A stretch of DNA of 64,000 nt from Parvularcula sp. LCG005. Its GTDB lineage: Bacteria > Pseudomonadota > Alphaproteobacteria > Caulobacterales > Parvularculaceae. This document shows positions 1 through 64,000 of the stretch, one piece after another. Location of the stretch: positions 1 through 64,000 of the forward strand of contig NZ_CP136758.1 of the NCBI RefSeq assembly GCF_032930845.1, in the 5' to 3' direction. Made by a program: the position numbers and the translations under genes. The first letter of the stretch is position 1, and the number at the start of each line of letters is the position of its first letter. The notes under the pieces were generated by a model, which saw nothing but the letters and a program-made list of their open reading frames with translations, did not search any database and was not told where the DNA came from.

Positions 1-7
1 AAAGCGT

Positions 8-2470
8 ATGAGCAGAACCCGTACCGAGCCCGACATCTCTCCGATCGAGCGCGCCGCCGCCGGTGTCCGCTTTGTGCTGGTTCGAGCCGGTGCCGCGTCA
101 CTGGTCCTGTTGGGCCTGTTCCTGCTGTTGAGCATCGCCACCCATTCGGTCTCAGACCCCAGCCTCTCCACGGCGACGGGCCGGACGGCCATTTCCAACT
201 GGGGCGGTGGTGCCGGGGCAGTGCTGTCTGATCTCCTGTTACAGTCGCTTGGCGGCGCAAGCCTTCTCCTCCCCATCGTCCCGATGATGTGGGGATGGTC
301 GAACTTCCGATGGGGCCCGCCTGATGAGACGAGCCTGACCGCATGGCTGAAAGGCGCGGCCTGGCTGGGCGGTGTCTTGGCGATGGCCGGCTTTGCCGCT
401 GAGTTGCCCCGCGCGGCCGCCTGGCCTTTCGTGGTGGATATGGGCGGCCTTCTCGGCGGCGCTGTCGCCGGGCTCGTCGAGACCCCGTTCCGGCTGCTGG
501 GCCTTCCGTTTCCCAACGTCTTTGCTGCCGTCGTTCTGTTGCCGCTGGCCTTTGTCCTGACGGGCCGCGCCGCGGGGATCAGCCGTGATCATGTGGAAGC
601 CGGGCTTGATGCCTTCTTCTGGTGCTATGATTGGGCGGCTGATGTCGTGACCGAGAAATATCGCGCCCTGACCAAGTCGCGGAAGGCCAAGCCCGCCCGC
701 GTCGAGCCGAAGCTGACGACACCAAAACTGGCGCCACCAAAAGCGCAGCCTGAAGAGGATGCGACGGCCGATGCGTTTGCGCCCGCCGCGGCTGAGGACG
801 ACTGGGACACATCTGAATACGTCGATGACGACGGCGTCATCCATGATCTGGATGAGGACGAAGAAGCGACCGCCCCCCGCAAGATTATCCGCGAGGTGCG
901 CAAGGTCCAGATGCGTCGTCCGATCAGTGATGATCAGCCCATGTTCGACAGCGAGAATTATGTCTTCCCGCCGCTCAGCCTGCTCAAAGCGCCCAAAGTC
1001 AACGACACCCAGGACATCTCCGATGAAGAGCTGGAAGAGCGTGCGCGCATGCTCGAAACCGTGCTCGCGGACTTCAAGGTCAATGGCGAGATCATCAATG
1101 TGCGCCCCGGCCCTGTCGTCACGCTCTATGAACTTGAGCCTGCCGCCGGGGTGAAATCATCCCGCGTCATTGGTCTTGCTGACGACATTGCCCGGTCCAT
1201 GTCCGCCATTGCCTGCCGCGTTGCGGTCGTTCCCGGGCGGAATGCCATCGGGATCGAACTGCCCAATGACAATCGCGAATTCGTGCTGTTCCAGGAGATG
1301 CTGGCCACGGAAGATTTTGCCGGGGCCAAGGGTCTGACCCTTGCGCTGGGTAAAGATATCGGCGGGGAGCCACAATTTGCCGACCTTGCGAAGATGCCTC
1401 ACCTCCTGATCGCGGGGACCACCGGTTCGGGTAAATCCGTGGGGATCAACACCATGATCCTCAGCCTTCTGTTCCGCCTGCCGCCTGACAAGTGCAAGCT
1501 GATCATGGTCGACCCCAAAATGCTGGAGCTGTCAGTCTACGAAGGCATCCCGCATCTTCTCTCTCCCGTCGTGACCGATCCGCGCAAGGCCGTCGTGGCC
1601 CTCAAATGGACGGTGCGGGAGATGGAAGAGCGCTACCGCATGATGTCGAAAATCGGCGTGCGCAATATCCACGGCTTCAATGAGCGGGTCGAGGACGCCA
1701 ATGAGCGCGGCGAAGAACTGACCCGCAAGGTCCACTCAGGCTACGATTCCGAGACCGGCGATCCGATCTACGAGGAAGAGGTGCTGGACTACGAGGCCAT
1801 GCCGTACATCGTCGTCGTGATCGACGAGGTCGCGGACCTCATGATGGTGGCAGGCAAGGACATCGAAGCGATGGTCCAGCGCCTGGCGCAAATGGCGCGG
1901 GCCGCCGGCATCCACCTTATCATGGCAACCCAGCGGCCATCGGTGGATGTGATTACCGGGACGATCAAGGCAAACTTCCCCACACGGATTTCATTCCAGG
2001 TCACATCGAAAATCGACTCTCGCACTATTCTGGGTGAGCAGGGGGCCGAACAGCTCTTGGGCATGGGCGACATGCTCTATATGGCCGGGGGCGGACGGAT
2101 TACCCGCGTACACGGCGCGTTTGTGTCTGATGATGAAGTCGAAAAGATCGTCGCCCACCTCAAGAAGCAGGGCAAGCCGGACTATATTCAGGAAGTCACT
2201 GAAGGCGGTGATGACGAAGACGGCGGCGCAGCGGCGATGCTGGGCCTTGATGTCGGCGGCAATACCTCATCGGGGGATGCGCTGTATGATCAGGCGGTGG
2301 CGATCGTGGCACGGGACCGGAAGGCATCGACCAGCTATATCCAGCGGCGGCTGCAAATTGGCTATAACCGCGCGGCTACAATCATCGAGCGTCTGGAAGA
2401 GGACGGGGTCATCTCGCCCGCCAACCACGCCGGCAAGCGTGATATCCTGATCGGCGAAGACGCGGCCTAG
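8..2470 (+). CDS. ftsK: DNA translocase FtsK
   Basis: Septum-located, ATP-driven DNA pump that clears and aligns chromosome termini during division. The 820-residue product has a hydrophobic N-terminal region with several membrane segments (about residues 20-190), a charged linker (about 210-330), and a RecA-like motor with Walker A GTTGSGKS near residue 470 and a Walker B region ending [12 protein letters not shown]. The C-terminal winged-helix gamma domain ([19 protein letters not shown]) normally reads the polar KOPS DNA sequence. Length and order are normal for the family. The ATG follows within seven bases of the window edge, so its upstream signals cannot be judged. Its 3' end overlaps the convergent methyltransferase gene by 4 bases. 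Identification is secure. Confidence 0.97.
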
Positions 2471-3096
2471 CGCTTCTTCGCGATTACGAAGAGGGCGGCG
2501 CCTTTCTTGGGCAGCCACGCATCCACGATGTCAAAGCCCGCGCGTTTCAGACTTTGGATCAGGTCATCTTTCTTCAGGTAACGGACGGTCGGCGCCTTGC
2601 CGATAAGCTGCATGATGGGAATGATCACGCGAAATAGCGGCATCTCATCGCCAAGACATGTGGTGCTAGACACAAAATAACCGCCTGTCTTGAGAAGACG
2701 CCCCACCTGCTCAATTGTGCGGTCCGCATCACCCATGAGATGGAGAATGCTCAGGCCCAGAACCATGTCATAGGTTCCGACCGACTCGCTCAGGTCATCC
2801 AGCGTTGCCTGCTGAAAGGTGACATTCGTGACGCCCGCCTCAGCCGCCCGCTGTCGGCCAAATTCGACCATGGATTCCGAAATGTCCGTTGCCAGAATGT
2901 GACGAACCTTCGGGCCATGGCGGACCGCCGTCATGCCCGTGCCGCAACCGAACTCAAGGACATCCATGTCGGGCGTCATCAATGCCTGTGTACGGCGAAT
3001 CTTTTCATCGTAGACGGATTGATCACCGATCGGCTGGCGAAAATATTTGGGTGCAATCTTGTCCCAGAATTTGGTGTCTTTTGATGTCGCTGCCAC
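2467..3096 (-). CDS. class I SAM-dependent methyltransferase
   Basis: A 209-residue Rossmann-fold methyltransferase. The SAM-binding motif I is [12 protein letters not shown], followed by an acidic strand end (ATDISESM) and the [12 protein letters not shown] segment typical of small-molecule or quinone-type methylases. The frame stays open a long way upstream, but that part runs antisense across the lolA promoter and start and reads as low-quality protein. I chose the GTG at 3096, which has a GGGGGA ribosome site six bases before it. Substrate is unknown. It is convergent with ftsK and divergent from lolA with about 190 bases between. Confidence 0.85.
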
Positions 3097-3286
3097 GCCG
3101 ATCCCCCGTTTGTTGAAGCGAAGAGATGGGGACTGGATCTGATATGTCCAGTCTGACGCTGCGTCTGTAACCGTGTGTCGCAAAGGTGCGGCGGAAAAAT
3201 GACGGACCAAACCGTAATATCCAAGGCCGTTTCCGGCGTCATTCATTGCGCCTATATGTTGACTGTCGGAAACGGGGATACCCAGA

Positions 3287-3964
3287 ATGTCAGTCTTGTT
3301 TGCCTCAATCGCCTTTGTCTTTGCGCAGGAAGTGACCGTGCCGCAGACCGCCGTTGCGCCGCCGCCCCCGCAGGTCCGTGCGGAACAGGCGCCTATGGAT
3401 GGCCCGGTCGCTTTTGCCGATCTGACAGATGAGCAGGTTTTCGAGAAGGCGGCCGACGCCCTTGAGAATATCAAATCGATGCGCGCGACCTTTGTCCAAT
3501 TCTCGCCGTCAGGCGCGGAAATGACGGGCACGGTCAGCCTCAGCCGTCCAGGACGTCTGCGCTTTGACTATGATGAGCCGGTCCCCCAACTCATCGTGGC
3601 GACAGGCGGCATTGTTTATGTTCATGATTCTGAACTGGAAACCACGGACACCTATCCGGTTGGCGAAACGCCGCTGCAGTTTCTGCTCAGCAAACGGATC
3701 AGTCGTGATGAAGCCCGTGTGACCAATATCTTCCGCAGTGAAGATGGCGTCGCGGTGATGTTGCAGTCGCGCGATGAGGAATTGCAGGGCGAACTGGGCC
3801 TTGTCTTCGGTGCACCTGACATGACGTTGAAGGAATGGGCCGTGTTCGAGCCGACCGGCGATGTGACACGGGTTGCATTGAAAGATGTGGAAATGGATGT
3901 CCGACTGCCGGGCCGTCTTTTCCGGGCACCGGATGCCGGCGGGACCTTCCTGCGCGATAATTAA
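3287..3964 (+). CDS. lolA: outer membrane lipoprotein carrier protein LolA
   Basis: Periplasmic chaperone that ferries lipoproteins from the LolCDE exporter to the outer membrane. The 225-residue product starts with a short hydrophobic export signal (SVLFASIAFVFA), then a proline-rich spacer, then the LolA core: the SMRATFVQFSPSGAEMTGTVSLSRPGRLRFDY stretch (positions given by residues about 64-95) is the family hallmark of Thr/Phe/Gln and GxxxLxRPGRLRFxY. The ATG has GGGGA eight bases upstream. The ftsK-lolA-xth neighbourhood is common in Alphaproteobacteria. Here a methyltransferase and two unknown genes interrupt it. Confidence 0.93.
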   Translation: MSVLFASIAFVFAQEVTVPQTAVAPPPPQVRAEQAPMDGPVAFADLTDEQVFEKAADALENIKSMRATFVQFSPSGAEMTGTVSLSRPGRLRFDYDEPVPQLIVATGGIVYVHDSELETTDTYPVGETPLQFLLSKRISRDEARVTNIFRSEDGVAVMLQSRDEELQGELGLVFGAPDMTLKEWAVFEPTGDVTRVALKDVEMDVRLPGRLFRAPDAGGTFLRDN

Positions 3965-4146
3965 GCTTTGGTCGTTTAACGCGACGTAACAAGCGTCGAC
4001 CAACCGCCGGGGCTAAATCTGGCGCGTGCGGTGCCCTGACCCCTCAGCCCGGTCGCCCCTGCCCCCCGTTAGGCGACCTTTCGGCACCGCACATATTTCC
4101 CCGCAGATGACTTGCTCAAAGCCCGGTCGCAGCGCATCTGTCAGCC

Positions 4147-4773
4147 ATGACAGACGATGATGATTTCCCCGAGATTGATGACGACACATACGCCCAACTC
4201 GAGCGCGAAGCGCCGGTCCTTTCGCGCCTGAAACGATTTGCTGATGGGCTCGACCGCGCCTCTTGGTTCTCCCATCTGGGGGAGGCCCCGACACTGAAGG
4301 TCCGTGCCGCGGCGATTGCCTATGTAGAGGCGTTGGGGTTTCCGGACGCGCAGCTCGCGATCCTGCCCACCTGGGAAGATGCGGCCGGATCCGCCGAAAC
4401 CAATGACTGGGCCAGCGCCCCTTGGGAGGCAGAAGAGCTGGCGCGGGCCGACCTGACCGGCAGGGCGCTGGAGATCGTGTCTCAGGAAGCGCTCGAGATT
4501 GGTCTGGCGATGGTGGCGCAGCAGGTGGGCAAGTCCGCCAAGGACGCCATGGAGGAACAGGCCTCCCTTTGGGACGTGGTCGATGAAAGCGATCAGCGTC
4601 TGGCCGTTGGCGCGGCCGCACAGGCGGCGCATGGCATGGGCCTGCTGCTCATCGCGGCGGCAGCGGACCCGGATATTGACGTGACCGAACATCCTTTCGC
4701 TACCAAAATGAGACTTTTCGAGCTTGGTCGCTGGCCCGTTTCGGTGATCGGCGGCACATTCAACGTCTTCTAG
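4147..4773 (+). CDS. conserved hypothetical acidic protein
   Basis: Not recognised. The 208-residue protein has a very acidic start (MTDDDDFPEIDDD), no signal peptide and no strong transmembrane helix, so it is probably cytoplasmic. The middle is helical and Ala/Glu-rich (ALEIVSQEALEIGLAMVAQQVGKSAKDAMEEQ across about residues 107-140), followed by a small hydrophobic stretch (AAHGMGLLLIAAAA). Codon use matches neighbouring genes, which supports a real gene. It lies between lolA and another unknown gene, both on the same strand, with spacings of about 180 bases on either side, so it may have its own promoter. Confidence 0.72.
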   Translation: MTDDDDFPEIDDDTYAQLEREAPVLSRLKRFADGLDRASWFSHLGEAPTLKVRAAAIAYVEALGFPDAQLAILPTWEDAAGSAETNDWASAPWEAEELARADLTGRALEIVSQEALEIGLAMVAQQVGKSAKDAMEEQASLWDVVDESDQRLAVGAAAQAAHGMGLLLIAAAADPDIDVTEHPFATKMRLFELGRWPVSVIGGTFNVF

Positions 4774-4959
4774 TCGGCTGCCGCTGTGCATTTGGGTTCA
4801 TCTGTCTGGTGAACCATGGCGCATTATGGTGGCCAAACGGCAACGGTTCTGCCGATTCGACTTCTTGGCGTGGGCGCAATTGCTGTGGTAGGGTTAAGAC
4901 AAGGTTGATGACGGGGTGCTGCGCCTGACCGGTTGGCGGAGCAGAAAAGGGGACCATCC

Positions 4960-6024
4960 ATGGCCAGCATTTTGAACAAGATCGCGGCAGCTTTTTCGTC
5001 GCCTCTCGGCCTGTTCGTTCTGACCATGGCCATGTTGGCAGTGACGGCACTGCTGCTGTGGGCCTTCTGGCGCAAGAATGATGTGCAGACGAGTTCCACG
5101 GTCGCGCAGGAAGGTCCTCTGCCGACGGCCAAGCCGCCGCTTCTCTCCCCCAACATGTTCACTGCCGGTTCAACGACGCTTGAGCCGCGCGAAATGCTGA
5201 TCCGCAACGGCCTCCTCACCGCGATGGCGGTGATTGCCGTGATGGTGGTCTGGCAATTGGCGACGCACCGCCCTGTGATCGTTGAGCAGTATGATGATGT
5301 CTATGCTGACGCCACGTATGACGATGACGTGATGGTGGTGACGGCCGCGTCCCTGCCGGCGGTGCCAAGCTATCACGGCTTTGATGTCTCGCGGCTTGTC
5401 TGTGATGAAGGCATTCTGCCAGCAAGCTATGGCACGTCCTATCGTCTGTGCTCACCGACCCAGGCGGCCCAGCTTGATATCATCAGCTTCGCCAGAGAAG
5501 GCACAGCCCTTCTTGATCCGTCATGGACAAATTCGGCTGGCGCCACCGTTTCGGCAGCGAACCAGGCCACGCCATTCCGGCTCGATGACACTGTAGAGAT
5601 GGTGCCTGCTGCGGGCTCCAACCTTGGTGATTATGACGCCTTCATCGCCATCGGTCTGAGTGACGATGCATCCAGTGATGAAAGCGCCAGCCATCAAGCG
5701 GCCGCCGATCGCGGCTTTGCCGTGGGCCGCTTCGTCCTCGACAGCCTGCGCGGCGATGTTGAGGCCGATTGCACCAGCAACGCGACGGTCTATGCGCTTT
5801 CTGTCGCGGCACCGGCTGAGACGATGGGCGATCTGACCCGTCTGCAACCGGTCCTTGTCGGCGTGAAATTCGATGGGCGCTTCAACGTGGAAGATCGCGA
5901 TGCGGATGCTCTGATCGATGACTTCATTCGCTCTCAGGGCGCACGGATCACAGGCTATAATCTTCGCGACTATTCAGGTGTCCGCAAGCTGTTCAGTGAA
6001 AAGGCCTGCAATCGCGCGCTTTGA
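4960..6024 (+). CDS. hypothetical protein with two membrane segments
   Basis: Not recognised as a family. The predicted 354-residue protein has two hydrophobic helices, about residues 15-38 (LFVLTMAMLAVTALLLWAFW) and about 87-106 (TAMAVIAVMVVWQLA). They flank a short Pro-rich loop and are followed by a soluble domain of about 240 residues with several cysteines (CDEGIL, RLCSP, ADCTS, KACNRAL). The topology suggests both ends on the same side of the inner membrane. The open frame begins earlier at a TTG, but the ATG at 4960 has a clear AAAAGGGGA ribosome site and makes the natural start. It precedes xth by 60 bases. Confidence 0.75.
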   Translation: MASILNKIAAAFSSPLGLFVLTMAMLAVTALLLWAFWRKNDVQTSSTVAQEGPLPTAKPPLLSPNMFTAGSTTLEPREMLIRNGLLTAMAVIAVMVVWQLATHRPVIVEQYDDVYADATYDDDVMVVTAASLPAVPSYHGFDVSRLVCDEGILPASYGTSYRLCSPTQAAQLDIISFAREGTALLDPSWTNSAGATVSAANQATPFRLDDTVEMVPAAGSNLGDYDAFIAIGLSDDASSDESASHQAAADRGFAVGRFVLDSLRGDVEADCTSNATVYALSVAAPAETMGDLTRLQPVLVGVKFDGRFNVEDRDADALIDDFIRSQGARITGYNLRDYSGVRKLFSEKACNRAL

Positions 6025-6083
6025 GCCCGTGAGCCTATGGCCTTTGGCGTGACAGGTGCCGCCGGGTCGGCTAGGTCCGCGCC

Positions 6084-6884
6084 ATGCGATTGACAACCTG
6101 GAACATCAATTCCGTCCGCCTGCGTATCGGTCTGGTCGAAGACTTTCTAAAAAGTGTTCGTCCAGATATCTTGTGCCTTCAGGAAACGAAGTGTCAGGAC
6201 GATCAGTTTCCCGCCAAGGCTTTTACGAAGCTTGGCTATGTGCACCAGGCCATTCACGGACAGAAGGGCTATCACGGCGTTGCGATCGTCTCAAAGCTCC
6301 CCTTCGCCGCGACGGATAAATGCCGCTATTGCGACAAGGATGATGCCCGTCACGTGACCGTGACGCTTGACGACGGCACCGAGCTGCACAATTTCTACAT
6401 CCCGGCGGGCGGTGATATTCCGGACCCCGACGAGAACGAGAAATTCGCCCACAAACTGGCCTTTCTTGATGAGCTCACGGCGCAGTTCGAAGGGCAGGGA
6501 GACGGACCCAAAATTCTGGTCGGTGACCTGAACATCGCGCCGCATGAGCACGATGTGTGGTCGCACAAACAGCTCCTGAAGGTCGTGTCCCACACGCCGG
6601 TCGAAGTGGAACGGATGGCCGCGCTCATGGCGTCGGCACCCTTTATCGACGTCATGCGCGAACTCGTCCCGCTCGATGAGAAACTCTACACCTGGTGGTC
6701 GTATCGGTCCAAGGACTGGCTGGCCTCCAATCGCGGACGTCGGCTGGATCACATCTGGGTGACAGAGCCCTTGCGGGCCAGGGCACTGGCGGGCGGTCGG
6801 GGCGCCCTGACGGTCCATCAGGATGTGCGGGGATGGGAGCGTCCCTCGGACCATGCGCCGGTCACACTCGATATCGCCGACTAG
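6084..6884 (+). CDS. xth: exodeoxyribonuclease III
   Basis: Apurinic/apyrimidinic endonuclease and 3'-exonuclease of base excision repair. The 266-residue protein opens with MRLTTWNINSVRLR (metal-coordinating Asn), then LCLQETKCQD (catalytic Glu), GDLNIAPHEHDVW (Asp/Asn pair), WWSYRSKDWLASNRGRRLDHIW and the terminal SDHAPV (Asp-His). All hallmark motifs of the ExoIII/APE1 family are present in order and the length is typical. A strong bidirectional hairpin terminator follows. Confidence 0.97.
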   Translation: MRLTTWNINSVRLRIGLVEDFLKSVRPDILCLQETKCQDDQFPAKAFTKLGYVHQAIHGQKGYHGVAIVSKLPFAATDKCRYCDKDDARHVTVTLDDGTELHNFYIPAGGDIPDPDENEKFAHKLAFLDELTAQFEGQGDGPKILVGDLNIAPHEHDVWSHKQLLKVVSHTPVEVERMAALMASAPFIDVMRELVPLDEKLYTWWSYRSKDWLASNRGRRLDHIWVTEPLRARALAGGRGALTVHQDVRGWERPSDHAPVTLDIAD

Positions 6885-6906
6885 GCCTTCAATTCAGCGC
6901 ATGAAA

Positions 6907-6936
6907 AACCCCGAGCGAGGAATCTCGCCCGGGGTT
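6907..6936. terminator. bidirectional hairpin terminator between xth and the MarR gene
   Basis: Inverted repeat with arms AACCCCG and CGGGGTT plus an inner GCGAG/CTCGC pair, preceded by a run of A and followed by TTCT. It sits between two convergent genes and can end transcription from both sides. Confidence 0.8.
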
Positions 6937-6970
6937 CTGTGCAGGTCGGTAGGGGGAACCCTGTCCGATC

Positions 6971-7684
6971 TTAGCTTTTCTTGGCTGCGCGTTTTGTTGC
7001 CTTCTTGGCAGGTGCTTTTTTCGCAGCTGCTTTTTTGGCAGGAGCCTTCTTCGCTGCGACTTTCTTGGCAGGCGCCTTCTTGGCGGCGGCTTTCTTGGCA
7101 GGGGCTTTTTTCGCAGCTACCTTCTTGGTAGCCGTTTTCGTCGTTGCTGCCTTTTTCGTAGCGGCCTTCTTCTTGGTCGCTTTTTTGGCAGGGGCCTTCT
7201 TGGCAGCTTTTTTCGCAGCCGGGCGACGCTTAGGTGCCATGGCTTCAGCTTCGATCTTGTCGAGAGCTTCTGCGTAGGCTTTCAGCATCTTGATGAATGC
7301 TGTCTGTTGCGAAGCTGGCAGCATACCGAGCGCTTTTTGCTCTGCGCTGACGACTTTCGACATGGCGCCGCTCAGCATTTTCTTGCCGGCAGCGGTCAGC
7401 TTGACGGAGTTAGCGCGGGCGTCGTCTTTTGTCCGCTGACGGGCCAGAAGGCCTTGTTTCGTCAGGCGAGCAATCATGTCTGCCAGGGTTGAACGGTCAA
7501 TGCCGGTGCGGCGCACCAGATCCGTCTGGCTCAGGCCTTCGTCGTTCGACACTGTGTGAAGCACAGCGAACTGACGCGGCGTTGGGCCGGTTTTGCCGAC
7601 TTCGCTTTTGTACAGGTCATCAGCATATTGTTGGGCACGGCGCAGGAGGTGGCCGGGTGAGGTCTCGAGTGTAAAGTCCGCCAT
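6971..7684 (-). CDS. MarR-family regulator with histone H1-like Lys/Ala tail
   Basis: The 237-residue protein has two clear parts. Residues about 1-148 form a MarR winged-helix regulator: [14 protein letters not shown], the recognition-helix region [20 protein letters not shown], and the wing [20 protein letters not shown]. Residues about 150-237 are made almost only of Ala, Lys, Pro, Thr, Val and Arg in repeats of AAKKAPAKK type, resembling eukaryotic H1 tails and bacterial HC1/AlgP-like tails. The tail should be disordered and bind DNA without sequence preference. No metabolic gene adjoins it, so the target is unknown. Upstream DNA contains long T/A runs that suggest an AT-rich promoter. 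The MarR call is firm; a nucleoid-linked role is inference. Confidence 0.92.
6975..7235. repeat. low-complexity coding repeat (Lys/Ala/Pro tail)
   Basis: Imperfect tandem repeats of a roughly 30-base unit encode AAKKAPAKK-type repeats in the MarR-family gene (read on the minus strand). Such DNA is prone to copy-number change by slippage, so tail length may vary between strains. Confidence 0.8.
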
Positions 7685-8092
7685 TTTGGTCGCTCTTCAG
7701 TCTCTATTGGGTTCCAGGCCGGTTTTTTTGGCCCATTCATTTTTTTGTTCGAACGGGGCGGAAAGACCGCCCCCTGAAGTTCTTTGTGCCCTTCAAGGAC
7801 TCGCCGAACGAATATCCTCTTGACAGGCTATTATTAAAGAACGCTTGCAAACTGATGTTCTTCGCACGGAGATGCAACACTTTTTGCTGCCGAAACGATG
7901 GATTCGGCATTGAAAACGCAAAAAAGAGGTCATGGAAGGGGGACTACCGACTGTCTGCCCCCGTCTTTTCCCGACAAACATTCAATCTGCCGCAGCTGAT
8001 CTCATTCGCTGATGGCCCCAAAAAGGACCCTGTCGGAGCGATTATTGTCGGGACTGTCTGTCCAGTCCCGAACCGTCCGTGTGGGCGACGGT
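7685..8092. other. intergenic region, 408 bases, with two hairpins
   Basis: No credible gene. It holds the promoter side of the MarR gene and the downstream side of yciB. Two perfect hairpins are visible: 8049-8070 (8-bp arms CGGGACTG/CAGTCCCG, 23 bases past the yciB stop, no T run) and 7755-7773 (7-bp arms GGGGCGG/CCGCCCC). The part between about 7820 and 7850 is AT-rich. I cannot assign a promoter with confidence. Confidence 0.5.
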
Positions 8093-8794
8093 TTATGCCG
8101 AACCCGGCCTATCGGCACCTTTGCCATCATCCGGTTGCTTCATATGCTTCATCAGGAACGGCGTATTGGCGATGATGAAAACGAAGTAGGCAGCGGTAAA
8201 GCCAAACACCTTGATATTCCCCCACATGACATCGCCGCCGCACTCTTCGCCGATCACACAATCGGCCGTCAGCGTGCGCCACAGGAATTCATTCGTGATC
8301 GCGGCAAAGATGTTGAAGGCGACGAAACGCCACGTCAGTACGCGCCATGCCCCTTCTTCCATTTCAAATGCACCATCAAACAGGGCTTTGAGGAAATTGC
8401 GACCAGCAAGAAGACCGCCACCGAGCGCCCCAGCGGTCAGCAGATAGATGATTGTCGGCTTCATGTAGATGAAGGTCTTGCTGTCAAACACGAAGGTCAG
8501 TGTCCCCATCACAGACGTGATGATCGCCGTGACCAGCAGCATGGGGGCAACACGGCGGGTTTTGATGATCGAATAGGCAAACGCCACGGCAAAGGCGGGC
8601 AGGAACATTGCCAAGGCCAGAAACAGCTCGCGCCCGGGTTCGGCAAAATAGGTGATGCCCAGCATATCGTCGACGGCTGGGGCGAGCCGTTTGTGCAGCA
8701 TCAGGCCGATGAGGAAGAAGGCAAGCGGTCCCAGCTCAACGGCCAGCTTGGCATTGCCTTCAAGTTTGGCGGGGCGTGTGGTCTGTTCTGTCAT
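8093..8794 (-). CDS. yciB: inner membrane-spanning septation protein YciB (IspZ)
   Basis: Polytopic inner-membrane protein of the YciB/IspZ family, linked to cell envelope synthesis and septation. The 233-residue product carries about six hydrophobic helices and the family blocks KLAVELGPLAFFLIG near the N-terminus, KTFIYMKPTIIYLL in the middle, and TNEFLWRTLT with WGNIKVFGF near the C-terminus. One base separates it from ftsY, so it is probably the last gene of the ftsY operon. A hairpin lies 23 bases beyond its stop. Confidence 0.92.
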   Translation of the reverse strand: MTEQTTRPAKLEGNAKLAVELGPLAFFLIGLMLHKRLAPAVDDMLGITYFAEPGRELFLALAMFLPAFAVAFAYSIIKTRRVAPMLLVTAIITSVMGTLTFVFDSKTFIYMKPTIIYLLTAGALGGGLLAGRNFLKALFDGAFEMEEGAWRVLTWRFVAFNIFAAITNEFLWRTLTADCVIGEECGGDVMWGNIKVFGFTAAYFVFIIANTPFLMKHMKQPDDGKGADRPGSA

Positions 8795-8795
8795 T

Positions 8796-10151
8796 TTATT
8801 CCTTGTCCGCCGCTGTCAGGGCACTGGCAAAATCATCCGCGTTGAACGGTTGCAAATCTTCGACCGCTTCGCCCACGCCAATATAATGTATGGGCAAGGC
8901 GAACTTGTCGCCAAGGGCGACGAGGACACCGCCGCGTGCTGTCCCGTCCAGCTTGGTCATGACAAGACCGGACACGCCGGCAATCTGTGTAAAGGCTTCG
9001 GCCTGGCTCAAAGCATTCTGGCCAACTGTAGCATCCAGAACCAGAAGCGTATCATGAGGGGCGTCGGGGACAAGTTTCTTGATGACCCGGACAATCTTGG
9101 CGAGCTCATCCATCAGCTCGCTGCGGTTCTGCAAACGTCCGGCCGTATCAATCATGACGACGTCGATATTGTTTCTGCGCGCCTGCTCAATAGCATCGTA
9201 GGCCAAGCCTGCCGCATCCGCGCCCTGGGCGCGTGCGACGACCTGGGCACCGGTGCGTTCGCCCCAAACCTGCAGCTGCTCAATTGCGGCGGCACGGAAC
9301 GTATCACCAGCAGCCAGAAGCACGGACAGTCCGTCATCGGCAAATTTGCGGGCGAGCTTGCCAATCGTGGTCGTCTTGCCGGCACCATTGACGCCAGTCA
9401 TGAGAATAATGTGCGGCTTGTGCGATCGATTGACCGTCAATGGCTGCGCCAGGGGGGTCAGTGTGCGGGAAATTTCAGCAGCCAGAACCTGGCGGACTTC
9501 TGCATTGGTGACTTCCTGATCGTACTTCGATTTCGTGAGGTGGGTGATGATACGGGTGGTCGCAGGCAGACCCAGATCAGCCGTGATCAGAAGGTCTTCA
9601 AGTTCCTCCAGCGTCGCATCATCCAGCTTGCGCTTGGTGAAAATCCCGCCAATGCCGGTGGTGAGGCGCACTGATGTCTTTGACAGGCCTTCGGTCAGAC
9701 GGCTGAACAGGCCCCGTTTCTTGACCGGCGCATCCACTTGTTCTTCCGGTTCCGGCGTCGCGAGGGGCTCTTGTGGCACCGACGGCGGTTCGTTTGGTAC
9801 CGGCGCATGAGGCACGATGGCCACAGGCTCTTCAATCACCGGCGCAGGTGCGGGCTCGTCCAATGGTTCGTCCACCGGTGGCACCGGGTCCTCCGCAGGC
9901 GGCTCATCAATCACCGGCGGCGCCTCAGGGGCGGGCGGGGGCGGCTCTTCGACGGGCGGCGGGGGCGGCGTTTCTTCCGGCTCTTCCGGTATGTCGGCGG
10001 GTGGTGGGCTCGGCGGTGCAGGGTCCGGCTCTGGCGCCGCGGGTTCAGGTGTCGTCTCCGTCAGCGCTTCTGGCGCGTCTTCGGGGAGATTATCTGGCGC
10101 CTCATCCTTCTTGCCGAACCACCTCGAAAAGAGGCCTTTCTTCTCTGCCAT
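8796..10151 (-). CDS. ftsY: signal recognition particle receptor FtsY
   Basis: GTPase that docks SRP-ribosome complexes at the membrane. The 451-residue protein begins with MAEKKGLFSRWFGKK, a likely membrane-contacting amphipathic start, followed by an unusually Pro/Glu-rich acidic A domain (about residues 16-140). The N domain starts near KKRGLFSRLTEGLSKTS and the G domain has GVNGAGKTTTIGKLA (G1, about residue 253), DTAGR and TKLDG. The NG core is standard and the proline-rich linker is the variable part. It lies 16 bases downstream of mtaB and 1 base upstream of yciB, in the usual alphaproteobacterial order. Confidence 0.96.
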   Translation of the reverse strand: MAEKKGLFSRWFGKKDEAPDNLPEDAPEALTETTPEPAAPEPDPAPPSPPPADIPEEPEETPPPPPVEEPPPPAPEAPPVIDEPPAEDPVPPVDEPLDEPAPAPVIEEPVAIVPHAPVPNEPPSVPQEPLATPEPEEQVDAPVKKRGLFSRLTEGLSKTSVRLTTGIGGIFTKRKLDDATLEELEDLLITADLGLPATTRIITHLTKSKYDQEVTNAEVRQVLAAEISRTLTPLAQPLTVNRSHKPHIILMTGVNGAGKTTTIGKLARKFADDGLSVLLAAGDTFRAAAIEQLQVWGERTGAQVVARAQGADAAGLAYDAIEQARRNNIDVVMIDTAGRLQNRSELMDELAKIVRVIKKLVPDAPHDTLLVLDATVGQNALSQAEAFTQIAGVSGLVMTKLDGTARGGVLVALGDKFALPIHYIGVGEAVEDLQPFNADDFASALTAADKE

Positions 10152-10167
10152 CGGATTGTCTTTCTTT

Positions 10168-11415
10168 TCAGGCGGTCTGCGCGAGCATCAGCCCGCCATT
10201 CGCTTCAATGAGGTGAACCCGGATCAGATCGCCAGCAGCGCCCGGGCCAGAACAGGTGATATCGGTAAAATCGGGTGCCTTGCCCAGCAAACGGCCGTCC
10301 CGCACGCTTTCAACCAGCATGGTGGTCTGCGTACCGCATTTCGACGACAGGTGACGCGACAGCGCCGCATGGGCCTTTTCCCTCAGTTCAGCTGCCCGCG
10401 CCTTCACGATGGTTCGCTCAACCGGTGGCATCTTTGCCGCCGGGGTGCCGGCGCGCGGAGAAAACGGAAAGACATGGACGAATGACAGAGCACACTCATC
10501 GACGAGCGAGAGTGTGTCAGCAAACATGTTATCGGTCTCGGTCGGAAAACCCGCAATGAGATCCGCGCCAAAGGCGATGTCCGGCCGAGCGCTTTTCAGG
10601 CGTTGGCACAATTCAATGGCGTCATGCCGCAGATGGCGACGTTTCATCCGTTTCAGGATCATATCGCTGCCTGCCTGCAGGGACAGATGAAGATGGGGGG
10701 CGATGCGCTCTTCCTGCGTGACCAGGTCAAACAGACGCTCGTCAACTTCTGCGCCGTCAATCGACGAGAGGCGCAGGCGGATTGAAGAGGGTAGCGCTGC
10801 AAGAAGAGCCTCTATGGCATCGGACAGGGTGACGCCCTCGCCAAGGTCCGGGCCATAGGATGTCAGGTCGACGCCGGTCAGAACGATTTCCCGCGCGCCG
10901 CTCTCTGCCATGGCGCGGGCCTCGGCAACGATATCGGCCGAAGCCTTTGAGCGCGCCTGCCCCCGGCCAAACGGAATGATGCAGAAGGTACAGCGGTGGT
11001 TGCAGCCATTCTGGACTTCCAGATGGGCGCGCACGGTCAGTGGACCGAGGGCAGCCGGGGCTTTGGTCAGGACTGTTTCAGCAAAGACATCGGTGACGGG
11101 CCCATCTGTCTGCCAGGCCTTCACGGTCAGCTTTTCGCCGTTGCCGATCACCCGTGTGACTTGCGGCATGGCCGCGAAGGCGTCTGGATCAAGCTGGGCG
11201 GCACAGCCGGTCACATAGACGGGCGCACCGGGCCGGTCCTTGGCCGCGCGCCGGATCGCCTGGCGGCTTTGGCGCACCGCTTCACCGGTGACGGCGCAGG
11301 TATTGATGATCACTGCATTCGGGTGCCCGGCCTCTTGCGCCAGGCGGGCCATGCGCTCGCTTTCATAGCTGTTGAGGCGGCAGCCCAGGGTGACCGTATG
11401 GGGTGTGTCAGACAT
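10168..11415 (-). CDS. mtaB: tRNA t6A37 methylthiotransferase MtaB
   Basis: Radical-SAM enzyme that adds a methylthio group to t6A37 of tRNA. The 415-residue protein has the N-terminal UPF0004 domain with cysteines for one FeS cluster (VTLGCRLNSYES, INTCAVT, VTGCAAQ), the radical-SAM motif CNHRCTFCIIPFGRG, and the GFPTET block. The C-terminal TRAM-like part is present (LVESVRDGRLLGKAPDFTDI). Motif details fit MtaB rather than MiaB or RimO. It lies between dapF and ftsY in a probable operon. Confidence 0.94.
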   Translation of the reverse strand: MSDTPHTVTLGCRLNSYESERMARLAQEAGHPNAVIINTCAVTGEAVRQSRQAIRRAAKDRPGAPVYVTGCAAQLDPDAFAAMPQVTRVIGNGEKLTVKAWQTDGPVTDVFAETVLTKAPAALGPLTVRAHLEVQNGCNHRCTFCIIPFGRGQARSKASADIVAEARAMAESGAREIVLTGVDLTSYGPDLGEGVTLSDAIEALLAALPSSIRLRLSSIDGAEVDERLFDLVTQEERIAPHLHLSLQAGSDMILKRMKRRHLRHDAIELCQRLKSARPDIAFGADLIAGFPTETDNMFADTLSLVDECALSFVHVFPFSPRAGTPAAKMPPVERTIVKARAAELREKAHAALSRHLSSKCGTQTTMLVESVRDGRLLGKAPDFTDITCSGPGAAGDLIRVHLIEANGGLMLAQTA

Positions 11416-11467
11416 TGGACGCTATGTGCATAACCGCAGGCGACGCCGCAAGGGTGCGACTTGCGGT

Positions 11468-12325
11468 TCAGTCGCCGAACACGCCCTGACCGCTCAGGCG
11501 GACATCGCCGGTCATGATGACGTGTTCGTCCGCTTCACGCCATTCGATCTCCAGATCGCCGCCATCCAGCCGGACCGTCGCGGTCCGGTCGGTGAGGCGA
11601 CGGCGCACGGCGGAGACGAGCCCGGCACAGGCGGCGGTGCCGCACGCCTTGGTCATGCCAACGCCCCGCTCCCACGTGCGCAGCCTGATGGTCGTGCGGT
11701 TCAACACCTGCGCCACGGATACGTTGGTCCGCTCTGGAAAGAGGGGGTGGTTCTCGATCAGTGGTCCGAACCGGTCCAGCGCCTGGGCCTCAGCGTCCTC
11801 AACAAAGAAGACGCAATGGGGATTGCCCATGTTGACCGCCGATGGCCCCCACAGCACTGGGCGGTCGATCGGACCCAGCTTGATATCGATAAAGCGGGTA
11901 TCGTCCATCTGCTCGGCCAGCGGGATCTGCTGCCAGCGCAGTTTGGGAACGCCCATATCCACGCTGACGCGTTGGGCGCCCACCAGTCTGGCGTGTAGTG
12001 GACCGGCCGGCGAGCCAATCGTCGTCGCATCGGTGCCTTGCTCCCTGGCGAGGAGCCAGCCGACGCACCGTGTGGCATTTCCGCAGGCGCCGACTTCCGA
12101 TCCGTCGGCATTCCATATGCCCATCTGCACGTCGCCGCCATGATCGGAGAGGGTGATGATCTGGTCACAACCAAACGGGCCGCTACGGTCCCCAAGACAG
12201 GCCGCTGCCTCACTCGTCAGACGGCCACCGTGGCGCAGATCGACGATGACAAAGTCATTGCCGAGGCCGTCCATCAGCCAATAGGGGAGACCGTCGAGGT
12301 CCTGCAGGGAATTGCGCGCTGTCAT
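11468..12325 (-). CDS. dapF: diaminopimelate epimerase
   Basis: Converts LL- to meso-diaminopimelate for lysine and peptidoglycan synthesis. The 285-residue protein contains both catalytic cysteine motifs, ACGNATRCVG and KACGTAACAG, plus the early GLGNDFVIVD and the NPHCVFFVED blocks. The start MTARNSLQDLDGLP is slightly long but has no better internal candidate. Nine bases separate it from the upstream membrane-protein gene, and mtaB follows after 52 bases. Confidence 0.96.
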   Translation of the reverse strand: MTARNSLQDLDGLPYWLMDGLGNDFVIVDLRHGGRLTSEAAACLGDRSGPFGCDQIITLSDHGGDVQMGIWNADGSEVGACGNATRCVGWLLAREQGTDATTIGSPAGPLHARLVGAQRVSVDMGVPKLRWQQIPLAEQMDDTRFIDIKLGPIDRPVLWGPSAVNMGNPHCVFFVEDAEAQALDRFGPLIENHPLFPERTNVSVAQVLNRTTIRLRTWERGVGMTKACGTAACAGLVSAVRRRLTDRTATVRLDGGDLEIEWREADEHVIMTGDVRLSGQGVFGD

Positions 12326-12334
12326 GCTTCTCTA

Positions 12335-13330
12335 TCAGGGGGTCATGAGGCCAGAATCAAGCCCCCACATTATAAGCCCCGTCGATATCATGCTGATGAT
12401 CGTCGACCCCGCCCGTTGGCCCTGTCGGGTCAGCACCAGTTGCGCCGTCGCGCACAGGCCGAGCGAGGCGAAAACGGACACTGGCGCCAAAGCCGCGCCG
12501 ATGAGCGGGGTCGCCGCCATGACCAGTCGTGGCCGCCAGCGGTCCGAGACACCGCCAACAAGGATCGCGGGCGCTATGAGCAGAAGAATAATGGCCGCCG
12601 ATAGCGGCGCTGGAAAAGGCAGGCTGACGCCAGCGGGCACCGCAGCGGGCATTGAGGGAAGCTCCCACAGCCAGCAAACATAGAACAGTCCGCCTACGGT
12701 CATGGCAAGCGGCGCGAGGGCCAAGCCGTGAAATGCGACGCGGTGTCCCCTGATCATCGATCTTGGGATGCAAAGCCACAGGATGAGTGCAAGGCCGGGA
12801 AGGAAATAGACCCCGTTGGGCATTGTCAGAAAGGCCAGCGCAACAGCGCCGCCCACCATCGGCAGCGCCTGTTCCGGCGGCCGGTCGCGTAGAAAGAGAA
12901 TGGCGCGCCATAATAGCCCCGCGCCACAGATCGCCCAGCCATGGCCAGTGATCAGGAGGCAGAGGGTGACGGGGTGCACCATGGCATAAAAGGCTTGGGC
13001 CCACACAATGCGCTGGCGTTCAAATCCAAAAATGAGTGCGATGAAGGGCGTGGCGGCAAAACTTGCGGCCAGCATTGCCGGAACAGGGGTCCAGCCCAAA
13101 TGCTGAGAGACGGTTGCGAGAAAGAGCGTAAGATCCGTGTGCTGTCCGATCCAGACAGGGTTCATCGTCAGGTCTGCCCTGCTGACGAGGGCCCTGAACA
13201 GGATATCTGGTGACAGCTGAAAAAGGATAGCTGTCACGATCGCACTGACAAGACCATAGCCGGCAAGCCAGATCCAATTTGCGGATTGCAGTCTTTCTGT
13301 GACAGTTGATGACGGGTGTTGCAGTGTCAT
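12335..13330 (-). CDS. polytopic membrane protein of unknown function
   Basis: Not recognised. The 331-residue protein has roughly eight to nine hydrophobic helices and few charged residues, suggesting an inner-membrane protein. Blocks such as MVHPVTLCLLITGHGWAIC and FLTMPNGVYFLPGLALILW resemble multi-spanning glycosyltransferase- or transport-associated proteins, but I see no catalytic motif. It starts 3 bases after the family 2 glycosyltransferase gene and ends 9 bases before dapF, so it is cotranscribed with both. Its context suggests a part in export or synthesis of a surface glycan. Confidence 0.8.
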   Translation of the reverse strand: MTLQHPSSTVTERLQSANWIWLAGYGLVSAIVTAILFQLSPDILFRALVSRADLTMNPVWIGQHTDLTLFLATVSQHLGWTPVPAMLAASFAATPFIALIFGFERQRIVWAQAFYAMVHPVTLCLLITGHGWAICGAGLLWRAILFLRDRPPEQALPMVGGAVALAFLTMPNGVYFLPGLALILWLCIPRSMIRGHRVAFHGLALAPLAMTVGGLFYVCWLWELPSMPAAVPAGVSLPFPAPLSAAIILLLIAPAILVGGVSDRWRPRLVMAATPLIGAALAPVSVFASLGLCATAQLVLTRQGQRAGSTIISMISTGLIMWGLDSGLMTP

Positions 13331-13333
13331 GTC

Positions 13334-14836
13334 CTACCTCAGTTTGGCCAGGATGGTCTGGATTGGCTTGCCTTCACCGTGCGATGTCTTCTCCCAGTAA
13401 TGGGGTGAGGTGATGAATTGGGCGGCGGCCCGGTAACCGGCTGCGGACTGCAAAACCCAGTATATCGGCGCGAGCAGGGCGTAGGGCACAAGGTCGAACC
13501 AGCGTCGACGCAAGGGCGCCAGCATGAACATCCACAGGTGACAGGCATTGCCTAGAAGCAGCGCGATGGTGGCGAGATAGTTAAGAGGTGGTGGAAAGAG
13601 GTTATCGAAACCCGGCACAACACCGGTGAGCCACAGACCGTAGAGGCACCAGAAGATCGGATTCATCAGTGATGAGATGATGACCGACCCGACGACAAGG
13701 TGAAGGCTGAGCCCCTCGCGCCACGGCAGGGCGGGGCCGCGTCGCGCATGGACCGCCCAGGTCTGCATGTACCCTTTGATCCACCGTGACCGCTGCCGCA
13801 GCCAGGGTCCGACCTGTCCGGTGGCTTCTTCATAGGTCGTCGAATCAAGGGTTCGCGTGTGCAGGCCCGCTGCCGCCAGGCGAAGGCCGAGATCCGCATC
13901 TTCTGTGACGTTAAACGCATCCCAACCGCCCACGGCCATCAGCGCCTTGGTCCGGAACAGATTGCTGGTGCCCCCGAGCGGCAGCGGCGCCCGCAATCGG
14001 GCAAGGCCGGGCAGGACGATATCAAAAAGCAGCGCATATTCGATGGCGAACAGTCGGGTCAGCCAGCTATCACTGCGATTATAGTAATTGAGGCGAGCCT
14101 GAAGACAGACGACGTCGTCGGGCAGCGCAGCAAACTGCGCCGCAGCCTTGAGCAACTGGTCCGGCTCCGGCCGATCCTCAGCATCGTAGATCACCAGAAT
14201 GTCGCCCCGAGCCGACCACAGCGCAAAATTACACGCCTTCGGTTTGGTCCGGGGTTCGCTCGGCGGCACAAAGACCAGGTCAAACTCAGGCGCTGTGCAA
14301 AGAGCCAGGGCGGCGGCGATTGTTTCGAAATCGTCCGCTTCGAGAAGAATTTTAATATCCAGTCTGTCGCGCGGATAGTTGAGCGCTGCCAGAGCCCCGA
14401 TCAGCCCGGGCACGCTAAATGCCTCGCGGTACAGGGGGCAGAGAATGGTCACGACCGGCAAGGCCGCCTCATCGGGCACGTCCGGCTCCTGCGCGGCAGC
14501 GGGCACTGATGTGCTCAGCGCCAGAAGGGTCAGGCGCAAACCGAGATTAAGAAGACAGAAGCCGACAAAGGCCGTGTTGAAGGCGACGATAAGACTGACC
14601 GGATAGAGAACGAGGCCAATTGCCACGATGAGCGCCAGTATGCAGACCATTGCGATCTGGGCCCGGTTCAGGCGTCGCCGTGCCGTCAGTGTGGGATTGA
14701 TCTCGCCGCAATGATTGATGGCGGCTGAGGTCAGAAGATCGGCTACGGCTGGCCGCATGGCCGAAATCTCAGAGGGCGAGACCGCCGCGATGGCGGACCG
14801 GTGAATGGCGCCCAAAGACGCGGCGCGACTGCTCAT
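13334..14836 (-). CDS. membrane family 2 glycosyltransferase (processive type)
   Basis: A 500-residue beta-glycosyltransferase of the cellulose/hyaluronan synthase kind. It has paired N-terminal membrane helices (about residues 85-130), then a GT2 domain with ILCPLYREAF, the DxD-like IYDAEDRPEPDQL, the acceptor motif TEDADLGLRL, and QRSRWIKGYMQTW (QxxRW), then C-terminal helices. The terminal HYWEKTSHGE motif is typical of a bacterial subgroup often found in exopolysaccharide loci. The frame extends further upstream, but the ATG at 14836 overlaps the stop of the preceding gene (ATGA), a sign of coupled translation. The sugar substrate is unknown. Confidence 0.9.
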   Translation of the reverse strand: MSSRAASLGAIHRSAIAAVSPSEISAMRPAVADLLTSAAINHCGEINPTLTARRRLNRAQIAMVCILALIVAIGLVLYPVSLIVAFNTAFVGFCLLNLGLRLTLLALSTSVPAAAQEPDVPDEAALPVVTILCPLYREAFSVPGLIGALAALNYPRDRLDIKILLEADDFETIAAALALCTAPEFDLVFVPPSEPRTKPKACNFALWSARGDILVIYDAEDRPEPDQLLKAAAQFAALPDDVVCLQARLNYYNRSDSWLTRLFAIEYALLFDIVLPGLARLRAPLPLGGTSNLFRTKALMAVGGWDAFNVTEDADLGLRLAAAGLHTRTLDSTTYEEATGQVGPWLRQRSRWIKGYMQTWAVHARRGPALPWREGLSLHLVVGSVIISSLMNPIFWCLYGLWLTGVVPGFDNLFPPPLNYLATIALLLGNACHLWMFMLAPLRRRWFDLVPYALLAPIYWVLQSAAGYRAAAQFITSPHYWEKTSHGEGKPIQTILAKLR

Positions 14837-15603
14837 CGGCCCACCCACAGGGCAATGAATGCGCCGTGGCCGCGATCGATATTCTCGCCAGCCACATCGA
14901 AACGCGCGCCGATCTGAAGATGGGATCTGCGGCCGACCTTGAAAACGCGGGATGGGGCAAGGGTCACAAGATCGTAGTCGATGCCGTACACGGCCAGCGA
15001 TGCGCCAATGGAAACGGTCGAATAGATGTCGAGCAGCGTCATGCCGCCATCCGGTCCGTGCCGGCCGATCGTCACATCGGTTCGCCACTGATCTGCATCG
15101 TCACCAAAACTTTTCCGCCATCCGGTAGACGCGGCAATGAAGTGCCGCTCTCGGCTAAAGCCGTACAGGACCGCGATTTGCCCGGCGGCCTCCCGCTGGT
15201 CGCCCGTGTCAATCGCCACCATTTCGTCGAGCGGGGTTTGCGGGGCCACCAGTCCCTGGACGGACAGGACATGTCCGCCGGTCTCCAGAAATCGGCGCTG
15301 AACGAAGAGTTCAGCGTCGATGAGCCCTGCACGGTGATCGTCCCCGAACGCATCTTTCTTGCGTTGCCAGCCCTGTGCGGCCTGTCCGCCGATCGTCCAG
15401 TGATCGGTCAGGCCATATTCCACATAGGTCTGTGCTGATTGTTGCTGGAAGTCCCGACCGCTATCGGTCGAGCGGTAATGGTCAATCCGGCTGATGGCGA
15501 GATAGTCCTGCGCCAACCGTCCCCATGGTGACGCGAGGGCTGTGCCTGTCAGCGCCATTAAACTGACGCCCATGACCACGGCCGTGCGCTGGCACTTGCT
15601 CAT
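14833..15603 (-). CDS. exported outer-membrane-type protein, unknown
   Basis: A 256-residue protein with a clear signal peptide (SKCQRTAVVMGVSLMALTGTALA, cut after ALA near residue 25) and a mature part of alternating polar and aromatic strands (HWTIGGQAAQGWQRK, FIAASTGWRKSF, GASLAVYGIDYDLV, GAFIALWVGR). The terminal strand and absence of membrane helices suggest a small beta-barrel. I chose the ATG at 15603, which has GGGGGAG five bases upstream; an in-frame GTG lies two codons earlier. Its stop overlaps the start of the glycosyltransferase, so it heads the operon. The upstream region 15630-15680 is AT-rich and probably contains the promoter. Confidence 0.82.
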   Translation of the reverse strand: MSKCQRTAVVMGVSLMALTGTALASPWGRLAQDYLAISRIDHYRSTDSGRDFQQQSAQTYVEYGLTDHWTIGGQAAQGWQRKKDAFGDDHRAGLIDAELFVQRRFLETGGHVLSVQGLVAPQTPLDEMVAIDTGDQREAAGQIAVLYGFSRERHFIAASTGWRKSFGDDADQWRTDVTIGRHGPDGGMTLLDIYSTVSIGASLAVYGIDYDLVTLAPSRVFKVGRRSHLQIGARFDVAGENIDRGHGAFIALWVGR

Positions 15604-15724
15604 CCCCACTCCCCCGAATTCCTTGTCCGGGGGAAAGCATTTATTTAAAATATGTTAAACTCTACTAACGCTTGCGCGATTAGCAGTTCAACACGCAACT
15701 TTTGGTTGTGAATCGCGGTGCCGG

Positions 15725-16228
15725 TCAGCGGCAGGCGCGCTCGACCCGGTCAAGGGCATTGGAGATCCCCAGCAGAGAGAAGGTGTACTCGGTTGCTGTG
15801 CCGCGTTCAGACATGGCCGAAACCCGCATTTCCGACCCGCGCCGCATCGCACCGACGACCGATTTTTCATCACTGTCGGTTTCGACAAAGCCTTCTGAGC
15901 CGGCTGTAAACATGTCCCATTTGTCTGAACCGATCCGGATCATCGGCTCTGGCCGGTCCCGCAGCGTATAGCCCGCCATGAAGCTTGGCTGATTGGCGGC
16001 TACGCCGCTTTTCCAAGTGGAGACCATGAAAAACACGTCGCCATGATTGACCGCGCTAGGCTCCTTGTCCGACGCCTCGGTCACGGCATAGCACAGCGTG
16101 TCCGTTCCCAGATCAGCCGAATAGACGATCCAGTCGCGATAGGTCGCGACCTGTTCCGGTTCAGCTGCCTGCGCGACGACCGGCGCGAAAACAACGGCAG
16201 CGAGCAAGGCGGACAGGTGTCGGGTCAT
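15725..16228 (-). CDS. invasion-associated locus B (IalB) family protein
   Basis: A 167-residue secreted protein with a signal peptide ending VVAQA and a start of mature chain typical of IalB proteins (YRDWIVYSAD, LCYAVTEA). The family is widespread in Alphaproteobacteria, was first met in Bartonella as an invasion factor, and in free-living species has no settled role. The pair of conserved cysteines (LCYA near residue 46; ERAC at the end) is present. It lies downstream of ccmAB on the same strand with a 69-base gap. Confidence 0.88.
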   Translation of the reverse strand: MTRHLSALLAAVVFAPVVAQAAEPEQVATYRDWIVYSADLGTDTLCYAVTEASDKEPSAVNHGDVFFMVSTWKSGVAANQPSFMAGYTLRDRPEPMIRIGSDKWDMFTAGSEGFVETDSDEKSVVGAMRRGSEMRVSAMSERGTATEYTFSLLGISNALDRVERACR

Positions 16229-16297
16229 GGCAAATCCTCTTTACGTCTCTTTATGGCAAAGGCCGCGCCGGGGCAAAAGCCCGGGCGCCTGATAAAT

Positions 16298-16942
16298 TCA
16301 TGACATATTCGTTCTGATAGCCGCAGCCGCGACAAAGGGACAGATGGCGATGGCCTGCAGACTGAATGCGGCCAGAAAAAGAAGCGGGCCGAGCGCGGTC
16401 TCCGATGTCGCCTGGGGGCCGAACACCAGCGCTGGTATGAAAAGCGGCAGGGCAAGAAACACGAACAGGGCCGTTCCCCGGCGCAGCCCGGCGCAGAGCG
16501 CACCGACAGAACTGGCGATCAGCGCCAGACCGGGGGTGCCCAGAACAAACCCAAGCCCGCCCATCATCGGTCGCTCGACACCGAACGCCGCCAGAAGAAC
16601 AGGGGCCAGAATGGCCAGCGGCAGGCAGGTGACAATCCAAGCTGCCAAGGTCTTCAGAAGAAGTGTCAGCGGCAGCGGGACAGGTGACAGGCGGTAAAGC
16701 GCCATTCCCCCAGATTTCAGGTCCTCTTCATACAGAGCATCAAATCCGATCAGAAGTGAAAGGCTGGCCGCCAGCCACAGAACCGCTGGCGCGGCCGTCG
16801 CTAACAGCTCAGGGTCACGCCCCAGTGAAAGGGGGGCCAGACCTGCGGTCACAGCGAAGAGACCAGCCGCCGCGGCCCATCCCCCGCCGCGCAGGCGCAG
16901 GCGCAATTCCCGCCACAGGATGGCTGCCAGCTGCTGTCTCAT
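16298..16942 (-). CDS. ccmB: heme exporter protein CcmB
   Basis: Membrane permease of the CcmABCD complex of cytochrome c maturation. The 214-residue protein has six hydrophobic helices and starts with LAAILWRELRLRLR, a hallmark of CcmB. The central FGVERPMMGGLGFVLGTPG block and the usual length agree. Its ATG overlaps the ccmA stop by 4 bases. In many Alphaproteobacteria ccmC and ccmD follow; here an ialB-like gene follows instead. Confidence 0.93.
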   Translation of the reverse strand: MRQQLAAILWRELRLRLRGGGWAAAAGLFAVTAGLAPLSLGRDPELLATAAPAVLWLAASLSLLIGFDALYEEDLKSGGMALYRLSPVPLPLTLLLKTLAAWIVTCLPLAILAPVLLAAFGVERPMMGGLGFVLGTPGLALIASSVGALCAGLRRGTALFVFLALPLFIPALVFGPQATSETALGPLLFLAAFSLQAIAICPFVAAAAIRTNMS

Positions 16943-17562
16943 GCCCGCACCGCCGCTGGCAGAAGGCGCAGCACAGGCGCGCCGGGCAGGCCGTCATCAT
17001 GGCTGGCCATCAGGACGATGCCGCCGTCCGCCCTGTGATGTGCAATGATCCTGTGCACAAGCGACTTCCCCGCCTCATCAAGACCGGTCAGCGGTTCATC
17101 CATCAGCCAAAGGCTGCGTGGTGCCAGCAACAGCCGGGTCAGGGCGAGCCGTCGCCTCTGCCCCGTAGACAACGCCCCTGCTGGCGACGTTGCGCGATCG
17201 GCAAGACCCACACGATCCAGCACGTCCGATGCCGCGTGACCATAAAACCGGCTCCAGAACGAGACGGTTTCGGCGACCGTCAGCCGGTCTGCTAATGCAT
17301 CATCAACGCCGAACCAATGGATCTGATGTGCGCGGATATCGGCGGCGTCTGCCTCTTCACCGTCGAACAGGAACCTGATCTGACCATGAGCCGGGGCGGA
17401 GAAGCCGGCAATTGCACGCAGTACGGATGTTTTTCCCGACCCGTTATCACCGCGCAGGATGAGCGCATCGCCGGGTTGCAGGCGAAACGTGATGCCCGCC
17501 GCAACCTGGCGGTCACCGCGCATCACATCCAGCTCTTCCACAACGATTGACAGGTCGGCCAT
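16939..17562 (-). CDS. ccmA: heme exporter ATP-binding protein CcmA
   Basis: ATPase of the CcmABCD complex, which releases holo-CcmE during cytochrome c maturation. The 207-residue product has Walker A RGDNGSGKT, the signature STGQRRRLALTRLLL, Walker B LWLMDEPLTGLD and the H-loop ASHD. Length and the signature match CcmA. The open frame runs several hundred codons further upstream, but that part is antisense to the phosphodiesterase gene. The ATG at 17562 (MADLSIVVEELDV) is the natural start. It is divergent from the phosphodiesterase gene with 99 bases between. Confidence 0.93.
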   Translation of the reverse strand: MADLSIVVEELDVMRGDRQVAAGITFRLQPGDALILRGDNGSGKTSVLRAIAGFSAPAHGQIRFLFDGEEADAADIRAHQIHWFGVDDALADRLTVAETVSFWSRFYGHAASDVLDRVGLADRATSPAGALSTGQRRRLALTRLLLAPRSLWLMDEPLTGLDEAGKSLVHRIIAHHRADGGIVLMASHDDGLPGAPVLRLLPAAVRA

Positions 17563-17661
17563 ATGACCTTGATGGCGGCAGGCGCGCCATTCCGTCAAGC
17601 AATGCCTTGGATTGGCCCAATTCACCCACGATAGAAGCGGAGAACAAAGGGGGGAGGCACC

Positions 17662-18651
17662 ATGGTCAACCGCATTCTGATAATCATCGGGGGCGCATTG
17701 GCGCTGATCATCGCCATTCTGTGGCTGCTCAACACATCGATGTTTGCCTTGCCGCCCGAAGGACAGCAGCCCGCGCTGATTTCCCATCGCGGTGTGCACC
17801 AGACCTACCATCGTGCAGCGCTCGAGCGAGATACCTGCACCGCCATCCGCATTGACGAGCCACGACACACTTATCTGGAGAACACGATCCCTTCCATGCA
17901 GGCCGCTTTCGATGCAGGCGCGGCGGTGGTGGAGCTGGATATCCATCCGACGCCGGACGGTCATCTGGCGGTTTTCCATGACTGGACGCTGGACTGCCGA
18001 ACGGACGGGACAGGCGTGACGCGGCAGACCCCCATGTCTGTGCTGAAGACGCTGGATATTGGCTACGGGTACACGGCCGATGGCGGCAACACCTATCCCT
18101 TTCGCGGGAAATATGTGGGCGCCATGCCGACGCTGGATGAGGTGTTCGACGCTTTTCCCGACAGGCGTTTCCTGATCAACTTCAAGGGCCGTGATCCGGG
18201 TGAGGGACAGGCCCTTGCTGTGTTCCTGCAAAGGCGCGGCAATACGGAGCAGGTCTGGGGCGTATATGGGTCGGACGAATCGATTGGCGGCCTGGCGGCG
18301 ACCTTTCCTGATGTAATGAGCCTGTCCAAGACCAGCATGATGGCCTGCGCCAAGGATTACATTGCAAAGGGCTGGACAGGCTACGTGCCTCAATCCTGCC
18401 GCGGTCGCATCATGTTCGTTCCGGTTTCTCACGCGCGTCTGATGTGGGGCTGGCCGCACCGGTTCATGCAGCGCATGGATGGCGTTGGCACACGGGTGGT
18501 CCTGCTGGGCCCCATGACGAAAGATGATGTGGGAACATCCGGCATTGACAGCGCGGCATTGCTCGACCGTGTGCCTCATGATTTTGGCGGCTATGTCTGG
18601 AGCAACAGGATTGAGGAGATCGGTCCGATGGTGGTCGCGCCAGCAGACTAA
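17662..18651 (+). CDS. glycerophosphodiester phosphodiesterase family protein
   Basis: A 329-residue protein with an N-terminal membrane anchor (RILIIIGGALALIIAILWLL) and a GDPD barrel facing the periplasm. Catalytic features are ISHRGVH (first His-Arg), YLENTIPSMQAAFDAGA (Glu-Asn) and VELDIHPTPDGHLAVFHDWTLD (Glu-Asp and His). A 25-residue insertion lies between the first two motifs. The substrate could be glycerophosphodiesters from lipid turnover. Its stop overlaps the convergent priA by 4 bases. Confidence 0.88.
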   Translation: MVNRILIIIGGALALIIAILWLLNTSMFALPPEGQQPALISHRGVHQTYHRAALERDTCTAIRIDEPRHTYLENTIPSMQAAFDAGAAVVELDIHPTPDGHLAVFHDWTLDCRTDGTGVTRQTPMSVLKTLDIGYGYTADGGNTYPFRGKYVGAMPTLDEVFDAFPDRRFLINFKGRDPGEGQALAVFLQRRGNTEQVWGVYGSDESIGGLAATFPDVMSLSKTSMMACAKDYIAKGWTGYVPQSCRGRIMFVPVSHARLMWGWPHRFMQRMDGVGTRVVLLGPMTKDDVGTSGIDSAALLDRVPHDFGGYVWSNRIEEIGPMVVAPAD

Positions 18652-20867
18652 GTGAAGATATAGGGATCCACATCCACGGTCATCCGCACGCTGGATTTGA
18701 GCTTCGTTCGCGACAGCCAGGTGGCCACCACGTTCTGGATGGACACGCGGCGGTCCGTCTTGACCAGAAACCGCAGGCGATAGGTGCCGCGAAGACGATA
18801 AAGCGGCGCCGGTGCCGGACCCCAAATCTCAACACCCTCCGCCTGCGGCACAACTTGGGCCAATTGTCGTGCAGCTTCGTTTAGGGCGGCTTCATTCTCA
18901 CCGGACAGAATGATGGCGGCCAGTCGCCCATAGGGCGGAAAGCCAAGGCTGGCTCTGCCTTCCAGCTCGGCGCTCGCGAAACCGTCCCTGTCCTGCGCTT
19001 CCAGGGCGCGAATGACGGGACTGTCCGGCTGATAGCTCTGCAGCATGACGCGGCCCGGCTTCTCTGCCCGGCCCGCACGCCCTGCGACCTGGCTCAGGGT
19101 CTGGAAGGTCCGCTCCGCCGCGCGCAGGTCACCGCCGGCAAGGCCAAGGTCCGCATCCACCGCGGCGACCAGCGTGAGGTTGGGGAAGTTATGGCCCTTG
19201 GCGGCGGCCTGTGTGGCCACGAGAATATCGATCTCGCCATTGGTCATCCGCTCAAGGAGAGACTTGGTGGCGCCCGGCCGCATCATGGTATCCGATGACA
19301 GAACTTCCACCACCCGGTCGGGCCATTTGAGCCGCGCTTCCTCTTCGATCCGCTCGACGCCCGGGCCGCAGGGGACCAGGCTGTCAAACGCGCCGCAGTG
19401 GGGACAATGATCCGGGCGCGGCATGGAAAAGCCCGTATGGTGACAGACAAGACGGCCGGTATATTTGTGCTCGACCAGCCAGGTGTCGGAATCCGGCGCT
19501 GTCATTTTTTCCCCGCATTTGCGGCACAGAGTGACGGGCGCATAGCCCCGGCGGTTCAGGTAAAGGAGCACCTGCTCCTGCCGCGACAGCGTGTCGTTGA
19601 TGGCGTCGACCACTTTGGGCGACAGCCATTCTCCCTTTTCCGGTGGATGGCTGCGCAGGTCGACAATCGCCGTTTCCGGCATCTGTGCAGGGCCAAATCG
19701 TGACGTAAGCTGAATAATATCGTATCGACCTTCCTCGACGTTGGCGAGGGTTTCAAGCGACGGCGTCGCCGAAACGAGGACAACGGGAAAACCGCCGAGG
19801 GCGCCGCGTGCGACCGCCATGTCCCGCGCCTGATACAGGACGCCGTCATGCTGTTTGTAGGCGGCTTCATGCTCTTCATCCACGACGATCAGGCGCAGAT
19901 CCGCATAGGGAAGGAAAAGGGCAGAGCGGGCACCCACCACCAGCCGGGCATTGCCATCGGCCACACGCTTCCAGACCCGCCGCCGCTCTGCACTCGACAG
20001 GTCCGAGTGCCAGTGCGCGGCCGGCGTCCCAAAGCGGTCTTCGATGCGTTGCAGGAACGGGAGGGTCAGCGCGATTTCCGGCAGCAGGACGCACACCTGT
20101 GCCGTGGGGGACGCGGCAAGTGCCGCCGCGGCCGCCTCTAGATAGACTTCCGTCTTGCCGGAGCCGGTCACCCCGTCGATCAGCGTTGACGAATAGCGCC
20201 CCGCCTTCACCCTCTCGATGAGGTCGTCCGCTGCCGCCTTCTGGTCGTCGGACAATTCGCGGCCCGGACGGCCGGGGTCCGGTGCAGCGAAGGGCGGGTC
20301 CGGATCAATATCCACGGCAGCAAGGCCGCCTGCCTTCGCCAGGCCGCGCACCACCGCGTCACTGACGCCGGCTGCTTTGGCCAACATGCTGGCTGTCTGC
20401 GGTATCTCAGGATGCGCAGCGTCGTAGACCGCCTGACGCTTCTCCGTCAGGCGCAGATCCGCAGGTGGCGGGATGACCTGCAGAAACCCTGTCTGGCCCT
20501 TGATCGGTTCGAACACCTGACCCGATCGCATGACGAGGCGCAGGACCGTGCCTTTGGGCGACAGGGTATAATTCGCAACCCAGTCGACAAACGCCATCAC
20601 ATCGGCAGGCAGGGGACGCGCGTCGATGCGCTCCGCCAGCGGTTTGAGCTTTTCGTCCGCTACCGTTGCATCGGCCTCGCCGGTCCAGACGACGCCGCGC
20701 ACCATCCGGGGCCCCAGCGGCACCACCACAAAATCGCCGGGTTCAGCCGCCATGCCGAGGGGGACCTTGTAGTCGTACCCGTTCCCCATGGGCAGCGGCA
20801 GGACAACCTTCACGCGGCGCAGTGGCTCGGCGGCGGCGTCGGTCAAAAAGCTGGCTTGCGCGGTCAT
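18648..20867 (-). CDS. priA: primosomal protein N' (replication restart helicase PriA)
   Basis: 3'-5' helicase that reloads replication at stalled forks. The 739-residue protein has the N-terminal 3'DNA-binding region (VVLPLPMGNGYDYKVP), Walker A GVTGSGKTEVY, the DEEH box, and eight zinc-binding cysteines in the blocks CRKCGEKM, CHHTGF, CPHCGAF and its neighbours. The region ILVATQAAAKGHNFPNLTLV is helicase motif V, and QVAGRAGR is motif VI. All expected motifs are intact. Its promoter would lie in the 128-base gap to the divergent haloperoxidase gene. Confidence 0.96.
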   Translation of the reverse strand: MTAQASFLTDAAAEPLRRVKVVLPLPMGNGYDYKVPLGMAAEPGDFVVVPLGPRMVRGVVWTGEADATVADEKLKPLAERIDARPLPADVMAFVDWVANYTLSPKGTVLRLVMRSGQVFEPIKGQTGFLQVIPPPADLRLTEKRQAVYDAAHPEIPQTASMLAKAAGVSDAVVRGLAKAGGLAAVDIDPDPPFAAPDPGRPGRELSDDQKAAADDLIERVKAGRYSSTLIDGVTGSGKTEVYLEAAAAALAASPTAQVCVLLPEIALTLPFLQRIEDRFGTPAAHWHSDLSSAERRRVWKRVADGNARLVVGARSALFLPYADLRLIVVDEEHEAAYKQHDGVLYQARDMAVARGALGGFPVVLVSATPSLETLANVEEGRYDIIQLTSRFGPAQMPETAIVDLRSHPPEKGEWLSPKVVDAINDTLSRQEQVLLYLNRRGYAPVTLCRKCGEKMTAPDSDTWLVEHKYTGRLVCHHTGFSMPRPDHCPHCGAFDSLVPCGPGVERIEEEARLKWPDRVVEVLSSDTMMRPGATKSLLERMTNGEIDILVATQAAAKGHNFPNLTLVAAVDADLGLAGGDLRAAERTFQTLSQVAGRAGRAEKPGRVMLQSYQPDSPVIRALEAQDRDGFASAELEGRASLGFPPYGRLAAIILSGENEAALNEAARQLAQVVPQAEGVEIWGPAPAPLYRLRGTYRLRFLVKTDRRVSIQNVVATWLSRTKLKSSVRMTVDVDPYIFT

Positions 20868-20995
20868 GCAGGAAGGATGGGGAGGGCTGGCATGGGCCTT
20901 CTCTATCCCCGGCAGTGCAAAATCGCCAGAGGCACAGACCTTGCACTGCGGCGGTGGGCAGTGTGGAATAAACGGGTGAGTTGGGAAATATCGCG

Positions 20996-22741
20996 ATGAC
21001 GGGGCAGGAAAAAAAATTCTCGCGCAGGAATATTCTGAAGGGCGCGGGCGGTCTGGCCGCCGGGGGCAGTCTGCTGGGGCTGGGTTCAGCCCACGCCAGA
21101 ATGCGGGGTGAACCCCGGTTGCCGCCCGGGAAGGTCATGAAGGACAAGATCGACGCTTATCGCGGACCCTTGCCTAATCGGCCCGGCGCCCAGCCCAATG
21201 ATGGTTATAGTGTCCGTCGCGCGGCCGATGTGTTCCGACGCAAACTGGACGCCGCGCGCCGCTATCTGACGACCCAACCGCCGCCGCAGGAGACAAATGG
21301 CGACGAGGAGCGTTATGCCGACTACCGCGCTAGCTTTACCAAGACACTGCCTCACGATTCCCGCGGCCGGGTCGATCCGGCCGCCTATGACAGCCTGTTG
21401 CGCGCGATGCGCAGCGGGCGGCCTGCGGATTTCGAGCGCATCCAGCTCGACAATACGGTCCGCACACGCAAGCTCGCGAACCCGCAAGGTGCGTTTGTCC
21501 TGCCGATGTCGGGCGGTGATGGGCACGCGGCCCGTATAAAGCCGCCGCCATCTTTCACCAGCGATGAGATGGCTGCCGAAATGCTGGAGCTGTACTGGAA
21601 GTCACTCCTGCGCGATGTGCCCTTCACAAGGCTGGAAAGCGATCCGTTGATGCGCCGTGCGCTGACGGACATCAACAGCTTTCCGCATATCGTTGGCAAA
21701 CCCAAACGGGGCCTTCATACGGCCCAGACGCTTTTCCGCGGCGAAACCCCTGGCGATCTGGTTGGGCCCTATATCAGCCAGTTTCTGTGGTACGATGTGC
21801 CCTACGGCAGCTACACGATGCCACAGCGGTATCCCATTGCGGCGCAGGACACGAATTTCGTGACGGAAAGCGCCGAATGGCTGGCAGTCCAGCGGGGTGC
21901 CGTCCCTCGCAGTGGCGTGCGCGGGCCTGAACGTTTCATCAGCACACCGCGTGATCTGGGCGCGTTTGTTCACGCTGATTTTCCCTACCAGACCTATCTG
22001 AACGCTGCGCTGATCCTTCTGGGAATGGGCCCCGACGTGGTGGCGGCCGGTAATCCGACAAACCGTCAGACGACAGAGGGCGGTTTCGTTTCTTTCGGCG
22101 GACCCGATATCCTGGACCTTGTGGCACTGACCGCACGGGCGTCGCTTTGCGGTGCGTGGTACCAGAAATGGCTGGTGCATCGTCGCCTGCGTCCTGAGAA
22201 CTACGGAGGGCGCCTGCAGTTCCAGGCTGCGGGGATGGACGATTATGATTTGCCGCGCCTGCTGCTTGAGACGGAAGCGCTGGGACGTACACGTCGCCAA
22301 TATGGCAATGTCTTCCTCCCCCAGAGCTATGCTGAAGGCGCACCCACTCACCCCTCCTACCCAGCAGGTCATGCCTGTATCGCGGGGGCCTGTACCACCA
22401 TGCTGAAAGCGTGGTTCCGGGAGGACAAGGTCCTGTCGCGTCCAGTCGTGGCGGACGAGACCGGTCACACCCTGCTACCCTATTCGGGAACACTGACAAT
22501 CGGGGGGGAGCTGAATAAACTGGCGTCAAACATCTCCCTCGGCCGCGACTGGGCCGGTGTGCATTATCGCTCTGACGGGATTGACGGTATGGAGATGGGT
22601 GAGGCGATGGCGATCGATATCCTTCGCGACCGGTCCGTCCTCTATAACGAGCAGTTTGATGGCTTCACGCTCACGACATTCGCTGGTCAGACGATCCGTA
22701 TCCAGAACGGCCGTGTTTCGGGTGGCCGAGCCGGCTATTGA
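20996..22741 (+). CDS. Tat-exported vanadium-dependent haloperoxidase-like protein
   Basis: A 581-residue protein with a twin-arginine signal (KKFSRRNILKGAGG, then a short hydrophobic stretch to AHA). The C-terminal half has the PAP2/haloperoxidase signature: KWLVHRRLRPE (Lys and Arg, near residues 391-400), HPSYPAGHACIAG (the P-S-x-P-S/A-G-H block) and ISLGRDWAGVHYRSD (Arg, catalytic His near 523, Asp). These residues hold vanadate in haloperoxidases or phosphate in related phosphatases. Ser of SGH is Ala here, as can occur in the family. The start at ATG 20996 is preferred to the TTG at 20981. Activity (halide or phosphate) cannot be read from sequence. Confidence 0.88.
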   Translation: MTGQEKKFSRRNILKGAGGLAAGGSLLGLGSAHARMRGEPRLPPGKVMKDKIDAYRGPLPNRPGAQPNDGYSVRRAADVFRRKLDAARRYLTTQPPPQETNGDEERYADYRASFTKTLPHDSRGRVDPAAYDSLLRAMRSGRPADFERIQLDNTVRTRKLANPQGAFVLPMSGGDGHAARIKPPPSFTSDEMAAEMLELYWKSLLRDVPFTRLESDPLMRRALTDINSFPHIVGKPKRGLHTAQTLFRGETPGDLVGPYISQFLWYDVPYGSYTMPQRYPIAAQDTNFVTESAEWLAVQRGAVPRSGVRGPERFISTPRDLGAFVHADFPYQTYLNAALILLGMGPDVVAAGNPTNRQTTEGGFVSFGGPDILDLVALTARASLCGAWYQKWLVHRRLRPENYGGRLQFQAAGMDDYDLPRLLLETEALGRTRRQYGNVFLPQSYAEGAPTHPSYPAGHACIAGACTTMLKAWFREDKVLSRPVVADETGHTLLPYSGTLTIGGELNKLASNISLGRDWAGVHYRSDGIDGMEMGEAMAIDILRDRSVLYNEQFDGFTLTTFAGQTIRIQNGRVSGGRAGY

Positions 22742-22783
22742 TTGGCTCTTGCCCCGGGACAGATGCGACTGGTAGGAACGGGG

Positions 22784-23260
22784 ATGCCCAGAAAAGTCCC
22801 TGAAATTCTCTGTGTCTGCCTTGGTAATATCTGCAGATCACCTGCGGCAGAGGGGGTTCTGCGGGATCGTCTGACGGCTGCGACGATTGATGCGGTGATC
22901 GACAGCGCTGGAACAGGCGGCTGGCATCGCGGCAATCCGCCCGATCGCCGGATGATCGCTGCAGCCAGGGCGCGCGGTCTCGACCTCACGGGGCAGCGGG
23001 CGCGGCAGGTCGATGTGGGCGACTTTTACGTCTTCGATTTCATCCTCGCCATGGACAGCCAGAATTTTGCGGATCTGCAGGATCTGGCCCCGCGGGACGG
23101 GACAGCCTCCCTGCACAAATTTCTGGATTTCGCCAATGGCGGTGATGTGCCGGACCCCTATTATGGTGGCGCGGATGGGTTTGAAACTGTTCTCGACCTG
23201 CTGGAAGAGGCCAGCGACGGATTCATCCGATATCTGACAGAATGGCAAAGCGGTGCCTAG
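22784..23260 (+). CDS. low-molecular-weight protein-tyrosine phosphatase
   Basis: A 158-residue protein with the active-site loop VCLGNICRSPAAEG (C-x5-R-S) near its N-terminus and the general-acid Asp in VPDPYYGG near its C-terminus. It removes phosphate from tyrosine or works as an arsenate-reductase-like enzyme. ATG 22784 has AGGA six bases upstream and gives family-typical length; earlier TTG and ATG codons lack a good site. Its end overlaps the following gene by 8 bases, so the two are translationally coupled. Confidence 0.92.
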   Translation: MPRKVPEILCVCLGNICRSPAAEGVLRDRLTAATIDAVIDSAGTGGWHRGNPPDRRMIAAARARGLDLTGQRARQVDVGDFYVFDFILAMDSQNFADLQDLAPRDGTASLHKFLDFANGGDVPDPYYGGADGFETVLDLLEEASDGFIRYLTEWQSGA

Positions 23261-24110
23261 GCTTCTTGCAATTGGCTTTGGCTATGTGGCGACGGCGCTG
23301 CATCAACGGTTGATGCGCGATCAATGGCACGTCACGGCGACGTCCCGGACCCATCATCCCGATGCCGATGGCATCAGCTATGTCCAGTGGGCCTCTCCTG
23401 ATCCGCTCCCAACCCATCTGTTTGCGGATATTGATGCGGTGGTTGTCTCGGTCAGCCCGGGGGCAGAGGGGTGCCCCGCCGCCCGTGCCATGCCGGATAT
23501 TTCCCTGGGCGACGTACCCGTCCTCTATCTGTCATCCACCGGCGTCTACGGCGATTTTGACGGTGACTGGGTTGACGAAACATCGCCCTGTGAGCCCGGG
23601 ACCCAGCGAGGATATCATCGTCTTGATGCTGAAGAGCAATGGCAGGCATTCTGCACGGATCATGGCGGCCGGCTGCATATCTGTCGGCTGGCCGGCATTT
23701 ACGGCCCTGGTCGCAGCGCCATAGACCGCCTGTTGTCGGGGGATGCGACGCCCAGGATCATCAAGCCAGGGCAGGTGTTTAATCGCATCCATGTGGACGA
23801 CATCGCTAACGGCCTGGCTGCATTAATCCGTACACCGGAGGCGCCTACCGTCATCAATTTTGCCGATGACGAACCGGCCCCGCCGCAGGATGTGATCGCT
23901 TGGGCGAGCACGCTCCTCCATCGACCATTGACGCCCGAAGTGCCGTTTGAGGACGCCGAGCTGTCGGCCATGGCCCGCAGTTTTTATCAGGACAACAAGC
24001 GGCTGAAAAATGACCGGTTGAAAACCGTGGCAGGGCCGCTTCTCTACCCGACCTATCGTGAGGGCCTGGCGGCTGTGCTCCGCCAACGCATCGAAAGCGG
24101 TGCATCATGA
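23253..24110 (+). CDS. NAD(P)-dependent sugar epimerase-like SDR (YeeZ type)
   Basis: A 285-residue extended SDR. It has a glycine-rich nucleotide-binding start (LLAIGFGYVATALHQRL), the YLSSTGVYGDFDGDWVDET block typical of YeeZ-like NAD(P)-binding proteins, and FNRIHVDDIANGL in the substrate domain. The usual Tyr-x3-Lys is not clearly conserved; the GYHRLDAEEQW region takes its place, as in this subgroup. The GTG start at 23253 overlaps the phosphatase gene and the stop overlaps the next gene by 4 bases. Substrate unknown. Confidence 0.82.
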   Translation: MPRLLAIGFGYVATALHQRLMRDQWHVTATSRTHHPDADGISYVQWASPDPLPTHLFADIDAVVVSVSPGAEGCPAARAMPDISLGDVPVLYLSSTGVYGDFDGDWVDETSPCEPGTQRGYHRLDAEEQWQAFCTDHGGRLHICRLAGIYGPGRSAIDRLLSGDATPRIIKPGQVFNRIHVDDIANGLAALIRTPEAPTVINFADDEPAPPQDVIAWASTLLHRPLTPEVPFEDAELSAMARSFYQDNKRLKNDRLKTVAGPLLYPTYREGLAAVLRQRIESGAS

Positions 24111-24703
24111 GCGATGAAGACGTCCCGAAAAAGGTTCATCCGGTTCAGGCACTGGCTGTCGCCCTCGTGGGCCAGTTTGCCTTCATCGGCGTAGCGCTCT
24201 TCATTCATGATGTGACGGAAGTGGATCTGGTCGGGGCCCTTGGCTTTGTGCCTCTGGATCTTCTGTGGGGACTGCTCGGCGCCACCGCGCTGATCGGGCT
24301 GGCCCTCATGCTGCGCCGGGCATTGCCGGGGGTGTCGCGAGATTTGGACAAGCTGATCGATGACATGCTGAATCAGGCAGGTCTGTCCCTGACGCCTCTC
24401 ACCATTCTCATCCTGAGTGCCGCCGCCGGCTTTGCAGAGGAGCTGTTGTTCCGTGGCGCACTGCAGGGGTGGCTGATGGGGCATTTGCCAGTTGCAGCCG
24501 CCATAGCCCTGCCAACGCTGCTCTTTGCGGCGCTGCATCTCTATAGCGTGACCTATATGCTGATTATCCTGCCGGTGGGTCTGGCCCTGGGTCTTCTGTA
24601 TTGGGCTACGGGCAGTCTGTGGGGCGTGATCATCGCTCACACACTTTATGACGTCTTTGCCTTCAGCTTCGCACGATGGCGCCACAGCCGGGTTGGGAAA
24701 TGA
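24107..24703 (+). CDS. CPBP family intramembrane metalloprotease
   Basis: A 198-residue membrane protein of the CAAX protease and bacteriocin-processing (Abi) family. Catalytic motif 1 is EELLFRGALQGWL, motif 2 is FAALHL, and motif 3 is GVIIAHTLYDV, each in a hydrophobic helix. The first two helices are before residue 75. ATG overlaps the previous stop. Substrate not inferable. It is the last gene before ahcY, and a short palindrome starts 1 base after its stop. Confidence 0.88.
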   Translation: MSDEDVPKKVHPVQALAVALVGQFAFIGVALFIHDVTEVDLVGALGFVPLDLLWGLLGATALIGLALMLRRALPGVSRDLDKLIDDMLNQAGLSLTPLTILILSAAAGFAEELLFRGALQGWLMGHLPVAAAIALPTLLFAALHLYSVTYMLIILPVGLALGLLYWATGSLWGVIIAHTLYDVFAFSFARWRHSRVGK

Positions 24704-24704
24704 T

Positions 24705-24720
24705 ATAAAGAAAGCTTTAT
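24705..24720. promoter_or_regulatory. candidate operator upstream of ahcY
   Basis: Inverted repeat ATAAAG-AAAG-CTTTAT ending 58 bases before the ahcY start. Arms are 6 bp and perfect. ahcY is a target of the ArsR-family regulator SahR in several proteobacteria, and the position is right for such a site. I cannot verify the motif consensus. Confidence 0.4.
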
Positions 24721-24778
24721 GTCCTTAACCGGCCCTGCTATGCGGTTTTCAATTCAGCTGAAACCGAAGGGGCCCTTC

Positions 24779-26179
24779 ATGAGCCAGGATTACGTCGTCA
24801 AGGATATCAATCTCGCCGAATACGGCCGCACTGAAATCGTTATTGCCGAGCACGAAATGCCCGGTCTGATGGCGACGCGGGAAGAATTTGGCGCCAGCCA
24901 GCCGTTGAAAGGCGCCCGCATTGCCGGCTCGCTGCACATGACGATCCAGACGGCGGTCCTGATCCAGACGCTTGAAGCGCTGGGTGCAGAAGTCCGCTGG
25001 GCCTCGTGCAATATCTACTCGACCCAGGACCATGCCGCTGCAGCCATTGCGGCCAACGGCACACCGGTCTTTGCGGTGAAAGGCGAGAGCCTCGAGGAAT
25101 ACTGGGATTATGCTGACCGCCTTTGGGAATGGCCAAACGGCGAAGTCGCGAACATGATCCTCGACGATGGCGGCGATGCCACCATGTTGATCCTGCTCGG
25201 CGCCGACGCGGAAAAAGATCCATCGGTTCTCGATAATCCGGGCAATGAAGAAGAAAAATGCCTCTTCAATGTCATCAAGAAGCGCCTGGCCCGTGATCCG
25301 GGTTTCTATTCCAAGGTCAAAGCCTCGATCAAAGGCGTGACCGAAGAAACGACCACCGGCGTTCTGCGTCTGTATCAGCGGGAAAAAGAAGGCACCCTGC
25401 CATTCCCTGCCATCAACGTGAATGACAGCGTCACCAAGTCGAAATTCGACAACAAATATGGCTGCCGTGAGTCCTTGGTGGATGGCATCCGTCGCGGTAC
25501 GGACGTCATGCTGGCAGGCAAGACCGCGCTCGTGGCCGGCTATGGTGATGTGGGCAAGGGCTCAGCCCAGTCCCTGCACGGCGCAGGCGCCCGGGTCATG
25601 GTGACGGAGATCGATCCGATCTGCGCGCTGCAGGCCGCCATGGACGGCTTTGAAGTTGTGACGATGGAAGATGGTGCCAAGCGTGCCGACGTTGTTGTCA
25701 CGGCGACCGGCAACAAGGATGTTCTGACAGCGGATCATATGCGCTCGCTGAAAGACATGGCGATCGTCTGTAACATTGGTCACTTTGACAATGAGATTCA
25801 GGTTGAATCACTGCGGAACTACAAGTGGACCAATGTGAAGCCGCAGGTGGATCTCATCGAGATGCCGAACGGCAACCGCATGATCCTGCTGTCCGAAGGT
25901 CGCCTCGTGAACCTCGGCAACGCAACGGGTCACCCGTCCTTTGTCATGTCGGCAAGCTTCACCAACCAGACGCTGGCGCAGATCGAACTGTTCAAGAACA
26001 ATGAAGACGGCAAGTACAAGAACAAGGTCTATGTCCTGCCGAAACATCTGGATGAAAAAGTGGCCGCCCTGCACCTCGACAAGGTCGGCGCGAAACTCAC
26101 CGAACTGACAGACGCCCAGGCCAAATATATTGGCGTTCATAAAAAAGGTCCGTTCAAGGGCGAAAGCTACCGCTACTAG
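24779..26179 (+). CDS. ahcY: adenosylhomocysteinase
   Basis: Splits S-adenosylhomocysteine into adenosine and homocysteine, keeping methyltransferases active. The 466-residue protein has [28 protein letters not shown], the [11 protein letters not shown] block, the NAD-binding [10 protein letters not shown] and the [10 protein letters not shown] stretch, and ends GESYRY. All are intact. The open frame begins 20 codons earlier at ATG 24719, but ATG 24779 ([16 protein letters not shown]) matches the family start and has GAAGGGG before it. A strong terminator follows. Confidence 0.97.
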
Positions 26180-26200
26180 GACGACGGCATACCCAAAAGA

Positions 26201-26227
26201 AAAGGCGGCTCTCGGGCCGCCTTTTTT
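26201..26227 (+). terminator. Rho-independent terminator after ahcY
   Basis: Hairpin with 9-bp arms AAAGGCGGC/GCCGCCTTT and a 6-base loop, ending in a T6 run. It starts 21 bases after the ahcY stop. Confidence 0.88.
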
Positions 26228-26306
26228 GTTTCTGTGCTAACAAAAAATCCATTTGTCAGTAAATTTTTCTCGTGGGAAATTGCGGCCGTCTAACGGGGGC
26301 ATTCTC

Positions 26307-26957
26307 ATGACAAATTATCTGAAACCAGCGCTGCTGGCCATTATTGCTGCCAGCAGTTTCGGCGTTGGGCACGCCGCAACTCAATTGTATTTCACCAGCA
26401 CACCAGGCGCCTATGTTGGCGGTGGCATGACCAAAACTGTCACCTCCGTTGAGGATGGCGGTATCTTCAACGTACTGGCCTATGCCACCTTTGGCGGCGC
26501 CTATACGGTCGACTTCCAGAATAATGGATCAGACTATTCGGAGGGTTTCTGGTGGACCGTCGATTTCGCGCCACCCGCAGGCGAGGAATTGGCGGTCGGT
26601 CTGTATCTGGGGGCGACGCGCTTTCCTTTCCAGGATCCGGAAGATCCGGGCCTGTGGTTCTATGGCGATGGCCGCGGCTACAATATGAGCGCGGGATATT
26701 TCAGTATTCTCGATGTCGCGTTCGGCGAGTTCGGAGAACTGGAGTCGTTGGCTCTTGATTTTCTTCAGTATGGTGAGGGGTCGACCACTGAGTATGAATG
26801 GGGCAGCCTGCGCTACAAATCCGACATTGCGCTGACACTCAGCCCGATCCTCAACCCATCTGAGGTACCGCTCCCCTCTGCCGCACTTCTGCTTGGCCCG
26901 GTGCTGGCAGGGCTTGGGCTTCGCCGGCATCTGGCCCGGCTTGTCACACTGAAATAG
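26307..26957 (+). CDS. VPLPA-CTERM sorting-domain protein
   Basis: A 216-residue surface-type protein. It begins with a signal peptide (KPALLAIIAASSFGVGHA) and ends with a sorting signal of the VPLPA-CTERM/PEP-CTERM kind: VPLPSAALLLGPVLAGLGL then RRHLAR. These tails are cut by exosortases in bacteria that make extracellular polysaccharide. The middle (residues about 25-180) is Gly/Tyr/acid-rich, with no recognised domain. ATG 26307 has GGGGG seven bases upstream. No exosortase gene appears in this window, so one would have to be elsewhere. Confidence 0.82.
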   Translation: MTNYLKPALLAIIAASSFGVGHAATQLYFTSTPGAYVGGGMTKTVTSVEDGGIFNVLAYATFGGAYTVDFQNNGSDYSEGFWWTVDFAPPAGEELAVGLYLGATRFPFQDPEDPGLWFYGDGRGYNMSAGYFSILDVAFGEFGELESLALDFLQYGEGSTTEYEWGSLRYKSDIALTLSPILNPSEVPLPSAALLLGPVLAGLGLRRHLARLVTLK

Positions 26958-26977
26958 AACTTTGATGCTCGGCGCGC

Positions 26978-27001
26978 AAAGGCGGCTTCGCGGCCGCCTT
27001 T
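26978..27001 (+). terminator. hairpin after the VPLPA-CTERM gene
   Basis: Arms AAAGGCGGC/GCCGCCTTT with loop TTCGCG, 20 bases after the stop. The arms are identical to those of the ahcY terminator, but the T run is short (three), so its strength is less sure. Confidence 0.65.
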
Positions 27002-27101
27002 GCCTTGCCCAAATCCTGCTGTCGTCGGGCGGATTTCGTGTCTAAAATGACGATCTCTGACCCCAGATGAACGGGGTCGCCTCCTTCCATCTGGTGTTGT
27101 G

Positions 27102-27776
27102 ATGTCCGCATTCCTCTCTGCCGTTGCGCTATTTTTGCAGCCTGTCCCCCATATCGACCCACCACCGGACTTCACGCAGGCCCGTGCGGTTATCGATGGA
27201 TGGGAGATGGCGTATGTAGCCAAAGCGCCCGACGGCATGGCTGTCTCCCGCACTGGCTGCGGCGAGAAGGAGTATCGTTATACCTGCCGCTATTCCGTTG
27301 AGGGCAGCGCATTGACCCTGGCGGTCGCCGTCCCCATCGAAGCGGATGAAATGAGCGTACTCGTCCTGGCCATGAAGCCGGATAAGGACTGGGCGGCGAA
27401 AAAGAAGGGCATGCTATCGATTGTTGAGGCCGCGGCCCCAGCCGCCATGTCGGCCATGGGGTGGACCGGAACACCGGCGGCCGACCAGATCGAAGACGGC
27501 GTTGACGCCGCTCTTCCGGCGATAGGCGCCGGACTGTCCGCATCGAACCCGCATGTGGACAGGGGCTTCTTCGCCGGTCAATTGACCGGTGATCACCGCG
27601 GGCTCATCGCCACGATCTCTCTGCGACTGATGGCTGACGGTCCTCACCTGTATGATCAGGAACTGGCAGATCGTCGGACTACGGACCGGTTGAAACGCGC
27701 TTCCGAAGCGCTCGGTCAGAGCCTCGGCGAAATGAAGAATAAAGCCGATCCTGGCGCAGCGCCTCAGGCGGACTGA
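27102..27776 (+). CDS. hypothetical secreted protein
   Basis: Not recognised. The 224-residue protein starts with a short hydrophobic export-like stretch (MSAFLSAVALFLQP), followed by a Cys pair (RTGCGEKEYRYTCRYS) suggesting a disulphide and a periplasmic location. The C-terminal half is helical and charged. There is an in-frame GTG just before the ATG at 27102, and no strong ribosome site; a small GACCCC/GGGGTC hairpin lies at 27059-27078 in the leader. The 3' end overlaps the convergent sheath gene by 13 bases. Confidence 0.65.
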   Translation: MSAFLSAVALFLQPVPHIDPPPDFTQARAVIDGWEMAYVAKAPDGMAVSRTGCGEKEYRYTCRYSVEGSALTLAVAVPIEADEMSVLVLAMKPDKDWAAKKKGMLSIVEAAAPAAMSAMGWTGTPAADQIEDGVDAALPAIGAGLSASNPHVDRGFFAGQLTGDHRGLIATISLRLMADGPHLYDQELADRRTTDRLKRASEALGQSLGEMKNKADPGAAPQAD

Positions 27777-29002
27777 ACGTCGAAGGCCATTCTCAGAATG
27801 ACGAACTCCGCCGGCCGGGCCGGGGCAAAGCCGATTTCCAGCATCAGCCGTCCGGCCAGCTGGTCTGCCGCTGTCATCGTATTGATGCCGCACGCCACGG
27901 TATAGGACTGCCGGGCCGTGGCCCCGGCAAAGGCACCCTGTACGAACAGATTCTGCATGAAGGCTGACACCGCCAAGGTCACGGTGTTCCATAGTGCCTT
28001 TTCATTGGGCTCGAACGCCGTCCAGGCCAGCCCCTGGGACAGGGACCGGTGTATATAATGGTGCAGGCGCCGTGTGCTGACATAGCGGTATTCCGCGCTA
28101 AGCGCTGACCCGCCCAGCGTCCTGGCGCCCCACAGTACTGGCGCGCCGTCAGTCGCTTTAATCAGTGTATTGATGTTGTAACTGGCAGACAGGATGTCAC
28201 GTGTCTTCTGGCTGGGAGCCGACGCCAATGACAGGCCGGTCAAATCTGCGCTGAGCCCGGCGGGCGCTTTCCATACGCCGCGCAACCGATCCGTTCGCGC
28301 AATAATGCCTGCGGCCGCGCCGCCAGCCCCTGCCACCAAGGCGGGGTCGGCAGGGGAGACGATGCGCGCGCCATACGCGATGGCGTCAACGGATTGTGGG
28401 GCCACGTACCGGGCCCAACGGGCAGCCTCCATGATCGTATCCGGCGCATCAAGAATGAGGATAGCCATTTGATCCGTGCACCAATCCGCTGCGGCACGGT
28501 AAAGCCCCGTCATCCGGAGCTCACTGTTTTGCAGGATACGGAAGACCGATGGAAAATACAGTATGTCGAAGATCAGGGCATCATCGGCCATCGCTGTCGC
28601 CAGACCGGCATCGTAGTCTGGCAGCCCGTCCGGTGTCAGCGGCACATTGATGATGACGGCCGACCGCCCACCCTGATCAAACACCTGCTCCAGATTGAAC
28701 CGCGCCAGACGCTCGGCCTCGACGGCATCTGCGGCCACTGGCGACAGGGTGTCCGTGCCAAACAGCTCGATCGGCACATGGTCGGGGACGGCGTCACCGA
28801 AATGGTCGATGAGCAGGCAGACACCGGTCTTCACGCCTGTAATGCTGCGAACGCCGCTAGGGACTTCCTCGACATATACACCAGGCGCCTTGAACGTTGG
28901 CGGTATGCCTCGCGCGTTGGCCGCGTTACCGGCTGTGAGGGCCAGCGGACAGGCGGCGGCCCCGATCAGAAATCGGCGGCGGTCTGATGTGCTGGTAGCC
29001 AT
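27764..29002 (-). CDS. phage tail sheath homologue with Tat-type signal peptide
   Basis: A 412-residue protein of the contractile tail sheath family (phage, pyocin and contractile injection systems). Family blocks: APGVYVEEVPSGVRSITGV near residues 39-57, GVWKAPAG, an APVLWGARTL block, EYRYVSTRRLHHYIHRS, AFEPNEKALW and, at the C-terminus, IGFAPARPAEFVILR. In contrast to normal cytoplasmic sheaths, it begins DRRRFLIGAAACPLALTAG with ANA before residue 31, a twin-arginine (RRxFL) export signal. No tube, baseplate, spike or ATPase genes are near. It lies 60 bases downstream of recR on the same strand and has a GGGAGA ribosome site. Sheath identity is firm, the Tat reading is good, and function is unknown. 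Confidence 0.85.
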   Translation of the reverse strand: MATSTSDRRRFLIGAAACPLALTAGNAANARGIPPTFKAPGVYVEEVPSGVRSITGVKTGVCLLIDHFGDAVPDHVPIELFGTDTLSPVAADAVEAERLARFNLEQVFDQGGRSAVIINVPLTPDGLPDYDAGLATAMADDALIFDILYFPSVFRILQNSELRMTGLYRAAADWCTDQMAILILDAPDTIMEAARWARYVAPQSVDAIAYGARIVSPADPALVAGAGGAAAGIIARTDRLRGVWKAPAGLSADLTGLSLASAPSQKTRDILSASYNINTLIKATDGAPVLWGARTLGGSALSAEYRYVSTRRLHHYIHRSLSQGLAWTAFEPNEKALWNTVTLAVSAFMQNLFVQGAFAGATARQSYTVACGINTMTAADQLAGRLMLEIGFAPARPAEFVILRMAFDVQSA

Positions 29003-29062
29003 GGTGTCTCTCCCTTGGGCACAGTCTGGCCCGCAACAGCCCCGCTTGTCGAGCCTGATGCG

Positions 29063-29668
29063 TTAATAGGGGCGACGGGACTTGATAGCTGCTGCCAGCG
29101 TGCCCTCGTCGAGATAGTCAAGCTCGCCGCCAACGGGCACGCCATGGGACAGACGGGACACGGTGATGTTCAGGCCTTCCAAGCGCTCGGCCACGTAATT
29201 GGCCGTGGTCTGCCCATCGACGGTGGCGGAAGTCGCCAGGATGATCTCCTGCACATCCGATGCGCTGGCGCGCTGGGCCAGGGAGGCAATATTGAGGTCG
29301 TCGGGGCCAATGCCATCGAGGGGCGAAATCACCCCGCCAAGAACGTGATAGCGGCCCTTGTGCGCCCCGGCTCGTTCGAGGGCCCACACATCCGCCACAT
29401 CCTGCACGACGCAGATCACCCCTTCTTTGCGGCTCTCATCGGCGCAGATCGCACAGGGGTTCTGGCTGTCCCAATTGCCGCACAGAACGCACGCCACCAC
29501 TTTTTCCGCCGCGTCGTCCAGTGCTTCGGCAAGGGGACGCATCAGCACCTCCCGCTTTTTCAGCAGATAGAGGGCGGCACGTTTGGCGGAGCGGGGGCCA
29601 AGGCCAGGCATCTTCGCCAGCAGGCTGATGAGATGGTCCAGCTCGGGCCCGGCGGGCGACTTGGCCAT
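29063..29668 (-). CDS. recR: recombination protein RecR
   Basis: Partner of RecO and RecF in gap repair. The 201-residue protein has the N-terminal helix-hairpin-helix ([20 protein letters not shown]), a C4 zinc finger ([16 protein letters not shown]), and a Toprim domain with [16 protein letters not shown] and [16 protein letters not shown]. Length is typical. It usually follows dnaX-ybaB, but here it is between a GFA-family gene and the orphan sheath gene. A GAGGAT site precedes the ATG. Confidence 0.96.
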
Positions 29669-29695
29669 GAACGGATGATCCTCGTTGCGCCGGGC

Positions 29696-30088
29696 TTACT
29701 GACTGTCTTCGAGATATTGCGGGACGTCGTCGGCGATGTCGTAATAATCACCCTTGTACGCGGTGTAGATGTGCTCATCCAGCCCCAGACCGGTCGTGCT
29801 ATCGAGAAGGCCGAGCGACACTGCGACACGGTCACTGTCCATTCGGCGCCAGAAGAGAGAGCTGCCGCAAAGGAGGCAGAAGCCGCGCTCGATCGGCCGG
29901 TCTTTCTCCTCGTACCAGGCAATGCTGGCCTCGCCATGATCAATGATCAGGTCATCCTGCGCGACATTGAACGACGCCCAATGGTGACCCGTCCACTTGC
30001 GGCAGAGCGAACAGTGACAGGCAGAGGTGCTGTGGACCTCGCCCTTCAGATGAAAGCGGACGTCACCGCACAGACAGCTACCCTTCAT
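29696..30088 (-). CDS. GFA/CENP-V family zinc protein
   Basis: A 130-residue protein with the Cys pattern of the glutathione-dependent formaldehyde-activating enzyme superfamily: GSCLCGDVRF, CHCSLCRKWTG and FCLLCGSSLFW. The cysteines bind zinc. Most members of this family are not proven formaldehyde enzymes, so the reaction is unknown. Length is normal. It lies 27 bases upstream of recR on the same strand. Confidence 0.88.
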   Translation of the reverse strand: MKGSCLCGDVRFHLKGEVHSTSACHCSLCRKWTGHHWASFNVAQDDLIIDHGEASIAWYEEKDRPIERGFCLLCGSSLFWRRMDSDRVAVSLGLLDSTTGLGLDEHIYTAYKGDYYDIADDVPQYLEDSQ

Positions 30089-30118
30089 GATCCATGATCC
30101 TCGATGTTGCGGGCGCTT

Positions 30119-30796
30119 CTACCAAGGAATGGTCTGGCCATCGAAGGCCAGGAAATGGGCCTTGTCGGCGGGCTTGAGGCCGTCGATCACCTGGCGCAGC
30201 CCGGTGGCGCTTTCCTCGACGGTGATCAGTGCGGAAGGACCACCCATGTCGGTCTGAACCCAGCCCGGGTGCAGCACGCCAACGGCGATGCCGCGTGATT
30301 TGAGATCACCGGCCGCGGCAACCATGGCCATGTTGAGGGCGGCTTTGGAGGTTCTGTAGGCCGTCACACCGCCGCTGGCATCACCGATCGAACCCATTTT
30401 GGAGGTGATGGCGACCAGTTTTTTCTGTTCGCCGCGTTCGAGGTGCGGGGTGAATGCTTCGCAGGTTTTCACGCTCCCAAACAGGTTCACCTGCATCACG
30501 TCTTCCCAGTCGTCATAATCAATGGAGCCATAGCTCTGGCCTGACCGGTCCCCCATCACCCCCGCACAGGCGATCACCACGTCGAATGGCTCGTCCAGGT
30601 CCCGGGCCAGGGCGGCCAGATGGTCCCGGTTTGTCACGTCCAGCTCATACACATCGACGTCATCGATCGCGTTCAGCTCATCTGCCTTTTCAGGCTGACG
30701 ACAGGTGGCAACGACTTTCCATCCGTCTGCGGCGTATTGGCGGGTCAGCTCGAGGCCAATGCCGCGATTGGCGCCGGTGATGAAGACTGATGGCAT
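30119..30796 (-). CDS. SDR family oxidoreductase
   Basis: A 225-residue short-chain dehydrogenase. NAD(P)-binding TGANRGIGLELTRQ, then CAGVMG (NNAG equivalent), then ITSKMGSIGDASGGVTAYRTSKAALN with catalytic Ser, Tyr and Lys (YxxxK). It belongs with the C-factor-like/sniffer type. The ATG at 30796 (MPSVFITGANRG) has GGGAG six bases upstream. The open frame continues much further upstream only as antisense of the peptidase gene. Divergent from the M24 peptidase gene; substrate unknown. Confidence 0.9.
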   Translation of the reverse strand: MPSVFITGANRGIGLELTRQYAADGWKVVATCRQPEKADELNAIDDVDVYELDVTNRDHLAALARDLDEPFDVVIACAGVMGDRSGQSYGSIDYDDWEDVMQVNLFGSVKTCEAFTPHLERGEQKKLVAITSKMGSIGDASGGVTAYRTSKAALNMAMVAAAGDLKSRGIAVGVLHPGWVQTDMGGPSALITVEESATGLRQVIDGLKPADKAHFLAFDGQTIPW

Positions 30797-30943
30797 GGGG
30801 GGCTCCCTTCTGGAAAACTCTGACACGACATGGGTCGCGCCGGCAGGGGAGGCAAGGCTTTGGCTGTCCTCGACTGCAACCAGCGGCATTTGCGATGGCT
30901 GAGCAAGCTCACTAGGATCGATCCAGCAATGAAAGGCCCGACC

Positions 30944-32188
30944 ATGCTGACCAAGCGCGACTTTCTCCTGACGACTGGTGCGGGCGTCACTGCGCTCGGG
31001 CTGCGGCCAGCCTTGGCCAAGGCCTCTTCGGACGTCGTGGACATGTCGACGAGCGTTGAACCGATCAGCACAGCTGAGCGCGCGGCGCGGGTCGAAAAAG
31101 CCCAGACCCTGATGCAGCAGAAGGGCATCGCTGCCATCGTGCTCGAGCCGGGTCCCAGCATGCTTTATTTTACGGCCATGCGGTGGTGGCGATCGGAACG
31201 CCTGACGGCAGTCATCATTCCGGCACAGGGCACTGTCGGTGTGGTCACGCCGCATTTCGAAGAGCCAAGTGTCCGCGAGAGCCTGGATTTTGAGCCCGAC
31301 GTGCGCGTCTGGAACGAGCATGAAAGTCCGTTCCAGCGGGTCGCGGAGTTCCTCGACGATTGCGGAATCCCCGGGCCCGTGGGGCTTGAGCGGACGGTCC
31401 GCTATTTTGTCGCTGACGGGCTGAAATCTGCCCTGCCGAACCGGGAGATCGTGCCGGCGAGTCCAATTGTGAATGGCTGCCGTCTGTACAAGTCCGATCA
31501 TGAAATCGCGATCATGCAGGTGGCCAACAACATCACCATGGCAGCCTATACTGAGGTCTTTTCAAAGATCGAAACCGGCATGACGCCGCAAACCATCAGC
31601 CAGATGATGAATGAGGCGACGATCGCGCGCGGCGGCAAGCCGTCTTTCAGTATGGCGCTTCTGAACGAGGCGAGTGCCTATCCTCACGGCTCTGACCAGC
31701 CCCAGACGGTGAAGGAAGGAGGAATTATTCTGATGGATTGCGGGTGTTCCGTGCACGGCTATGAATCCGATATCTCCCGCACCTGGGTGCATGGCGAGCC
31801 GACGAAGAAGCAGAAGCGTGTCTGGGCCCTTGTGCGATCAGGGCAGGAGCTGGCGCTGGAGAAAGCCCAGATTGGCACCCCTGCCGGGCAGATCGACGAT
31901 GCGGTGCGCGGACTTTACACCCGATACGGGTTTGGGCCGGACTATCAACTGCCGGGTCTTTCCCACCGCCTCGGGCATGGCATCGGCATGGAGGGGCATG
32001 AACCGGTCAATTTCGTGCGCGGAGAGATGACCCCGCTGGCGCGCGGCATGTGCCTGTCCAATGAGCCGGGGATCTACATCCCGGGTGAATTCGGTGTCCG
32101 GCTTGAGGATTGCCTCTATATGACTGAGGACGGCCCGAAACTGTTCTCTGGCCTGTCCAAATCAATCTCTGACCCGATGTCGGTCTGA
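30944..32188 (+). CDS. secreted M24 family metallopeptidase (Xaa-Pro peptidase-like)
   Basis: A 414-residue peptidase. The start MLTKRDFLLTTGAGV with ALGLRPALA resembles a Tat-type or Sec signal (KR pair), so the enzyme is probably periplasmic. The pita-bread domain has ILMDCGCSVHGYESDISRTW (two metal-binding Asp), HRLGHGIGMEGHE (His) and SNEPGIYIPGEFGVRLED (two Glu). All five metal ligands are present. I preferred ATG 30944 (AAGG before it); ATG 30929 is also possible. It ends 1 base before the convergent purU stop. Confidence 0.88.
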   Translation: MLTKRDFLLTTGAGVTALGLRPALAKASSDVVDMSTSVEPISTAERAARVEKAQTLMQQKGIAAIVLEPGPSMLYFTAMRWWRSERLTAVIIPAQGTVGVVTPHFEEPSVRESLDFEPDVRVWNEHESPFQRVAEFLDDCGIPGPVGLERTVRYFVADGLKSALPNREIVPASPIVNGCRLYKSDHEIAIMQVANNITMAAYTEVFSKIETGMTPQTISQMMNEATIARGGKPSFSMALLNEASAYPHGSDQPQTVKEGGIILMDCGCSVHGYESDISRTWVHGEPTKKQKRVWALVRSGQELALEKAQIGTPAGQIDDAVRGLYTRYGFGPDYQLPGLSHRLGHGIGMEGHEPVNFVRGEMTPLARGMCLSNEPGIYIPGEFGVRLEDCLYMTEDGPKLFSGLSKSISDPMSV

Positions 32189-33043
32189 TTATCTGAAGAC
32201 CACGGTCTTGATGCCGTTCAGCAGAATCCGTCTCTGCACGTAGAATTTCACTGCGCGGGCGAGTGTCTGGCGTTCGGTATCCCGGCCCACTTCAACGAGC
32301 TGGTCCGGGGTCATGGCGTGGTCTACCCGCGCGACCTCCTGCTCGATGATCGGTCCCTCATCAAGGTCGGCGGTCACGAAATGCGCGGTGGCGCCGATCA
32401 GTTTCACGCCGCGCTCAAAGGCGCGGTGATAGGGGCGGGCGCCCTTGAAACTGGGCAGGAAGGAGTGGTGAATATTGATGATCCGCCCTTCAAAATCACG
32501 GCAGAAATCAGCACTCAATACCTGCATATACCGTGCAAGGACGATGAGCTCGACATCTTCATCCTGCATCAGCTGGCGCAGGGCCGCCTCCTGCTTGGTC
32601 TTGGTTTCCGGCGTCACGGGCAGGTGGTGAAATTTGACGCCGTAATGCTCTGCGATGCGCTCGCCGTCGAGGTGGTTGGAAACGACACCGCGCACATCGG
32701 CATTGATCTCGCCACGTTCGATCCGGTGCAAGAGGTCCACAAGGCAGTGATCGGATTTCGATGCCATGATCAGCATGCGCACGGGTTGCGACGCGTCGTG
32801 CAGGTGCCAGTTGAGTTCCAGCCGCCGGGCGATCGGGGCAAAGCCTGCCCTCAGTTCATCCAGTGTTGCATTGTCCTCACGGTCAAAATTGACGCGCATG
32901 AAGAAGAGGCCAGTGGTCAGGTCGTCAAATTGTGCCGACTGCAGAATATTGCAGCCCGTCTCCGTCAGAAAAGAAGATACGGTTGCAACAATGCCGCGCT
33001 TGTCCGGGCAGGACAGGGTCAAGATCGGGTGGCCGTTTCCCAT
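32189..33043 (-). CDS. purU: formyltetrahydrofolate deformylase
   Basis: Releases formate from 10-formyltetrahydrofolate, feeding purine synthesis and balancing the one-carbon pool. The 284-residue protein has an N-terminal ACT domain (LTLSCPDKRGIVATVSSFL) and a formyltransferase domain with SDHCLVDLLHR, NIHHSFLPSFKGA (catalytic His) and GATAHFVTADLDEGPIIEQ (Asp). Motifs and length are standard. It faces the SET gene divergently across about 190 bases, in which I see no gene. Confidence 0.95.
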   Translation of the reverse strand: MGNGHPILTLSCPDKRGIVATVSSFLTETGCNILQSAQFDDLTTGLFFMRVNFDREDNATLDELRAGFAPIARRLELNWHLHDASQPVRMLIMASKSDHCLVDLLHRIERGEINADVRGVVSNHLDGERIAEHYGVKFHHLPVTPETKTKQEAALRQLMQDEDVELIVLARYMQVLSADFCRDFEGRIINIHHSFLPSFKGARPYHRAFERGVKLIGATAHFVTADLDEGPIIEQEVARVDHAMTPDQLVEVGRDTERQTLARAVKFYVQRRILLNGIKTVVFR

Positions 33044-33234
33044 GGCTCTCTCTTCGCATGATACTGCTCCGCTCTATTGCAAGATCATGGCCAAGGCCAG
33101 CGGCCTGTCCGGCCGCATGATTTTGATTGCGTTTGCAGATGGATGCGCTCTTATGCGGGTGGGCGTGCCGTGACGCCCGTTGTCGAATTCTACGCATTTT
33201 TCAGGGGCACGGCGCCCATTGGAGTTGATCGGCC

Positions 33235-33663
33235 ATGATGCTGATCCCTGCCTATCTTGCTCCGTCTTCCATCGAGGGTCTTGGTGTCTTTTCGCGCACT
33301 GATATCGTCAAAGGCCAGTGTGTCTATGCGTTCGATGAACGGTTCGATCGCCTGATTCCGGCGGCGGACATTGACTCCGCAGAAGGTCCGGCCAAGCTGT
33401 TCTTTGAACGCTACACATACGCCCTGCCGGACTATCCAGGATACTTCGTCCTCGACGCCGATGAGGCGCGGTTCATGAATCACGCGGACAGGCCCAATTG
33501 CGATTTTGCCAATCACCATGCCGCGATTGCGTTGGAAGACATCCCCGCGGGGACGGAGCTGACGTGCGACTATCGCGCAATTGGCCAGGTGGAGGTCTAT
33601 TTTCAGGGGCCGCGCCACGGGGTCGGCGCGATCGTCGAAGAGCGGTACCTCAACGCAAAATGA
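33235..33663 (+). CDS. small SET-domain protein
   Basis: A 142-residue SET domain with little else: IEGLGVFSRTDIVKG at the N-terminus, RFMNHADRPNCDF (the RFxNHxxxPN SAM/pseudoknot motif) and GTELTCDYRAIG (the EL-x-DY motif). Such small bacterial SET proteins resemble eukaryotic lysine methyltransferases and bind SAM. The post-SET cysteines are absent. Target protein unknown. Two adjacent ATG codons (33235 and 33238) can serve as start. Its codon use fits the genome. Confidence 0.85.
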   Translation: MMLIPAYLAPSSIEGLGVFSRTDIVKGQCVYAFDERFDRLIPAADIDSAEGPAKLFFERYTYALPDYPGYFVLDADEARFMNHADRPNCDFANHHAAIALEDIPAGTELTCDYRAIGQVEVYFQGPRHGVGAIVEERYLNAK

Positions 33664-33696
33664 TCGCCCGCCGCGAATGGCGCCGGGCGACAGGGT

Positions 33697-33951
33697 TTAG
33701 CTCAGCGGACGCCGCCGCTGGCTGACACTCAGCATGGCAACGGCACTCAGGACAAGCGCAGCCGGACCAAGGGGGAAATCCCCTTTGCGCGGTGCCGACC
33801 CGGTGAAGGCCGTCGTCCTTGTTGAGCTGTCCGCGGCAACGGTCGCAGAGGGTGTCGTGGCATCGTCAGCCGATGCCGCAGATAAAGGCGTTGATAGCGC
33901 TAACAGGGCGCCGATCGAACCAAAAGATATAAGCAGTTTTCTAAAAGTCAT
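33697..33951 (-). CDS. small exported protein with C-terminal membrane anchor
   Basis: An 84-residue protein of unknown function. It has a signal peptide (FRKLLISFGSIGALLALSTPLSAASA), a short Thr/Ser/Ala-rich stalk, and a C-terminal tail of FPLGPAALVLSAVAMLSVS ended by RRR. That order (Pro turn, hydrophobic helix, Arg cluster) copies the layout of a C-terminal sorting signal, but the motif is not a clear PEP-CTERM. ATG 33951 has AGGGG upstream. It is convergent with the SET gene. Confidence 0.62.
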   Translation of the reverse strand: MTFRKLLISFGSIGALLALSTPLSAASADDATTPSATVAADSSTRTTAFTGSAPRKGDFPLGPAALVLSAVAMLSVSQRRRPLS

Positions 33952-34069
33952 GATGGATCCCCTAATCCTGAGACCGAATATACTGCACTGCACCATTTCG
34001 GCAAGGCGCTCGGCGCGAAAAATTGAGTTTGGGCTGCATTTTCCGGTGGATAGCGGTCATCAGCGGCGA

Positions 34070-35260
34070 TTAAATCTTACGGCTGAGGCTGATCGCCGTG
34101 GCCTCGCCGCCGCCAATGCAGATTGAGGCGACCCCCGTTTCCAGATCACGTTGATGCAAGGCATTGATAAGTGTCACCAATATCCGTGCGCCACTGGCGC
34201 CGATAGGGTGTCCAAGAGCACAGGCGCCGCCATTCACGTTCACTTTCTCGTGGGGCAGATCCATGGCCTTCATGGCAGCCATGGGCACAACAGCGAAGGC
34301 CTCGTTGATCTCGAAAAGATCAATATGCGCCTTGTCGAGAGACGTTTCGGCCAATAATTTTTGCATGGCGCCAATAGGGGCTGTGGTGAACCAGGCGGGA
34401 TCTTGCGCAAACGAGGTCATGCCGGTCAGTTTCGCCATCGGCGTCAGCCCGCGTGCTTCCGCCTCGCTCAGCCGCATCATGACCAGTGCTGCGGCGCCAT
34501 CCGAGATGGACGAGGCATTCGCGGCGGTCACGGTGCCGTCTTTCTTGAAGGCGGGGCGCAGAGAGGGGATCTTTTCAGGGCGTGCCTTGAAGGGCTGCTC
34601 ATCCTTGGTCAGAACGACGTTACCGGACTTAAGGTCAATGGAAACAGGGACAATTTCGCTGTCGAACTGACTATTCACAGCCGCCATCGCCCGATTGAGG
34701 CTTTCAACGGCGTATTCGTCCTGCAGCTCGCGAGAGAAATTGAACTCCGCCGCGCAGAGCTCTGCGAAATTGCCCATCAGACCGCCCTGATAGGCATCCT
34801 CCAGACCGTCGAGAAAGATATGGTCGATCAGCTGGCCATGACCGAGGCGATATCCCTCGCGCGCTTTGGGCAGCAGATAGGGAGCGTTCGTCATGCTCTC
34901 CATGCCCCCCGCAACGCCAATCCTGACCGTGCCGGCAAGCAGCGCCTGCGCTGTCAGCATGACGGTCTTCATGCCTGACCCGCACATCTTGTTGACGGTG
35001 GTGCAGGGCACGGATGGCGGCAGCTTTGCCTTGATCGCCGCCTGACGCGCCGGGGCCTGACCCTGTCCCGCTGGCAGGACGCAGCCCATCATCACTTCGT
35101 CGACGGACGCGTTATCGATCTGCGCCTGACGGATGGCACCGTGAATGGCTTTTGCGCCGAGGTCCGACGCGCTCAGTTCGGACAATTCACCCTGAAAGGC
35201 GCCCATGGGCGTCCGGCTCATACCGACAATGACGATCGGATCTTCGGTTGGCAACAGCAT
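34070..35260 (-). CDS. acetyl-CoA acetyltransferase (thiolase)
   Basis: A 396-residue thiolase II-type enzyme, condensing or cleaving acetoacetyl-CoA. Active-site Cys is in NKMCGSGMKTV, the His in GGACALGHPIGASG and the second Cys in SICIGGGEA. The start at ATG 35260 (MLLPTEDPIVIVGMSRTP) is chosen over an extension of 24 codons with poor composition. It is divergent from the branched-chain dehydrogenase operon, which agrees with a role in acyl-CoA catabolism (isoleucine end products) but does not prove it. The enzyme could equally serve in PHB synthesis. Confidence 0.92.
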   Translation of the reverse strand: MLLPTEDPIVIVGMSRTPMGAFQGELSELSASDLGAKAIHGAIRQAQIDNASVDEVMMGCVLPAGQGQAPARQAAIKAKLPPSVPCTTVNKMCGSGMKTVMLTAQALLAGTVRIGVAGGMESMTNAPYLLPKAREGYRLGHGQLIDHIFLDGLEDAYQGGLMGNFAELCAAEFNFSRELQDEYAVESLNRAMAAVNSQFDSEIVPVSIDLKSGNVVLTKDEQPFKARPEKIPSLRPAFKKDGTVTAANASSISDGAAALVMMRLSEAEARGLTPMAKLTGMTSFAQDPAWFTTAPIGAMQKLLAETSLDKAHIDLFEINEAFAVVPMAAMKAMDLPHEKVNVNGGACALGHPIGASGARILVTLINALHQRDLETGVASICIGGGEATAISLSRKI

Positions 35261-36836
<1,576 letters not shown>

Positions 36837-36838
36837 TC

Positions 36839-37873
36839 ATGTCGGAAACATTGAGCAACACACGCAATATCAGCATGATCGACGCCCTGCGCGAAGCGCA
36901 TGATGTCATGCTGCAGCGGGATGAAGACGTCATCGTTTTCGGTGAGGATGTGGGTTATTTTGGCGGCGTCTTTCGCGTGACCCATGGCCTGCAGAAGAAG
37001 TTCGGGTCGCAGCGCGTATTCGATGCCCCGATCAATGAGGGCGGCATCGTTGGCGCGGCCATTGGCATGGCGGCCTATGGCCTGAAACCTTGCGTGGAAA
37101 TTCAGTTTGCCGACTATATCTTCCCCGCCTATGACCAGATCACGCAGGAGATGGCGCGCATCCGGTATCGGTCAAATCACCAGTTCTCCTGTCCGGTGGT
37201 CATCCGTACCCCAACTGGCGGCGGCATTTTTGGCGGCCAGACCCATAGTCAGAGCCCGGAAGCCTGTTTCACCCATGTCTCGGGTGTGAAAGTGGTCATG
37301 CCGTCGACCCCTTATGATGCTAAGGGCATGCTGATTTCGGCGATTGAAGATCCGGACCCGGTCATCTTTTTTGAGCCCAAACGGCTTTATAATGGCCCGT
37401 TCGACGGGCATCATGACAAGCCGGTCAAGCCGTGGTCGAAGCACCCTGACGGACATGTGCCGGAAGGCTATTATACCGTGCCACTTGGAAAGGCGGATGT
37501 TCGCCGTGAAGGCAGCGACGTGACCGTCATCGCCTATGGCACCATGGTCTATGTGGCGCTGGCCGCAGCGGAAGAAGCCGGTATCGATGCTGAAGTGATA
37601 GACCTGCGCAGCCTCATCCCGCTCGATCTCGAAACGCTGGTGGAGAGCGTTCAGAAGACCGGCCGCTGCGTCATCATCCATGAAGCCACCCAGACAGGCG
37701 GCTTTGCCGGTGAGTTGATGGCACTGATTCAGGAACGCGCGCTCTATCATCTGGAAGCGCCGATGGTTCGGGTGTGCGGCTGGGATACACCATATCCCCA
37801 CGCTCAGGAATGGGCTTACCTTCCGGGCCCGGATCGTGTCGTCCGGGCGCTCCGTGAAGTGATGGAGGCCTGA
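36839..37873 (+). CDS. bkdA2: 2-oxoisovalerate dehydrogenase E1 component beta subunit
   Basis: 344-residue partner of E1 alpha. It has the pyrimidine-binding transketolase domain (VFGEDVGYFGGVFRVTHGL, EGGIVGAAIGMAAYGLKP, PTGGGIFGGQTHSQSPE) and the C-terminal domain with EVIDLRSLIPLD and HEATQTGGFAGE. All are typical of BCKDH rather than pyruvate dehydrogenase. It lies 2 bases after E1 alpha and 2 before E2, so the three are cotranscribed and probably coupled. Confidence 0.95.
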   Translation: MSETLSNTRNISMIDALREAHDVMLQRDEDVIVFGEDVGYFGGVFRVTHGLQKKFGSQRVFDAPINEGGIVGAAIGMAAYGLKPCVEIQFADYIFPAYDQITQEMARIRYRSNHQFSCPVVIRTPTGGGIFGGQTHSQSPEACFTHVSGVKVVMPSTPYDAKGMLISAIEDPDPVIFFEPKRLYNGPFDGHHDKPVKPWSKHPDGHVPEGYYTVPLGKADVRREGSDVTVIAYGTMVYVALAAAEEAGIDAEVIDLRSLIPLDLETLVESVQKTGRCVIIHEATQTGGFAGELMALIQERALYHLEAPMVRVCGWDTPYPHAQEWAYLPGPDRVVRALREVMEA

Positions 37874-37875
37874 GC

Positions 37876-39396
37876 ATGGGCGTACACGTCATTAAGTTGC
37901 CCGATGTTGGCGAGGGAGTGGCCGAGGCTGAATTTGTCGAGGTGCACGTCAAGCCAGGCGATGTGGTCGAAATTGATCAGAACCTTGCCGACGTCATGAC
38001 CGACAAGGCGACGGTTGAAATCCCCAGCCCCCGCAAGGGTAAGGTGACATGGGTGGGCGCGGATGTCGGTGACATCGTTTCCGTCGGCTCCCCCATCATC
38101 AAGCTGGAGGTCGAGGGTGCTGGCAATTCGGCGGATGAGCCAGAGTCAACGCAGTCGGATGCGGGCGAAGATCGGACCGAAATCGATGATGCTGACGGTA
38201 CTGTAGACAAAGGTGTGGCGACTCGGCTCAAGCAAGCCCGTACGTCGGCCGGGTACCGAAGCGCCCGTGAGGCTGCATCCGATCGCGGCTGGACGTATAC
38301 GACTTATCAAAAGCACGAGAATGGCGAGAGGGGAATTTCGCGAGATGTCTCAGCGAAGTATGCGTCGGCATTTTCTGTACAGCCAGAGTGGTTGTTGTTC
38401 GGGCGAGGTGAGGGGCCTGATGAAAATATTAAAGAGTCGACCTCCGTTTCATCCAATCCATCTCGGTCTGCAAATGGCTCAGAATCTCTAGCAGTTCAGA
38501 CCCCAGCCGTACCACGCGCAGCCGGGGAGCGTCCGGTCGCTGCGCCAGCGGTCCGCGCCCGTGCCCGTGAACGGGGTGTGGATCTGGCCTTCGTGCACGG
38601 CACCGGCCCCGCCGGACGGATCACCCATGATGATCTTGATGTCTATGTCGCTGGCGGTGGCAGCGCACGCCGCCCCTCGCCGGGCGGTGTCGCGGATACC
38701 TCCATCGAAGAGGTCAAGATTATAGGCCTTCGCCGCAGGATCGGTGAGCGGATGCAGGACGCCAAACAGCGCATTCCGCACATCACCTATGTGGAAGAAA
38801 TCGACGTCACCGCGCTTGAAGACCTGCGCGCCCATATGAATACGGGGCGTGCGGATGACCAGCCAAAGCTGACGATGCTGCCATTCCTGATGCGGGCCAT
38901 GGTGCGGGCACGGGCCGACTTCCCACACCTTAATGCCCGATATGACGATGAAGCGGGCGTGGTGCATCGCCATGGCGGCGTGCATATTGGTATCGCAACG
39001 CAGACGGATAATGGTCTGATGGTGCCCGTTGTCCGACATGCCGAGGCACTGGACCTCTGGCAGTCTGCCGAAGAGGTCAGCCGTCTGGCCAAGGTGGCCC
39101 GCGACGGGTCGGCCAAGCGGGAAGAGCTGCAGGGTTCTACCATCACCATCACGTCGCTCGGTGCCCTTGGCGGCCTGGTATCCACGCCGGTGATCAACTC
39201 GCCAGAGGTCGCGATCGTTGGTGTGAACAAGATCCAGGTCCTGCCGCGATATGACGCCGACGGACGGGTGGTCCCGCGCAAGATCATGAACCTGTCATCG
39301 AGTTTCGATCATCGGATCGTGGATGGCTGGGATGCGGCGGCCTATGTGCAGAAGCTCAAGGGCTATCTGGAATATCCCGCTACGCTTTTTGTGTGA
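37876..39396 (+). CDS. bkdB: branched-chain dehydrogenase E2 with embedded XRE helix-turn-helix
   Basis: Dihydrolipoamide acyltransferase core of the complex, 506 residues against about 420-440 usual. In order: lipoyl domain (residues 3-79; lipoyl Lys44 in MTDKATVE), acidic linker, an unexpected domain at about 115-178, a Ser/Asn-rich stretch to about 209, the E1/E3-binding domain (about 222-258, RARARERGVDLAFVHGTGPA), and the catalytic domain ending DHRIVDG (His479, Asp483). The extra domain, RLKQARTSAGYRSAREAA with YQKHENGERGI and SVQPEWLLFG, is a Cro/CI-type DNA-binding fold as in phage repressors. By hand count only 110 of the 220 bases at 38281-38500 are G or C, well below the flanks. 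The frame stays open throughout. Enzyme identity is secure; DNA binding is inference. Confidence 0.93.
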   Translation: MGVHVIKLPDVGEGVAEAEFVEVHVKPGDVVEIDQNLADVMTDKATVEIPSPRKGKVTWVGADVGDIVSVGSPIIKLEVEGAGNSADEPESTQSDAGEDRTEIDDADGTVDKGVATRLKQARTSAGYRSAREAASDRGWTYTTYQKHENGERGISRDVSAKYASAFSVQPEWLLFGRGEGPDENIKESTSVSSNPSRSANGSESLAVQTPAVPRAAGERPVAAPAVRARARERGVDLAFVHGTGPAGRITHDDLDVYVAGGGSARRPSPGGVADTSIEEVKIIGLRRRIGERMQDAKQRIPHITYVEEIDVTALEDLRAHMNTGRADDQPKLTMLPFLMRAMVRARADFPHLNARYDDEAGVVHRHGGVHIGIATQTDNGLMVPVVRHAEALDLWQSAEEVSRLAKVARDGSAKREELQGSTITITSLGALGGLVSTPVINSPEVAIVGVNKIQVLPRYDADGRVVPRKIMNLSSSFDHRIVDGWDAAAYVQKLKGYLEYPATLFV

Positions 39397-39436
39397 TGGA
39401 TCGTCGGCAATTGGTGTGTGCACACAAATGGGCCGT

Positions 39437-39460
39437 GATGGACCGGCAATCCGGTCCATC
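39437..39460. terminator. hairpin between E2 and a convergent gene
   Basis: Perfect 10-bp arms GATGGACCGG/CCGGTCCATC with loop CAAT, 40 bases after the E2 stop and 15 before the convergent gene end. No T run, so termination is not certain. A perfect 12-base palindrome, TGTGTGCACACA, lies just before it at 39413-39424. Confidence 0.45.
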
Positions 39461-39474
39461 ATCCAACTCGTGGC

Positions 39475-39882
39475 TTAGCGGTCATAGCGCCCGGCATATC
39501 TGCCGCCGCGATAGTCGTGGTTCGGACGGACATTTATGGCAACCCGCTGGCCGCGCCGCGTCACACCCACATACTGACCGCCTTTTGTCTTGTAGACGCG
39601 CTCAAAGCGGGGGCGGGCGGGCAGCCGGTCGCCGCGCCGCAATTCGTGTCGGCTGGCAACATAGGTGTAGGCGCTGGCGGGGCAGTCGACGATGCGTTCA
39701 TCCCGGCGGTCTTCGCGTCGGTCTCTCCGCCCCTCATCAATTCGCCGGTCGCGAACATCTTCGCGAAGGTCGGGGCAGGCTCTGGGGTTCAGATACCATT
39801 CCCCGGCAACAGCGCTCCCCAGCGAGGCCGCGCCCATGCTGCCAAAGGCGAACAGACCGGCAAGGATCATTTTCTTGTTCAT
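39475..39882 (-). CDS. secreted Arg/Asp-rich basic protein
   Basis: Not recognised beyond a general type. The 135-residue protein has a signal peptide (MILAGLFAFGSMGAASLGSAVAG) and a mature part rich in Arg and Asp, with runs of RRDRREDRRDERI, followed by a C-terminal domain with GGQYVGVTRRGQRVAINVRP. It has two cysteines. Similar proteins are annotated in Alphaproteobacteria as RcnB-like or hypothetical, without established role. It is convergent with the E2 gene and divergent from the EVE gene. Confidence 0.72.
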   Translation of the reverse strand: MNKKMILAGLFAFGSMGAASLGSAVAGEWYLNPRACPDLREDVRDRRIDEGRRDRREDRRDERIVDCPASAYTYVASRHELRRGDRLPARPRFERVYKTKGGQYVGVTRRGQRVAINVRPNHDYRGGRYAGRYDR

Positions 39883-40074
39883 CTCGCAACTCCTTCATTC
39901 CGCCCGTCATTGGGCAGGATCAGGGTGCGACTGGCGCATGTCGGTATTCAGGCGGATCGTCACTCGCCTGTCCTGAAATGTCACGAATTGTGTCAGACCG
40001 CCCGGGCGAGCTGAAAAACTGAACAGTGGAGCGCAGCGGGCACGGCCGGCGACGCGGAGGTTAGAGGAATATCG

Positions 40075-40497
40075 ATGGCATACTGGCTCTTCAAATCTGA
40101 ACCGGCGACATGGTCATGGGACCAGCAGGTCGCCAAGGGCGTGGCAGGCGAAATCTGGAACGGCGTGCGCAATCACCAGGCCAAGAACTTCATGCAGGCG
40201 ATGAAGAAGGGCGATCGCGGATTCTTCTATCACTCCCAGACCGAGCGGGCCGTCGTGGGCATTGTCGAGGTGACGAAGGAGGCCGAGCCCGATCCCACAG
40301 CTGAACCGGACAGCCCCTGGGAATGCGTGACGGTCAAAGCGATTCAGCCCGTGGCCTCGCCCGTGACATTGAAAATGATCAAGGACGTGCCAGAGCTCGC
40401 CGAGATGGTGCTCGTGAAAAACTCGCGCCTGTCGGTGCAGCCGGTAGAGCCGGACGAATGGAAGCTCGTCTGCAAGATGGCCGGGGTGAAGCCGTGA
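40075..40497 (+). CDS. EVE domain-containing protein
   Basis: A 140-residue PUA-like EVE domain, probably a reader of modified bases in DNA or RNA. Features: YWLFKSEPATWSWDQ at the N-terminus, IWNGVRNHQAKNFMQAMKKGD, YHSQTERAVVGIVEV and SVQPVEPDEWKL. It is almost the whole EVE domain and nothing else. Its stop overlaps the GTG start of the E3 gene (GTGA), so translation is coupled. Why a base reader is joined to E3 is unclear. Confidence 0.92.
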   Translation: MAYWLFKSEPATWSWDQQVAKGVAGEIWNGVRNHQAKNFMQAMKKGDRGFFYHSQTERAVVGIVEVTKEAEPDPTAEPDSPWECVTVKAIQPVASPVTLKMIKDVPELAEMVLVKNSRLSVQPVEPDEWKLVCKMAGVKP

Positions 40498-41882
40498 GCC
40501 AGATTATGAATGTGAACACCCTCATCATCGGCGGCGGTCCGGGCGGTTATGTCGCCGGTATTCGGGCCGGGCAGCTGGGTATTGATACGCTGCTCGTGGA
40601 CAGCCAGCCCATGGGTGGCACCTGCCTTAATGTTGGATGCATCCCGTCAAAGGCACTCATCCATGCGGCGGACGAATTTGCCGGTATCGCGGCGCAGGCT
40701 GAGAAGAGCGCGCTTGGTATTACCGTCCAGCGCCCGTCGATTGATCTCGCTGCGACCATCGGCTGGAAAGACGGCATCGTGAAACGCCTCAATGGCGGCG
40801 TTGCCGGTCTGCTGAAAAAGGCGGGCACCATAACCCTGTCGGGCTGGGTAACCCTGCAGGACGGCAAGTCGGCCAAGGTCACGACAACAGACGGCGAGAT
40901 CCTCGTCAAAGCCCGTCACCTAATTCTTGCAACAGGTTCGGTCCCTCAGGCCATACCGGCCATACCGTTCGGCCCGGACGTCTGGTCATCAACCGATGCG
41001 CTGTCATGCACGGCGGTGCCCAAGTCGCTGGCCATCATCGGCGGTGGTTATATCGGGCTAGAACTCGGGACGGCTTTTGCGAAGCTTGGATGTGCCGTCA
41101 CGATCGTTGAGGCGACGGGCAAGATCCTGCCGCAATATGACGACGACCTCACCGCACCTGTTCACAAACGACTGAAATCGCTGGGTATGACCGTCCTCCT
41201 CGATACCAGGGCGACATCGTTCAGCGCCGGCAAACTGTCAGTCGAGACAGCGGAAGCGTCGCAGGACATTTCTGCGGAAAAAGTGCTGGTGACCGTCGGA
41301 AGACGCCCGCGGACCGAGGGCTTCGGGCTGGACGGCCTGGACCTCGAAATGACCGGCCCCTTTGTGCGCGTGGATGATCGCTGCCGCACGTCGATGAGCG
41401 GCGTGTATGCGATCGGCGATCTGACGGGCAATCCGATGCTTGCCCACCGTGCCATGGCGCAGGGCGAAATGGTGGCCGAGATCCTGGCGGGTCATCCGGC
41501 GCGATGGGACCGGCGGGCCATACCGGAAATCTGCTTCACCGATCCCGAAATCGTTCAGGTTGGCCTGTCGGCCGCTGCTGCGAAGGCGGAGGGGTATGAC
41601 GTAGTCACCGGCAAATTTCCGATGGCAGCCAATGGCCGGTCCATGACCACCGAGGACGAGGCGGGTTTCGTGCAGGCCATCGCGCGCGCCGACAACCATC
41701 TTCTGGTGGGGCTCCAGGCCGTCGGGCGGGACGTGTCGGAGCTGTCCGCCGGGTTCACGCTGGCGCTCGAAATGGGGGCCCGGCTCGAAGACATCGCGGG
41801 CACCATTCACGCCCATCCGACTCGGTCAGAGGGCCTGCAGGAGGCGGCGCTGACCGCGCTCGGTAAGGCCCTGCATTTCTGA
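40494..41882 (+). CDS. lpd: dihydrolipoyl dehydrogenase (E3)
   Basis: FAD enzyme that reoxidises the lipoyl arm of 2-oxoacid dehydrogenases. The 462-residue protein has the FAD motif LIIGGGPGGYVAGIRAGQ, redox-active disulphide GGTCLNVGCIPSKAL, the NAD motif IIGGGYIGLELGTAFAKLG, and the dimer-domain IHAHPTRSEG (catalytic His-Glu). The GTG at 40494 overlaps the EVE stop; ATG 40506 is an alternative. It is the expected partner of the E1-E2 genes just upstream, although two small genes separate them. Confidence 0.95.
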   Translation: MSQIMNVNTLIIGGGPGGYVAGIRAGQLGIDTLLVDSQPMGGTCLNVGCIPSKALIHAADEFAGIAAQAEKSALGITVQRPSIDLAATIGWKDGIVKRLNGGVAGLLKKAGTITLSGWVTLQDGKSAKVTTTDGEILVKARHLILATGSVPQAIPAIPFGPDVWSSTDALSCTAVPKSLAIIGGGYIGLELGTAFAKLGCAVTIVEATGKILPQYDDDLTAPVHKRLKSLGMTVLLDTRATSFSAGKLSVETAEASQDISAEKVLVTVGRRPRTEGFGLDGLDLEMTGPFVRVDDRCRTSMSGVYAIGDLTGNPMLAHRAMAQGEMVAEILAGHPARWDRRAIPEICFTDPEIVQVGLSAAAAKAEGYDVVTGKFPMAANGRSMTTEDEAGFVQAIARADNHLLVGLQAVGRDVSELSAGFTLALEMGARLEDIAGTIHAHPTRSEGLQEAALTALGKALHF

Positions 41883-42207
41883 AGATTTACAGGCTCTCGC
41901 CGGAAATCGTCGCATTTGTGTCTGTCTGTTCAGATTCGGCTAACCATTTGCCGCGTAGCACCACCAAATTCGACAGGATGACCGGTACTTCGTGCCATAA
42001 AGGTCACAGTTGAAACAAGGATTGTTGCAACGCGAAGACTGCTTGTTGACGCTTTTGTAACAGCCATCATACTGCGCGTTAACCGGCTGAGGGGATTTCT
42101 GCTTCCTTCCGGTTGTGGGCACATCCCGGGCATATCGCCTCAGGGGGCAAGGAACAGGTGGGAGCCATTTTGGCGACTACGTTGACCGAAAACGTTGGAG
42201 AAACTTA
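41883..42207. other. intergenic leader region, 325 bases, upstream of TonB receptor
   Basis: No credible gene. It holds a probable promoter (listed separately at 42046-42073), and then about 135 bases of leader before the receptor ATG at 42208. I see no strong riboswitch-like fold. Confidence 0.5.
42046..42073 (+). promoter_or_regulatory. candidate sigma-70-type promoter of the TonB receptor
   Basis: TTGACG at 42046-42051 and CATACT at 42068-42073 with a 16-base spacer. They match five of six and four of six consensus bases. It would leave a leader of about 130 bases. Confidence 0.4.
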
Positions 42208-45200
42208 ATGGGTAAAACTTCGAAAATGATGGGCGCCGCGGCGCTGGCACTGACGACGGCATTTGCCGGCGGTGCCATGACCATCGGTGCGTCCGCACTG
42301 GCACAGGACGCCACGTCAGGTGCGCTTGTCGGTAACGTGACGACTGATGGCGGTTCGCCAATTCAGGGCGCGTCGGTAACGCTGCGGTCGAACGATCGTG
42401 GTTTCACCCGTACCGCAACAACAAACGCTGCTGGTAACTACCGCCTGCCACAGCTGCCTGTCGGTACATACACCGTGACGATCAATGCGTCCGGTTATGA
42501 AGGCGTGACGAACGAGAACGTTCGCATCGTCATCTCATCGACAGCTGACTTCTCGGCTTCGCTGGTCGGGATGTCCGGCCCGGGCGACGAAATCATCGTC
42601 ACCGGCCAAGCACGTTCGATCTCTGCCTTCGACGCCAACACGACGGGCCTGACCCTCGACGTTGGTGAGCTGGCTTCGAAAGTGCCGGTTCAGCGCGACA
42701 TCCAGTCCGTTGCTCTTCTCGCTCCAGGCGCAACCCTGACCGACTCGGCCTTTACGGCCGGTACGAACCGCGGTGGTTCGGGCACGCAGATCGGTATTTC
42801 CGGTGCGTCGGTTGGTGAGAACCAGTTCTTCGTCAACGGCTTCAACATCTCCGACTTCAACGACTTCATCGGTGCGTCGGTTCTGCCATTCGAATTCTAC
42901 GAAAACGTAGAAGTGAAAACGGGCGGTACGTCTGCTGAATTCGGTCGTGCGACGGGTGGTTTCGTGAACGCGACAACCAAATCCGGTTCGAACGAGTTCA
43001 AAGCCAGCGTCAACATGTACTGGGCGCCGGATGAACTGCGTGAGCAGGGCAAGTCGACCTACAACTACGGTTTCGACGCGACCAAGCCATTCAACCGCGG
43101 TGACATCGAGCCTCGCAATGCGAACTATCTCGACCAGACCGACGAGTTTGAAACAAACATCTCCGTCAGCGGTCCGCTGATCGAAGACAAGCTCTTCTAT
43201 TATGTCCTGTTGAACCTCAACAATGACAGCCAGACAGACGTTCTGAACCACACAGGCTTCGTCGAAAAAACCGACGATCCAACCTATGCTGGTAAGATCG
43301 ACTACTTCCTGACAGACACGCAGCACTTCGAGTACACGTTCTTCAAGGACGAGCAGACGTACTTCACCGACTATTACGACACGTCGGTTGACGGAAGCGG
43401 CTTTGACACAGGTCTTGCGGACTATCGCAACACGGCCGAGCTGACGAATGGTGGTTCGAACCACATCTTCAAATACTCTGGTCAGTGGACGGACTGGTTG
43501 ACCTTGTCTGCGTCTTACGGCACGGGCGAAAACGCCAACTCCACCAGCGCTATTGATCCCGCCGTGTTTGCAGCGACGGATGTCAACACCGGTGAACGTC
43601 TGACACCTTACGCTGTCGGTATCTTCGAAACGACGCTCAACGAGCGTGACGCATACCGCATTGACGCTGACCTGTACTTCGACTTCATCGGTGAGCACCA
43701 GCTCCGCCTGGGTTGGGACCGTGAAGATCTGGCAGCATCGTTCGACGATCGCTACCCAGGTGCAGAAGTGTACACGCTCGACCTGCCTGGTTCGGCAAGC
43801 GACGTGCGCGGCGCCTATGCCAATCCGGACGTTGCCGGTCAGTACCTTCTCGATACCCGCGGTGGTTTCGTTCAGGTTCAGTCCTACAACACGGACGGTT
43901 CGATCGCGAACTTCCGTATCCGTTCGCGGATTGCCGGTGCAGCGTTCGAAACACAAAACGAAGCTTTCTACGTTCAGGACGCCTGGAACATCCATCCAAA
44001 CGTCAGCTTGAACCTCGGCGTTCGTTTTGAGACCTTCCAGAACGCCAACGCCGAAGGCGAAGTGTTCTACGAAACCGATACACTGACGTCACCACGTCTG
44101 GGTGTGAACTTTGACGCGCTGGGTGACGGCACGCTGCAGTTCTCCGGTTTCTACGGTCGTTACTATCTGCCGATCGCAACCAACACGAACTTCCGTCTGG
44201 CTGGTAACGAACGTGACGTTCGCGCCAACTACACGGCAGGTCCTGGTTTCGATCTGAACGACATCATTGACGAAGACGGTCGCGTGAAGAACGCCACCTA
44301 CCGTGGTTCAACAACGGTCTTCTCTGATGGTTTCATCAAAGGCACCGAAGAAACGGTTTCGACCAACCTGCAGCCACAATATGTTGACGAGTTCATCGCC
44401 AGCGTGAACCACGTCGTTACAGAAGGTTCGCCATTCTATGCCGGCGGCCTGCTTGACGGCTGGGAACTTGGCCTGAGCTACACCCACCGTGAACTCTACG
44501 ACGCTCTTGAAGATGCGGCCGTCGACTTCGCTGTGAACGAATATTGTGCTGAACAAGGCCTCACAGGTTGTGAGAGCGTGTGGTCGGGCTTCCACCACTA
44601 CGTTCTGATCAACCCAGGCAACGACATCGAGTACTCGACCGACGACGCCCCTGTCAGCTCTGACGGTTCGTTCGTTCCTCTCTCGATCGACGGTTCGTTC
44701 CTGCCAGAAGCAGAGCGTGTCTATGACGCTGTGTCGCTGACATTTGAACGTCCAGACGATGGCAAGTGGTCGCTGCGCGGCAACTACACATGGTCGGATC
44801 TTGAAGGGAACTACGAGGGTTCAGTGAAGTCCGATAACGGCCAGACCGACGCTGGTCTGACTCAGGACTTCGACCAGCCAGGCCTCGTCGACAACTCCTA
44901 CGGCAAGCTTCCACAGCACCGCGAACACCAGTTCAAAGTCTGGGGTAGCTACAACGTGACTGATCGTCTGCGTGTCGGTGCAAACTATCAGCTCTCGTCA
45001 CCACGTCAGTTCGGCTGTATCGGTGTTCACCCAACGGAGCAGTTCGCTGCACTGTATGACGTCGCTTCCTGGTACTGTATCCCACAGGGCTTCGATGCCT
45101 CAACGGATCCAACAGGCAACGGCTTCGCTTACACACCGCTGCCACTGTTCGGTGCGCCAGACGCTGCCAGCCTTGGCCTCCCTGCCAACACCCAAGAGGC

Positions 45201-45483
45201 CGCATCGGTTTCAGTCGCAACCCCACGTGGTTCGCAACTTGAAAGCGATTGGCTGAACAACGTGAACCTCTCCATGGCGTTCACACCACCAGTCGCCGAT
45301 GACCGTCTGACGCTCCGCGTCGATGTCTTCAACGTCTTCAACGGCCAAGCCGTCACTGACATTGAAGAAGAAGGCGAGTTCGGTACGTCGTTCGACGCTG
45401 TGTATGCTTCGCCAAACTATGGCCTCGCACGCGGTTACCAAGCACCTCGCTCGGTCCGTCTGGGTCTTGAACTGGACTTCTAA
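42208..45483 (+). CDS. TonB-dependent receptor, Oar-like, with CarboxypepD_reg domain
   Basis: Large outer-membrane importer, 1091 residues. A signal peptide (residues about 1-33, ending SALAQ) precedes a carboxypeptidase-regulatory-like beta domain (ALVGNVTTDGGSPIQGASV, about 36-120). The plug is at about 125-290 (DEIIVTGQARS, FFVNGFNISDFN, EFGRATGGFVNATTKSGSN) and a long barrel ends in Phe (LGLELDF). It lacks a defined TonB box that I can name. Codon choice is heavily skewed to CCA, GGT and TCG compared with neighbours, a sign of very high expression. The cargo is unknown; no degrading enzyme adjoins. ATG 42208 has GGAG seven bases upstream. Two hairpins follow. Confidence 0.92.
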   Translation: MGKTSKMMGAAALALTTAFAGGAMTIGASALAQDATSGALVGNVTTDGGSPIQGASVTLRSNDRGFTRTATTNAAGNYRLPQLPVGTYTVTINASGYEGVTNENVRIVISSTADFSASLVGMSGPGDEIIVTGQARSISAFDANTTGLTLDVGELASKVPVQRDIQSVALLAPGATLTDSAFTAGTNRGGSGTQIGISGASVGENQFFVNGFNISDFNDFIGASVLPFEFYENVEVKTGGTSAEFGRATGGFVNATTKSGSNEFKASVNMYWAPDELREQGKSTYNYGFDATKPFNRGDIEPRNANYLDQTDEFETNISVSGPLIEDKLFYYVLLNLNNDSQTDVLNHTGFVEKTDDPTYAGKIDYFLTDTQHFEYTFFKDEQTYFTDYYDTSVDGSGFDTGLADYRNTAELTNGGSNHIFKYSGQWTDWLTLSASYGTGENANSTSAIDPAVFAATDVNTGERLTPYAVGIFETTLNERDAYRIDADLYFDFIGEHQLRLGWDREDLAASFDDRYPGAEVYTLDLPGSASDVRGAYANPDVAGQYLLDTRGGFVQVQSYNTDGSIANFRIRSRIAGAAFETQNEAFYVQDAWNIHPNVSLNLGVRFETFQNANAEGEVFYETDTLTSPRLGVNFDALGDGTLQFSGFYGRYYLPIATNTNFRLAGNERDVRANYTAGPGFDLNDIIDEDGRVKNATYRGSTTVFSDGFIKGTEETVSTNLQPQYVDEFIASVNHVVTEGSPFYAGGLLDGWELGLSYTHRELYDALEDAAVDFAVNEYCAEQGLTGCESVWSGFHHYVLINPGNDIEYSTDDAPVSSDGSFVPLSIDGSFLPEAERVYDAVSLTFERPDDGKWSLRGNYTWSDLEGNYEGSVKSDNGQTDAGLTQDFDQPGLVDNSYGKLPQHREHQFKVWGSYNVTDRLRVGANYQLSSPRQFGCIGVHPTEQFAALYDVASWYCIPQGFDASTDPTGNGFAYTPLPLFGAPDAASLGLPANTQEAASVSVATPRGSQLESDWLNNVNLSMAFTPPVADDRLTLRVDVFNVFNGQAVTDIEEEGEFGTSFDAVYASPNYGLARGYQAPRSVRLGLELDF

Positions 45484-45490
45484 GAATGAA

Positions 45491-45512
45491 GAGAGCGGGA
45501 TCACCCGCTCTC
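45491..45512 (+). terminator. hairpin directly after the TonB receptor
   Basis: Arms GAGAGCGGG/CCCGCTCTC (9 bp), loop ATCA, seven bases after the stop. No T run; probably protects the transcript 3' end or pauses polymerase ahead of the next hairpin. Confidence 0.6.
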
Positions 45513-45523
45513 TCCTGAAATGG

Positions 45524-45553
45524 AAAACCCCGGCCTGCTGGCCGGGGTTTTTT
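45524..45553 (+). terminator. Rho-independent terminator after the TonB receptor
   Basis: Perfect arms AAAACCCCGGCC/GGCCGGGGTTTT (12 bp), loop TGCT, ending in a T run. Strong terminator, which fits the high expression suggested by codon bias. Confidence 0.9.
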
Positions 45554-45572
45554 GTTGTCTTCAACTTCGGTA

Positions 45573-45894
45573 GGCTCGGTGGTCAAGGACGATGTGCAGA
45601 CGGGCGAGTATCGCTGGCTAACGCTGACCTCGCCTGAGGATCCAGGCGGCACCCAATTGTTGCCCTAGCCTAGCACGCACCCTGCCGCACCGCCGTTGAA
45701 GGCTGCGTTGGAAGCCGACGGCATTCCCTATACGTCTTTTCGGGTCGACGATCTTGATGCGGAGTTACAAGCGCCTGACAGGCCTAGGCGCGGAATTTGT
45801 TCAGCCGCTGGTGGATGCCGGTCCCGTGCGACTGGCGGTGCTCGACGATACCTGTGGCAATCTCATCCAAATCATCCAGATAGCGCCACAATAG
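45573..45894 (+). pseudogene. decayed VOC/glyoxalase-family gene remnant
   Basis: Reading across one in-frame stop and one frameshift gives a VOC-type protein. Part 1 (from about 45582) reads DDVQTGEYRWLTLTSPEDPGGTQLL and meets TAG at 45666. The same frame goes on as HPAAPPLKAALEADGIPYTS and FRVDDLDAELQ. From about 45770 the frame shifts to RLTGLGAEFVQPLVDAG, VRLAVLDDTCGNLIQIIQ and a stop at 45892-45894. The N-terminal start of the fold is missing because the receptor terminator adjoins. The remaining reading matches a glyoxalase/extradiol-type domain. An assembly error could mimic the frameshift, but the nonsense codon argues for real decay. Confidence 0.75.
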
Positions 45895-45933
45895 CGGTCG
45901 GCGGCTGCTAGGACGTGATGGCGAGGCAGAGCA

Positions 45934-47151
45934 TCATTCCATCCGGTTTCGATCCCGAAACGTCACAATCTGCAGCTTGTCTTCGCCCACATGGTCCGCG
46001 ATTGTCCGGTTGAGTTCCGCGGCGCCAAACCGGAACCACTCATTGTCCTGTAGCACCCGGCGCGCTTCACTCGCCGCACCGCCCATGATCGCGGCGTAAT
46101 TGGTGATGATAAACACCGCTGAGCATGCCGCCAGCATCCCCAGTGTGGTGGGTGTTGCGCCTGTGCCCAGCGACCACCACACACCCCCCACCGCCAGGGC
46201 GAGAATGATGCACAGGCTGATCCCCGCCATGGCGTAGAGGGTGGCATTCCGATTGACCTGGTACATCTGGTTCCGGACGACCCGCTCGCACAGGAACAGC
46301 CGGATGGCGAACCAGTTATAGGCCACGGTCCAGATCCCTGCCTCGTCTTTCAGCTCCTCCGTCTGCGTCATCCGCTTGTTCCGCTCGACATTCAGTGCGT
46401 GCCGCTTTGCCACCTGAAAGTTCTGATTGATCCGCGAGAACCGGCTGGTGATGTAATTGTCCATGCCCAGAAGATTGCGCTGAATGATCACCTTGAAGGG
46501 CCACTGATAGATCAGCAGGAGCGCGGTCAGTCCGATAAGTGTCGCCAGCGGCAGAAAGACGAGACTGGAGGGCAAGCCGGCGGCCCAGCTGCCAAGGCCA
46601 TTGAGTTGCGGGACGAGAGTCGACAGGCCGACGGCCCCCGCCATCATCAGGCCAAACAGTACCGGCGCCACGATCAGCAACAGGCGGCGGGCATTATCAT
46701 TGATCGTCTGCCGGAACAGGTCCATCCAGACAACGAACCGCGAATCCGCCGAGCGCGGATCATCAGCGGAGAGGGCCTGTGAGAGTTCCGCCAGCTCAAT
46801 CTCTTCGTAGAAAAAGTGCCCCTCCGGGAACAGGCCAAACTGGCTGGTGTAAAACCGGTTGGCATTGGCCACGAACTCACGGGCGACGGGCAGGCTCAGT
46901 TCGGCGGCGCTGCCTTCGGACAGCTTGGGTCGGTCAATCGCCTTGAACAGAAACGATCCTGCCGTCGGCTCGGGCATTTCGGCCACTTCTTCAACCGTTG
47001 GCGCATCGGCGGCCACGGCATTGCCGACGGCCTTGCGCACGGTATTTAGCGCATGAGGACGGGCAGAACGGAAGAAGAGGCGACCAAGAAGTCGGAGCGG
47101 GAGGAACAGAAAACTGAAAAACTTTGAAATGACTCGCCCCAACACGCCCAT
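45934..47151 (-). CDS. hypothetical four-helix membrane protein
   Basis: Not recognised. The 405-residue protein starts with an amphipathic hydrophobic stretch (VISKFFSFLFLPLRLLGRLF). Then come a cytoplasmic part, two helices (LLLIVAPVLFGLMMAGAVG and FLPLATLIGLTALLLIYQW), a soluble middle (about 235-290, KRMTQTEELKDEAGIW) and two more helices (YAMAGISLCIILALAVGG and TLGMLAACSAVFIITNYAA). The C-terminus is soluble. Codon use is typical of the genome. It is divergent from the SDR gene at 47241 across about 90 bases. Confidence 0.78.
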   Translation of the reverse strand: MGVLGRVISKFFSFLFLPLRLLGRLFFRSARPHALNTVRKAVGNAVAADAPTVEEVAEMPEPTAGSFLFKAIDRPKLSEGSAAELSLPVAREFVANANRFYTSQFGLFPEGHFFYEEIELAELSQALSADDPRSADSRFVVWMDLFRQTINDNARRLLLIVAPVLFGLMMAGAVGLSTLVPQLNGLGSWAAGLPSSLVFLPLATLIGLTALLLIYQWPFKVIIQRNLLGMDNYITSRFSRINQNFQVAKRHALNVERNKRMTQTEELKDEAGIWTVAYNWFAIRLFLCERVVRNQMYQVNRNATLYAMAGISLCIILALAVGGVWWSLGTGATPTTLGMLAACSAVFIITNYAAIMGGAASEARRVLQDNEWFRFGAAELNRTIADHVGEDKLQIVTFRDRNRME

Positions 47152-47240
47152 AGGACCTCCCTGTTTTTATACTTACTAGATTGTTAATCTTACCCCCTCT
47201 TTCAACCCGTAGGCCACCGCCAAACCGCAGGAGAAGCACG

Positions 47241-48005
47241 ATGCCACTTCGTTTCGAGAACAGAACGGCCTTGGTCACTGGTGTGACATCAGGATTTGGC
47301 CGGGCAATCGCGATCGCGCTGCTCAAGGACGGCGCACGCGTCATCGGCACGGGACGTCGGACAGATCGGCTGGATTCCCTGGCCGCAGAGATGGGCACGG
47401 ATATGCTCCTCACGCAGACGCTCGACATGACGGATCTGCCCGCGGTCGACACCTTTGTCGCGTCGCTGCCGGAAGCCTTTCAGCCCGACATCCTGATCAA
47501 CAATGCCGGTCTGGCGCTCGGCATGGCGCAGGCGGATGAAGCCAGTCTTGAGGATTGGGACCGCATGATCCAGACCAATATTTCGGGTCTTGTGCATCTG
47601 ACACGCAGTGTCCTGCCGGCCTTTCGGACGCGGTCCCGCGCCGACATCATCAATATGTCGTCGATTGCGGGTACCTATCCATATCCGTCCGGCAATGTTT
47701 ACTGTGCAACCAAAGCCTTCGTCACCCAGTTCTCCCTCGCCTTGCGGGCGGATCTTCTGGGGTCGAACGTCCGTGTGACGAATATCGAGCCGGGCATGGC
47801 GGAAACCGAATTTTCAAATGTCCGCTTTCATGGCGATGATGCCAAAGCGGACAGCGTCTATCAGGGTGTCGATCCGTTGACCCCGGACGATATCGCCCGT
47901 GTGACGACCGACATTCTTGCTCTTCCGCCCCACGTCAACATCAACCGGATTGAGGTTATGCCGGTGCAGCAGGCATTTGGGCCCTTTGCTGTGACCCGGC
48001 GTTAA
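47241..48005 (+). CDS. SDR family NADP-dependent dehydrogenase (YdfG-like)
   Basis: A 254-residue classical SDR. It has TGVTSGFGRAIAIALLKDG, the R-rich TGRRTDRLDSL (NADP preference), INNAGLALGMAQ, and IINMSSIAGTYPYPSGNVYCATKAFVTQF with catalytic Ser, Tyr and Lys. The pattern fits 3-hydroxy acid/serine dehydrogenases of the YdfG type. ATG 47241 has AGGAG before it; an upstream extension lacks a site. Its stop overlaps the convergent methyltransferase by 4 bases. Confidence 0.9.
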   Translation: MPLRFENRTALVTGVTSGFGRAIAIALLKDGARVIGTGRRTDRLDSLAAEMGTDMLLTQTLDMTDLPAVDTFVASLPEAFQPDILINNAGLALGMAQADEASLEDWDRMIQTNISGLVHLTRSVLPAFRTRSRADIINMSSIAGTYPYPSGNVYCATKAFVTQFSLALRADLLGSNVRVTNIEPGMAETEFSNVRFHGDDAKADSVYQGVDPLTPDDIARVTTDILALPPHVNINRIEVMPVQQAFGPFAVTRR

Positions 48006-49117
48006 AGGGCTTCGGTCTGGTACAGCTGGATGCGGATCGGGCCGTGGGGGATCGGTGGACCGGGCGGCAGGAATTTGAGACCTGTCGCCGCGGCCAAGGC
48101 TGGCTCGCTCGTGATCAGGCCAACGCGCCATCCCTTGAATTCTGACGTGAGCCGCTGCCCGAGCGCCCGATAAACGCCGCGGAGTTCGGCCGGCTTGCTG
48201 ATCCGCATGCCGTAGGGCGGATTGACCAGAACAAGACCGGGGGCGCCTTCAGGTGGTTTTGATTCCGAAACGGTCATTTCTTCAAAACGCACGTGCTCGT
48301 CCACACCCGACCGATAGGCATTGTCCCGGCTCATTTTGATTGCGCCGGTATCCCGGTCCGATCCAAGCATCAACGGGAAGGGGGCCTCACGGCGATAGGC
48401 TGCGATCAGCCGGTCTTTTTCATCGGCATAGGCGTCGGGGTCGTGGCTCTCGAACCATTCAAACGCAAAGCTACGCTGACGCCCGGGCAATAGTCCCGCC
48501 GCCATTTCAGCCGCCTCGATGATGATGGTGCCTGAACCGCACATGGGATCGACAACCGGCTCGGTCCCGTCAAACCCGCATTGGCGCAGGAACAGGGCGG
48601 CCAGGGTTTCACGCAACGGCGCCCGGTTGACCGCCTGCTTGAACCCGCGGCGATGCAAGAGCTCACCGGATGTATCGAGGCTGATCGTGCACTTGTCTTT
48701 CTCGATCCGAGCAGAGACGCGAATATCGCCCTCCGGATCGACCTTGATGCCGGTACGGATCGCGGCCTTGGCAATGCGCTCGGACGCGGCGTCACTGTGA
48801 TAGATCTTGGATTTACGGCACGTTGTCTCGACCGTAATCGTGGTGCCGGGGCTCAGAAACTGGGCCCATGGAAGATCGCGAGCGCCTTGTTCGAGGTCAG
48901 AAAAATGCCGCGCCTCAAACTCGGCGAGACGGATAAGCACGCGGTTGGCGCCGCGCAGAACGAGATTGGCACGCCAGACATAGGGCCAGCCGCCACGCAC
49001 TTCGACGCCGCCGGGCACCATCTTGGGATGCGCAAAACCATTGGCCAGCGCCTCGTCACGCAGGGCGGGTTCAAGACCCGGGGGGCAGGCCAGAAAAATA
49101 TCGAAACGGTTGTCCAA
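48002..49117 (-). CDS. THUMP-domain RNA methyltransferase
   Basis: A 371-residue class I SAM methyltransferase of the RlmL/YpsC group (23S rRNA guanine-N2 type). It has an N-terminal THUMP domain (residues about 5-160, ending TISLDTSGELLHRRGFK), motif I VDPMCGSGTIIIEAA and the catalytic LVNPPYGMRI (NPPY). Length matches single-function members rather than E. coli RlmL, which carries a second domain. Its exact target base is unproven. Confidence 0.88.
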   Translation of the reverse strand: MDNRFDIFLACPPGLEPALRDEALANGFAHPKMVPGGVEVRGGWPYVWRANLVLRGANRVLIRLAEFEARHFSDLEQGARDLPWAQFLSPGTTITVETTCRKSKIYHSDAASERIAKAAIRTGIKVDPEGDIRVSARIEKDKCTISLDTSGELLHRRGFKQAVNRAPLRETLAALFLRQCGFDGTEPVVDPMCGSGTIIIEAAEMAAGLLPGRQRSFAFEWFESHDPDAYADEKDRLIAAYRREAPFPLMLGSDRDTGAIKMSRDNAYRSGVDEHVRFEEMTVSESKPPEGAPGLVLVNPPYGMRISKPAELRGVYRALGQRLTSEFKGWRVGLITSEPALAAATGLKFLPPGPPIPHGPIRIQLYQTEAL

Positions 49118-49245
49118 GGGGCGTCCTTCAAAAGAGAGACGGCCTATCGGCTCTGCCGCGCGCCGTCGAGTCCTGATGACGGTGTCAGCCTGCTCATGTC
49201 TTCAATCCAATTGGCAGAATGTCGTCGCTAGTGTATCTGGCCACC

Positions 49246-50169
49246 ATGTCCAAATTTGTCGTTGCCGCCCTTTATCATTTTGCCCGACTTGAAGACCTGC
49301 CGGTCCATCAGGCCCATCTGCGTGAGGTGCTGGAACGCAATGATGTGCGTGGCACGATCCTTCTGGCGACAGAAGGCGTCAACGGCACCATTGCCGGGGA
49401 CCGGGAGGGGATCGACGCCGCATTGGCCGCCATCCGCGCGATGCCAGGGTTTAGCGCCATGGAACACAAGGAAAGTTTCGCAACCGAAAATCCTTTCCTC
49501 CGGCTCAAGGTTCGCCTGAAAAAGGAAATTGTGACCCTAGGCGTCCCCGGTGTCAGCCCGGCTGATCGCGTGGGCACCTATGTCACGCCAGAGGACTGGA
49601 ACGACGTCATCAACGATCCCGAAGTGGTCCTGATCGACACGCGAAACGATTATGAGGTGCAGATCGGCACGTTCGAGGGGGCGGTGAACCCGCAGACGAC
49701 ATCGTTCCGGGAGTTTCCCAACTGGTGGCGGAATTTCCGCCAGACCACGAACAAGACCAAGGTCGCGATGTTCTGCACCGGCGGTATCCGCTGTGAGAAG
49801 GCGAGCTCGTTCCTGTTATCCGAAGGCGTCGAGGAAGTGCTGCATCTGAAGGGCGGCATTCTCAAATATCTTGAGACCGTGCCGGAAGAGAAGAGCACCT
49901 GGAACGGCGAATGTTTTGTCTTCGACGGGCGCGTCTCGGTAAAACATGGGCTGGAAGAAGGCGACTACGACCAGTGCTTTGCCTGCCGCCGTCCGATCGA
50001 TGACGAGATGAAAGCCGATGCCCGGTATGAGCCGGGTGTGTCCTGTCCTCAGTGTCACGACGAATTCAACGAGGAACGAAAAGCAGCCTTTGCTGAGCGT
50101 CAGCGCCAGATCAGACTGGCGCAGGAACGCGGCGAACAGCATCTGGGAACGTCCACGCCGCGGTCTTGA
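49246..50169 (+). CDS. trhO: tRNA uridine(34) hydroxylase TrhO (rhodanese-like)
   Basis: Makes 5-hydroxyuridine at the wobble position of tRNA, O2-dependent. The 307-residue protein has MSKFVVAALYHFARL, LLATEGVNGTIAG, a rhodanese domain with catalytic Cys in FCTGGIRCEKASSFLL, and a terminal Cys pattern (CFACRRPID, CPQCHDEF) typical of the family. ATG 49246 matches the family start; an ATG nine codons earlier is possible. The stop overlaps the GST start by one base. Confidence 0.94.
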   Translation: MSKFVVAALYHFARLEDLPVHQAHLREVLERNDVRGTILLATEGVNGTIAGDREGIDAALAAIRAMPGFSAMEHKESFATENPFLRLKVRLKKEIVTLGVPGVSPADRVGTYVTPEDWNDVINDPEVVLIDTRNDYEVQIGTFEGAVNPQTTSFREFPNWWRNFRQTTNKTKVAMFCTGGIRCEKASSFLLSEGVEEVLHLKGGILKYLETVPEEKSTWNGECFVFDGRVSVKHGLEEGDYDQCFACRRPIDDEMKADARYEPGVSCPQCHDEFNEERKAAFAERQRQIRLAQERGEQHLGTSTPRS

Positions 50170-50813
50170 TGGACGACCTGCCGCTTCTCTATTCATTCCG
50201 CCGCTGTCCCTATGCGATGCGGGCTCGACTGGCCATTTGTCTGGGCGGTCAACAGGTTCGTCTGCGAGAACTGATCCTCCGCGACAAGCCTGACCACATG
50301 CTGTCGCTGTCGGAAAAAGGGACGGTCCCGGTTCTCATGCTCAACGACGGCACTGTGATCGATGAATCCCTCGATGTGATGATGTGGGCCGTGGGCAAGG
50401 ACCCGAAAATCTGTCCCCCGGACCTGATGAAAGACATGCGCGATATCATCGCGACGAATGATGGTCCGTTCAAACACCATCTCGACCGCTACAAATACGC
50501 AACGCGCTATGAGGGGACCGACGCAGACGAGCATCGCGCCGCCGGGTTTGAAATTTTGGTGGGGCTGGCTGAACGGTTGCGCGGGGGAGGCGAGCTGACC
50601 GGATCGGTCGCGCGACTGGTCGACTACGCCGTTTTTCCATTTGTGCGCCAGTTCCGCATTGCCGACCCAGACTGGTTCGATGCCCAGGCCATACCGGCGC
50701 TACAGCATTGGCTTCAACGACATTGCGAGGCGGGCATTTTCAAGACCGTGATGCAGAAATTCAGCCTGTGGAACGACAGCCAGACCGAACACGTGTTTCC
50801 ACCGCTCCCATAA
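50169..50813 (+). CDS. glutathione S-transferase family protein
   Basis: A 214-residue GST with thioredoxin-like N-domain: LYSFRRCPYAMRARLAICL (Cys or Ser position for glutathione activation, with CPYAMRAR) and the KGTVPVLMLNDGTVIDESLDV block (cis-Pro and the Glu-Ser glutathione contacts). The C-domain is helical. ATG 50169 overlaps the trhO stop (TGATG), so the pair is coupled. Substrate unknown. The spacing to the convergent dipeptidase gene is 77 bases. Confidence 0.9.
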   Translation: MDDLPLLYSFRRCPYAMRARLAICLGGQQVRLRELILRDKPDHMLSLSEKGTVPVLMLNDGTVIDESLDVMMWAVGKDPKICPPDLMKDMRDIIATNDGPFKHHLDRYKYATRYEGTDADEHRAAGFEILVGLAERLRGGGELTGSVARLVDYAVFPFVRQFRIADPDWFDAQAIPALQHWLQRHCEAGIFKTVMQKFSLWNDSQTEHVFPPLP

Positions 50814-50890
50814 GCGTCTGACGGTAAAGGGAAATTGTCGGCACTACTGACGGTATGTCTGAAACATCGCCGCAGTAGTGCCTGACAGGA

Positions 50891-52084
50891 TTAGAGAGCG
50901 GCTTTCTCGACGTCAGACCATACCCGCAGCACATTGCCGGACAGGATCTTGCGAATGTCCCGTTTGGAATAGCCCCGGTCCATCAGTCCCTGCACCAGAT
51001 TGGGGTAGGTCGAAGCATCTTTCAGGCCGGCGGGCAGGCTGTCGCCAACACCGTCATAGTCAGAGCCGAGACCAACATGGTTGATACCGATCAGATCAAC
51101 AACGTGATCGATATGGTCGAGGACATCATCCACATCGGCGAAGGGGGCAGGGTTCTCTGCCCGCCATTGCGCGCCAAACTCTTCCTGCAGTTCTTCTGAA
51201 CGTTCGAGGCCGTTGTCGGTCAGGTATTTCTGATAGGCGACACCGCCGGCCGCCACCCAGTCACGATATTCCGTGGTCAGAAATGACGAGCCGAAATTGA
51301 TCATGATGACGCCGTTATTCTCGCCAACCTTCTTGATCATGTCGTCGGACATATTGCGCTCAAACCCGCCTGTAAACTTGCGGGCAGAGGAATGGCTTGC
51401 GATCACTGGTGCACGGACAATCTCGAGCGTATCGAAAAACGCAGCATCGGATATATGGCTGATATCAACCATAATCCCCAGATCGTTCATTCGCGCCACG
51501 ACCTCTTCGCCAAAGGGGGAAAGCCCATCCCATGGACGATTGATGTCATAGCTTGAATCAGAAATCTGGTTTGCGCGGCTGTGCGCTAAAGTGATGTAGC
51601 GAACGCCCCGCTCATAGAAATGGTCGAGATTGTCGAGACTGTCTTCAACCGGTGCGCCGTTTTCCATGCCCATGGGCAGGGCAATGCGGCCGGTTTTTGC
51701 GATGCGTTTCACATCCGCCACGGAATGAGCAATCTCGAACTTGTCAGGATGCGCGTCCGCGATCCCTTCTACGAGATCGATGAGGGTGTCGGCCTGTTCC
51801 TTCGCGCCGCCCGTCTCCTGATAATCGGCCGCTACATAGATTGCCATGAAGGGCGCGTCGAGACCGCCAGCCTTGGCGCGGGGGTAGTCGAAATCGCCCT
51901 TCTCCGTCGCGACGCCCACATCCTCATTCGACTTCTGAATACGATAGGGGACGTCTATGTGACCGTCGACAATAATCGTTTCCTTAGCAAGATGAACGGC
52001 TTCCTTGCTGGGTTTAGACCAGTCGGCGAAGGCGGGCTGGCATAAAATGGCCATCAACGGGGGCAGGATATAGGCGCGATTCAT
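50891..52084 (-). CDS. exported M19 dipeptidase
   Basis: A 397-residue membrane-dipeptidase-type zinc enzyme. A signal peptide (AYILPPLMAILCQPAFA) is followed by IIVDGHIDVPYRIQ (His-x-Asp), MGMENGAPVEDSLDNL (bridging Glu), VDISHISDAAFFDTL (His), IASHSSARK (His) and HVGLGSDYDGVGDSLPAG (Asp). All zinc ligands of the renal dipeptidase family are present. ATG 52084 is chosen over an earlier start without signal peptide character. Confidence 0.93.
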   Translation of the reverse strand: MNRAYILPPLMAILCQPAFADWSKPSKEAVHLAKETIIVDGHIDVPYRIQKSNEDVGVATEKGDFDYPRAKAGGLDAPFMAIYVAADYQETGGAKEQADTLIDLVEGIADAHPDKFEIAHSVADVKRIAKTGRIALPMGMENGAPVEDSLDNLDHFYERGVRYITLAHSRANQISDSSYDINRPWDGLSPFGEEVVARMNDLGIMVDISHISDAAFFDTLEIVRAPVIASHSSARKFTGGFERNMSDDMIKKVGENNGVIMINFGSSFLTTEYRDWVAAGGVAYQKYLTDNGLERSEELQEEFGAQWRAENPAPFADVDDVLDHIDHVVDLIGINHVGLGSDYDGVGDSLPAGLKDASTYPNLVQGLMDRGYSKRDIRKILSGNVLRVWSDVEKAAL

Positions 52085-52173
52085 GGGGACTCCGATCAGC
52101 TGAAAATAGGCACCAATGATACTGCCGGAAGGGCGAGTCGCACACAACGCTTCGGCGCCGGCACCCGGAAACA

Positions 52174-52200
52174 GAAAAGGGCCACCCGGGGGGTGGCCCT
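52174..52200 (-). terminator. terminator of the beta-barrel gene
   Basis: Read on the minus strand, arms AGGGCCACCC/GGGTGGCCCT (10 bp) with a 3-base loop, followed by TTTTC, 21 bases past the stop. Good Rho-independent form. Confidence 0.8.
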
Positions 52201-52220
52201 GTCCAATTGTCTCACTCGGA

Positions 52221-52856
52221 TCAGAATTTGTACTGATAGGCGAGGGTCACGCCATCGGCGTTTGAATCTTCAAATTCATACCGTGTGTAGTCGAGGCGTG
52301 CCACGTGGTTCTCTGTGAAGTCGTATTCGGCACCGGCGCCATAGGCAAAGCCGCTTTCCGATCCGCCGATCTCGACCTCATTGCCGGCCAGCGTTTGCAG
52401 CGTCGAATCGACTTCGATAAACGCATAACCTGCGCGCGCTGCCAGATCAATACGGTCCGTTAACGGATAGTTAAACCGGCCATAGGCCCCAATCAGATAA
52501 TCGACGCCGATTTCGCCATCCGCCATCAGAATATCGTCGAGGTCGCCGTCATTATTGTCGTCGAAATCGAAGTCGTCCTCGTCGCCGTCATAGTCGAACT
52601 CGCCGTCATCAATGCCAAAGCTGGCCTCGGTTTCCAGCGAAAACATGGGGACGATCTGCCAGCCGAGACGAGCCGTCAGGGCATTGGTGTTGTCGCCCAC
52701 GTCACCGGCATCGGATTCAATATCAAGGAAGGAGTAGCCGCCGCCGACATAGAGTCCTGTATCTTCTGTGCCCATATTATAATTCTGGGCGAGGGCGCCT
52801 GTGGTTGCGAAGGCACCAGCAGCGATTGTAGAAAGCAGCAATTTATTCCGTGTCAT
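52221..52856 (-). CDS. outer membrane beta-barrel protein
   Basis: A 211-residue porin-family barrel. Signal peptide (LLLSTIAAGAFATTGALA) then strands alternating aromatic and polar residues: TGLYVGGGYSFLDIES, TARLGWQIVPMFSLETEASFG, DYLIGAYGRFNYPLT, ARAGYAFIEVDS, and a C-terminal strand ending YQYKF. A strongly acidic loop (DDGEFDYDGDEDDFDFDD) sits near the middle. It resembles OmpA/OmpW-sized barrels. AGGAG precedes ATG 52856. It ends with a clear terminator. Confidence 0.88.
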   Translation of the reverse strand: MTRNKLLLSTIAAGAFATTGALAQNYNMGTEDTGLYVGGGYSFLDIESDAGDVGDNTNALTARLGWQIVPMFSLETEASFGIDDGEFDYDGDEDDFDFDDNNDGDLDDILMADGEIGVDYLIGAYGRFNYPLTDRIDLAARAGYAFIEVDSTLQTLAGNEVEIGGSESGFAYGAGAEYDFTENHVARLDYTRYEFEDSNADGVTLAYQYKF

Positions 52857-53055
52857 TATCAAACTCCTTTTTGGAATGTGCTGGGGCAACGGGCTACCCT
52901 GACGGTTCGTTCCTGCAAGGAGCGTGGGGTTTGGTTACTGTTGTAATCATGTCACTGAATCCGTCGCATCATGGCCGGATTACGGCGACAACCAGGCTGC
53001 CAGAGGGCAAGGACGACCTACCTGTTACTTGGACACGGAAATTCGGGAGCCCTGC

Positions 53056-54441
53056 ATGCGCGGCATGATCGTCAAACTATTGCTGAATCTGCGCGGCAGT
53101 TTCTGGTTCTTTCCGGCCATCATGGTCGCGGCGGCCATTGCGCTGTCCTATCTCACCTTGTGGATCGACAAGCACGGTCCCTACAGCCTGCTGTGGGAGG
53201 TCCAGCTGTTCTCCATGACAGAGCCGGGCAGTGTCCGCGAAGTGCTGTCGACCATCGCAGCCTCCATTCTCGGCGTCGCGGGAACGACCTTTTCCATCAC
53301 CATCGTCGCGGTTTCCTACGCTGGCGGGCAGTACGGCCCCCGCCTGGTGGGCAATTTCATGCGCGACCGTGCCAATCAGCTGACCCTTGGCGTGTTTGTG
53401 GCCACGTTTGTGTACAGCCTGCTCATCCTGGCCGCGGTGAGTGACCAGTACACGCCAGATGGCAAAGACGCCGATACCTTCGCCGCCTTTGTGCCGTCGG
53501 TATCCACCCTTGTGGCGGTGGCCCTGACCTTCGTGTCGATCGGTGTGTTGATCTTTTTCTTCCATCACGTGCCCGAAACCCTGAACGTCAGCAATCTGAC
53601 GGCGCGGATTGCCTACGGCCTGCGCGACCAGATCGATGAGATGTATCCCGATCAGGCCGATTACGAGGCCGAGGACGCAGCCAAAAGGGAGGAGTACGAA
53701 ACACGGGCGATCCGGTCGGTTGAGGCCACACGCGCTGGTTATATCCTCGGCATTGATCTGGACGGCCTGAACGAGCTGGCCGAGAAACACGACGCGCAGG
53801 TGCGGGTGCAATGTCGCCCTGGTGATTTCGTGACCGAAACAATGCCGGTGATGGACGTGTTTCTGTCCGATGACGCGGAATTGACTGACGACATGATCAG
53901 TTCGTTTCGCAGCGTCATTGCCGTGGGGCCGACGCGTACGGCACGCCAGAATATTCTCTATCTGGCTGACGAGCTGGTGGAGATTGTCGGCCGGGCGCTG
54001 AGCCCCGGGGTCAATGACCCTTTCACCGCCATCACCTGTTTCCACTGGCTGCAGAACATCATCGGCGTTCTTCAGACGCGCAAGATGATCGGCGGTGTGC
54101 ATCTGTCAGGGCGGGTGATATCGCGGCAGGTGTCGTTTGAGCGGTTCATCTCTGCCGCCTTTGACCAGTCCCGGCCCTATGTCTCAAAGGATCGCAATGT
54201 GTCCCTGCATGTCATGGCGGTATTGACCCATCTCGCAGCGCGCCTGCCGCCCTGCGGTCGGCAGGAGGTGCTGGTGCGTCAGATGGATCTGCTGGTGCAC
54301 GCCGTGAAGGCGCAGGTGCCAGCACCCACCTGGCTCGAGGAGCTGGAACAGCGCCGCAGCGATGCGGGCGCCATCCTCAGGTCAGAAACGGCCCGCCAGC
54401 AGTTTCGGGAATCCGATCACTGGTATGCGGGCCGCGGCTAG
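53056..54441 (+). CDS. DUF2254 membrane protein
   Basis: A 461-residue protein of a widespread but uncharacterised family. Four hydrophobic helices lie in the first 190 residues (SFWFFPAIMVAAAIALSYL; ILGVAGTTFSITIVAVSYA; LGVFVATFVYSLLILAAV; TLVAVALTFVSIGVLIFFFHH). A large soluble C-terminal domain carries DRVRQ-like motifs such as GDFVTETMPV and the conserved ALSPGVNDPFTAITCFHWL. ATG 53056 has GGGAG before it. Convergent with fabI. Confidence 0.9.
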   Translation: MRGMIVKLLLNLRGSFWFFPAIMVAAAIALSYLTLWIDKHGPYSLLWEVQLFSMTEPGSVREVLSTIAASILGVAGTTFSITIVAVSYAGGQYGPRLVGNFMRDRANQLTLGVFVATFVYSLLILAAVSDQYTPDGKDADTFAAFVPSVSTLVAVALTFVSIGVLIFFFHHVPETLNVSNLTARIAYGLRDQIDEMYPDQADYEAEDAAKREEYETRAIRSVEATRAGYILGIDLDGLNELAEKHDAQVRVQCRPGDFVTETMPVMDVFLSDDAELTDDMISSFRSVIAVGPTRTARQNILYLADELVEIVGRALSPGVNDPFTAITCFHWLQNIIGVLQTRKMIGGVHLSGRVISRQVSFERFISAAFDQSRPYVSKDRNVSLHVMAVLTHLAARLPPCGRQEVLVRQMDLLVHAVKAQVPAPTWLEELEQRRSDAGAILRSETARQQFRESDHWYAGRG

Positions 54442-54443
54442 GT

Positions 54444-55262
54444 TTAATCGTCGAAGGCGTCCGGGTCAGGCATGCCGACAATGTGGAAGCCGGCATCCAC
54501 GTGCAGCACTTCGCCCGTACAGCTGCGGCCAAGGTCTGACAGCAGGTAGAGCGCGGCGCCGGCCACACCTGCCGGGTTGGTGTCCTCACGCATCGGCGCC
54601 CATTTGCGGCCTTCGCCGAGCAGGGACCGGCCACCGGAAATGCCCCCAAGGGACAAGGTCTTGATCGCACCGGCGGAAATAGCGTTGACGCGAATGCCCT
54701 TCGGACCAAGGTCTCGGGCGATATAGCGCGTGGCGGATTCGAGGGCGGCCTTGGCCACGCCCATGACGTTATAGCTTGGGATGACGCGCTCAGCACCCAG
54801 ATAGGTGAGGGTAATCATCGCCCCGCCCGCATCCATCATGGCTGACGCGCGCTTGGCCGCATCGACGAAGCTGAAGACCGAAATGTCCATGGATTGCGCG
54901 AAGTTGGCGCGGCTCGTGTTCTCGACGAATGAACCTTTCAGTTCGTCCTTGTCGGAGAAGGCAATGGAGTGAACGAGGAAATCGATCTTGCCCCACTTCT
55001 TCTGAATTTCGGCAAAGGCCTCGTCCATGGACGCATCGCTGGCCACATCGCAGGGGACCAGGAACTCAACGCCCAGTTCTTCTGCCAGCGGACGCACCCG
55101 CTTTTCCATGGCATCGATATAGGAGAAGCAGAGCTCTGCCCCCTGGGCTGCCAATTGCTGGGAGATCGCCCAGGCAATCGAATTCTTGTTGGCCACGCCC
55201 ATGACCAGGCCGCGCTTGCCTTTCAGAAGGTCGCCCTTGGGGAAATATTGTTCGTCGCTCAT
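54444..55262 (-). CDS. fabI: enoyl-[ACP] reductase FabI
   Basis: Last reductive step of fatty acid elongation, NADH-dependent. The 272-residue protein has GKRGLVMGVANKNSIAWAIS, HSIAFSDKDELKGSFVENT, the catalytic YNVMGVAKAALES (Tyr-x6-Lys) and IRVNAISAGAIKTL. Motifs are those of FabI rather than FabV or FabL. ATG 55262 (MSDEQYFPKGDLLKGKRG) is the natural start. In many Alphaproteobacteria fabI follows fabB directly; here a plus-strand HTH-VOC gene lies between. Confidence 0.96.
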   Translation of the reverse strand: MSDEQYFPKGDLLKGKRGLVMGVANKNSIAWAISQQLAAQGAELCFSYIDAMEKRVRPLAEELGVEFLVPCDVASDASMDEAFAEIQKKWGKIDFLVHSIAFSDKDELKGSFVENTSRANFAQSMDISVFSFVDAAKRASAMMDAGGAMITLTYLGAERVIPSYNVMGVAKAALESATRYIARDLGPKGIRVNAISAGAIKTLSLGGISGGRSLLGEGRKWAPMREDTNPAGVAGAALYLLSDLGRSCTGEVLHVDAGFHIVGMPDPDAFDD

Positions 55263-55373
55263 GTGAATCTCCGTCTGTTCCGGCCTCTGTAAAGGCCAAG
55301 ACGCTGCAGGCCAAGTGGCAAGCGGTTTGGGTGGGGGAGTGTAATTCAGCCCGGCGCTGCATAGACTTTGCCG

Positions 55374-56006
55374 ATGACAACATGCCGGCGGCCCGGTCGC
55401 CCACCTCATGACGATATCCTGACCCCTGCCGAATGGCAGACGGTGCAGGGGGTGCAGCATGGCCTGTCAACGGGAGAGATCGCCCGGCGGCGCGGTATTC
55501 GGGTTGATGGGGTGAAAGCACAGCTGGCCTCGGCCCTCGCGAAACTGGGGCTAGGGCGCAAACAGGACCTGCTGCAGTGGAGCCAGCCGCCCAAGGGCAG
55601 CTTGATCGGGGAGAGACTTCAAATGAAAGACGCAAAAGTAACTGGGCTCGGACAGATCGCGCGGGTCGTGGGGGATCTGGCAGAGGCCGATCGCTGGTTT
55701 GGCGAGGTGCTCGGCCTACCAAGGCTGTTCGAGGCGGGCGGTATGGTCTTCTACGACGCGGGCGGCGTGCGGCTTATGCTGACGACATCGGCCGAAGCCG
55801 CTGGCCCGTCGTCCATCCTCTATTTCACCGTTAACGACATCATGGCGTTCGCCGAAGACCTGAAGGAACGCGGGTCAGAGCTGATCCGTCCGCCGCATCT
55901 CATCCACACGCATGATGACGGGACGGAGGAATGGATGGCGTTCGTGAGTGACCCGGATGGCCAGCCGATAGGACTGATGGCACGCCATGCAAAGGCGGCT
56001 CAATAG
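55374..56006 (+). CDS. LuxR-type HTH fused to a VOC domain
   Basis: A 210-residue protein with two parts. Residues about 15-62 form a LuxR/sigma-region-4-like helix-turn-helix (LTPAEWQTVQGVQHGLST, EIARRRGIRVDGVKAQL, LAKLGLGRKQDLL). Residues about 84-206 form a VOC fold (IARVVGDLAEADRWFGEVLG, VFYDAGGVRLMLTT, SDPDGQPIGLMARH). The metal ligands of true glyoxalases are only partly there. The layout suggests a regulator sensing a small molecule. The ATG at 55374 has no strong ribosome site. It is divergent from fabI (111 bases apart), so it may regulate the fatty acid genes; this is inference. Confidence 0.83.
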   Translation: MTTCRRPGRPPHDDILTPAEWQTVQGVQHGLSTGEIARRRGIRVDGVKAQLASALAKLGLGRKQDLLQWSQPPKGSLIGERLQMKDAKVTGLGQIARVVGDLAEADRWFGEVLGLPRLFEAGGMVFYDAGGVRLMLTTSAEAAGPSSILYFTVNDIMAFAEDLKERGSELIRPPHLIHTHDDGTEEWMAFVSDPDGQPIGLMARHAKAAQ

Positions 56007-56042
56007 CCGCCGCAGCCGCATCGTATTCTACCCGGTCCACAA

Positions 56043-56067
56043 AAAAGGGTGCCCTGGGCACCCTTTT
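56043..56067. terminator. bidirectional terminator between HTH-VOC gene and fabB
   Basis: Arms AAAAGGGTGCC/GGCACCCTTTT (11 bp) with a 3-base loop and A/T runs on both sides; it serves both convergent genes. Confidence 0.88.
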
Positions 56068-56093
56068 GATATCGAAACGATACCGACTATTAT

Positions 56094-57314
56094 CTAGCCT
56101 TCGTAGCGTTCCATGACCATGCAGGCATTGGTGCCGCCAAAGCCGAAGCTGTTGGACAGGAAGGCGCCGATATCGTGATTGTCCTTGCGCTCGCGCAGGA
56201 TCGGCAGGCCGTCAAACTCAGGATCGAGCTCATCAATATGCGCCGATGCCGCGAGGAAGCGGTTCTTCATCATGAGCAGCGAATAAATCAGCTCCTGCGC
56301 ACCGACAGCGCCCAGCGAGTGACCGGTGAGGGACTTTGTCGAGCCGAAGAACGGGATGTTGTCGCCAAACACTTCACGAATGGCGCCGCATTCACGCTCA
56401 TCGCCGACCTTGGTCGAGGTACCGTGGGTGTTGATATAATCGATGGCCCGCTTCACGCCGGTCAGCGCGCGCTTCATGCAGCGCACAGCCCCTTCGCCCG
56501 ATGGGGCCACCATGTCGTAGCCATCCGAGTTTGCGGCATAGCCGGTAATCTCGCCCCAGATTTTGGCGCCGCGTGCCAAAGCCCGGTCAAGCGTCTCCAC
56601 CACGAGCGTGGCAGCGCCGCCAGCGATCACGAAACCATCACGGGCCTTGTCATAGGCACGTGACGCCACGGCCGGGTTGTCGTTGTAGTGCGTCGACATC
56701 GCGCCCATCGCATCGAACATGTTGCTCATGCTCCAGCTAAGCTCTTCGCCGCCCCCCGCAAATACTACGTCCTGCTTGCCCATCGCGACCTGCTCATAGG
56801 CATGGCCAACACAGTGAACTGATGTCGCGCAGGCCGAGCTGATGGAATAGTTCAGGCCCTTGATCTGGAACGGCACGGCGAGACAGGCGGAATTGGTAGA
56901 GCTCATGGCGCTGGGGACGGACGTCGGGCCAATACGGCGCGGACTGCCAGACTCCAAGGTCTTTTGGGCGGCCCTGACGATCGTCTCTGTGGACGGACCG
57001 CCGGAACCCATGACGATGCCCGTCATCTCATGGGAGATCTCGTGCGGCTCAAGGCCCGCATCTTCGATGGCGTCGCGCATGGCAAGGTAGTTCCAGGCCG
57101 CACCTTCACCCATGAACCGGCGCGTTTTCTTGTCCAGAACGTCTTCGATATTGATGTTCGGACGGCCGTGGACCTGGCTCTTGAAGCCCAGCTCAGCCAT
57201 GCGCGGCGAAAAGGTGATGCCTGATTTGCCGTGCTGGAGGGAGTCCAGCACGTCGTTTAGCGAATTTCCGATCGAGGAGACGATCCCCATTCCGGTGACA
57301 ACAACACGTCGCAT
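56094..57314 (-). CDS. fabB: 3-oxoacyl-[ACP] synthase I (FabB)
   Basis: Condensing enzyme required for unsaturated fatty acid synthesis. The 406-residue protein has the Cys-His-His triad: [17 protein letters not shown] (Cys), [12 protein letters not shown] (His) and [16 protein letters not shown] (His), with FGGTNA at the C-terminus. Length and context (91 bases after fabA) support FabB over FabF. Confidence 0.95.
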
Positions 57315-57405
57315 TTGTTGCGAACCTTTCTATCCCTTGGTGCACACACCATCATGCCTGCGAAAAAGCAGGTCCGTTTCATCCGGCGTTCTGATCGACG
57401 CCTTT

Positions 57406-57948
57406 TTACAGCGCGCCCTGCTGCAACTGGTCCATTTCGAACAGCCCGACCCGCAGGTCCTGGGCTTCGTAGATAGGCTCTCCGTCCGCGTACATGCGGC
57501 CATCTGCGATACCAAGAACAAGGCGACCGCGCATGGCCCGGCGGATGTCAATTTCGTAACGCACGAGCTTCACCGTTGGCTGAACCTGACCGGAGAATTT
57601 GATCTGGCCGGCGCCGAGCGCTCGGCCGTGGCCCTTGCTGCCACCCCAGGTCATGAAAAAGCCGACCAGCTGCCACATGGCGTCGAGGCCAAGGCAACCG
57701 GGCATTACGGGGTCGTTCGGAAAGTGACACTGGAAGAACCAAAGATCGGGATTGATGTCCAGTTCGGCCACCACATGCCCCTTATTGTATTTGCCGCCGT
57801 CAGTGCCGATCGACGTGATCCGATCCATCATCAGCATGGGCGGGACGGGCAGCTGGGCGGTGCCTGGCCCTGCATAGCCGTGCTTGCCGCACTCAATCAG
57901 CGCTTCTTTGTCAAAGGAGGTAGGGCGGTCTGCCATAGGGTCGGTCAT
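57406..57948 (-). CDS. fabA: 3-hydroxydecanoyl-[ACP] dehydratase/isomerase FabA
   Basis: Dehydrates 3-hydroxydecanoyl-ACP and isomerises trans-2 to cis-3, opening the unsaturated branch. The 180-residue protein has [18 protein letters not shown] with catalytic Asp and the [14 protein letters not shown] His. Start [11 protein letters not shown] is uncertain by four codons (ATG 57948 or 57936). First gene of the fabA-fabB pair. Confidence 0.96.
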
Positions 57949-58106
57949 TGAGATTTGGTTCTTCCGTCAAACGCCGGTCTGTCCACCTGGCCAGGTGATC
58001 AGTAACGGCTTGTCACGAGCCGCGGGGCCCGAGGCATCGGTCTGCGATTACAGGGCAATCCTGTAGACGTGACGGGGGGGCGCCGTCAACGCGAGGCGCA
58101 GCGCGT

Positions 58107-58144
58107 AAAAAAATGTCGCCGCGTACCTCTGGCACCGGCGACAT
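58107..58144 (-). terminator. terminator of the SH3-domain gene
   Basis: Minus-strand hairpin with outer arms ATGTCGCCG/CGGCGACAT, an inner GTGCC/GGTAC pair and an AGA loop, followed by seven T. Strong Rho-independent form, 30 bases past the SH3 gene stop. Confidence 0.9.
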
Positions 58145-58173
58145 GATCCTTGAGCGGAGGAGTGTGTCGGGGA

Positions 58174-58710
58174 TCAGACCCCTGCACCCCACAACTGTTC
58201 CTTGGGCAGCCAGCCGCGGAAATTGTCGGCCCGCACCCGGCACCAGCTGGCATCGCAGCTTTCGACGCGCGCCATCACGCCTTTGGCCAGTTTGGCCCGG
58301 CCCTGGGCATCGGCATCGGGGGCGGCGCGCAGAACGGCATCATCCACATGGACGACGACATGCTCATTCGCAGACAGCATGGAGCGATGGATCCACATCC
58401 GGCGGCCATCGCGGTCCTCGACCCGGCGCCAGATATTGTCGCGATCTTCGGCAATGACCTTCAGGGGAAGACCTTCGCGGCGAAATTCATAGGCAACCGG
58501 ATAGTCAAATGATGGACCGAACCGCGCGAGGACCTCATCCTTTTTCAAGGCCACAAAACGGGGGACCGGGAGACCGGAGGGACCGATCACGACATTGGCC
58601 GTGCTGGTCGTGTTCGTCGTCAACGCGCTGCCGGCCGAGGCGTGGGTCATCAGGCCGAAGGCGGTGCCGAGGGAAAGGATGGCGGCGGTGATTGTGAACC
58701 GCAATTGCAT
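58174..58710 (-). CDS. secreted protein with two bacterial SH3 repeats
   Basis: A 178-residue protein with a signal peptide (LRFTITAAILSLGTAFGLM to ASA) and two SH3_4-type repeats: PRFVALKKDEVLARFGPSFD to RRMWIHRSML, and VHVDDAVLRAAPDADAQ to RGWLPKEQLWG. Such proteins bind peptidoglycan or other wall components in the periplasm. Two cysteines (SCDASWC) may pair. ATG 58710 has AGGG eight bases upstream; ATG 58725 is possible. Two CtrA-type boxes upstream suggest cell-cycle control. Confidence 0.87.
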   Translation of the reverse strand: MQLRFTITAAILSLGTAFGLMTHASAGSALTTNTTSTANVVIGPSGLPVPRFVALKKDEVLARFGPSFDYPVAYEFRREGLPLKVIAEDRDNIWRRVEDRDGRRMWIHRSMLSANEHVVVHVDDAVLRAAPDADAQGRAKLAKGVMARVESCDASWCRVRADNFRGWLPKEQLWGAGV

Positions 58711-58761
58711 GCTTAAAGCCCTCACTCATAATGGTTTATCCAATATGAATGGGCCGGTTTC

Positions 58762-58777
58762 GTTAAAAGGAGCTTAA
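58762..58777 (-). promoter_or_regulatory. candidate CtrA box, proximal
   Basis: Minus strand reads TTAA-GCTCCTT-TTAAC, a full match to TTAA-N7-TTAAC, 52 bases before the SH3 gene start. Confidence 0.6.
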
Positions 58778-58780
58778 TGC

Positions 58781-58803
58781 GGCCTACAGATTGTCCGCAG
58801 GCC
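58781..58803 (-). terminator. hairpin downstream of the Trm112-type gene
   Basis: Arms of 10 bp (with three G-T pairs on the minus strand RNA) around GGCCTGCGGA and TCTGTAGGCC, loop CAA. A CCTTTT tract follows after 11 bases. It may end the upstream operon; weak evidence. Confidence 0.35.
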
Positions 58804-58825
58804 AATTAACGGCCCGGTAAGACCG

Positions 58826-58841
58826 GTTAATGAGATATTAA
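58826..58841 (-). promoter_or_regulatory. candidate CtrA box, distal
   Basis: Minus strand reads TTAA-TATCTCA-TTAAC, again a full match, 116 bases before the SH3 gene start and overlapping the stop codon of the Trm112-type gene. It has the same orientation as the proximal box. Confidence 0.6.
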
Positions 58842-59056
58842 TCGTTCTTGGGAAGGCCGGCCAGTGCCCGCGCCGCGTCATCATCAGTGCGCCGCGCTTC
58901 GGCCTCCAGCATGATCGGGATGCCGCTGCGAATTGGATAGGCCAGATGCGCCTTGTCGGATATGAGCTCCTGCGCCTCAGCATCGTACCGCAGGGGTGCG
59001 CGCGTGACAGGACAGACAAGAAGGGTCAGCAGAGCGGGGTCGACGTGATGTTCCAT
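58838..59056 (-). CDS. Trm112 family small protein
   Basis: A 72-residue protein of the YcaR/Trm112 group: [45 protein letters not shown]. Trm112 proteins activate methyltransferases by direct contact. Only one Cys (VCP) is present, so a full zinc ribbon is not expected. ATG 59056 gives usual length; ATG 59086 is possible and would overlap the LON gene. The order thioredoxin-LON-Trm112 is conserved in Alphaproteobacteria. Confidence 0.85.
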
Positions 59057-59060
59057 GATG

Positions 59061-59735
59061 TCACTGTAGCGTACCGGTTCGCTCATCGCCATTGTCTTGA
59101 GGATCTGCCGCAAGCGCAAATTCCATCAGCGCGATCAGCGTGCGGGCGCGGTCCACGAGCGTATCCGCCTCCAGCAGGGCCTGAAGCTCGCTGGCGTCAA
59201 AGGGGCAGCTCATGGAGACGGAATTGACGATCGTTTCAGCCGAGGCCCCTTCGATCGATTCCCAATCCACCTTCATGCCCACTTCGTTCAGATAGTCGAC
59301 CAGAAGCTCAATGATCCGCTCCCGCATGACGGGGTGTTCTTCGGCATTCTCGACAAGGTCGGCGACGTAGGGGCTGAAATCCACGTCCGCCATGCGAAAG
59401 CCGCCATCAACAACATCTTCGCTGCGCAACCGGAAACGGCTGACCCCGGTGAGCGTAATCAGATAGCGGCCATCACTCGTTTCGGAGAAGGAACAGATGC
59501 GCCCGGCACAGCCGATCTCGTAAAGATCAGGATTATACTCATCGCCACCGCGTGGGCGGATAAGGCCGATCATGCGGCCGTGGCCCAGCGCGTAGTCGGT
59601 CATGGCGAGATAGCGCGGCTCGAAAATGTTCAGCGGCAGGCGACCGCGCGGCAGCAGCACAGCGCCCGACAACGGGAACAGTGGCAAGGTGTCGGGAAGG
59701 TCAGGCATGGTGGGGTAAGCAAGATCAACAGTCAT
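59061..59735 (-). CDS. LON substrate-binding domain protein
   Basis: A 224-residue protein with only the N-terminal (substrate-binding) domain of Lon protease, no ATPase or protease: [57 protein letters not shown], and helical C-terminus. Its role may be proteostasis along with the thioredoxin next door, but is not established. ATG 59735 fits an AGGA site; a GTG three codons earlier is too near it. Confidence 0.88.
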
Positions 59736-59794
59736 CGGTGCCACGTCCTTTTCAGCGGACCGATGAGCGGGGCTGTCGCCCCGCCACGGCCCGA

Positions 59795-60739
59795 TCAGGC
59801 AAACAAAATGGACGACAGCCGACGCCGACCGGCTTTCACCGCAGCATGGCTCGCGCCCAAAGCTTCAAAAACCGTGAGCAGGCGCGCTCTCGCGGCCGCA
59901 TCGTTCCAGTCTTTGTCCAGCTCTATTGACTGAAGTAGGGTGTCGACGGCGTTTTCCATCTGGCCAGCGTCAATTTGTGCCTCGCCAAGGGCAAAAAAGG
60001 CGGCGGGATCAGTGGGGTTCTGCTCCGCGAAGGCTTTTTTCTCCTGCACGATGCTGTCATCTGCCGATCCGTCACCCAGCGACAGCTGGGCGTTCAGGCG
60101 CGCGACGGCGGGATGGCTCTCGTGGCCCGGCGGAATCATTTCGGCCATCTGCTCGGCCTGCTCCCGGCTACCGATCGACAGAAAACAGCTGGCCATGCCT
60201 GCGAGCGCTGCCACATGTTCGGTGCTCGACGGGTCATTGCCCTCGGCGATGGCCGAATAAAGCTGCATGGCAGTCTTCAGGTCTCCATCCACCGCGGCCT
60301 GATCGGCGACGGCGAGCATCTCTTTGGCGTCTGGCTGGTCACCGGCCGGGCCACCCAGACCCATTTGCGCAGCCTGTTTCAGAATGCGGTCGATGAACTC
60401 CTTGACCTGGCTCTCGGGCAGCGCGCCCTGGAAGCCGTCAATTGGCTGTCCGCCGACAAACGCCATGACCGTCGGCAGGGACTGGATGCGCAGCTGCTGG
60501 GCCAGCATCTGGTTCTTGTCGGTGTCGACCTTCACCATTTTGACCTTGCCGCCCAAGGCCTTCACCTGGCCTTCCAGTATGGGGCCGAGCTGACGGCATG
60601 GACCGCACCAGCTGGCCCAGAAATCGACGATGACAGGCACTTCCATCGAGGCCTGCATCACATCGTTCTGGAACGTCTCGATCGTGGCGTCCTTGATAAG
60701 GTCTACGGGTGCGGGATTTCCGCCGATAATTTCTGTCAT
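59795..60739 (-). CDS. thioredoxin-fold chaperone with TPR domain (CnoX/YbbN type)
   Basis: A 314-residue protein: thioredoxin domain (residues about 20-125) with active site WASWCGPCRQLGP, cis-Pro at QSLPTVMAF, then a TPR-like C-terminal domain (about 145-300, PAAFFALGEAQIDAGQMENA). This layout is the CnoX (YbbN) chaperedoxin family, which holds oxidised proteins for GroEL/DnaK. Unlike E. coli YbbN, it keeps both cysteines (CGPC). It heads the thioredoxin-LON-Trm112 cluster. Confidence 0.92.
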   Translation of the reverse strand: MTEIIGGNPAPVDLIKDATIETFQNDVMQASMEVPVIVDFWASWCGPCRQLGPILEGQVKALGGKVKMVKVDTDKNQMLAQQLRIQSLPTVMAFVGGQPIDGFQGALPESQVKEFIDRILKQAAQMGLGGPAGDQPDAKEMLAVADQAAVDGDLKTAMQLYSAIAEGNDPSSTEHVAALAGMASCFLSIGSREQAEQMAEMIPPGHESHPAVARLNAQLSLGDGSADDSIVQEKKAFAEQNPTDPAAFFALGEAQIDAGQMENAVDTLLQSIELDKDWNDAAARARLLTVFEALGASHAAVKAGRRRLSSILFA

Positions 60740-60815
60740 ATGCGTTCCTGAGCCTGGTCACTTGCTGTTGAGGGCTACATGGCTTCGCTAGCGCAGGGAC
60801 GCAAGCGGTGCAGCA

Positions 60816-61313
60816 TTACGCGGTGGCGACGGAGAGGATATGAGGAACACTGTGGTGCTCCGTGATAAACGCGACAAGAGCATCGGGCGCCAGGCTGACA
60901 GACGCCGTGTTTCGCAAGGGATGGCACCAGAGGGGCGGATGCTCAAACAGTTGCTCATCCAAAACGACATTGGCGATGAGATGGTTTTCATCCCGGGGCA
61001 GGGCCAGCGGGGTCGCATTGCCGGGTGTTACGCCCAGACTGTCCATCAGTCTGTCGGGCGCCGCGAAGGAGAGCCGTCCGGTCGCATCCAGAGACCGCGC
61101 GACACCTTTCAGATTCACCCGGCAGGCACCGGTCGCCACGATCAGGGTCATGCAGCCCGCCTTGTCCTCGACCAGCAGACTTTTGGTCTGACTGCCCTCC
61201 AGCGCTCCGCGCAGGTCTGCGCTGTCGGCGACACGGTGGGTGGGTGGGTGCTCGATTTTGGTCCAGGCGGCGCCATGAGCGATAAACCAGTTTTCCAGGT
61301 CGGATTCGGTCAC
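60816..61313 (-). CDS. prolyl-tRNA deacylase-like protein (PrdX/ProXp-ala type)
   Basis: A 165-residue INS-domain editing protein that probably hydrolyses mischarged Ala-tRNA-Pro. Features: HPPTHRVADSADLRGALEGSQTKSLLVEDK, RLSFAAPDRLMDSLGVTPGNATPLAL and WCHPLRNTASVSLAPDAL. I chose GTG 61313 with AAAGGGGA five bases upstream; the earlier start at 61361 lacks a site. It is on the same strand as the thioredoxin gene, 76 bases upstream. Confidence 0.9.
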   Translation of the reverse strand: MTESDLENWFIAHGAAWTKIEHPPTHRVADSADLRGALEGSQTKSLLVEDKAGCMTLIVATGACRVNLKGVARSLDATGRLSFAAPDRLMDSLGVTPGNATPLALPRDENHLIANVVLDEQLFEHPPLWCHPLRNTASVSLAPDALVAFITEHHSVPHILSVATA

Positions 61314-61427
61314 GGGATCCCCTTTGCGGGACGCACATAAAATTCTGCGGTGGCCCCGCATTTTACGCTTGCCAATACAACGATGTTGCTCTTTAAGGCG
61401 ACTTCGCCGTCACGTTAAGTGACATGA

Positions 61428-61502
61428 GCGGGCGTAGCTCAGGGGTAGAGCATCACCTTGCCAAGGTGAGGGTCGGGCGTTCGAATCGCCTCGCCCGCTC
61501 CA
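61428..61502 (+). tRNA. tRNA-Gly (anticodon GCC)
   Basis: Cloverleaf with acceptor GCGGGCG/CGCCCGC, D-arm GCTCAGGGGTAGAGC, anticodon arm TCACC-TTGCCAA-GGTGA (GCC), T-arm GGGCG-TTCGAAT-CGCCT (near-consensus) and an encoded CCA at 61500-61502. All stems pair. Confidence 0.97.
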
Positions 61503-61669
61503 TTTTCAAAAGACTGATTGTTTGACAGGCCGTCCACCCCGACGGCTGGCGCCGGGCATCCAGACAGCTCCTCAAACCGCTATCCTGTTCATTTTTATCG
61601 GCCGATAAGAGCGGCTGTTAAGGGTTTGTCTCTAGGTTGATATTTTCGGCCAAGGGAGACGAACTGTCC

Positions 61670-63088
61670 GTGCAGACCTCAAACGATCCGTTGCAACTGC
61701 CGTCCGCTACCATGCCGTTGGCGGAGCTTCTGGGGGCATTGAGCTACGCGCTGGATCTGACCGAGGGGCAACCCGAAGGTCATTGCCTTCGCACCACGTG
61801 GATCGGTACCCGAATTGGCGAGATGATCGGTCTGCCCAAGGAGGCCATGACTGACCTCTACTACACCCTCCTAATCAAGGATGTGGGGTGCAGCAGCAAT
61901 GCGGCGCGAATCGCACAACTCTATCAGTCCGACGACCGCGCTTTCAAACATGGCTACAAGATCGCCGGCACTGGCCTGCCGTCAATGCTAAGCTTTCTGC
62001 TGGATCACACGGGCGTCGGGCGCGACCTGCCAGCGCGCTTCAAGGCGCTAGCGACGATCCTGACACAGAGCAAGTCCATTTCCACCGACTTGATACAGAC
62101 GCGCTGCACGCGTGGCGCGGCAATTGCGCGTGATCTTCGGTTCTCTGAAGATGTAGCGCGCGGTATTCGTGAGCTCGATGAGCACTGGAATGGCGGTGGG
62201 CTGCCAAATGGTCTTCAGGGGGCGGAGATTTCCATCTACTCCCGTATCGCGCTTCTGTCGCAGGTGATTGAAGTCTTTCATTTCGCAGCGGGACGAGATG
62301 CCGCTCTCGAAGAGATCGCTGCCCGGCGCGGCAAATGGTTTGACCCAATGCTGGTGGACGCATTCGAGAGCGTCGCCGCCGATCCATCATTCTGGGACAT
62401 GCTGGCAAGCCCGAACGTCGAAGACTTGGTGATGACGCTGGATGCAGCCCAGATCGACGTGGTTGTTGATGATGACTTCTTTGATGATATCACGCGGGCC
62501 TTTGGCAGCGTCGTCGATGCAAAAAGTCCTTATACCGCAGGACACAGCGACCGGGTCTGTCTTTATGCTGACCAGATTGCTGAAACTCTTGGCATGGAGA
62601 CGGAAGAGCGTCGATGGCTTCGCCGCGCAGCGCTCCTCCATGATGTGGGCAAGCTCGGGGTCAGCAACACCATTCTTGATAAGCCCGGCCAGCTCGATGA
62701 GGGCGAATGGGAGGTAATGCGTGACCATGCCATGTATTCAGAAAAAATTCTCTCGCATATTTCCGCTTTCGGACGACTGGCCTTCATCGCTGCTGCGCAC
62801 CACGAAAAGCTTGACGGAACCGGCTATCCGCGCCGCCTGAAGGGTGATCAAATACCGCTTGAAACCCGCATCATCACCATTGCCGATTTCTTTGATGCCC
62901 TCACAGCAGATCGTCCGTACAGGGATGCGATGCCGATCGACAAGGCGCTGGCGATCATCGAAAGCGAAGTTGGATCATCGGTCGACCCGATCTGCTATCA
63001 GGCTCTTTGCGTTTCGGTCGTGCCGCGGCTTCGGGCCGAACGGTTCTGCCGTACGAGTACGGTGCCCGCTCGCGCTACAGTCGGCTGA
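61670..63088 (+). CDS. HD-GYP cyclic-di-GMP phosphodiesterase-like protein
   Basis: A 472-residue signalling protein with no membrane helix. The C-terminal HD-GYP domain is intact: HSDRVCLYADQIAETLG, HDVGKLGVSNTILDKPG (His324-Asp325), HHEKLDGTGYPRRLKG (GYP at 385-387) and IADFFDALTADRPYR. The N-terminal half (residues about 25-200) looks like a degenerate HD fold (LIKDVGCSSNAARI, ELDEHWNGGGLPNGLQG), i.e. an HD-GYP duplicate that lost its metal site. Start is unclear: GTG 61670 with GGGAG upstream, TTG 61637, or ATG 61712. It overlaps the cupin gene end by 14 bases. Confidence 0.88.
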   Translation: MQTSNDPLQLPSATMPLAELLGALSYALDLTEGQPEGHCLRTTWIGTRIGEMIGLPKEAMTDLYYTLLIKDVGCSSNAARIAQLYQSDDRAFKHGYKIAGTGLPSMLSFLLDHTGVGRDLPARFKALATILTQSKSISTDLIQTRCTRGAAIARDLRFSEDVARGIRELDEHWNGGGLPNGLQGAEISIYSRIALLSQVIEVFHFAAGRDAALEEIAARRGKWFDPMLVDAFESVAADPSFWDMLASPNVEDLVMTLDAAQIDVVVDDDFFDDITRAFGSVVDAKSPYTAGHSDRVCLYADQIAETLGMETEERRWLRRAALLHDVGKLGVSNTILDKPGQLDEGEWEVMRDHAMYSEKILSHISAFGRLAFIAAAHHEKLDGTGYPRRLKGDQIPLETRIITIADFFDALTADRPYRDAMPIDKALAIIESEVGSSVDPICYQALCVSVVPRLRAERFCRTSTVPARATVG

Positions 63089-64000
63089 GCTTCCGCGCCA
63101 ACGCAGCCCGGATCTGCCGCTGTGCCTCGCTGTCGAGCTCGCCCAGAATGCCCCGGCGCTCTTCCGGCAAGTGAGCTGCCGGTTCGCCGTTTTCCTTGAA
63201 GACATAATGGTCGAACATCTTCTTCCACGCCCGGCGATGCGCGGGCGGCAGGGACTGAAGCGTCAGCAGCGCATGCATCAGCACGTCCCGCGGCATGCCG
63301 TGGGCATTTGATGGCGGCGTCCACCAATAATTGATCAGGATATTGAACGCGTCGAGCGAGCGGACCTGATGCCACCACAGATAGGGGATGTAGATCGCGT
63401 CGCCAGGCTCAAGTTCCGCCGTCATGGCGGCGGCCATGGCGTCGGGGAAACGCGGAAAGGCTTCAAGGTCGGGATTATCAAAGTCCACAAGGCTGATTGC
63501 AGCGCCGGCGGGGGTCAGTTCCTCGGGCCCCACATACAGATTGCTGACCTGTTCTGGTGGGAAGAGCGTGAAGCGGCGGCGACCCACCCCGACACAGGCG
63601 ATGTTTTCCGACGGGTCGTAGTGGGCAGCAATCGTGACCCGGTTGCCGATCCAGATGCGTGCTTCGATCTCCGGCGAAAGCAGCGGGTTTTGGTTCTCAT
63701 CCATGAACCCGGGCAGGGCGCCGCGCGTCGGCACAGACTGTACGGCGAGGCTGGCGGGGTCGCCATGGCTCTCGGCGTCAAGAAGGTATTCCAGGCTCTC
63801 GCGCAGGGGCGATTTGCCGAATTTGAAGTTCAGGCCACTGAAATCCTCATTGTAGAAGAACCGGCCCTTGGCTGAGGGCGGCGCGATGGCCGTGCTGAAC
63901 CCGTATCCCCGATCAAAGCCCTGCAGGTAGCTGGCTGCATCGTTCGGTGATCGCTTCGCGGCGCGGACGAGCGGCCACTCGGCGACCAGTCCCCGTATCA
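63075..64000 (-). CDS. cupin-like (JmjC-type) protein, 5' end outside window
   Basis: Partial. The frame is open to the window edge, giving at least 308 residues and no start. Blocks: RFFYNEDFSGLNFKFGKSPL, NPLLSPEIEARIWIGN, AAHYDPSENIACVGVG (His-x-Asp metal pair), RRRFTLFPPEQVSNLYVGP and GDAIYIPYLWWHQVRSL (second His). This is the cupin_8 family of iron/2-oxoglutarate-like hydroxylases, close to FIH/JMJD6-type proteins. Substrate unknown. Such genes often adjoin TonB receptors and tryptophan halogenases in marine Alphaproteobacteria, but none is near here. Confidence 0.85.
   Translation of the reverse strand, partial: IRGLVAEWPLVRAAKRSPNDAASYLQGFDRGYGFSTAIAPPSAKGRFFYNEDFSGLNFKFGKSPLRESLEYLLDAESHGDPASLAVQSVPTRGALPGFMDENQNPLLSPEIEARIWIGNRVTIAAHYDPSENIACVGVGRRRFTLFPPEQVSNLYVGPEELTPAGAAISLVDFDNPDLEAFPRFPDAMAAAMTAELEPGDAIYIPYLWWHQVRSLDAFNILINYWWTPPSNAHGMPRDVLMHALLTLQSLPPAHRRAWKKMFDHYVFKENGEPAAHLPEERRGILGELDSEAQRQIRAALARKLSRL

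Follow-up and report, generated by a model that had tools for sequence, protein, structure and literature searches.

A branched-chain 2-oxoacid dehydrogenase-type E2 encoded in the window (the whole 64,000-nucleotide stretch of Parvularcula sp. LCG005 DNA analysed here) carries a Cro/CI-type helix-turn-helix (HTH) domain in its linker. This domain very probably descends from a repressor lineage, and phylogenies are suggestive of a nearest found relative that also lies inside an enzyme, in the linker of the class II ribonucleotide reductase NrdJ of a Litoreibacter genome. The E2 insert therefore looks like one case of repressor-type HTHs residing in the linkers of core enzymes, and our tentative reading of the whole, which we place somewhat short of an even chance, is a branched-chain E2 whose linker HTH would bind foreign operator DNA. 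The features of the locus are as follows.

35436–36836, + strand: E1 alpha of the E2 operon (NCBIfam TIGR03181, under its cut-off); the real start is probably 35583
36839–37873, + strand: E1 beta (NCBIfam NF006667, under its cut-off)
37876–39396, + strand: branched-chain 2-oxoacid dehydrogenase-type E2 with inserted HTH, 506 aa (open reading frame and Pfam)
37888–38106, + strand: lipoyl domain, residues 5–77, with Lys44 (Pfam PF00364)
38122–38496, + strand: enlarged E2 linker enclosing the HTH, residues 83–207 (alignment with 29 other E2s)
38203–38409, + strand: Cro/CI-type HTH in the E2 linker (Pfam, repressor alignment, AlphaFold, Foldseek)
38410–38496, + strand: Ser/Asn-rich linker 3′ of the HTH, GC 0.46 (composition)
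38536–38637, + strand: E1/E3-binding domain, residues 221–254 (Pfam PF02817)
38704–39390, + strand: acyltransferase core 2-oxoacid_dh, residues 277–505, with DHRIVDG (Pfam PF00198)
40392–41882, + strand: dihydrolipoyl dehydrogenase, E3 (above the TIGR01350 cut-off)

The genes for E1 alpha, E1 beta and E3 adjoin the E2 gene, as judged from open reading frames and NCBIfam, and a small gene at 40075–40497 between E2 and E3 is one that we take to be EVE-like. The lipoyl, E1/E3-binding and acyltransferase domains of the E2 are all complete by sequence and Pfam, and the HTH lies in frame between the first two of them, at residues ~110–178. The original prediction had placed an XRE/Cro-type domain at 38218–38409, which corresponds exactly to residues 115–178, in an unbroken frame and with the lipoyl lysine and the catalytic His/Asp intact; the fold was confirmed by Pfam, repressor homology and AlphaFold, and the residues by Lys44 and the DHRIVDG motif. 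We have hardly any doubt about this domain anatomy, and the enzyme is predicted to be functional despite the insert. An ordinary branched-chain 2-oxoacid dehydrogenase E2 has the same three domains and neighbouring genes but lacks the extra ~65-aa HTH in the linker. Single-sequence structure prediction of the whole E2 reached a pLDDT of just 31.8, too low for a usable model.

Several lines of evidence bear on the identity of the insert. Pfam HTH_3 matches residues 118–173 of the whole E2 with an E-value of 9.4e-4 (19.6 bits, below the cut-off of 23), and the score of the insert is 22 bits in a 145-aa piece and 23.9 bits in the genome search. When the HTH was compared by tblastn with 50,697 phage records, 24 had a match at E ≤ 0.1, the first listed being a LexA-like protein of Microcystis phage Mwe-JY08 (50% identity, E = 1e-14); 31 of 72,556 plasmids also had a match, and PHROGs returned six repressor or regulator families (best 2.4e-8). 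The insert keeps the residue at each of the 16 invariant columns of its alignment with seven related repressors. A structure prediction of the region, which had been proposed as a check, gave a five-helix HTH fold for residues 96–215, with a pLDDT of ~91 across the HTH, from an alignment of 31 rows that included 30 of 32 retrieved relatives. The helices span residues 110–125, 130–137, 141–148, 156–166 and 170–175, and by its position in the model helix 141–148 would be the recognition helix. Foldseek searches with this model returned ImmR (TM by target 0.86), 434 Cro, P22 c2 and lambda repressor, none reaching an E-value of 0.001, and the solved chain closest by sequence is that of 434 repressor (E = 0.03). 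Taken together, the homology to phage proteins, the 16 invariant columns and the AlphaFold model place the HTH assignment beyond chance.

The free relatives of this HTH are phage, plasmid, viral-contig and chromosomal repressors, and it belongs to the Cro/CI-type TYxxHENG subfamily, its own motif being HENGER. The LexA-like protein of phage Mwe-JY08 and the repressor of Caulobacter phage DMCA have N-terminal HTHs that are 45–54% identical to that of the E2. Whereas the S24/LexA-like TYxxHENG repressors have an S24 peptidase half, Pfam detects no S24 family in the E2, in which the HTH lies mid-enzyme and is followed by the enzyme domains. The insert thus appears, on sequence grounds, to be the DNA-binding half of an S24/LexA-like phage repressor that is missing its S24 half.

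Base composition is a weak argument for transfer, because the low GC is found mostly in the linker behind the HTH and less in the HTH itself. It had been argued from a GC content of 50% at 38281–38500, together with a change in codon mix, that the domain was probably acquired by transfer; the count is correct (0.500), and the linker behind the HTH (38410–38496) is GC-poor, with a GC3 of 0.31 over residues 179–207, but the GC of the HTH itself (38218–38409) is 0.583, near the 0.592 and 0.628 of its flanks. The GC3 of residues 113–207 is 0.505, below 99.8% of equal windows in 58 ORFs of the window, a comparison that overstates how low it is because only ORFs with GC3 >0.62 were taken; against the same ORFs the HTH alone is below 94% of equal windows, and with so mildly low a value the transfer into the E2 need not be very recent. 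The Ser/Asn-rich linker is perhaps a remnant of the repressor's own linker. No direct repeats were found at both ends of the insert, and one imperfect 13-nt inverted pair (38150–38162/38275–38287), considered as an insertion trace, was taken as chance. A relative-rate test for faster evolution of the E2 since the insertion gave, for its binding and catalytic part, p-values from 0.001 to 0.70 depending on the outgroup, and E1 beta showed a similar rate tendency.

The insert is known from one genome among those sampled, and for this reason selection on it is not measurable. All 62 genomes of the family, including the window's, have an E2 match, and no HTH is present in the 39 other branched-chain-type E2s whose linker could be read, in agreement with the original prediction, which knew of no standard E2 with this layout. 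These 39 comprise 29 aligned loci, three more of the family and eight among twelve further loci mostly picked for long frames, minus L165, which starts inside the linker. Of the nine other genomes in the genus, eight encode a branched-chain-type E2, and none of these eight, all of which were read, contains an HTH. In the ninth (G050, a single contig) the best match to this type of E2 has an E-value of 2.6e-43 and is not of the branched-chain type, so that the dehydrogenase complex may be absent from it. The linkers of related E2s are Ala/Pro/Glu-rich and vary freely in length and sequence; the long frames of L157, L158 and L166 hold second lipoyl domains, and others are upstream extensions. 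Absence from all relatives had been named in advance as evidence against the insert, and absence is what we observe for the E2s read (0 of 39); we nevertheless do not hold the insert refuted, since it lies on a single contig in an intact frame and an HTH of the same kind occurs in the NrdJ of a Litoreibacter metagenome-assembled genome (MAG).

Searches for the domain elsewhere mostly recovered regulators. With the E2 HTH as query, 34 of 398 genomes of the order had a match at E ≤ 1e-4, and the 29 frames read besides the window's (4 of the 34 genomes lying outside this reading) appear to be free regulators, most of them having a second half that resembles S24. A scan of the insert and its surroundings against the genome contigs, in 595 stretches, gave no relative. 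The host genome has 12 HTH_3 matches over the cut-off, of which the E2 is the sole one in an ORF >221 aa (matches with E-values of 0.004–0.8 in larger ORFs were left out of the reading), and it contains no second copy of the E2 HTH.

When 84,980 species genomes were scanned with the patterns TY[AQ][GK]HENG and A[CA][ES][AD][FR]G[WF][KT]Y, which reach near kin only, 22 relatives of the E2 HTH emerged, 21 of which look like free regulators. The first listed (L061), from a Litoreibacter MAG (Rhodobacterales; Roseobacteraceae in NCBI), lies in frame inside an 858-aa frame, the remainder of which is NrdJ (Ribonuc_red_lgC, lgN and TSCPD). When this HTH was used as query against 385 genomes of the class, nine had a match at E ≤ 1e-5; the E2 insert of the window scored best (52%, 8e-18), with the free repressors ranking below it. 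In a tree of 78 HTHs (54 free, 23 from NrdJ and the one from E2) the E2 insert and the Litoreibacter NrdJ HTH (L097) form a clade with support of 99/96. The clade was recovered on trimmed columns with 51 free HTHs (99/95), and again with 57 free HTHs (99/91), a tree that includes six of eight fetched phage and plasmid repressors and whose bootstrap had not settled. Constraining the E2 insert to group with a free repressor was rejected in two of four trials (p = 0.017 and 0.040) and kept in the other two (p = 0.105 and 0.073). Given that these trees rest on 61–72 columns and that the free repressors were gathered with the E2 HTH or close kin as query, the kinship between the E2 and NrdJ domains is suggestive rather than proof; it points to an ability of enzyme linkers to acquire and retain repressor-type HTHs. 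Titles and abstract openings in the literature, in a search whose scope excluded bioRxiv preprints and most subscription journals, contained no description of an HTH in the linkers of E2 or NrdJ, nor of repressor domains residing in this way in metabolic enzymes.

The linker of NrdJ in the Litoreibacter family offers a broader view of such domains. An NrdJ query matched 145 of 149 genomes of the family, 12 of them weakly (E-values of 5e-11 to 3e-8), and 133 genomes have a clear NrdJ. We read 44 NrdJ loci: 30 were those best matched by a query that carries an HTH, and the other 14 have open frames of at least 809 aa. In 22 of the 44, from 22 genomes, an HTH of ~65 aa lies directly behind TTYRPN.VTGSVL (loci L097–L116, L141 and L150). 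The proportion of carriers is thus at least 22 of 133 genomes, and 22 of 44 should not be read as a frequency. The frame is unbroken at the HTH site in 21 of these 22 genes, and L141 has two HTHs in tandem, each joining a different type in the tree. Of the 24 linker HTHs (E2 and 23 from NrdJ), 21 match HTH_3 and five match Phage_CI_repr at E ≤ 0.01. Occurrence at the same site in several species therefore holds for NrdJ, against 0 of 39 for E2.

Over the 190 pairs of 20 NrdJ loci, the enzyme cores are 83% identical at the median and the HTHs 28%, and the two identities are uncorrelated (Spearman −0.01). Some pairs have cores that are 87–89% identical and HTHs that are 17–21% identical, while others, sharing one HTH type, reach 55%. 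In eight of nine pairs of the same HTH type (pairs that share members), the HTH exceeds the core in synonymous divergence, as if the HTHs were not simply inherited with the gene. The ninth pair, L104/L113, looks inherited, with a dN/dS of 0.22 for the HTH against 0.13 for the core, and its HTH is under purifying selection. Gains of the HTH on the enzyme tree amount to nine changes, of which the starred branches force only one. In the 78-HTH tree, which holds no free kin of the other NrdJ HTH types and whose rows retained some shared linker, all NrdJ HTHs other than L097 lie together on the same side of a 100/96 branch; this could reflect one old HTH lineage diversifying inside NrdJ and not repeated capture. 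Among phages, the donor search gave none for L111, 39% identity at best for L098 and 48% for L114; among plasmids it gave 44% for L111 (one record), 46% for L102, 40% for L099 and none for L103. No donor of these other NrdJ types was identified among phages or plasmids, the free relatives being just 38–48% identical, with 39–48% for those obtained for four of five types tested. Exchange or diversification in place may explain the NrdJ HTHs except that of Litoreibacter, which is clearly separate from the others.

Outside the Litoreibacter family, no linker HTH was seen in NrdJ among the 150 of 385 class genomes with a match, as judged from match coordinates or, for 15, from the linker itself (15 of 15 without an HTH), with G415, G485 and G614 left unjudged; four NrdJ proteins there belong to the same group by identity (81–89%). 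Among the HTH matches listed in ten genomes of the family, the ORFs >800 aa are all at NrdJ places (ORFs of 430–499 aa and one of 594 aa were left out of this reading). A 635-aa ORF in these genomes, considered as another enzyme with an HTH, is a regulator with a long upstream frame.

To what DNA the E2 domain might bind can be estimated from its free relatives, upstream of which a palindrome stands out. Among free repressors with HENGxR, 11 of 16 have a TATGC-N5-GCATA-like site upstream, and all five with HENGSS have TATG(A/G)-N5-(T/C)CATA. Each of the 11 HENGxR sites scored at least 7.5 of 8.5 and was equalled by at most 12 of 300 single-base shuffles; the shuffles overstate the significance because the motif was read from the same sequences. 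The regulators L062–L082 (for example L067, L069, L074 and L078) point to TATGC-N5-GCATA as a possible operator of the TYAGHENG family, with a shift to TATGR-N5-YCATA where HENGSS replaces HENGxR. Of eight further phage and plasmid repressors, two (L219 and L220) have the C-type site; L215, with HENGAR, has TATGT...ACATG upstream and is an exception to the HENGxR rule; and the remaining five have nothing convincing upstream, including L222, the only one of the eight with HENGER like the E2 insert. L219, on the Rhizobium rhizoryzae plasmid NZ_CP049252.1, has an HTH half that is unlisted as a gene, with a separate S24 peptidase gene directly behind it. The half-site of the E2 HTH is perhaps TATGC (operator TATGC-N5-GCATA), a prediction made weak by the exceptions among the further repressors.

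The predicted operator was not found in the 250 bases upstream of the E2 operon (164 of 300 shuffles as good) or in the 300 bases upstream of the Litoreibacter nrdJ (265 of 300). Nor is it enriched, with 22 sites at up to two mismatches in the window against 18.8 expected, and 22 sites at up to one mismatch in the host genome against 28 for a reversed control; the one exact site in the host genome lies within a 337-aa frame. The original suggestion that the E2 acts on host genes is thus not supported by a predicted operator, which itself has exceptions, either before the operon or genome-wide.

The mechanism that we tentatively prefer has the DNA-binding half of a repressor sitting in the flexible linker of a working E2, where it would fold and still bind DNA, the multimeric E2 core replacing the S24 domain as oligomeriser. 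As the self-cleaving half is missing, the HTH would not be inducible by DNA damage, and by binding the operators of incoming phages and plasmids it could confer a host-borne, non-inducible immunity to superinfection. We prefer foreign-operator binding on account of the lack of host sites and of the self-cleaving half, and of the variation of the NrdJ HTHs on a nearly constant scaffold. The immunity role is, in our estimate, unlikely, and we could link no phage with matching operators to this host. More doubtful still is the general proposal that linkers of abundant core enzymes are landing sites for repressor HTHs from phages and plasmids, swapped as phages change, so as to form a protein-encoded phage memory in which the enzyme would provide abundance and multimerisation and the HTH the specificity of a phage for its own operators. 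Between species, the HTHs at the NrdJ site diverge widely on an almost constant enzyme, and a conserved scaffold bearing a rapidly changing recognition part is a typical mark of arms races. The operator exceptions L222 and L215 and the single NrdJ branch make both foreign-operator binding and phage memory less likely, and raise the standing of a tolerated passenger.

Such a passenger, a repressor fragment in an insert-tolerant linker in which the enzyme works and the HTH has no job, is a serious contender that we also place below an even chance, and for the E2 case alone it is as likely as foreign-operator binding. It would account for the single genome, the freely varying linkers of related E2s, the lack of host operators and the still deviating composition of the insert and rear linker. 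Speaking against it, the nearest relatives of the E2 HTH are only about half identical and yet 16 of 16 invariant repressor positions are retained, and the NrdJ HTHs occupy one site in 22 genomes, with 21 frames unbroken and one pair under purifying selection. If the linker HTHs bind phage operators, they would represent a new form of immunity; if they do not, they are a clear natural experiment on domains invading proteins. Rickettsia palindromic elements are likewise in-frame inserts in unrelated genes, but they are short palindromic repeats and not a folded domain with free-standing relatives.

It is improbable that the HTH lets the E2 regulate host genes by acyl or lipoyl state, in the manner of a trigger enzyme. 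Enzymes that acquired a DNA-binding domain are known, such as the trigger enzymes PutA, BirA and NadR (PMC8249747), and E2s of the pyruvate and branched-chain complexes were detected in mitochondrial nucleoids (PMC5478868). By analogy a regulatory role of the E2 HTH is thinkable, but it is unsupported by the present data: the predicted operator is absent from the upstream region and not enriched, and in NrdJ the HTH type differs between near relatives, as would not be expected of a fixed regulon. PutA, BirA and NadR resemble the E2, as far as its sequence goes, in joining an intact enzyme to an intact DNA-binding domain, but they are stable fusions with known host operators, whereas the E2 has an internal insert in one genome and no host operator was found. 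Their DNA-binding domain is in a terminal position. Enzyme/DNA-binding fusions are known as stable and regulatory; here the domain is mid-enzyme, and so is its nearest kin in another enzyme. The E2 and the Litoreibacter-family NrdJ are both core enzymes whose flexible linker contains an in-frame HTH of the repressor type, with many HTH types at one site in NrdJ and a single case in E2.

Very unlikely is an HTH lacking sequence specificity that anchors the enzyme at the nucleoid or has another protein as its partner: E2s occur in mitochondrial nucleoids without any HTH (PMC5478868), but the E2 HTH keeps the positions common to free repressors. An assembly or sequencing artefact, for which the single genome might speak, has a negligible chance given one 3.08-Mb contig (assembly 99.99% complete), the intact frame, the lack of a second HTH copy in the genome to have been joined in and the same architecture class in 22 NrdJ genes.

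Some NrdJ loci show further peculiarities of the linker. In L116/L169 (the NrdJ of G789) there is a frame break behind the linker HTH, and the gene continues in another frame. L113 has a run of Gly-Glu repeats (GEGEGEGEGE...) behind the HTH, where its relatives L104 and L141 have a short GEG. In L223 (the NrdJ of G675), the linker has tandem copies of a unit like PAPARERSPDINLPAPLFEA in place of the HTH.
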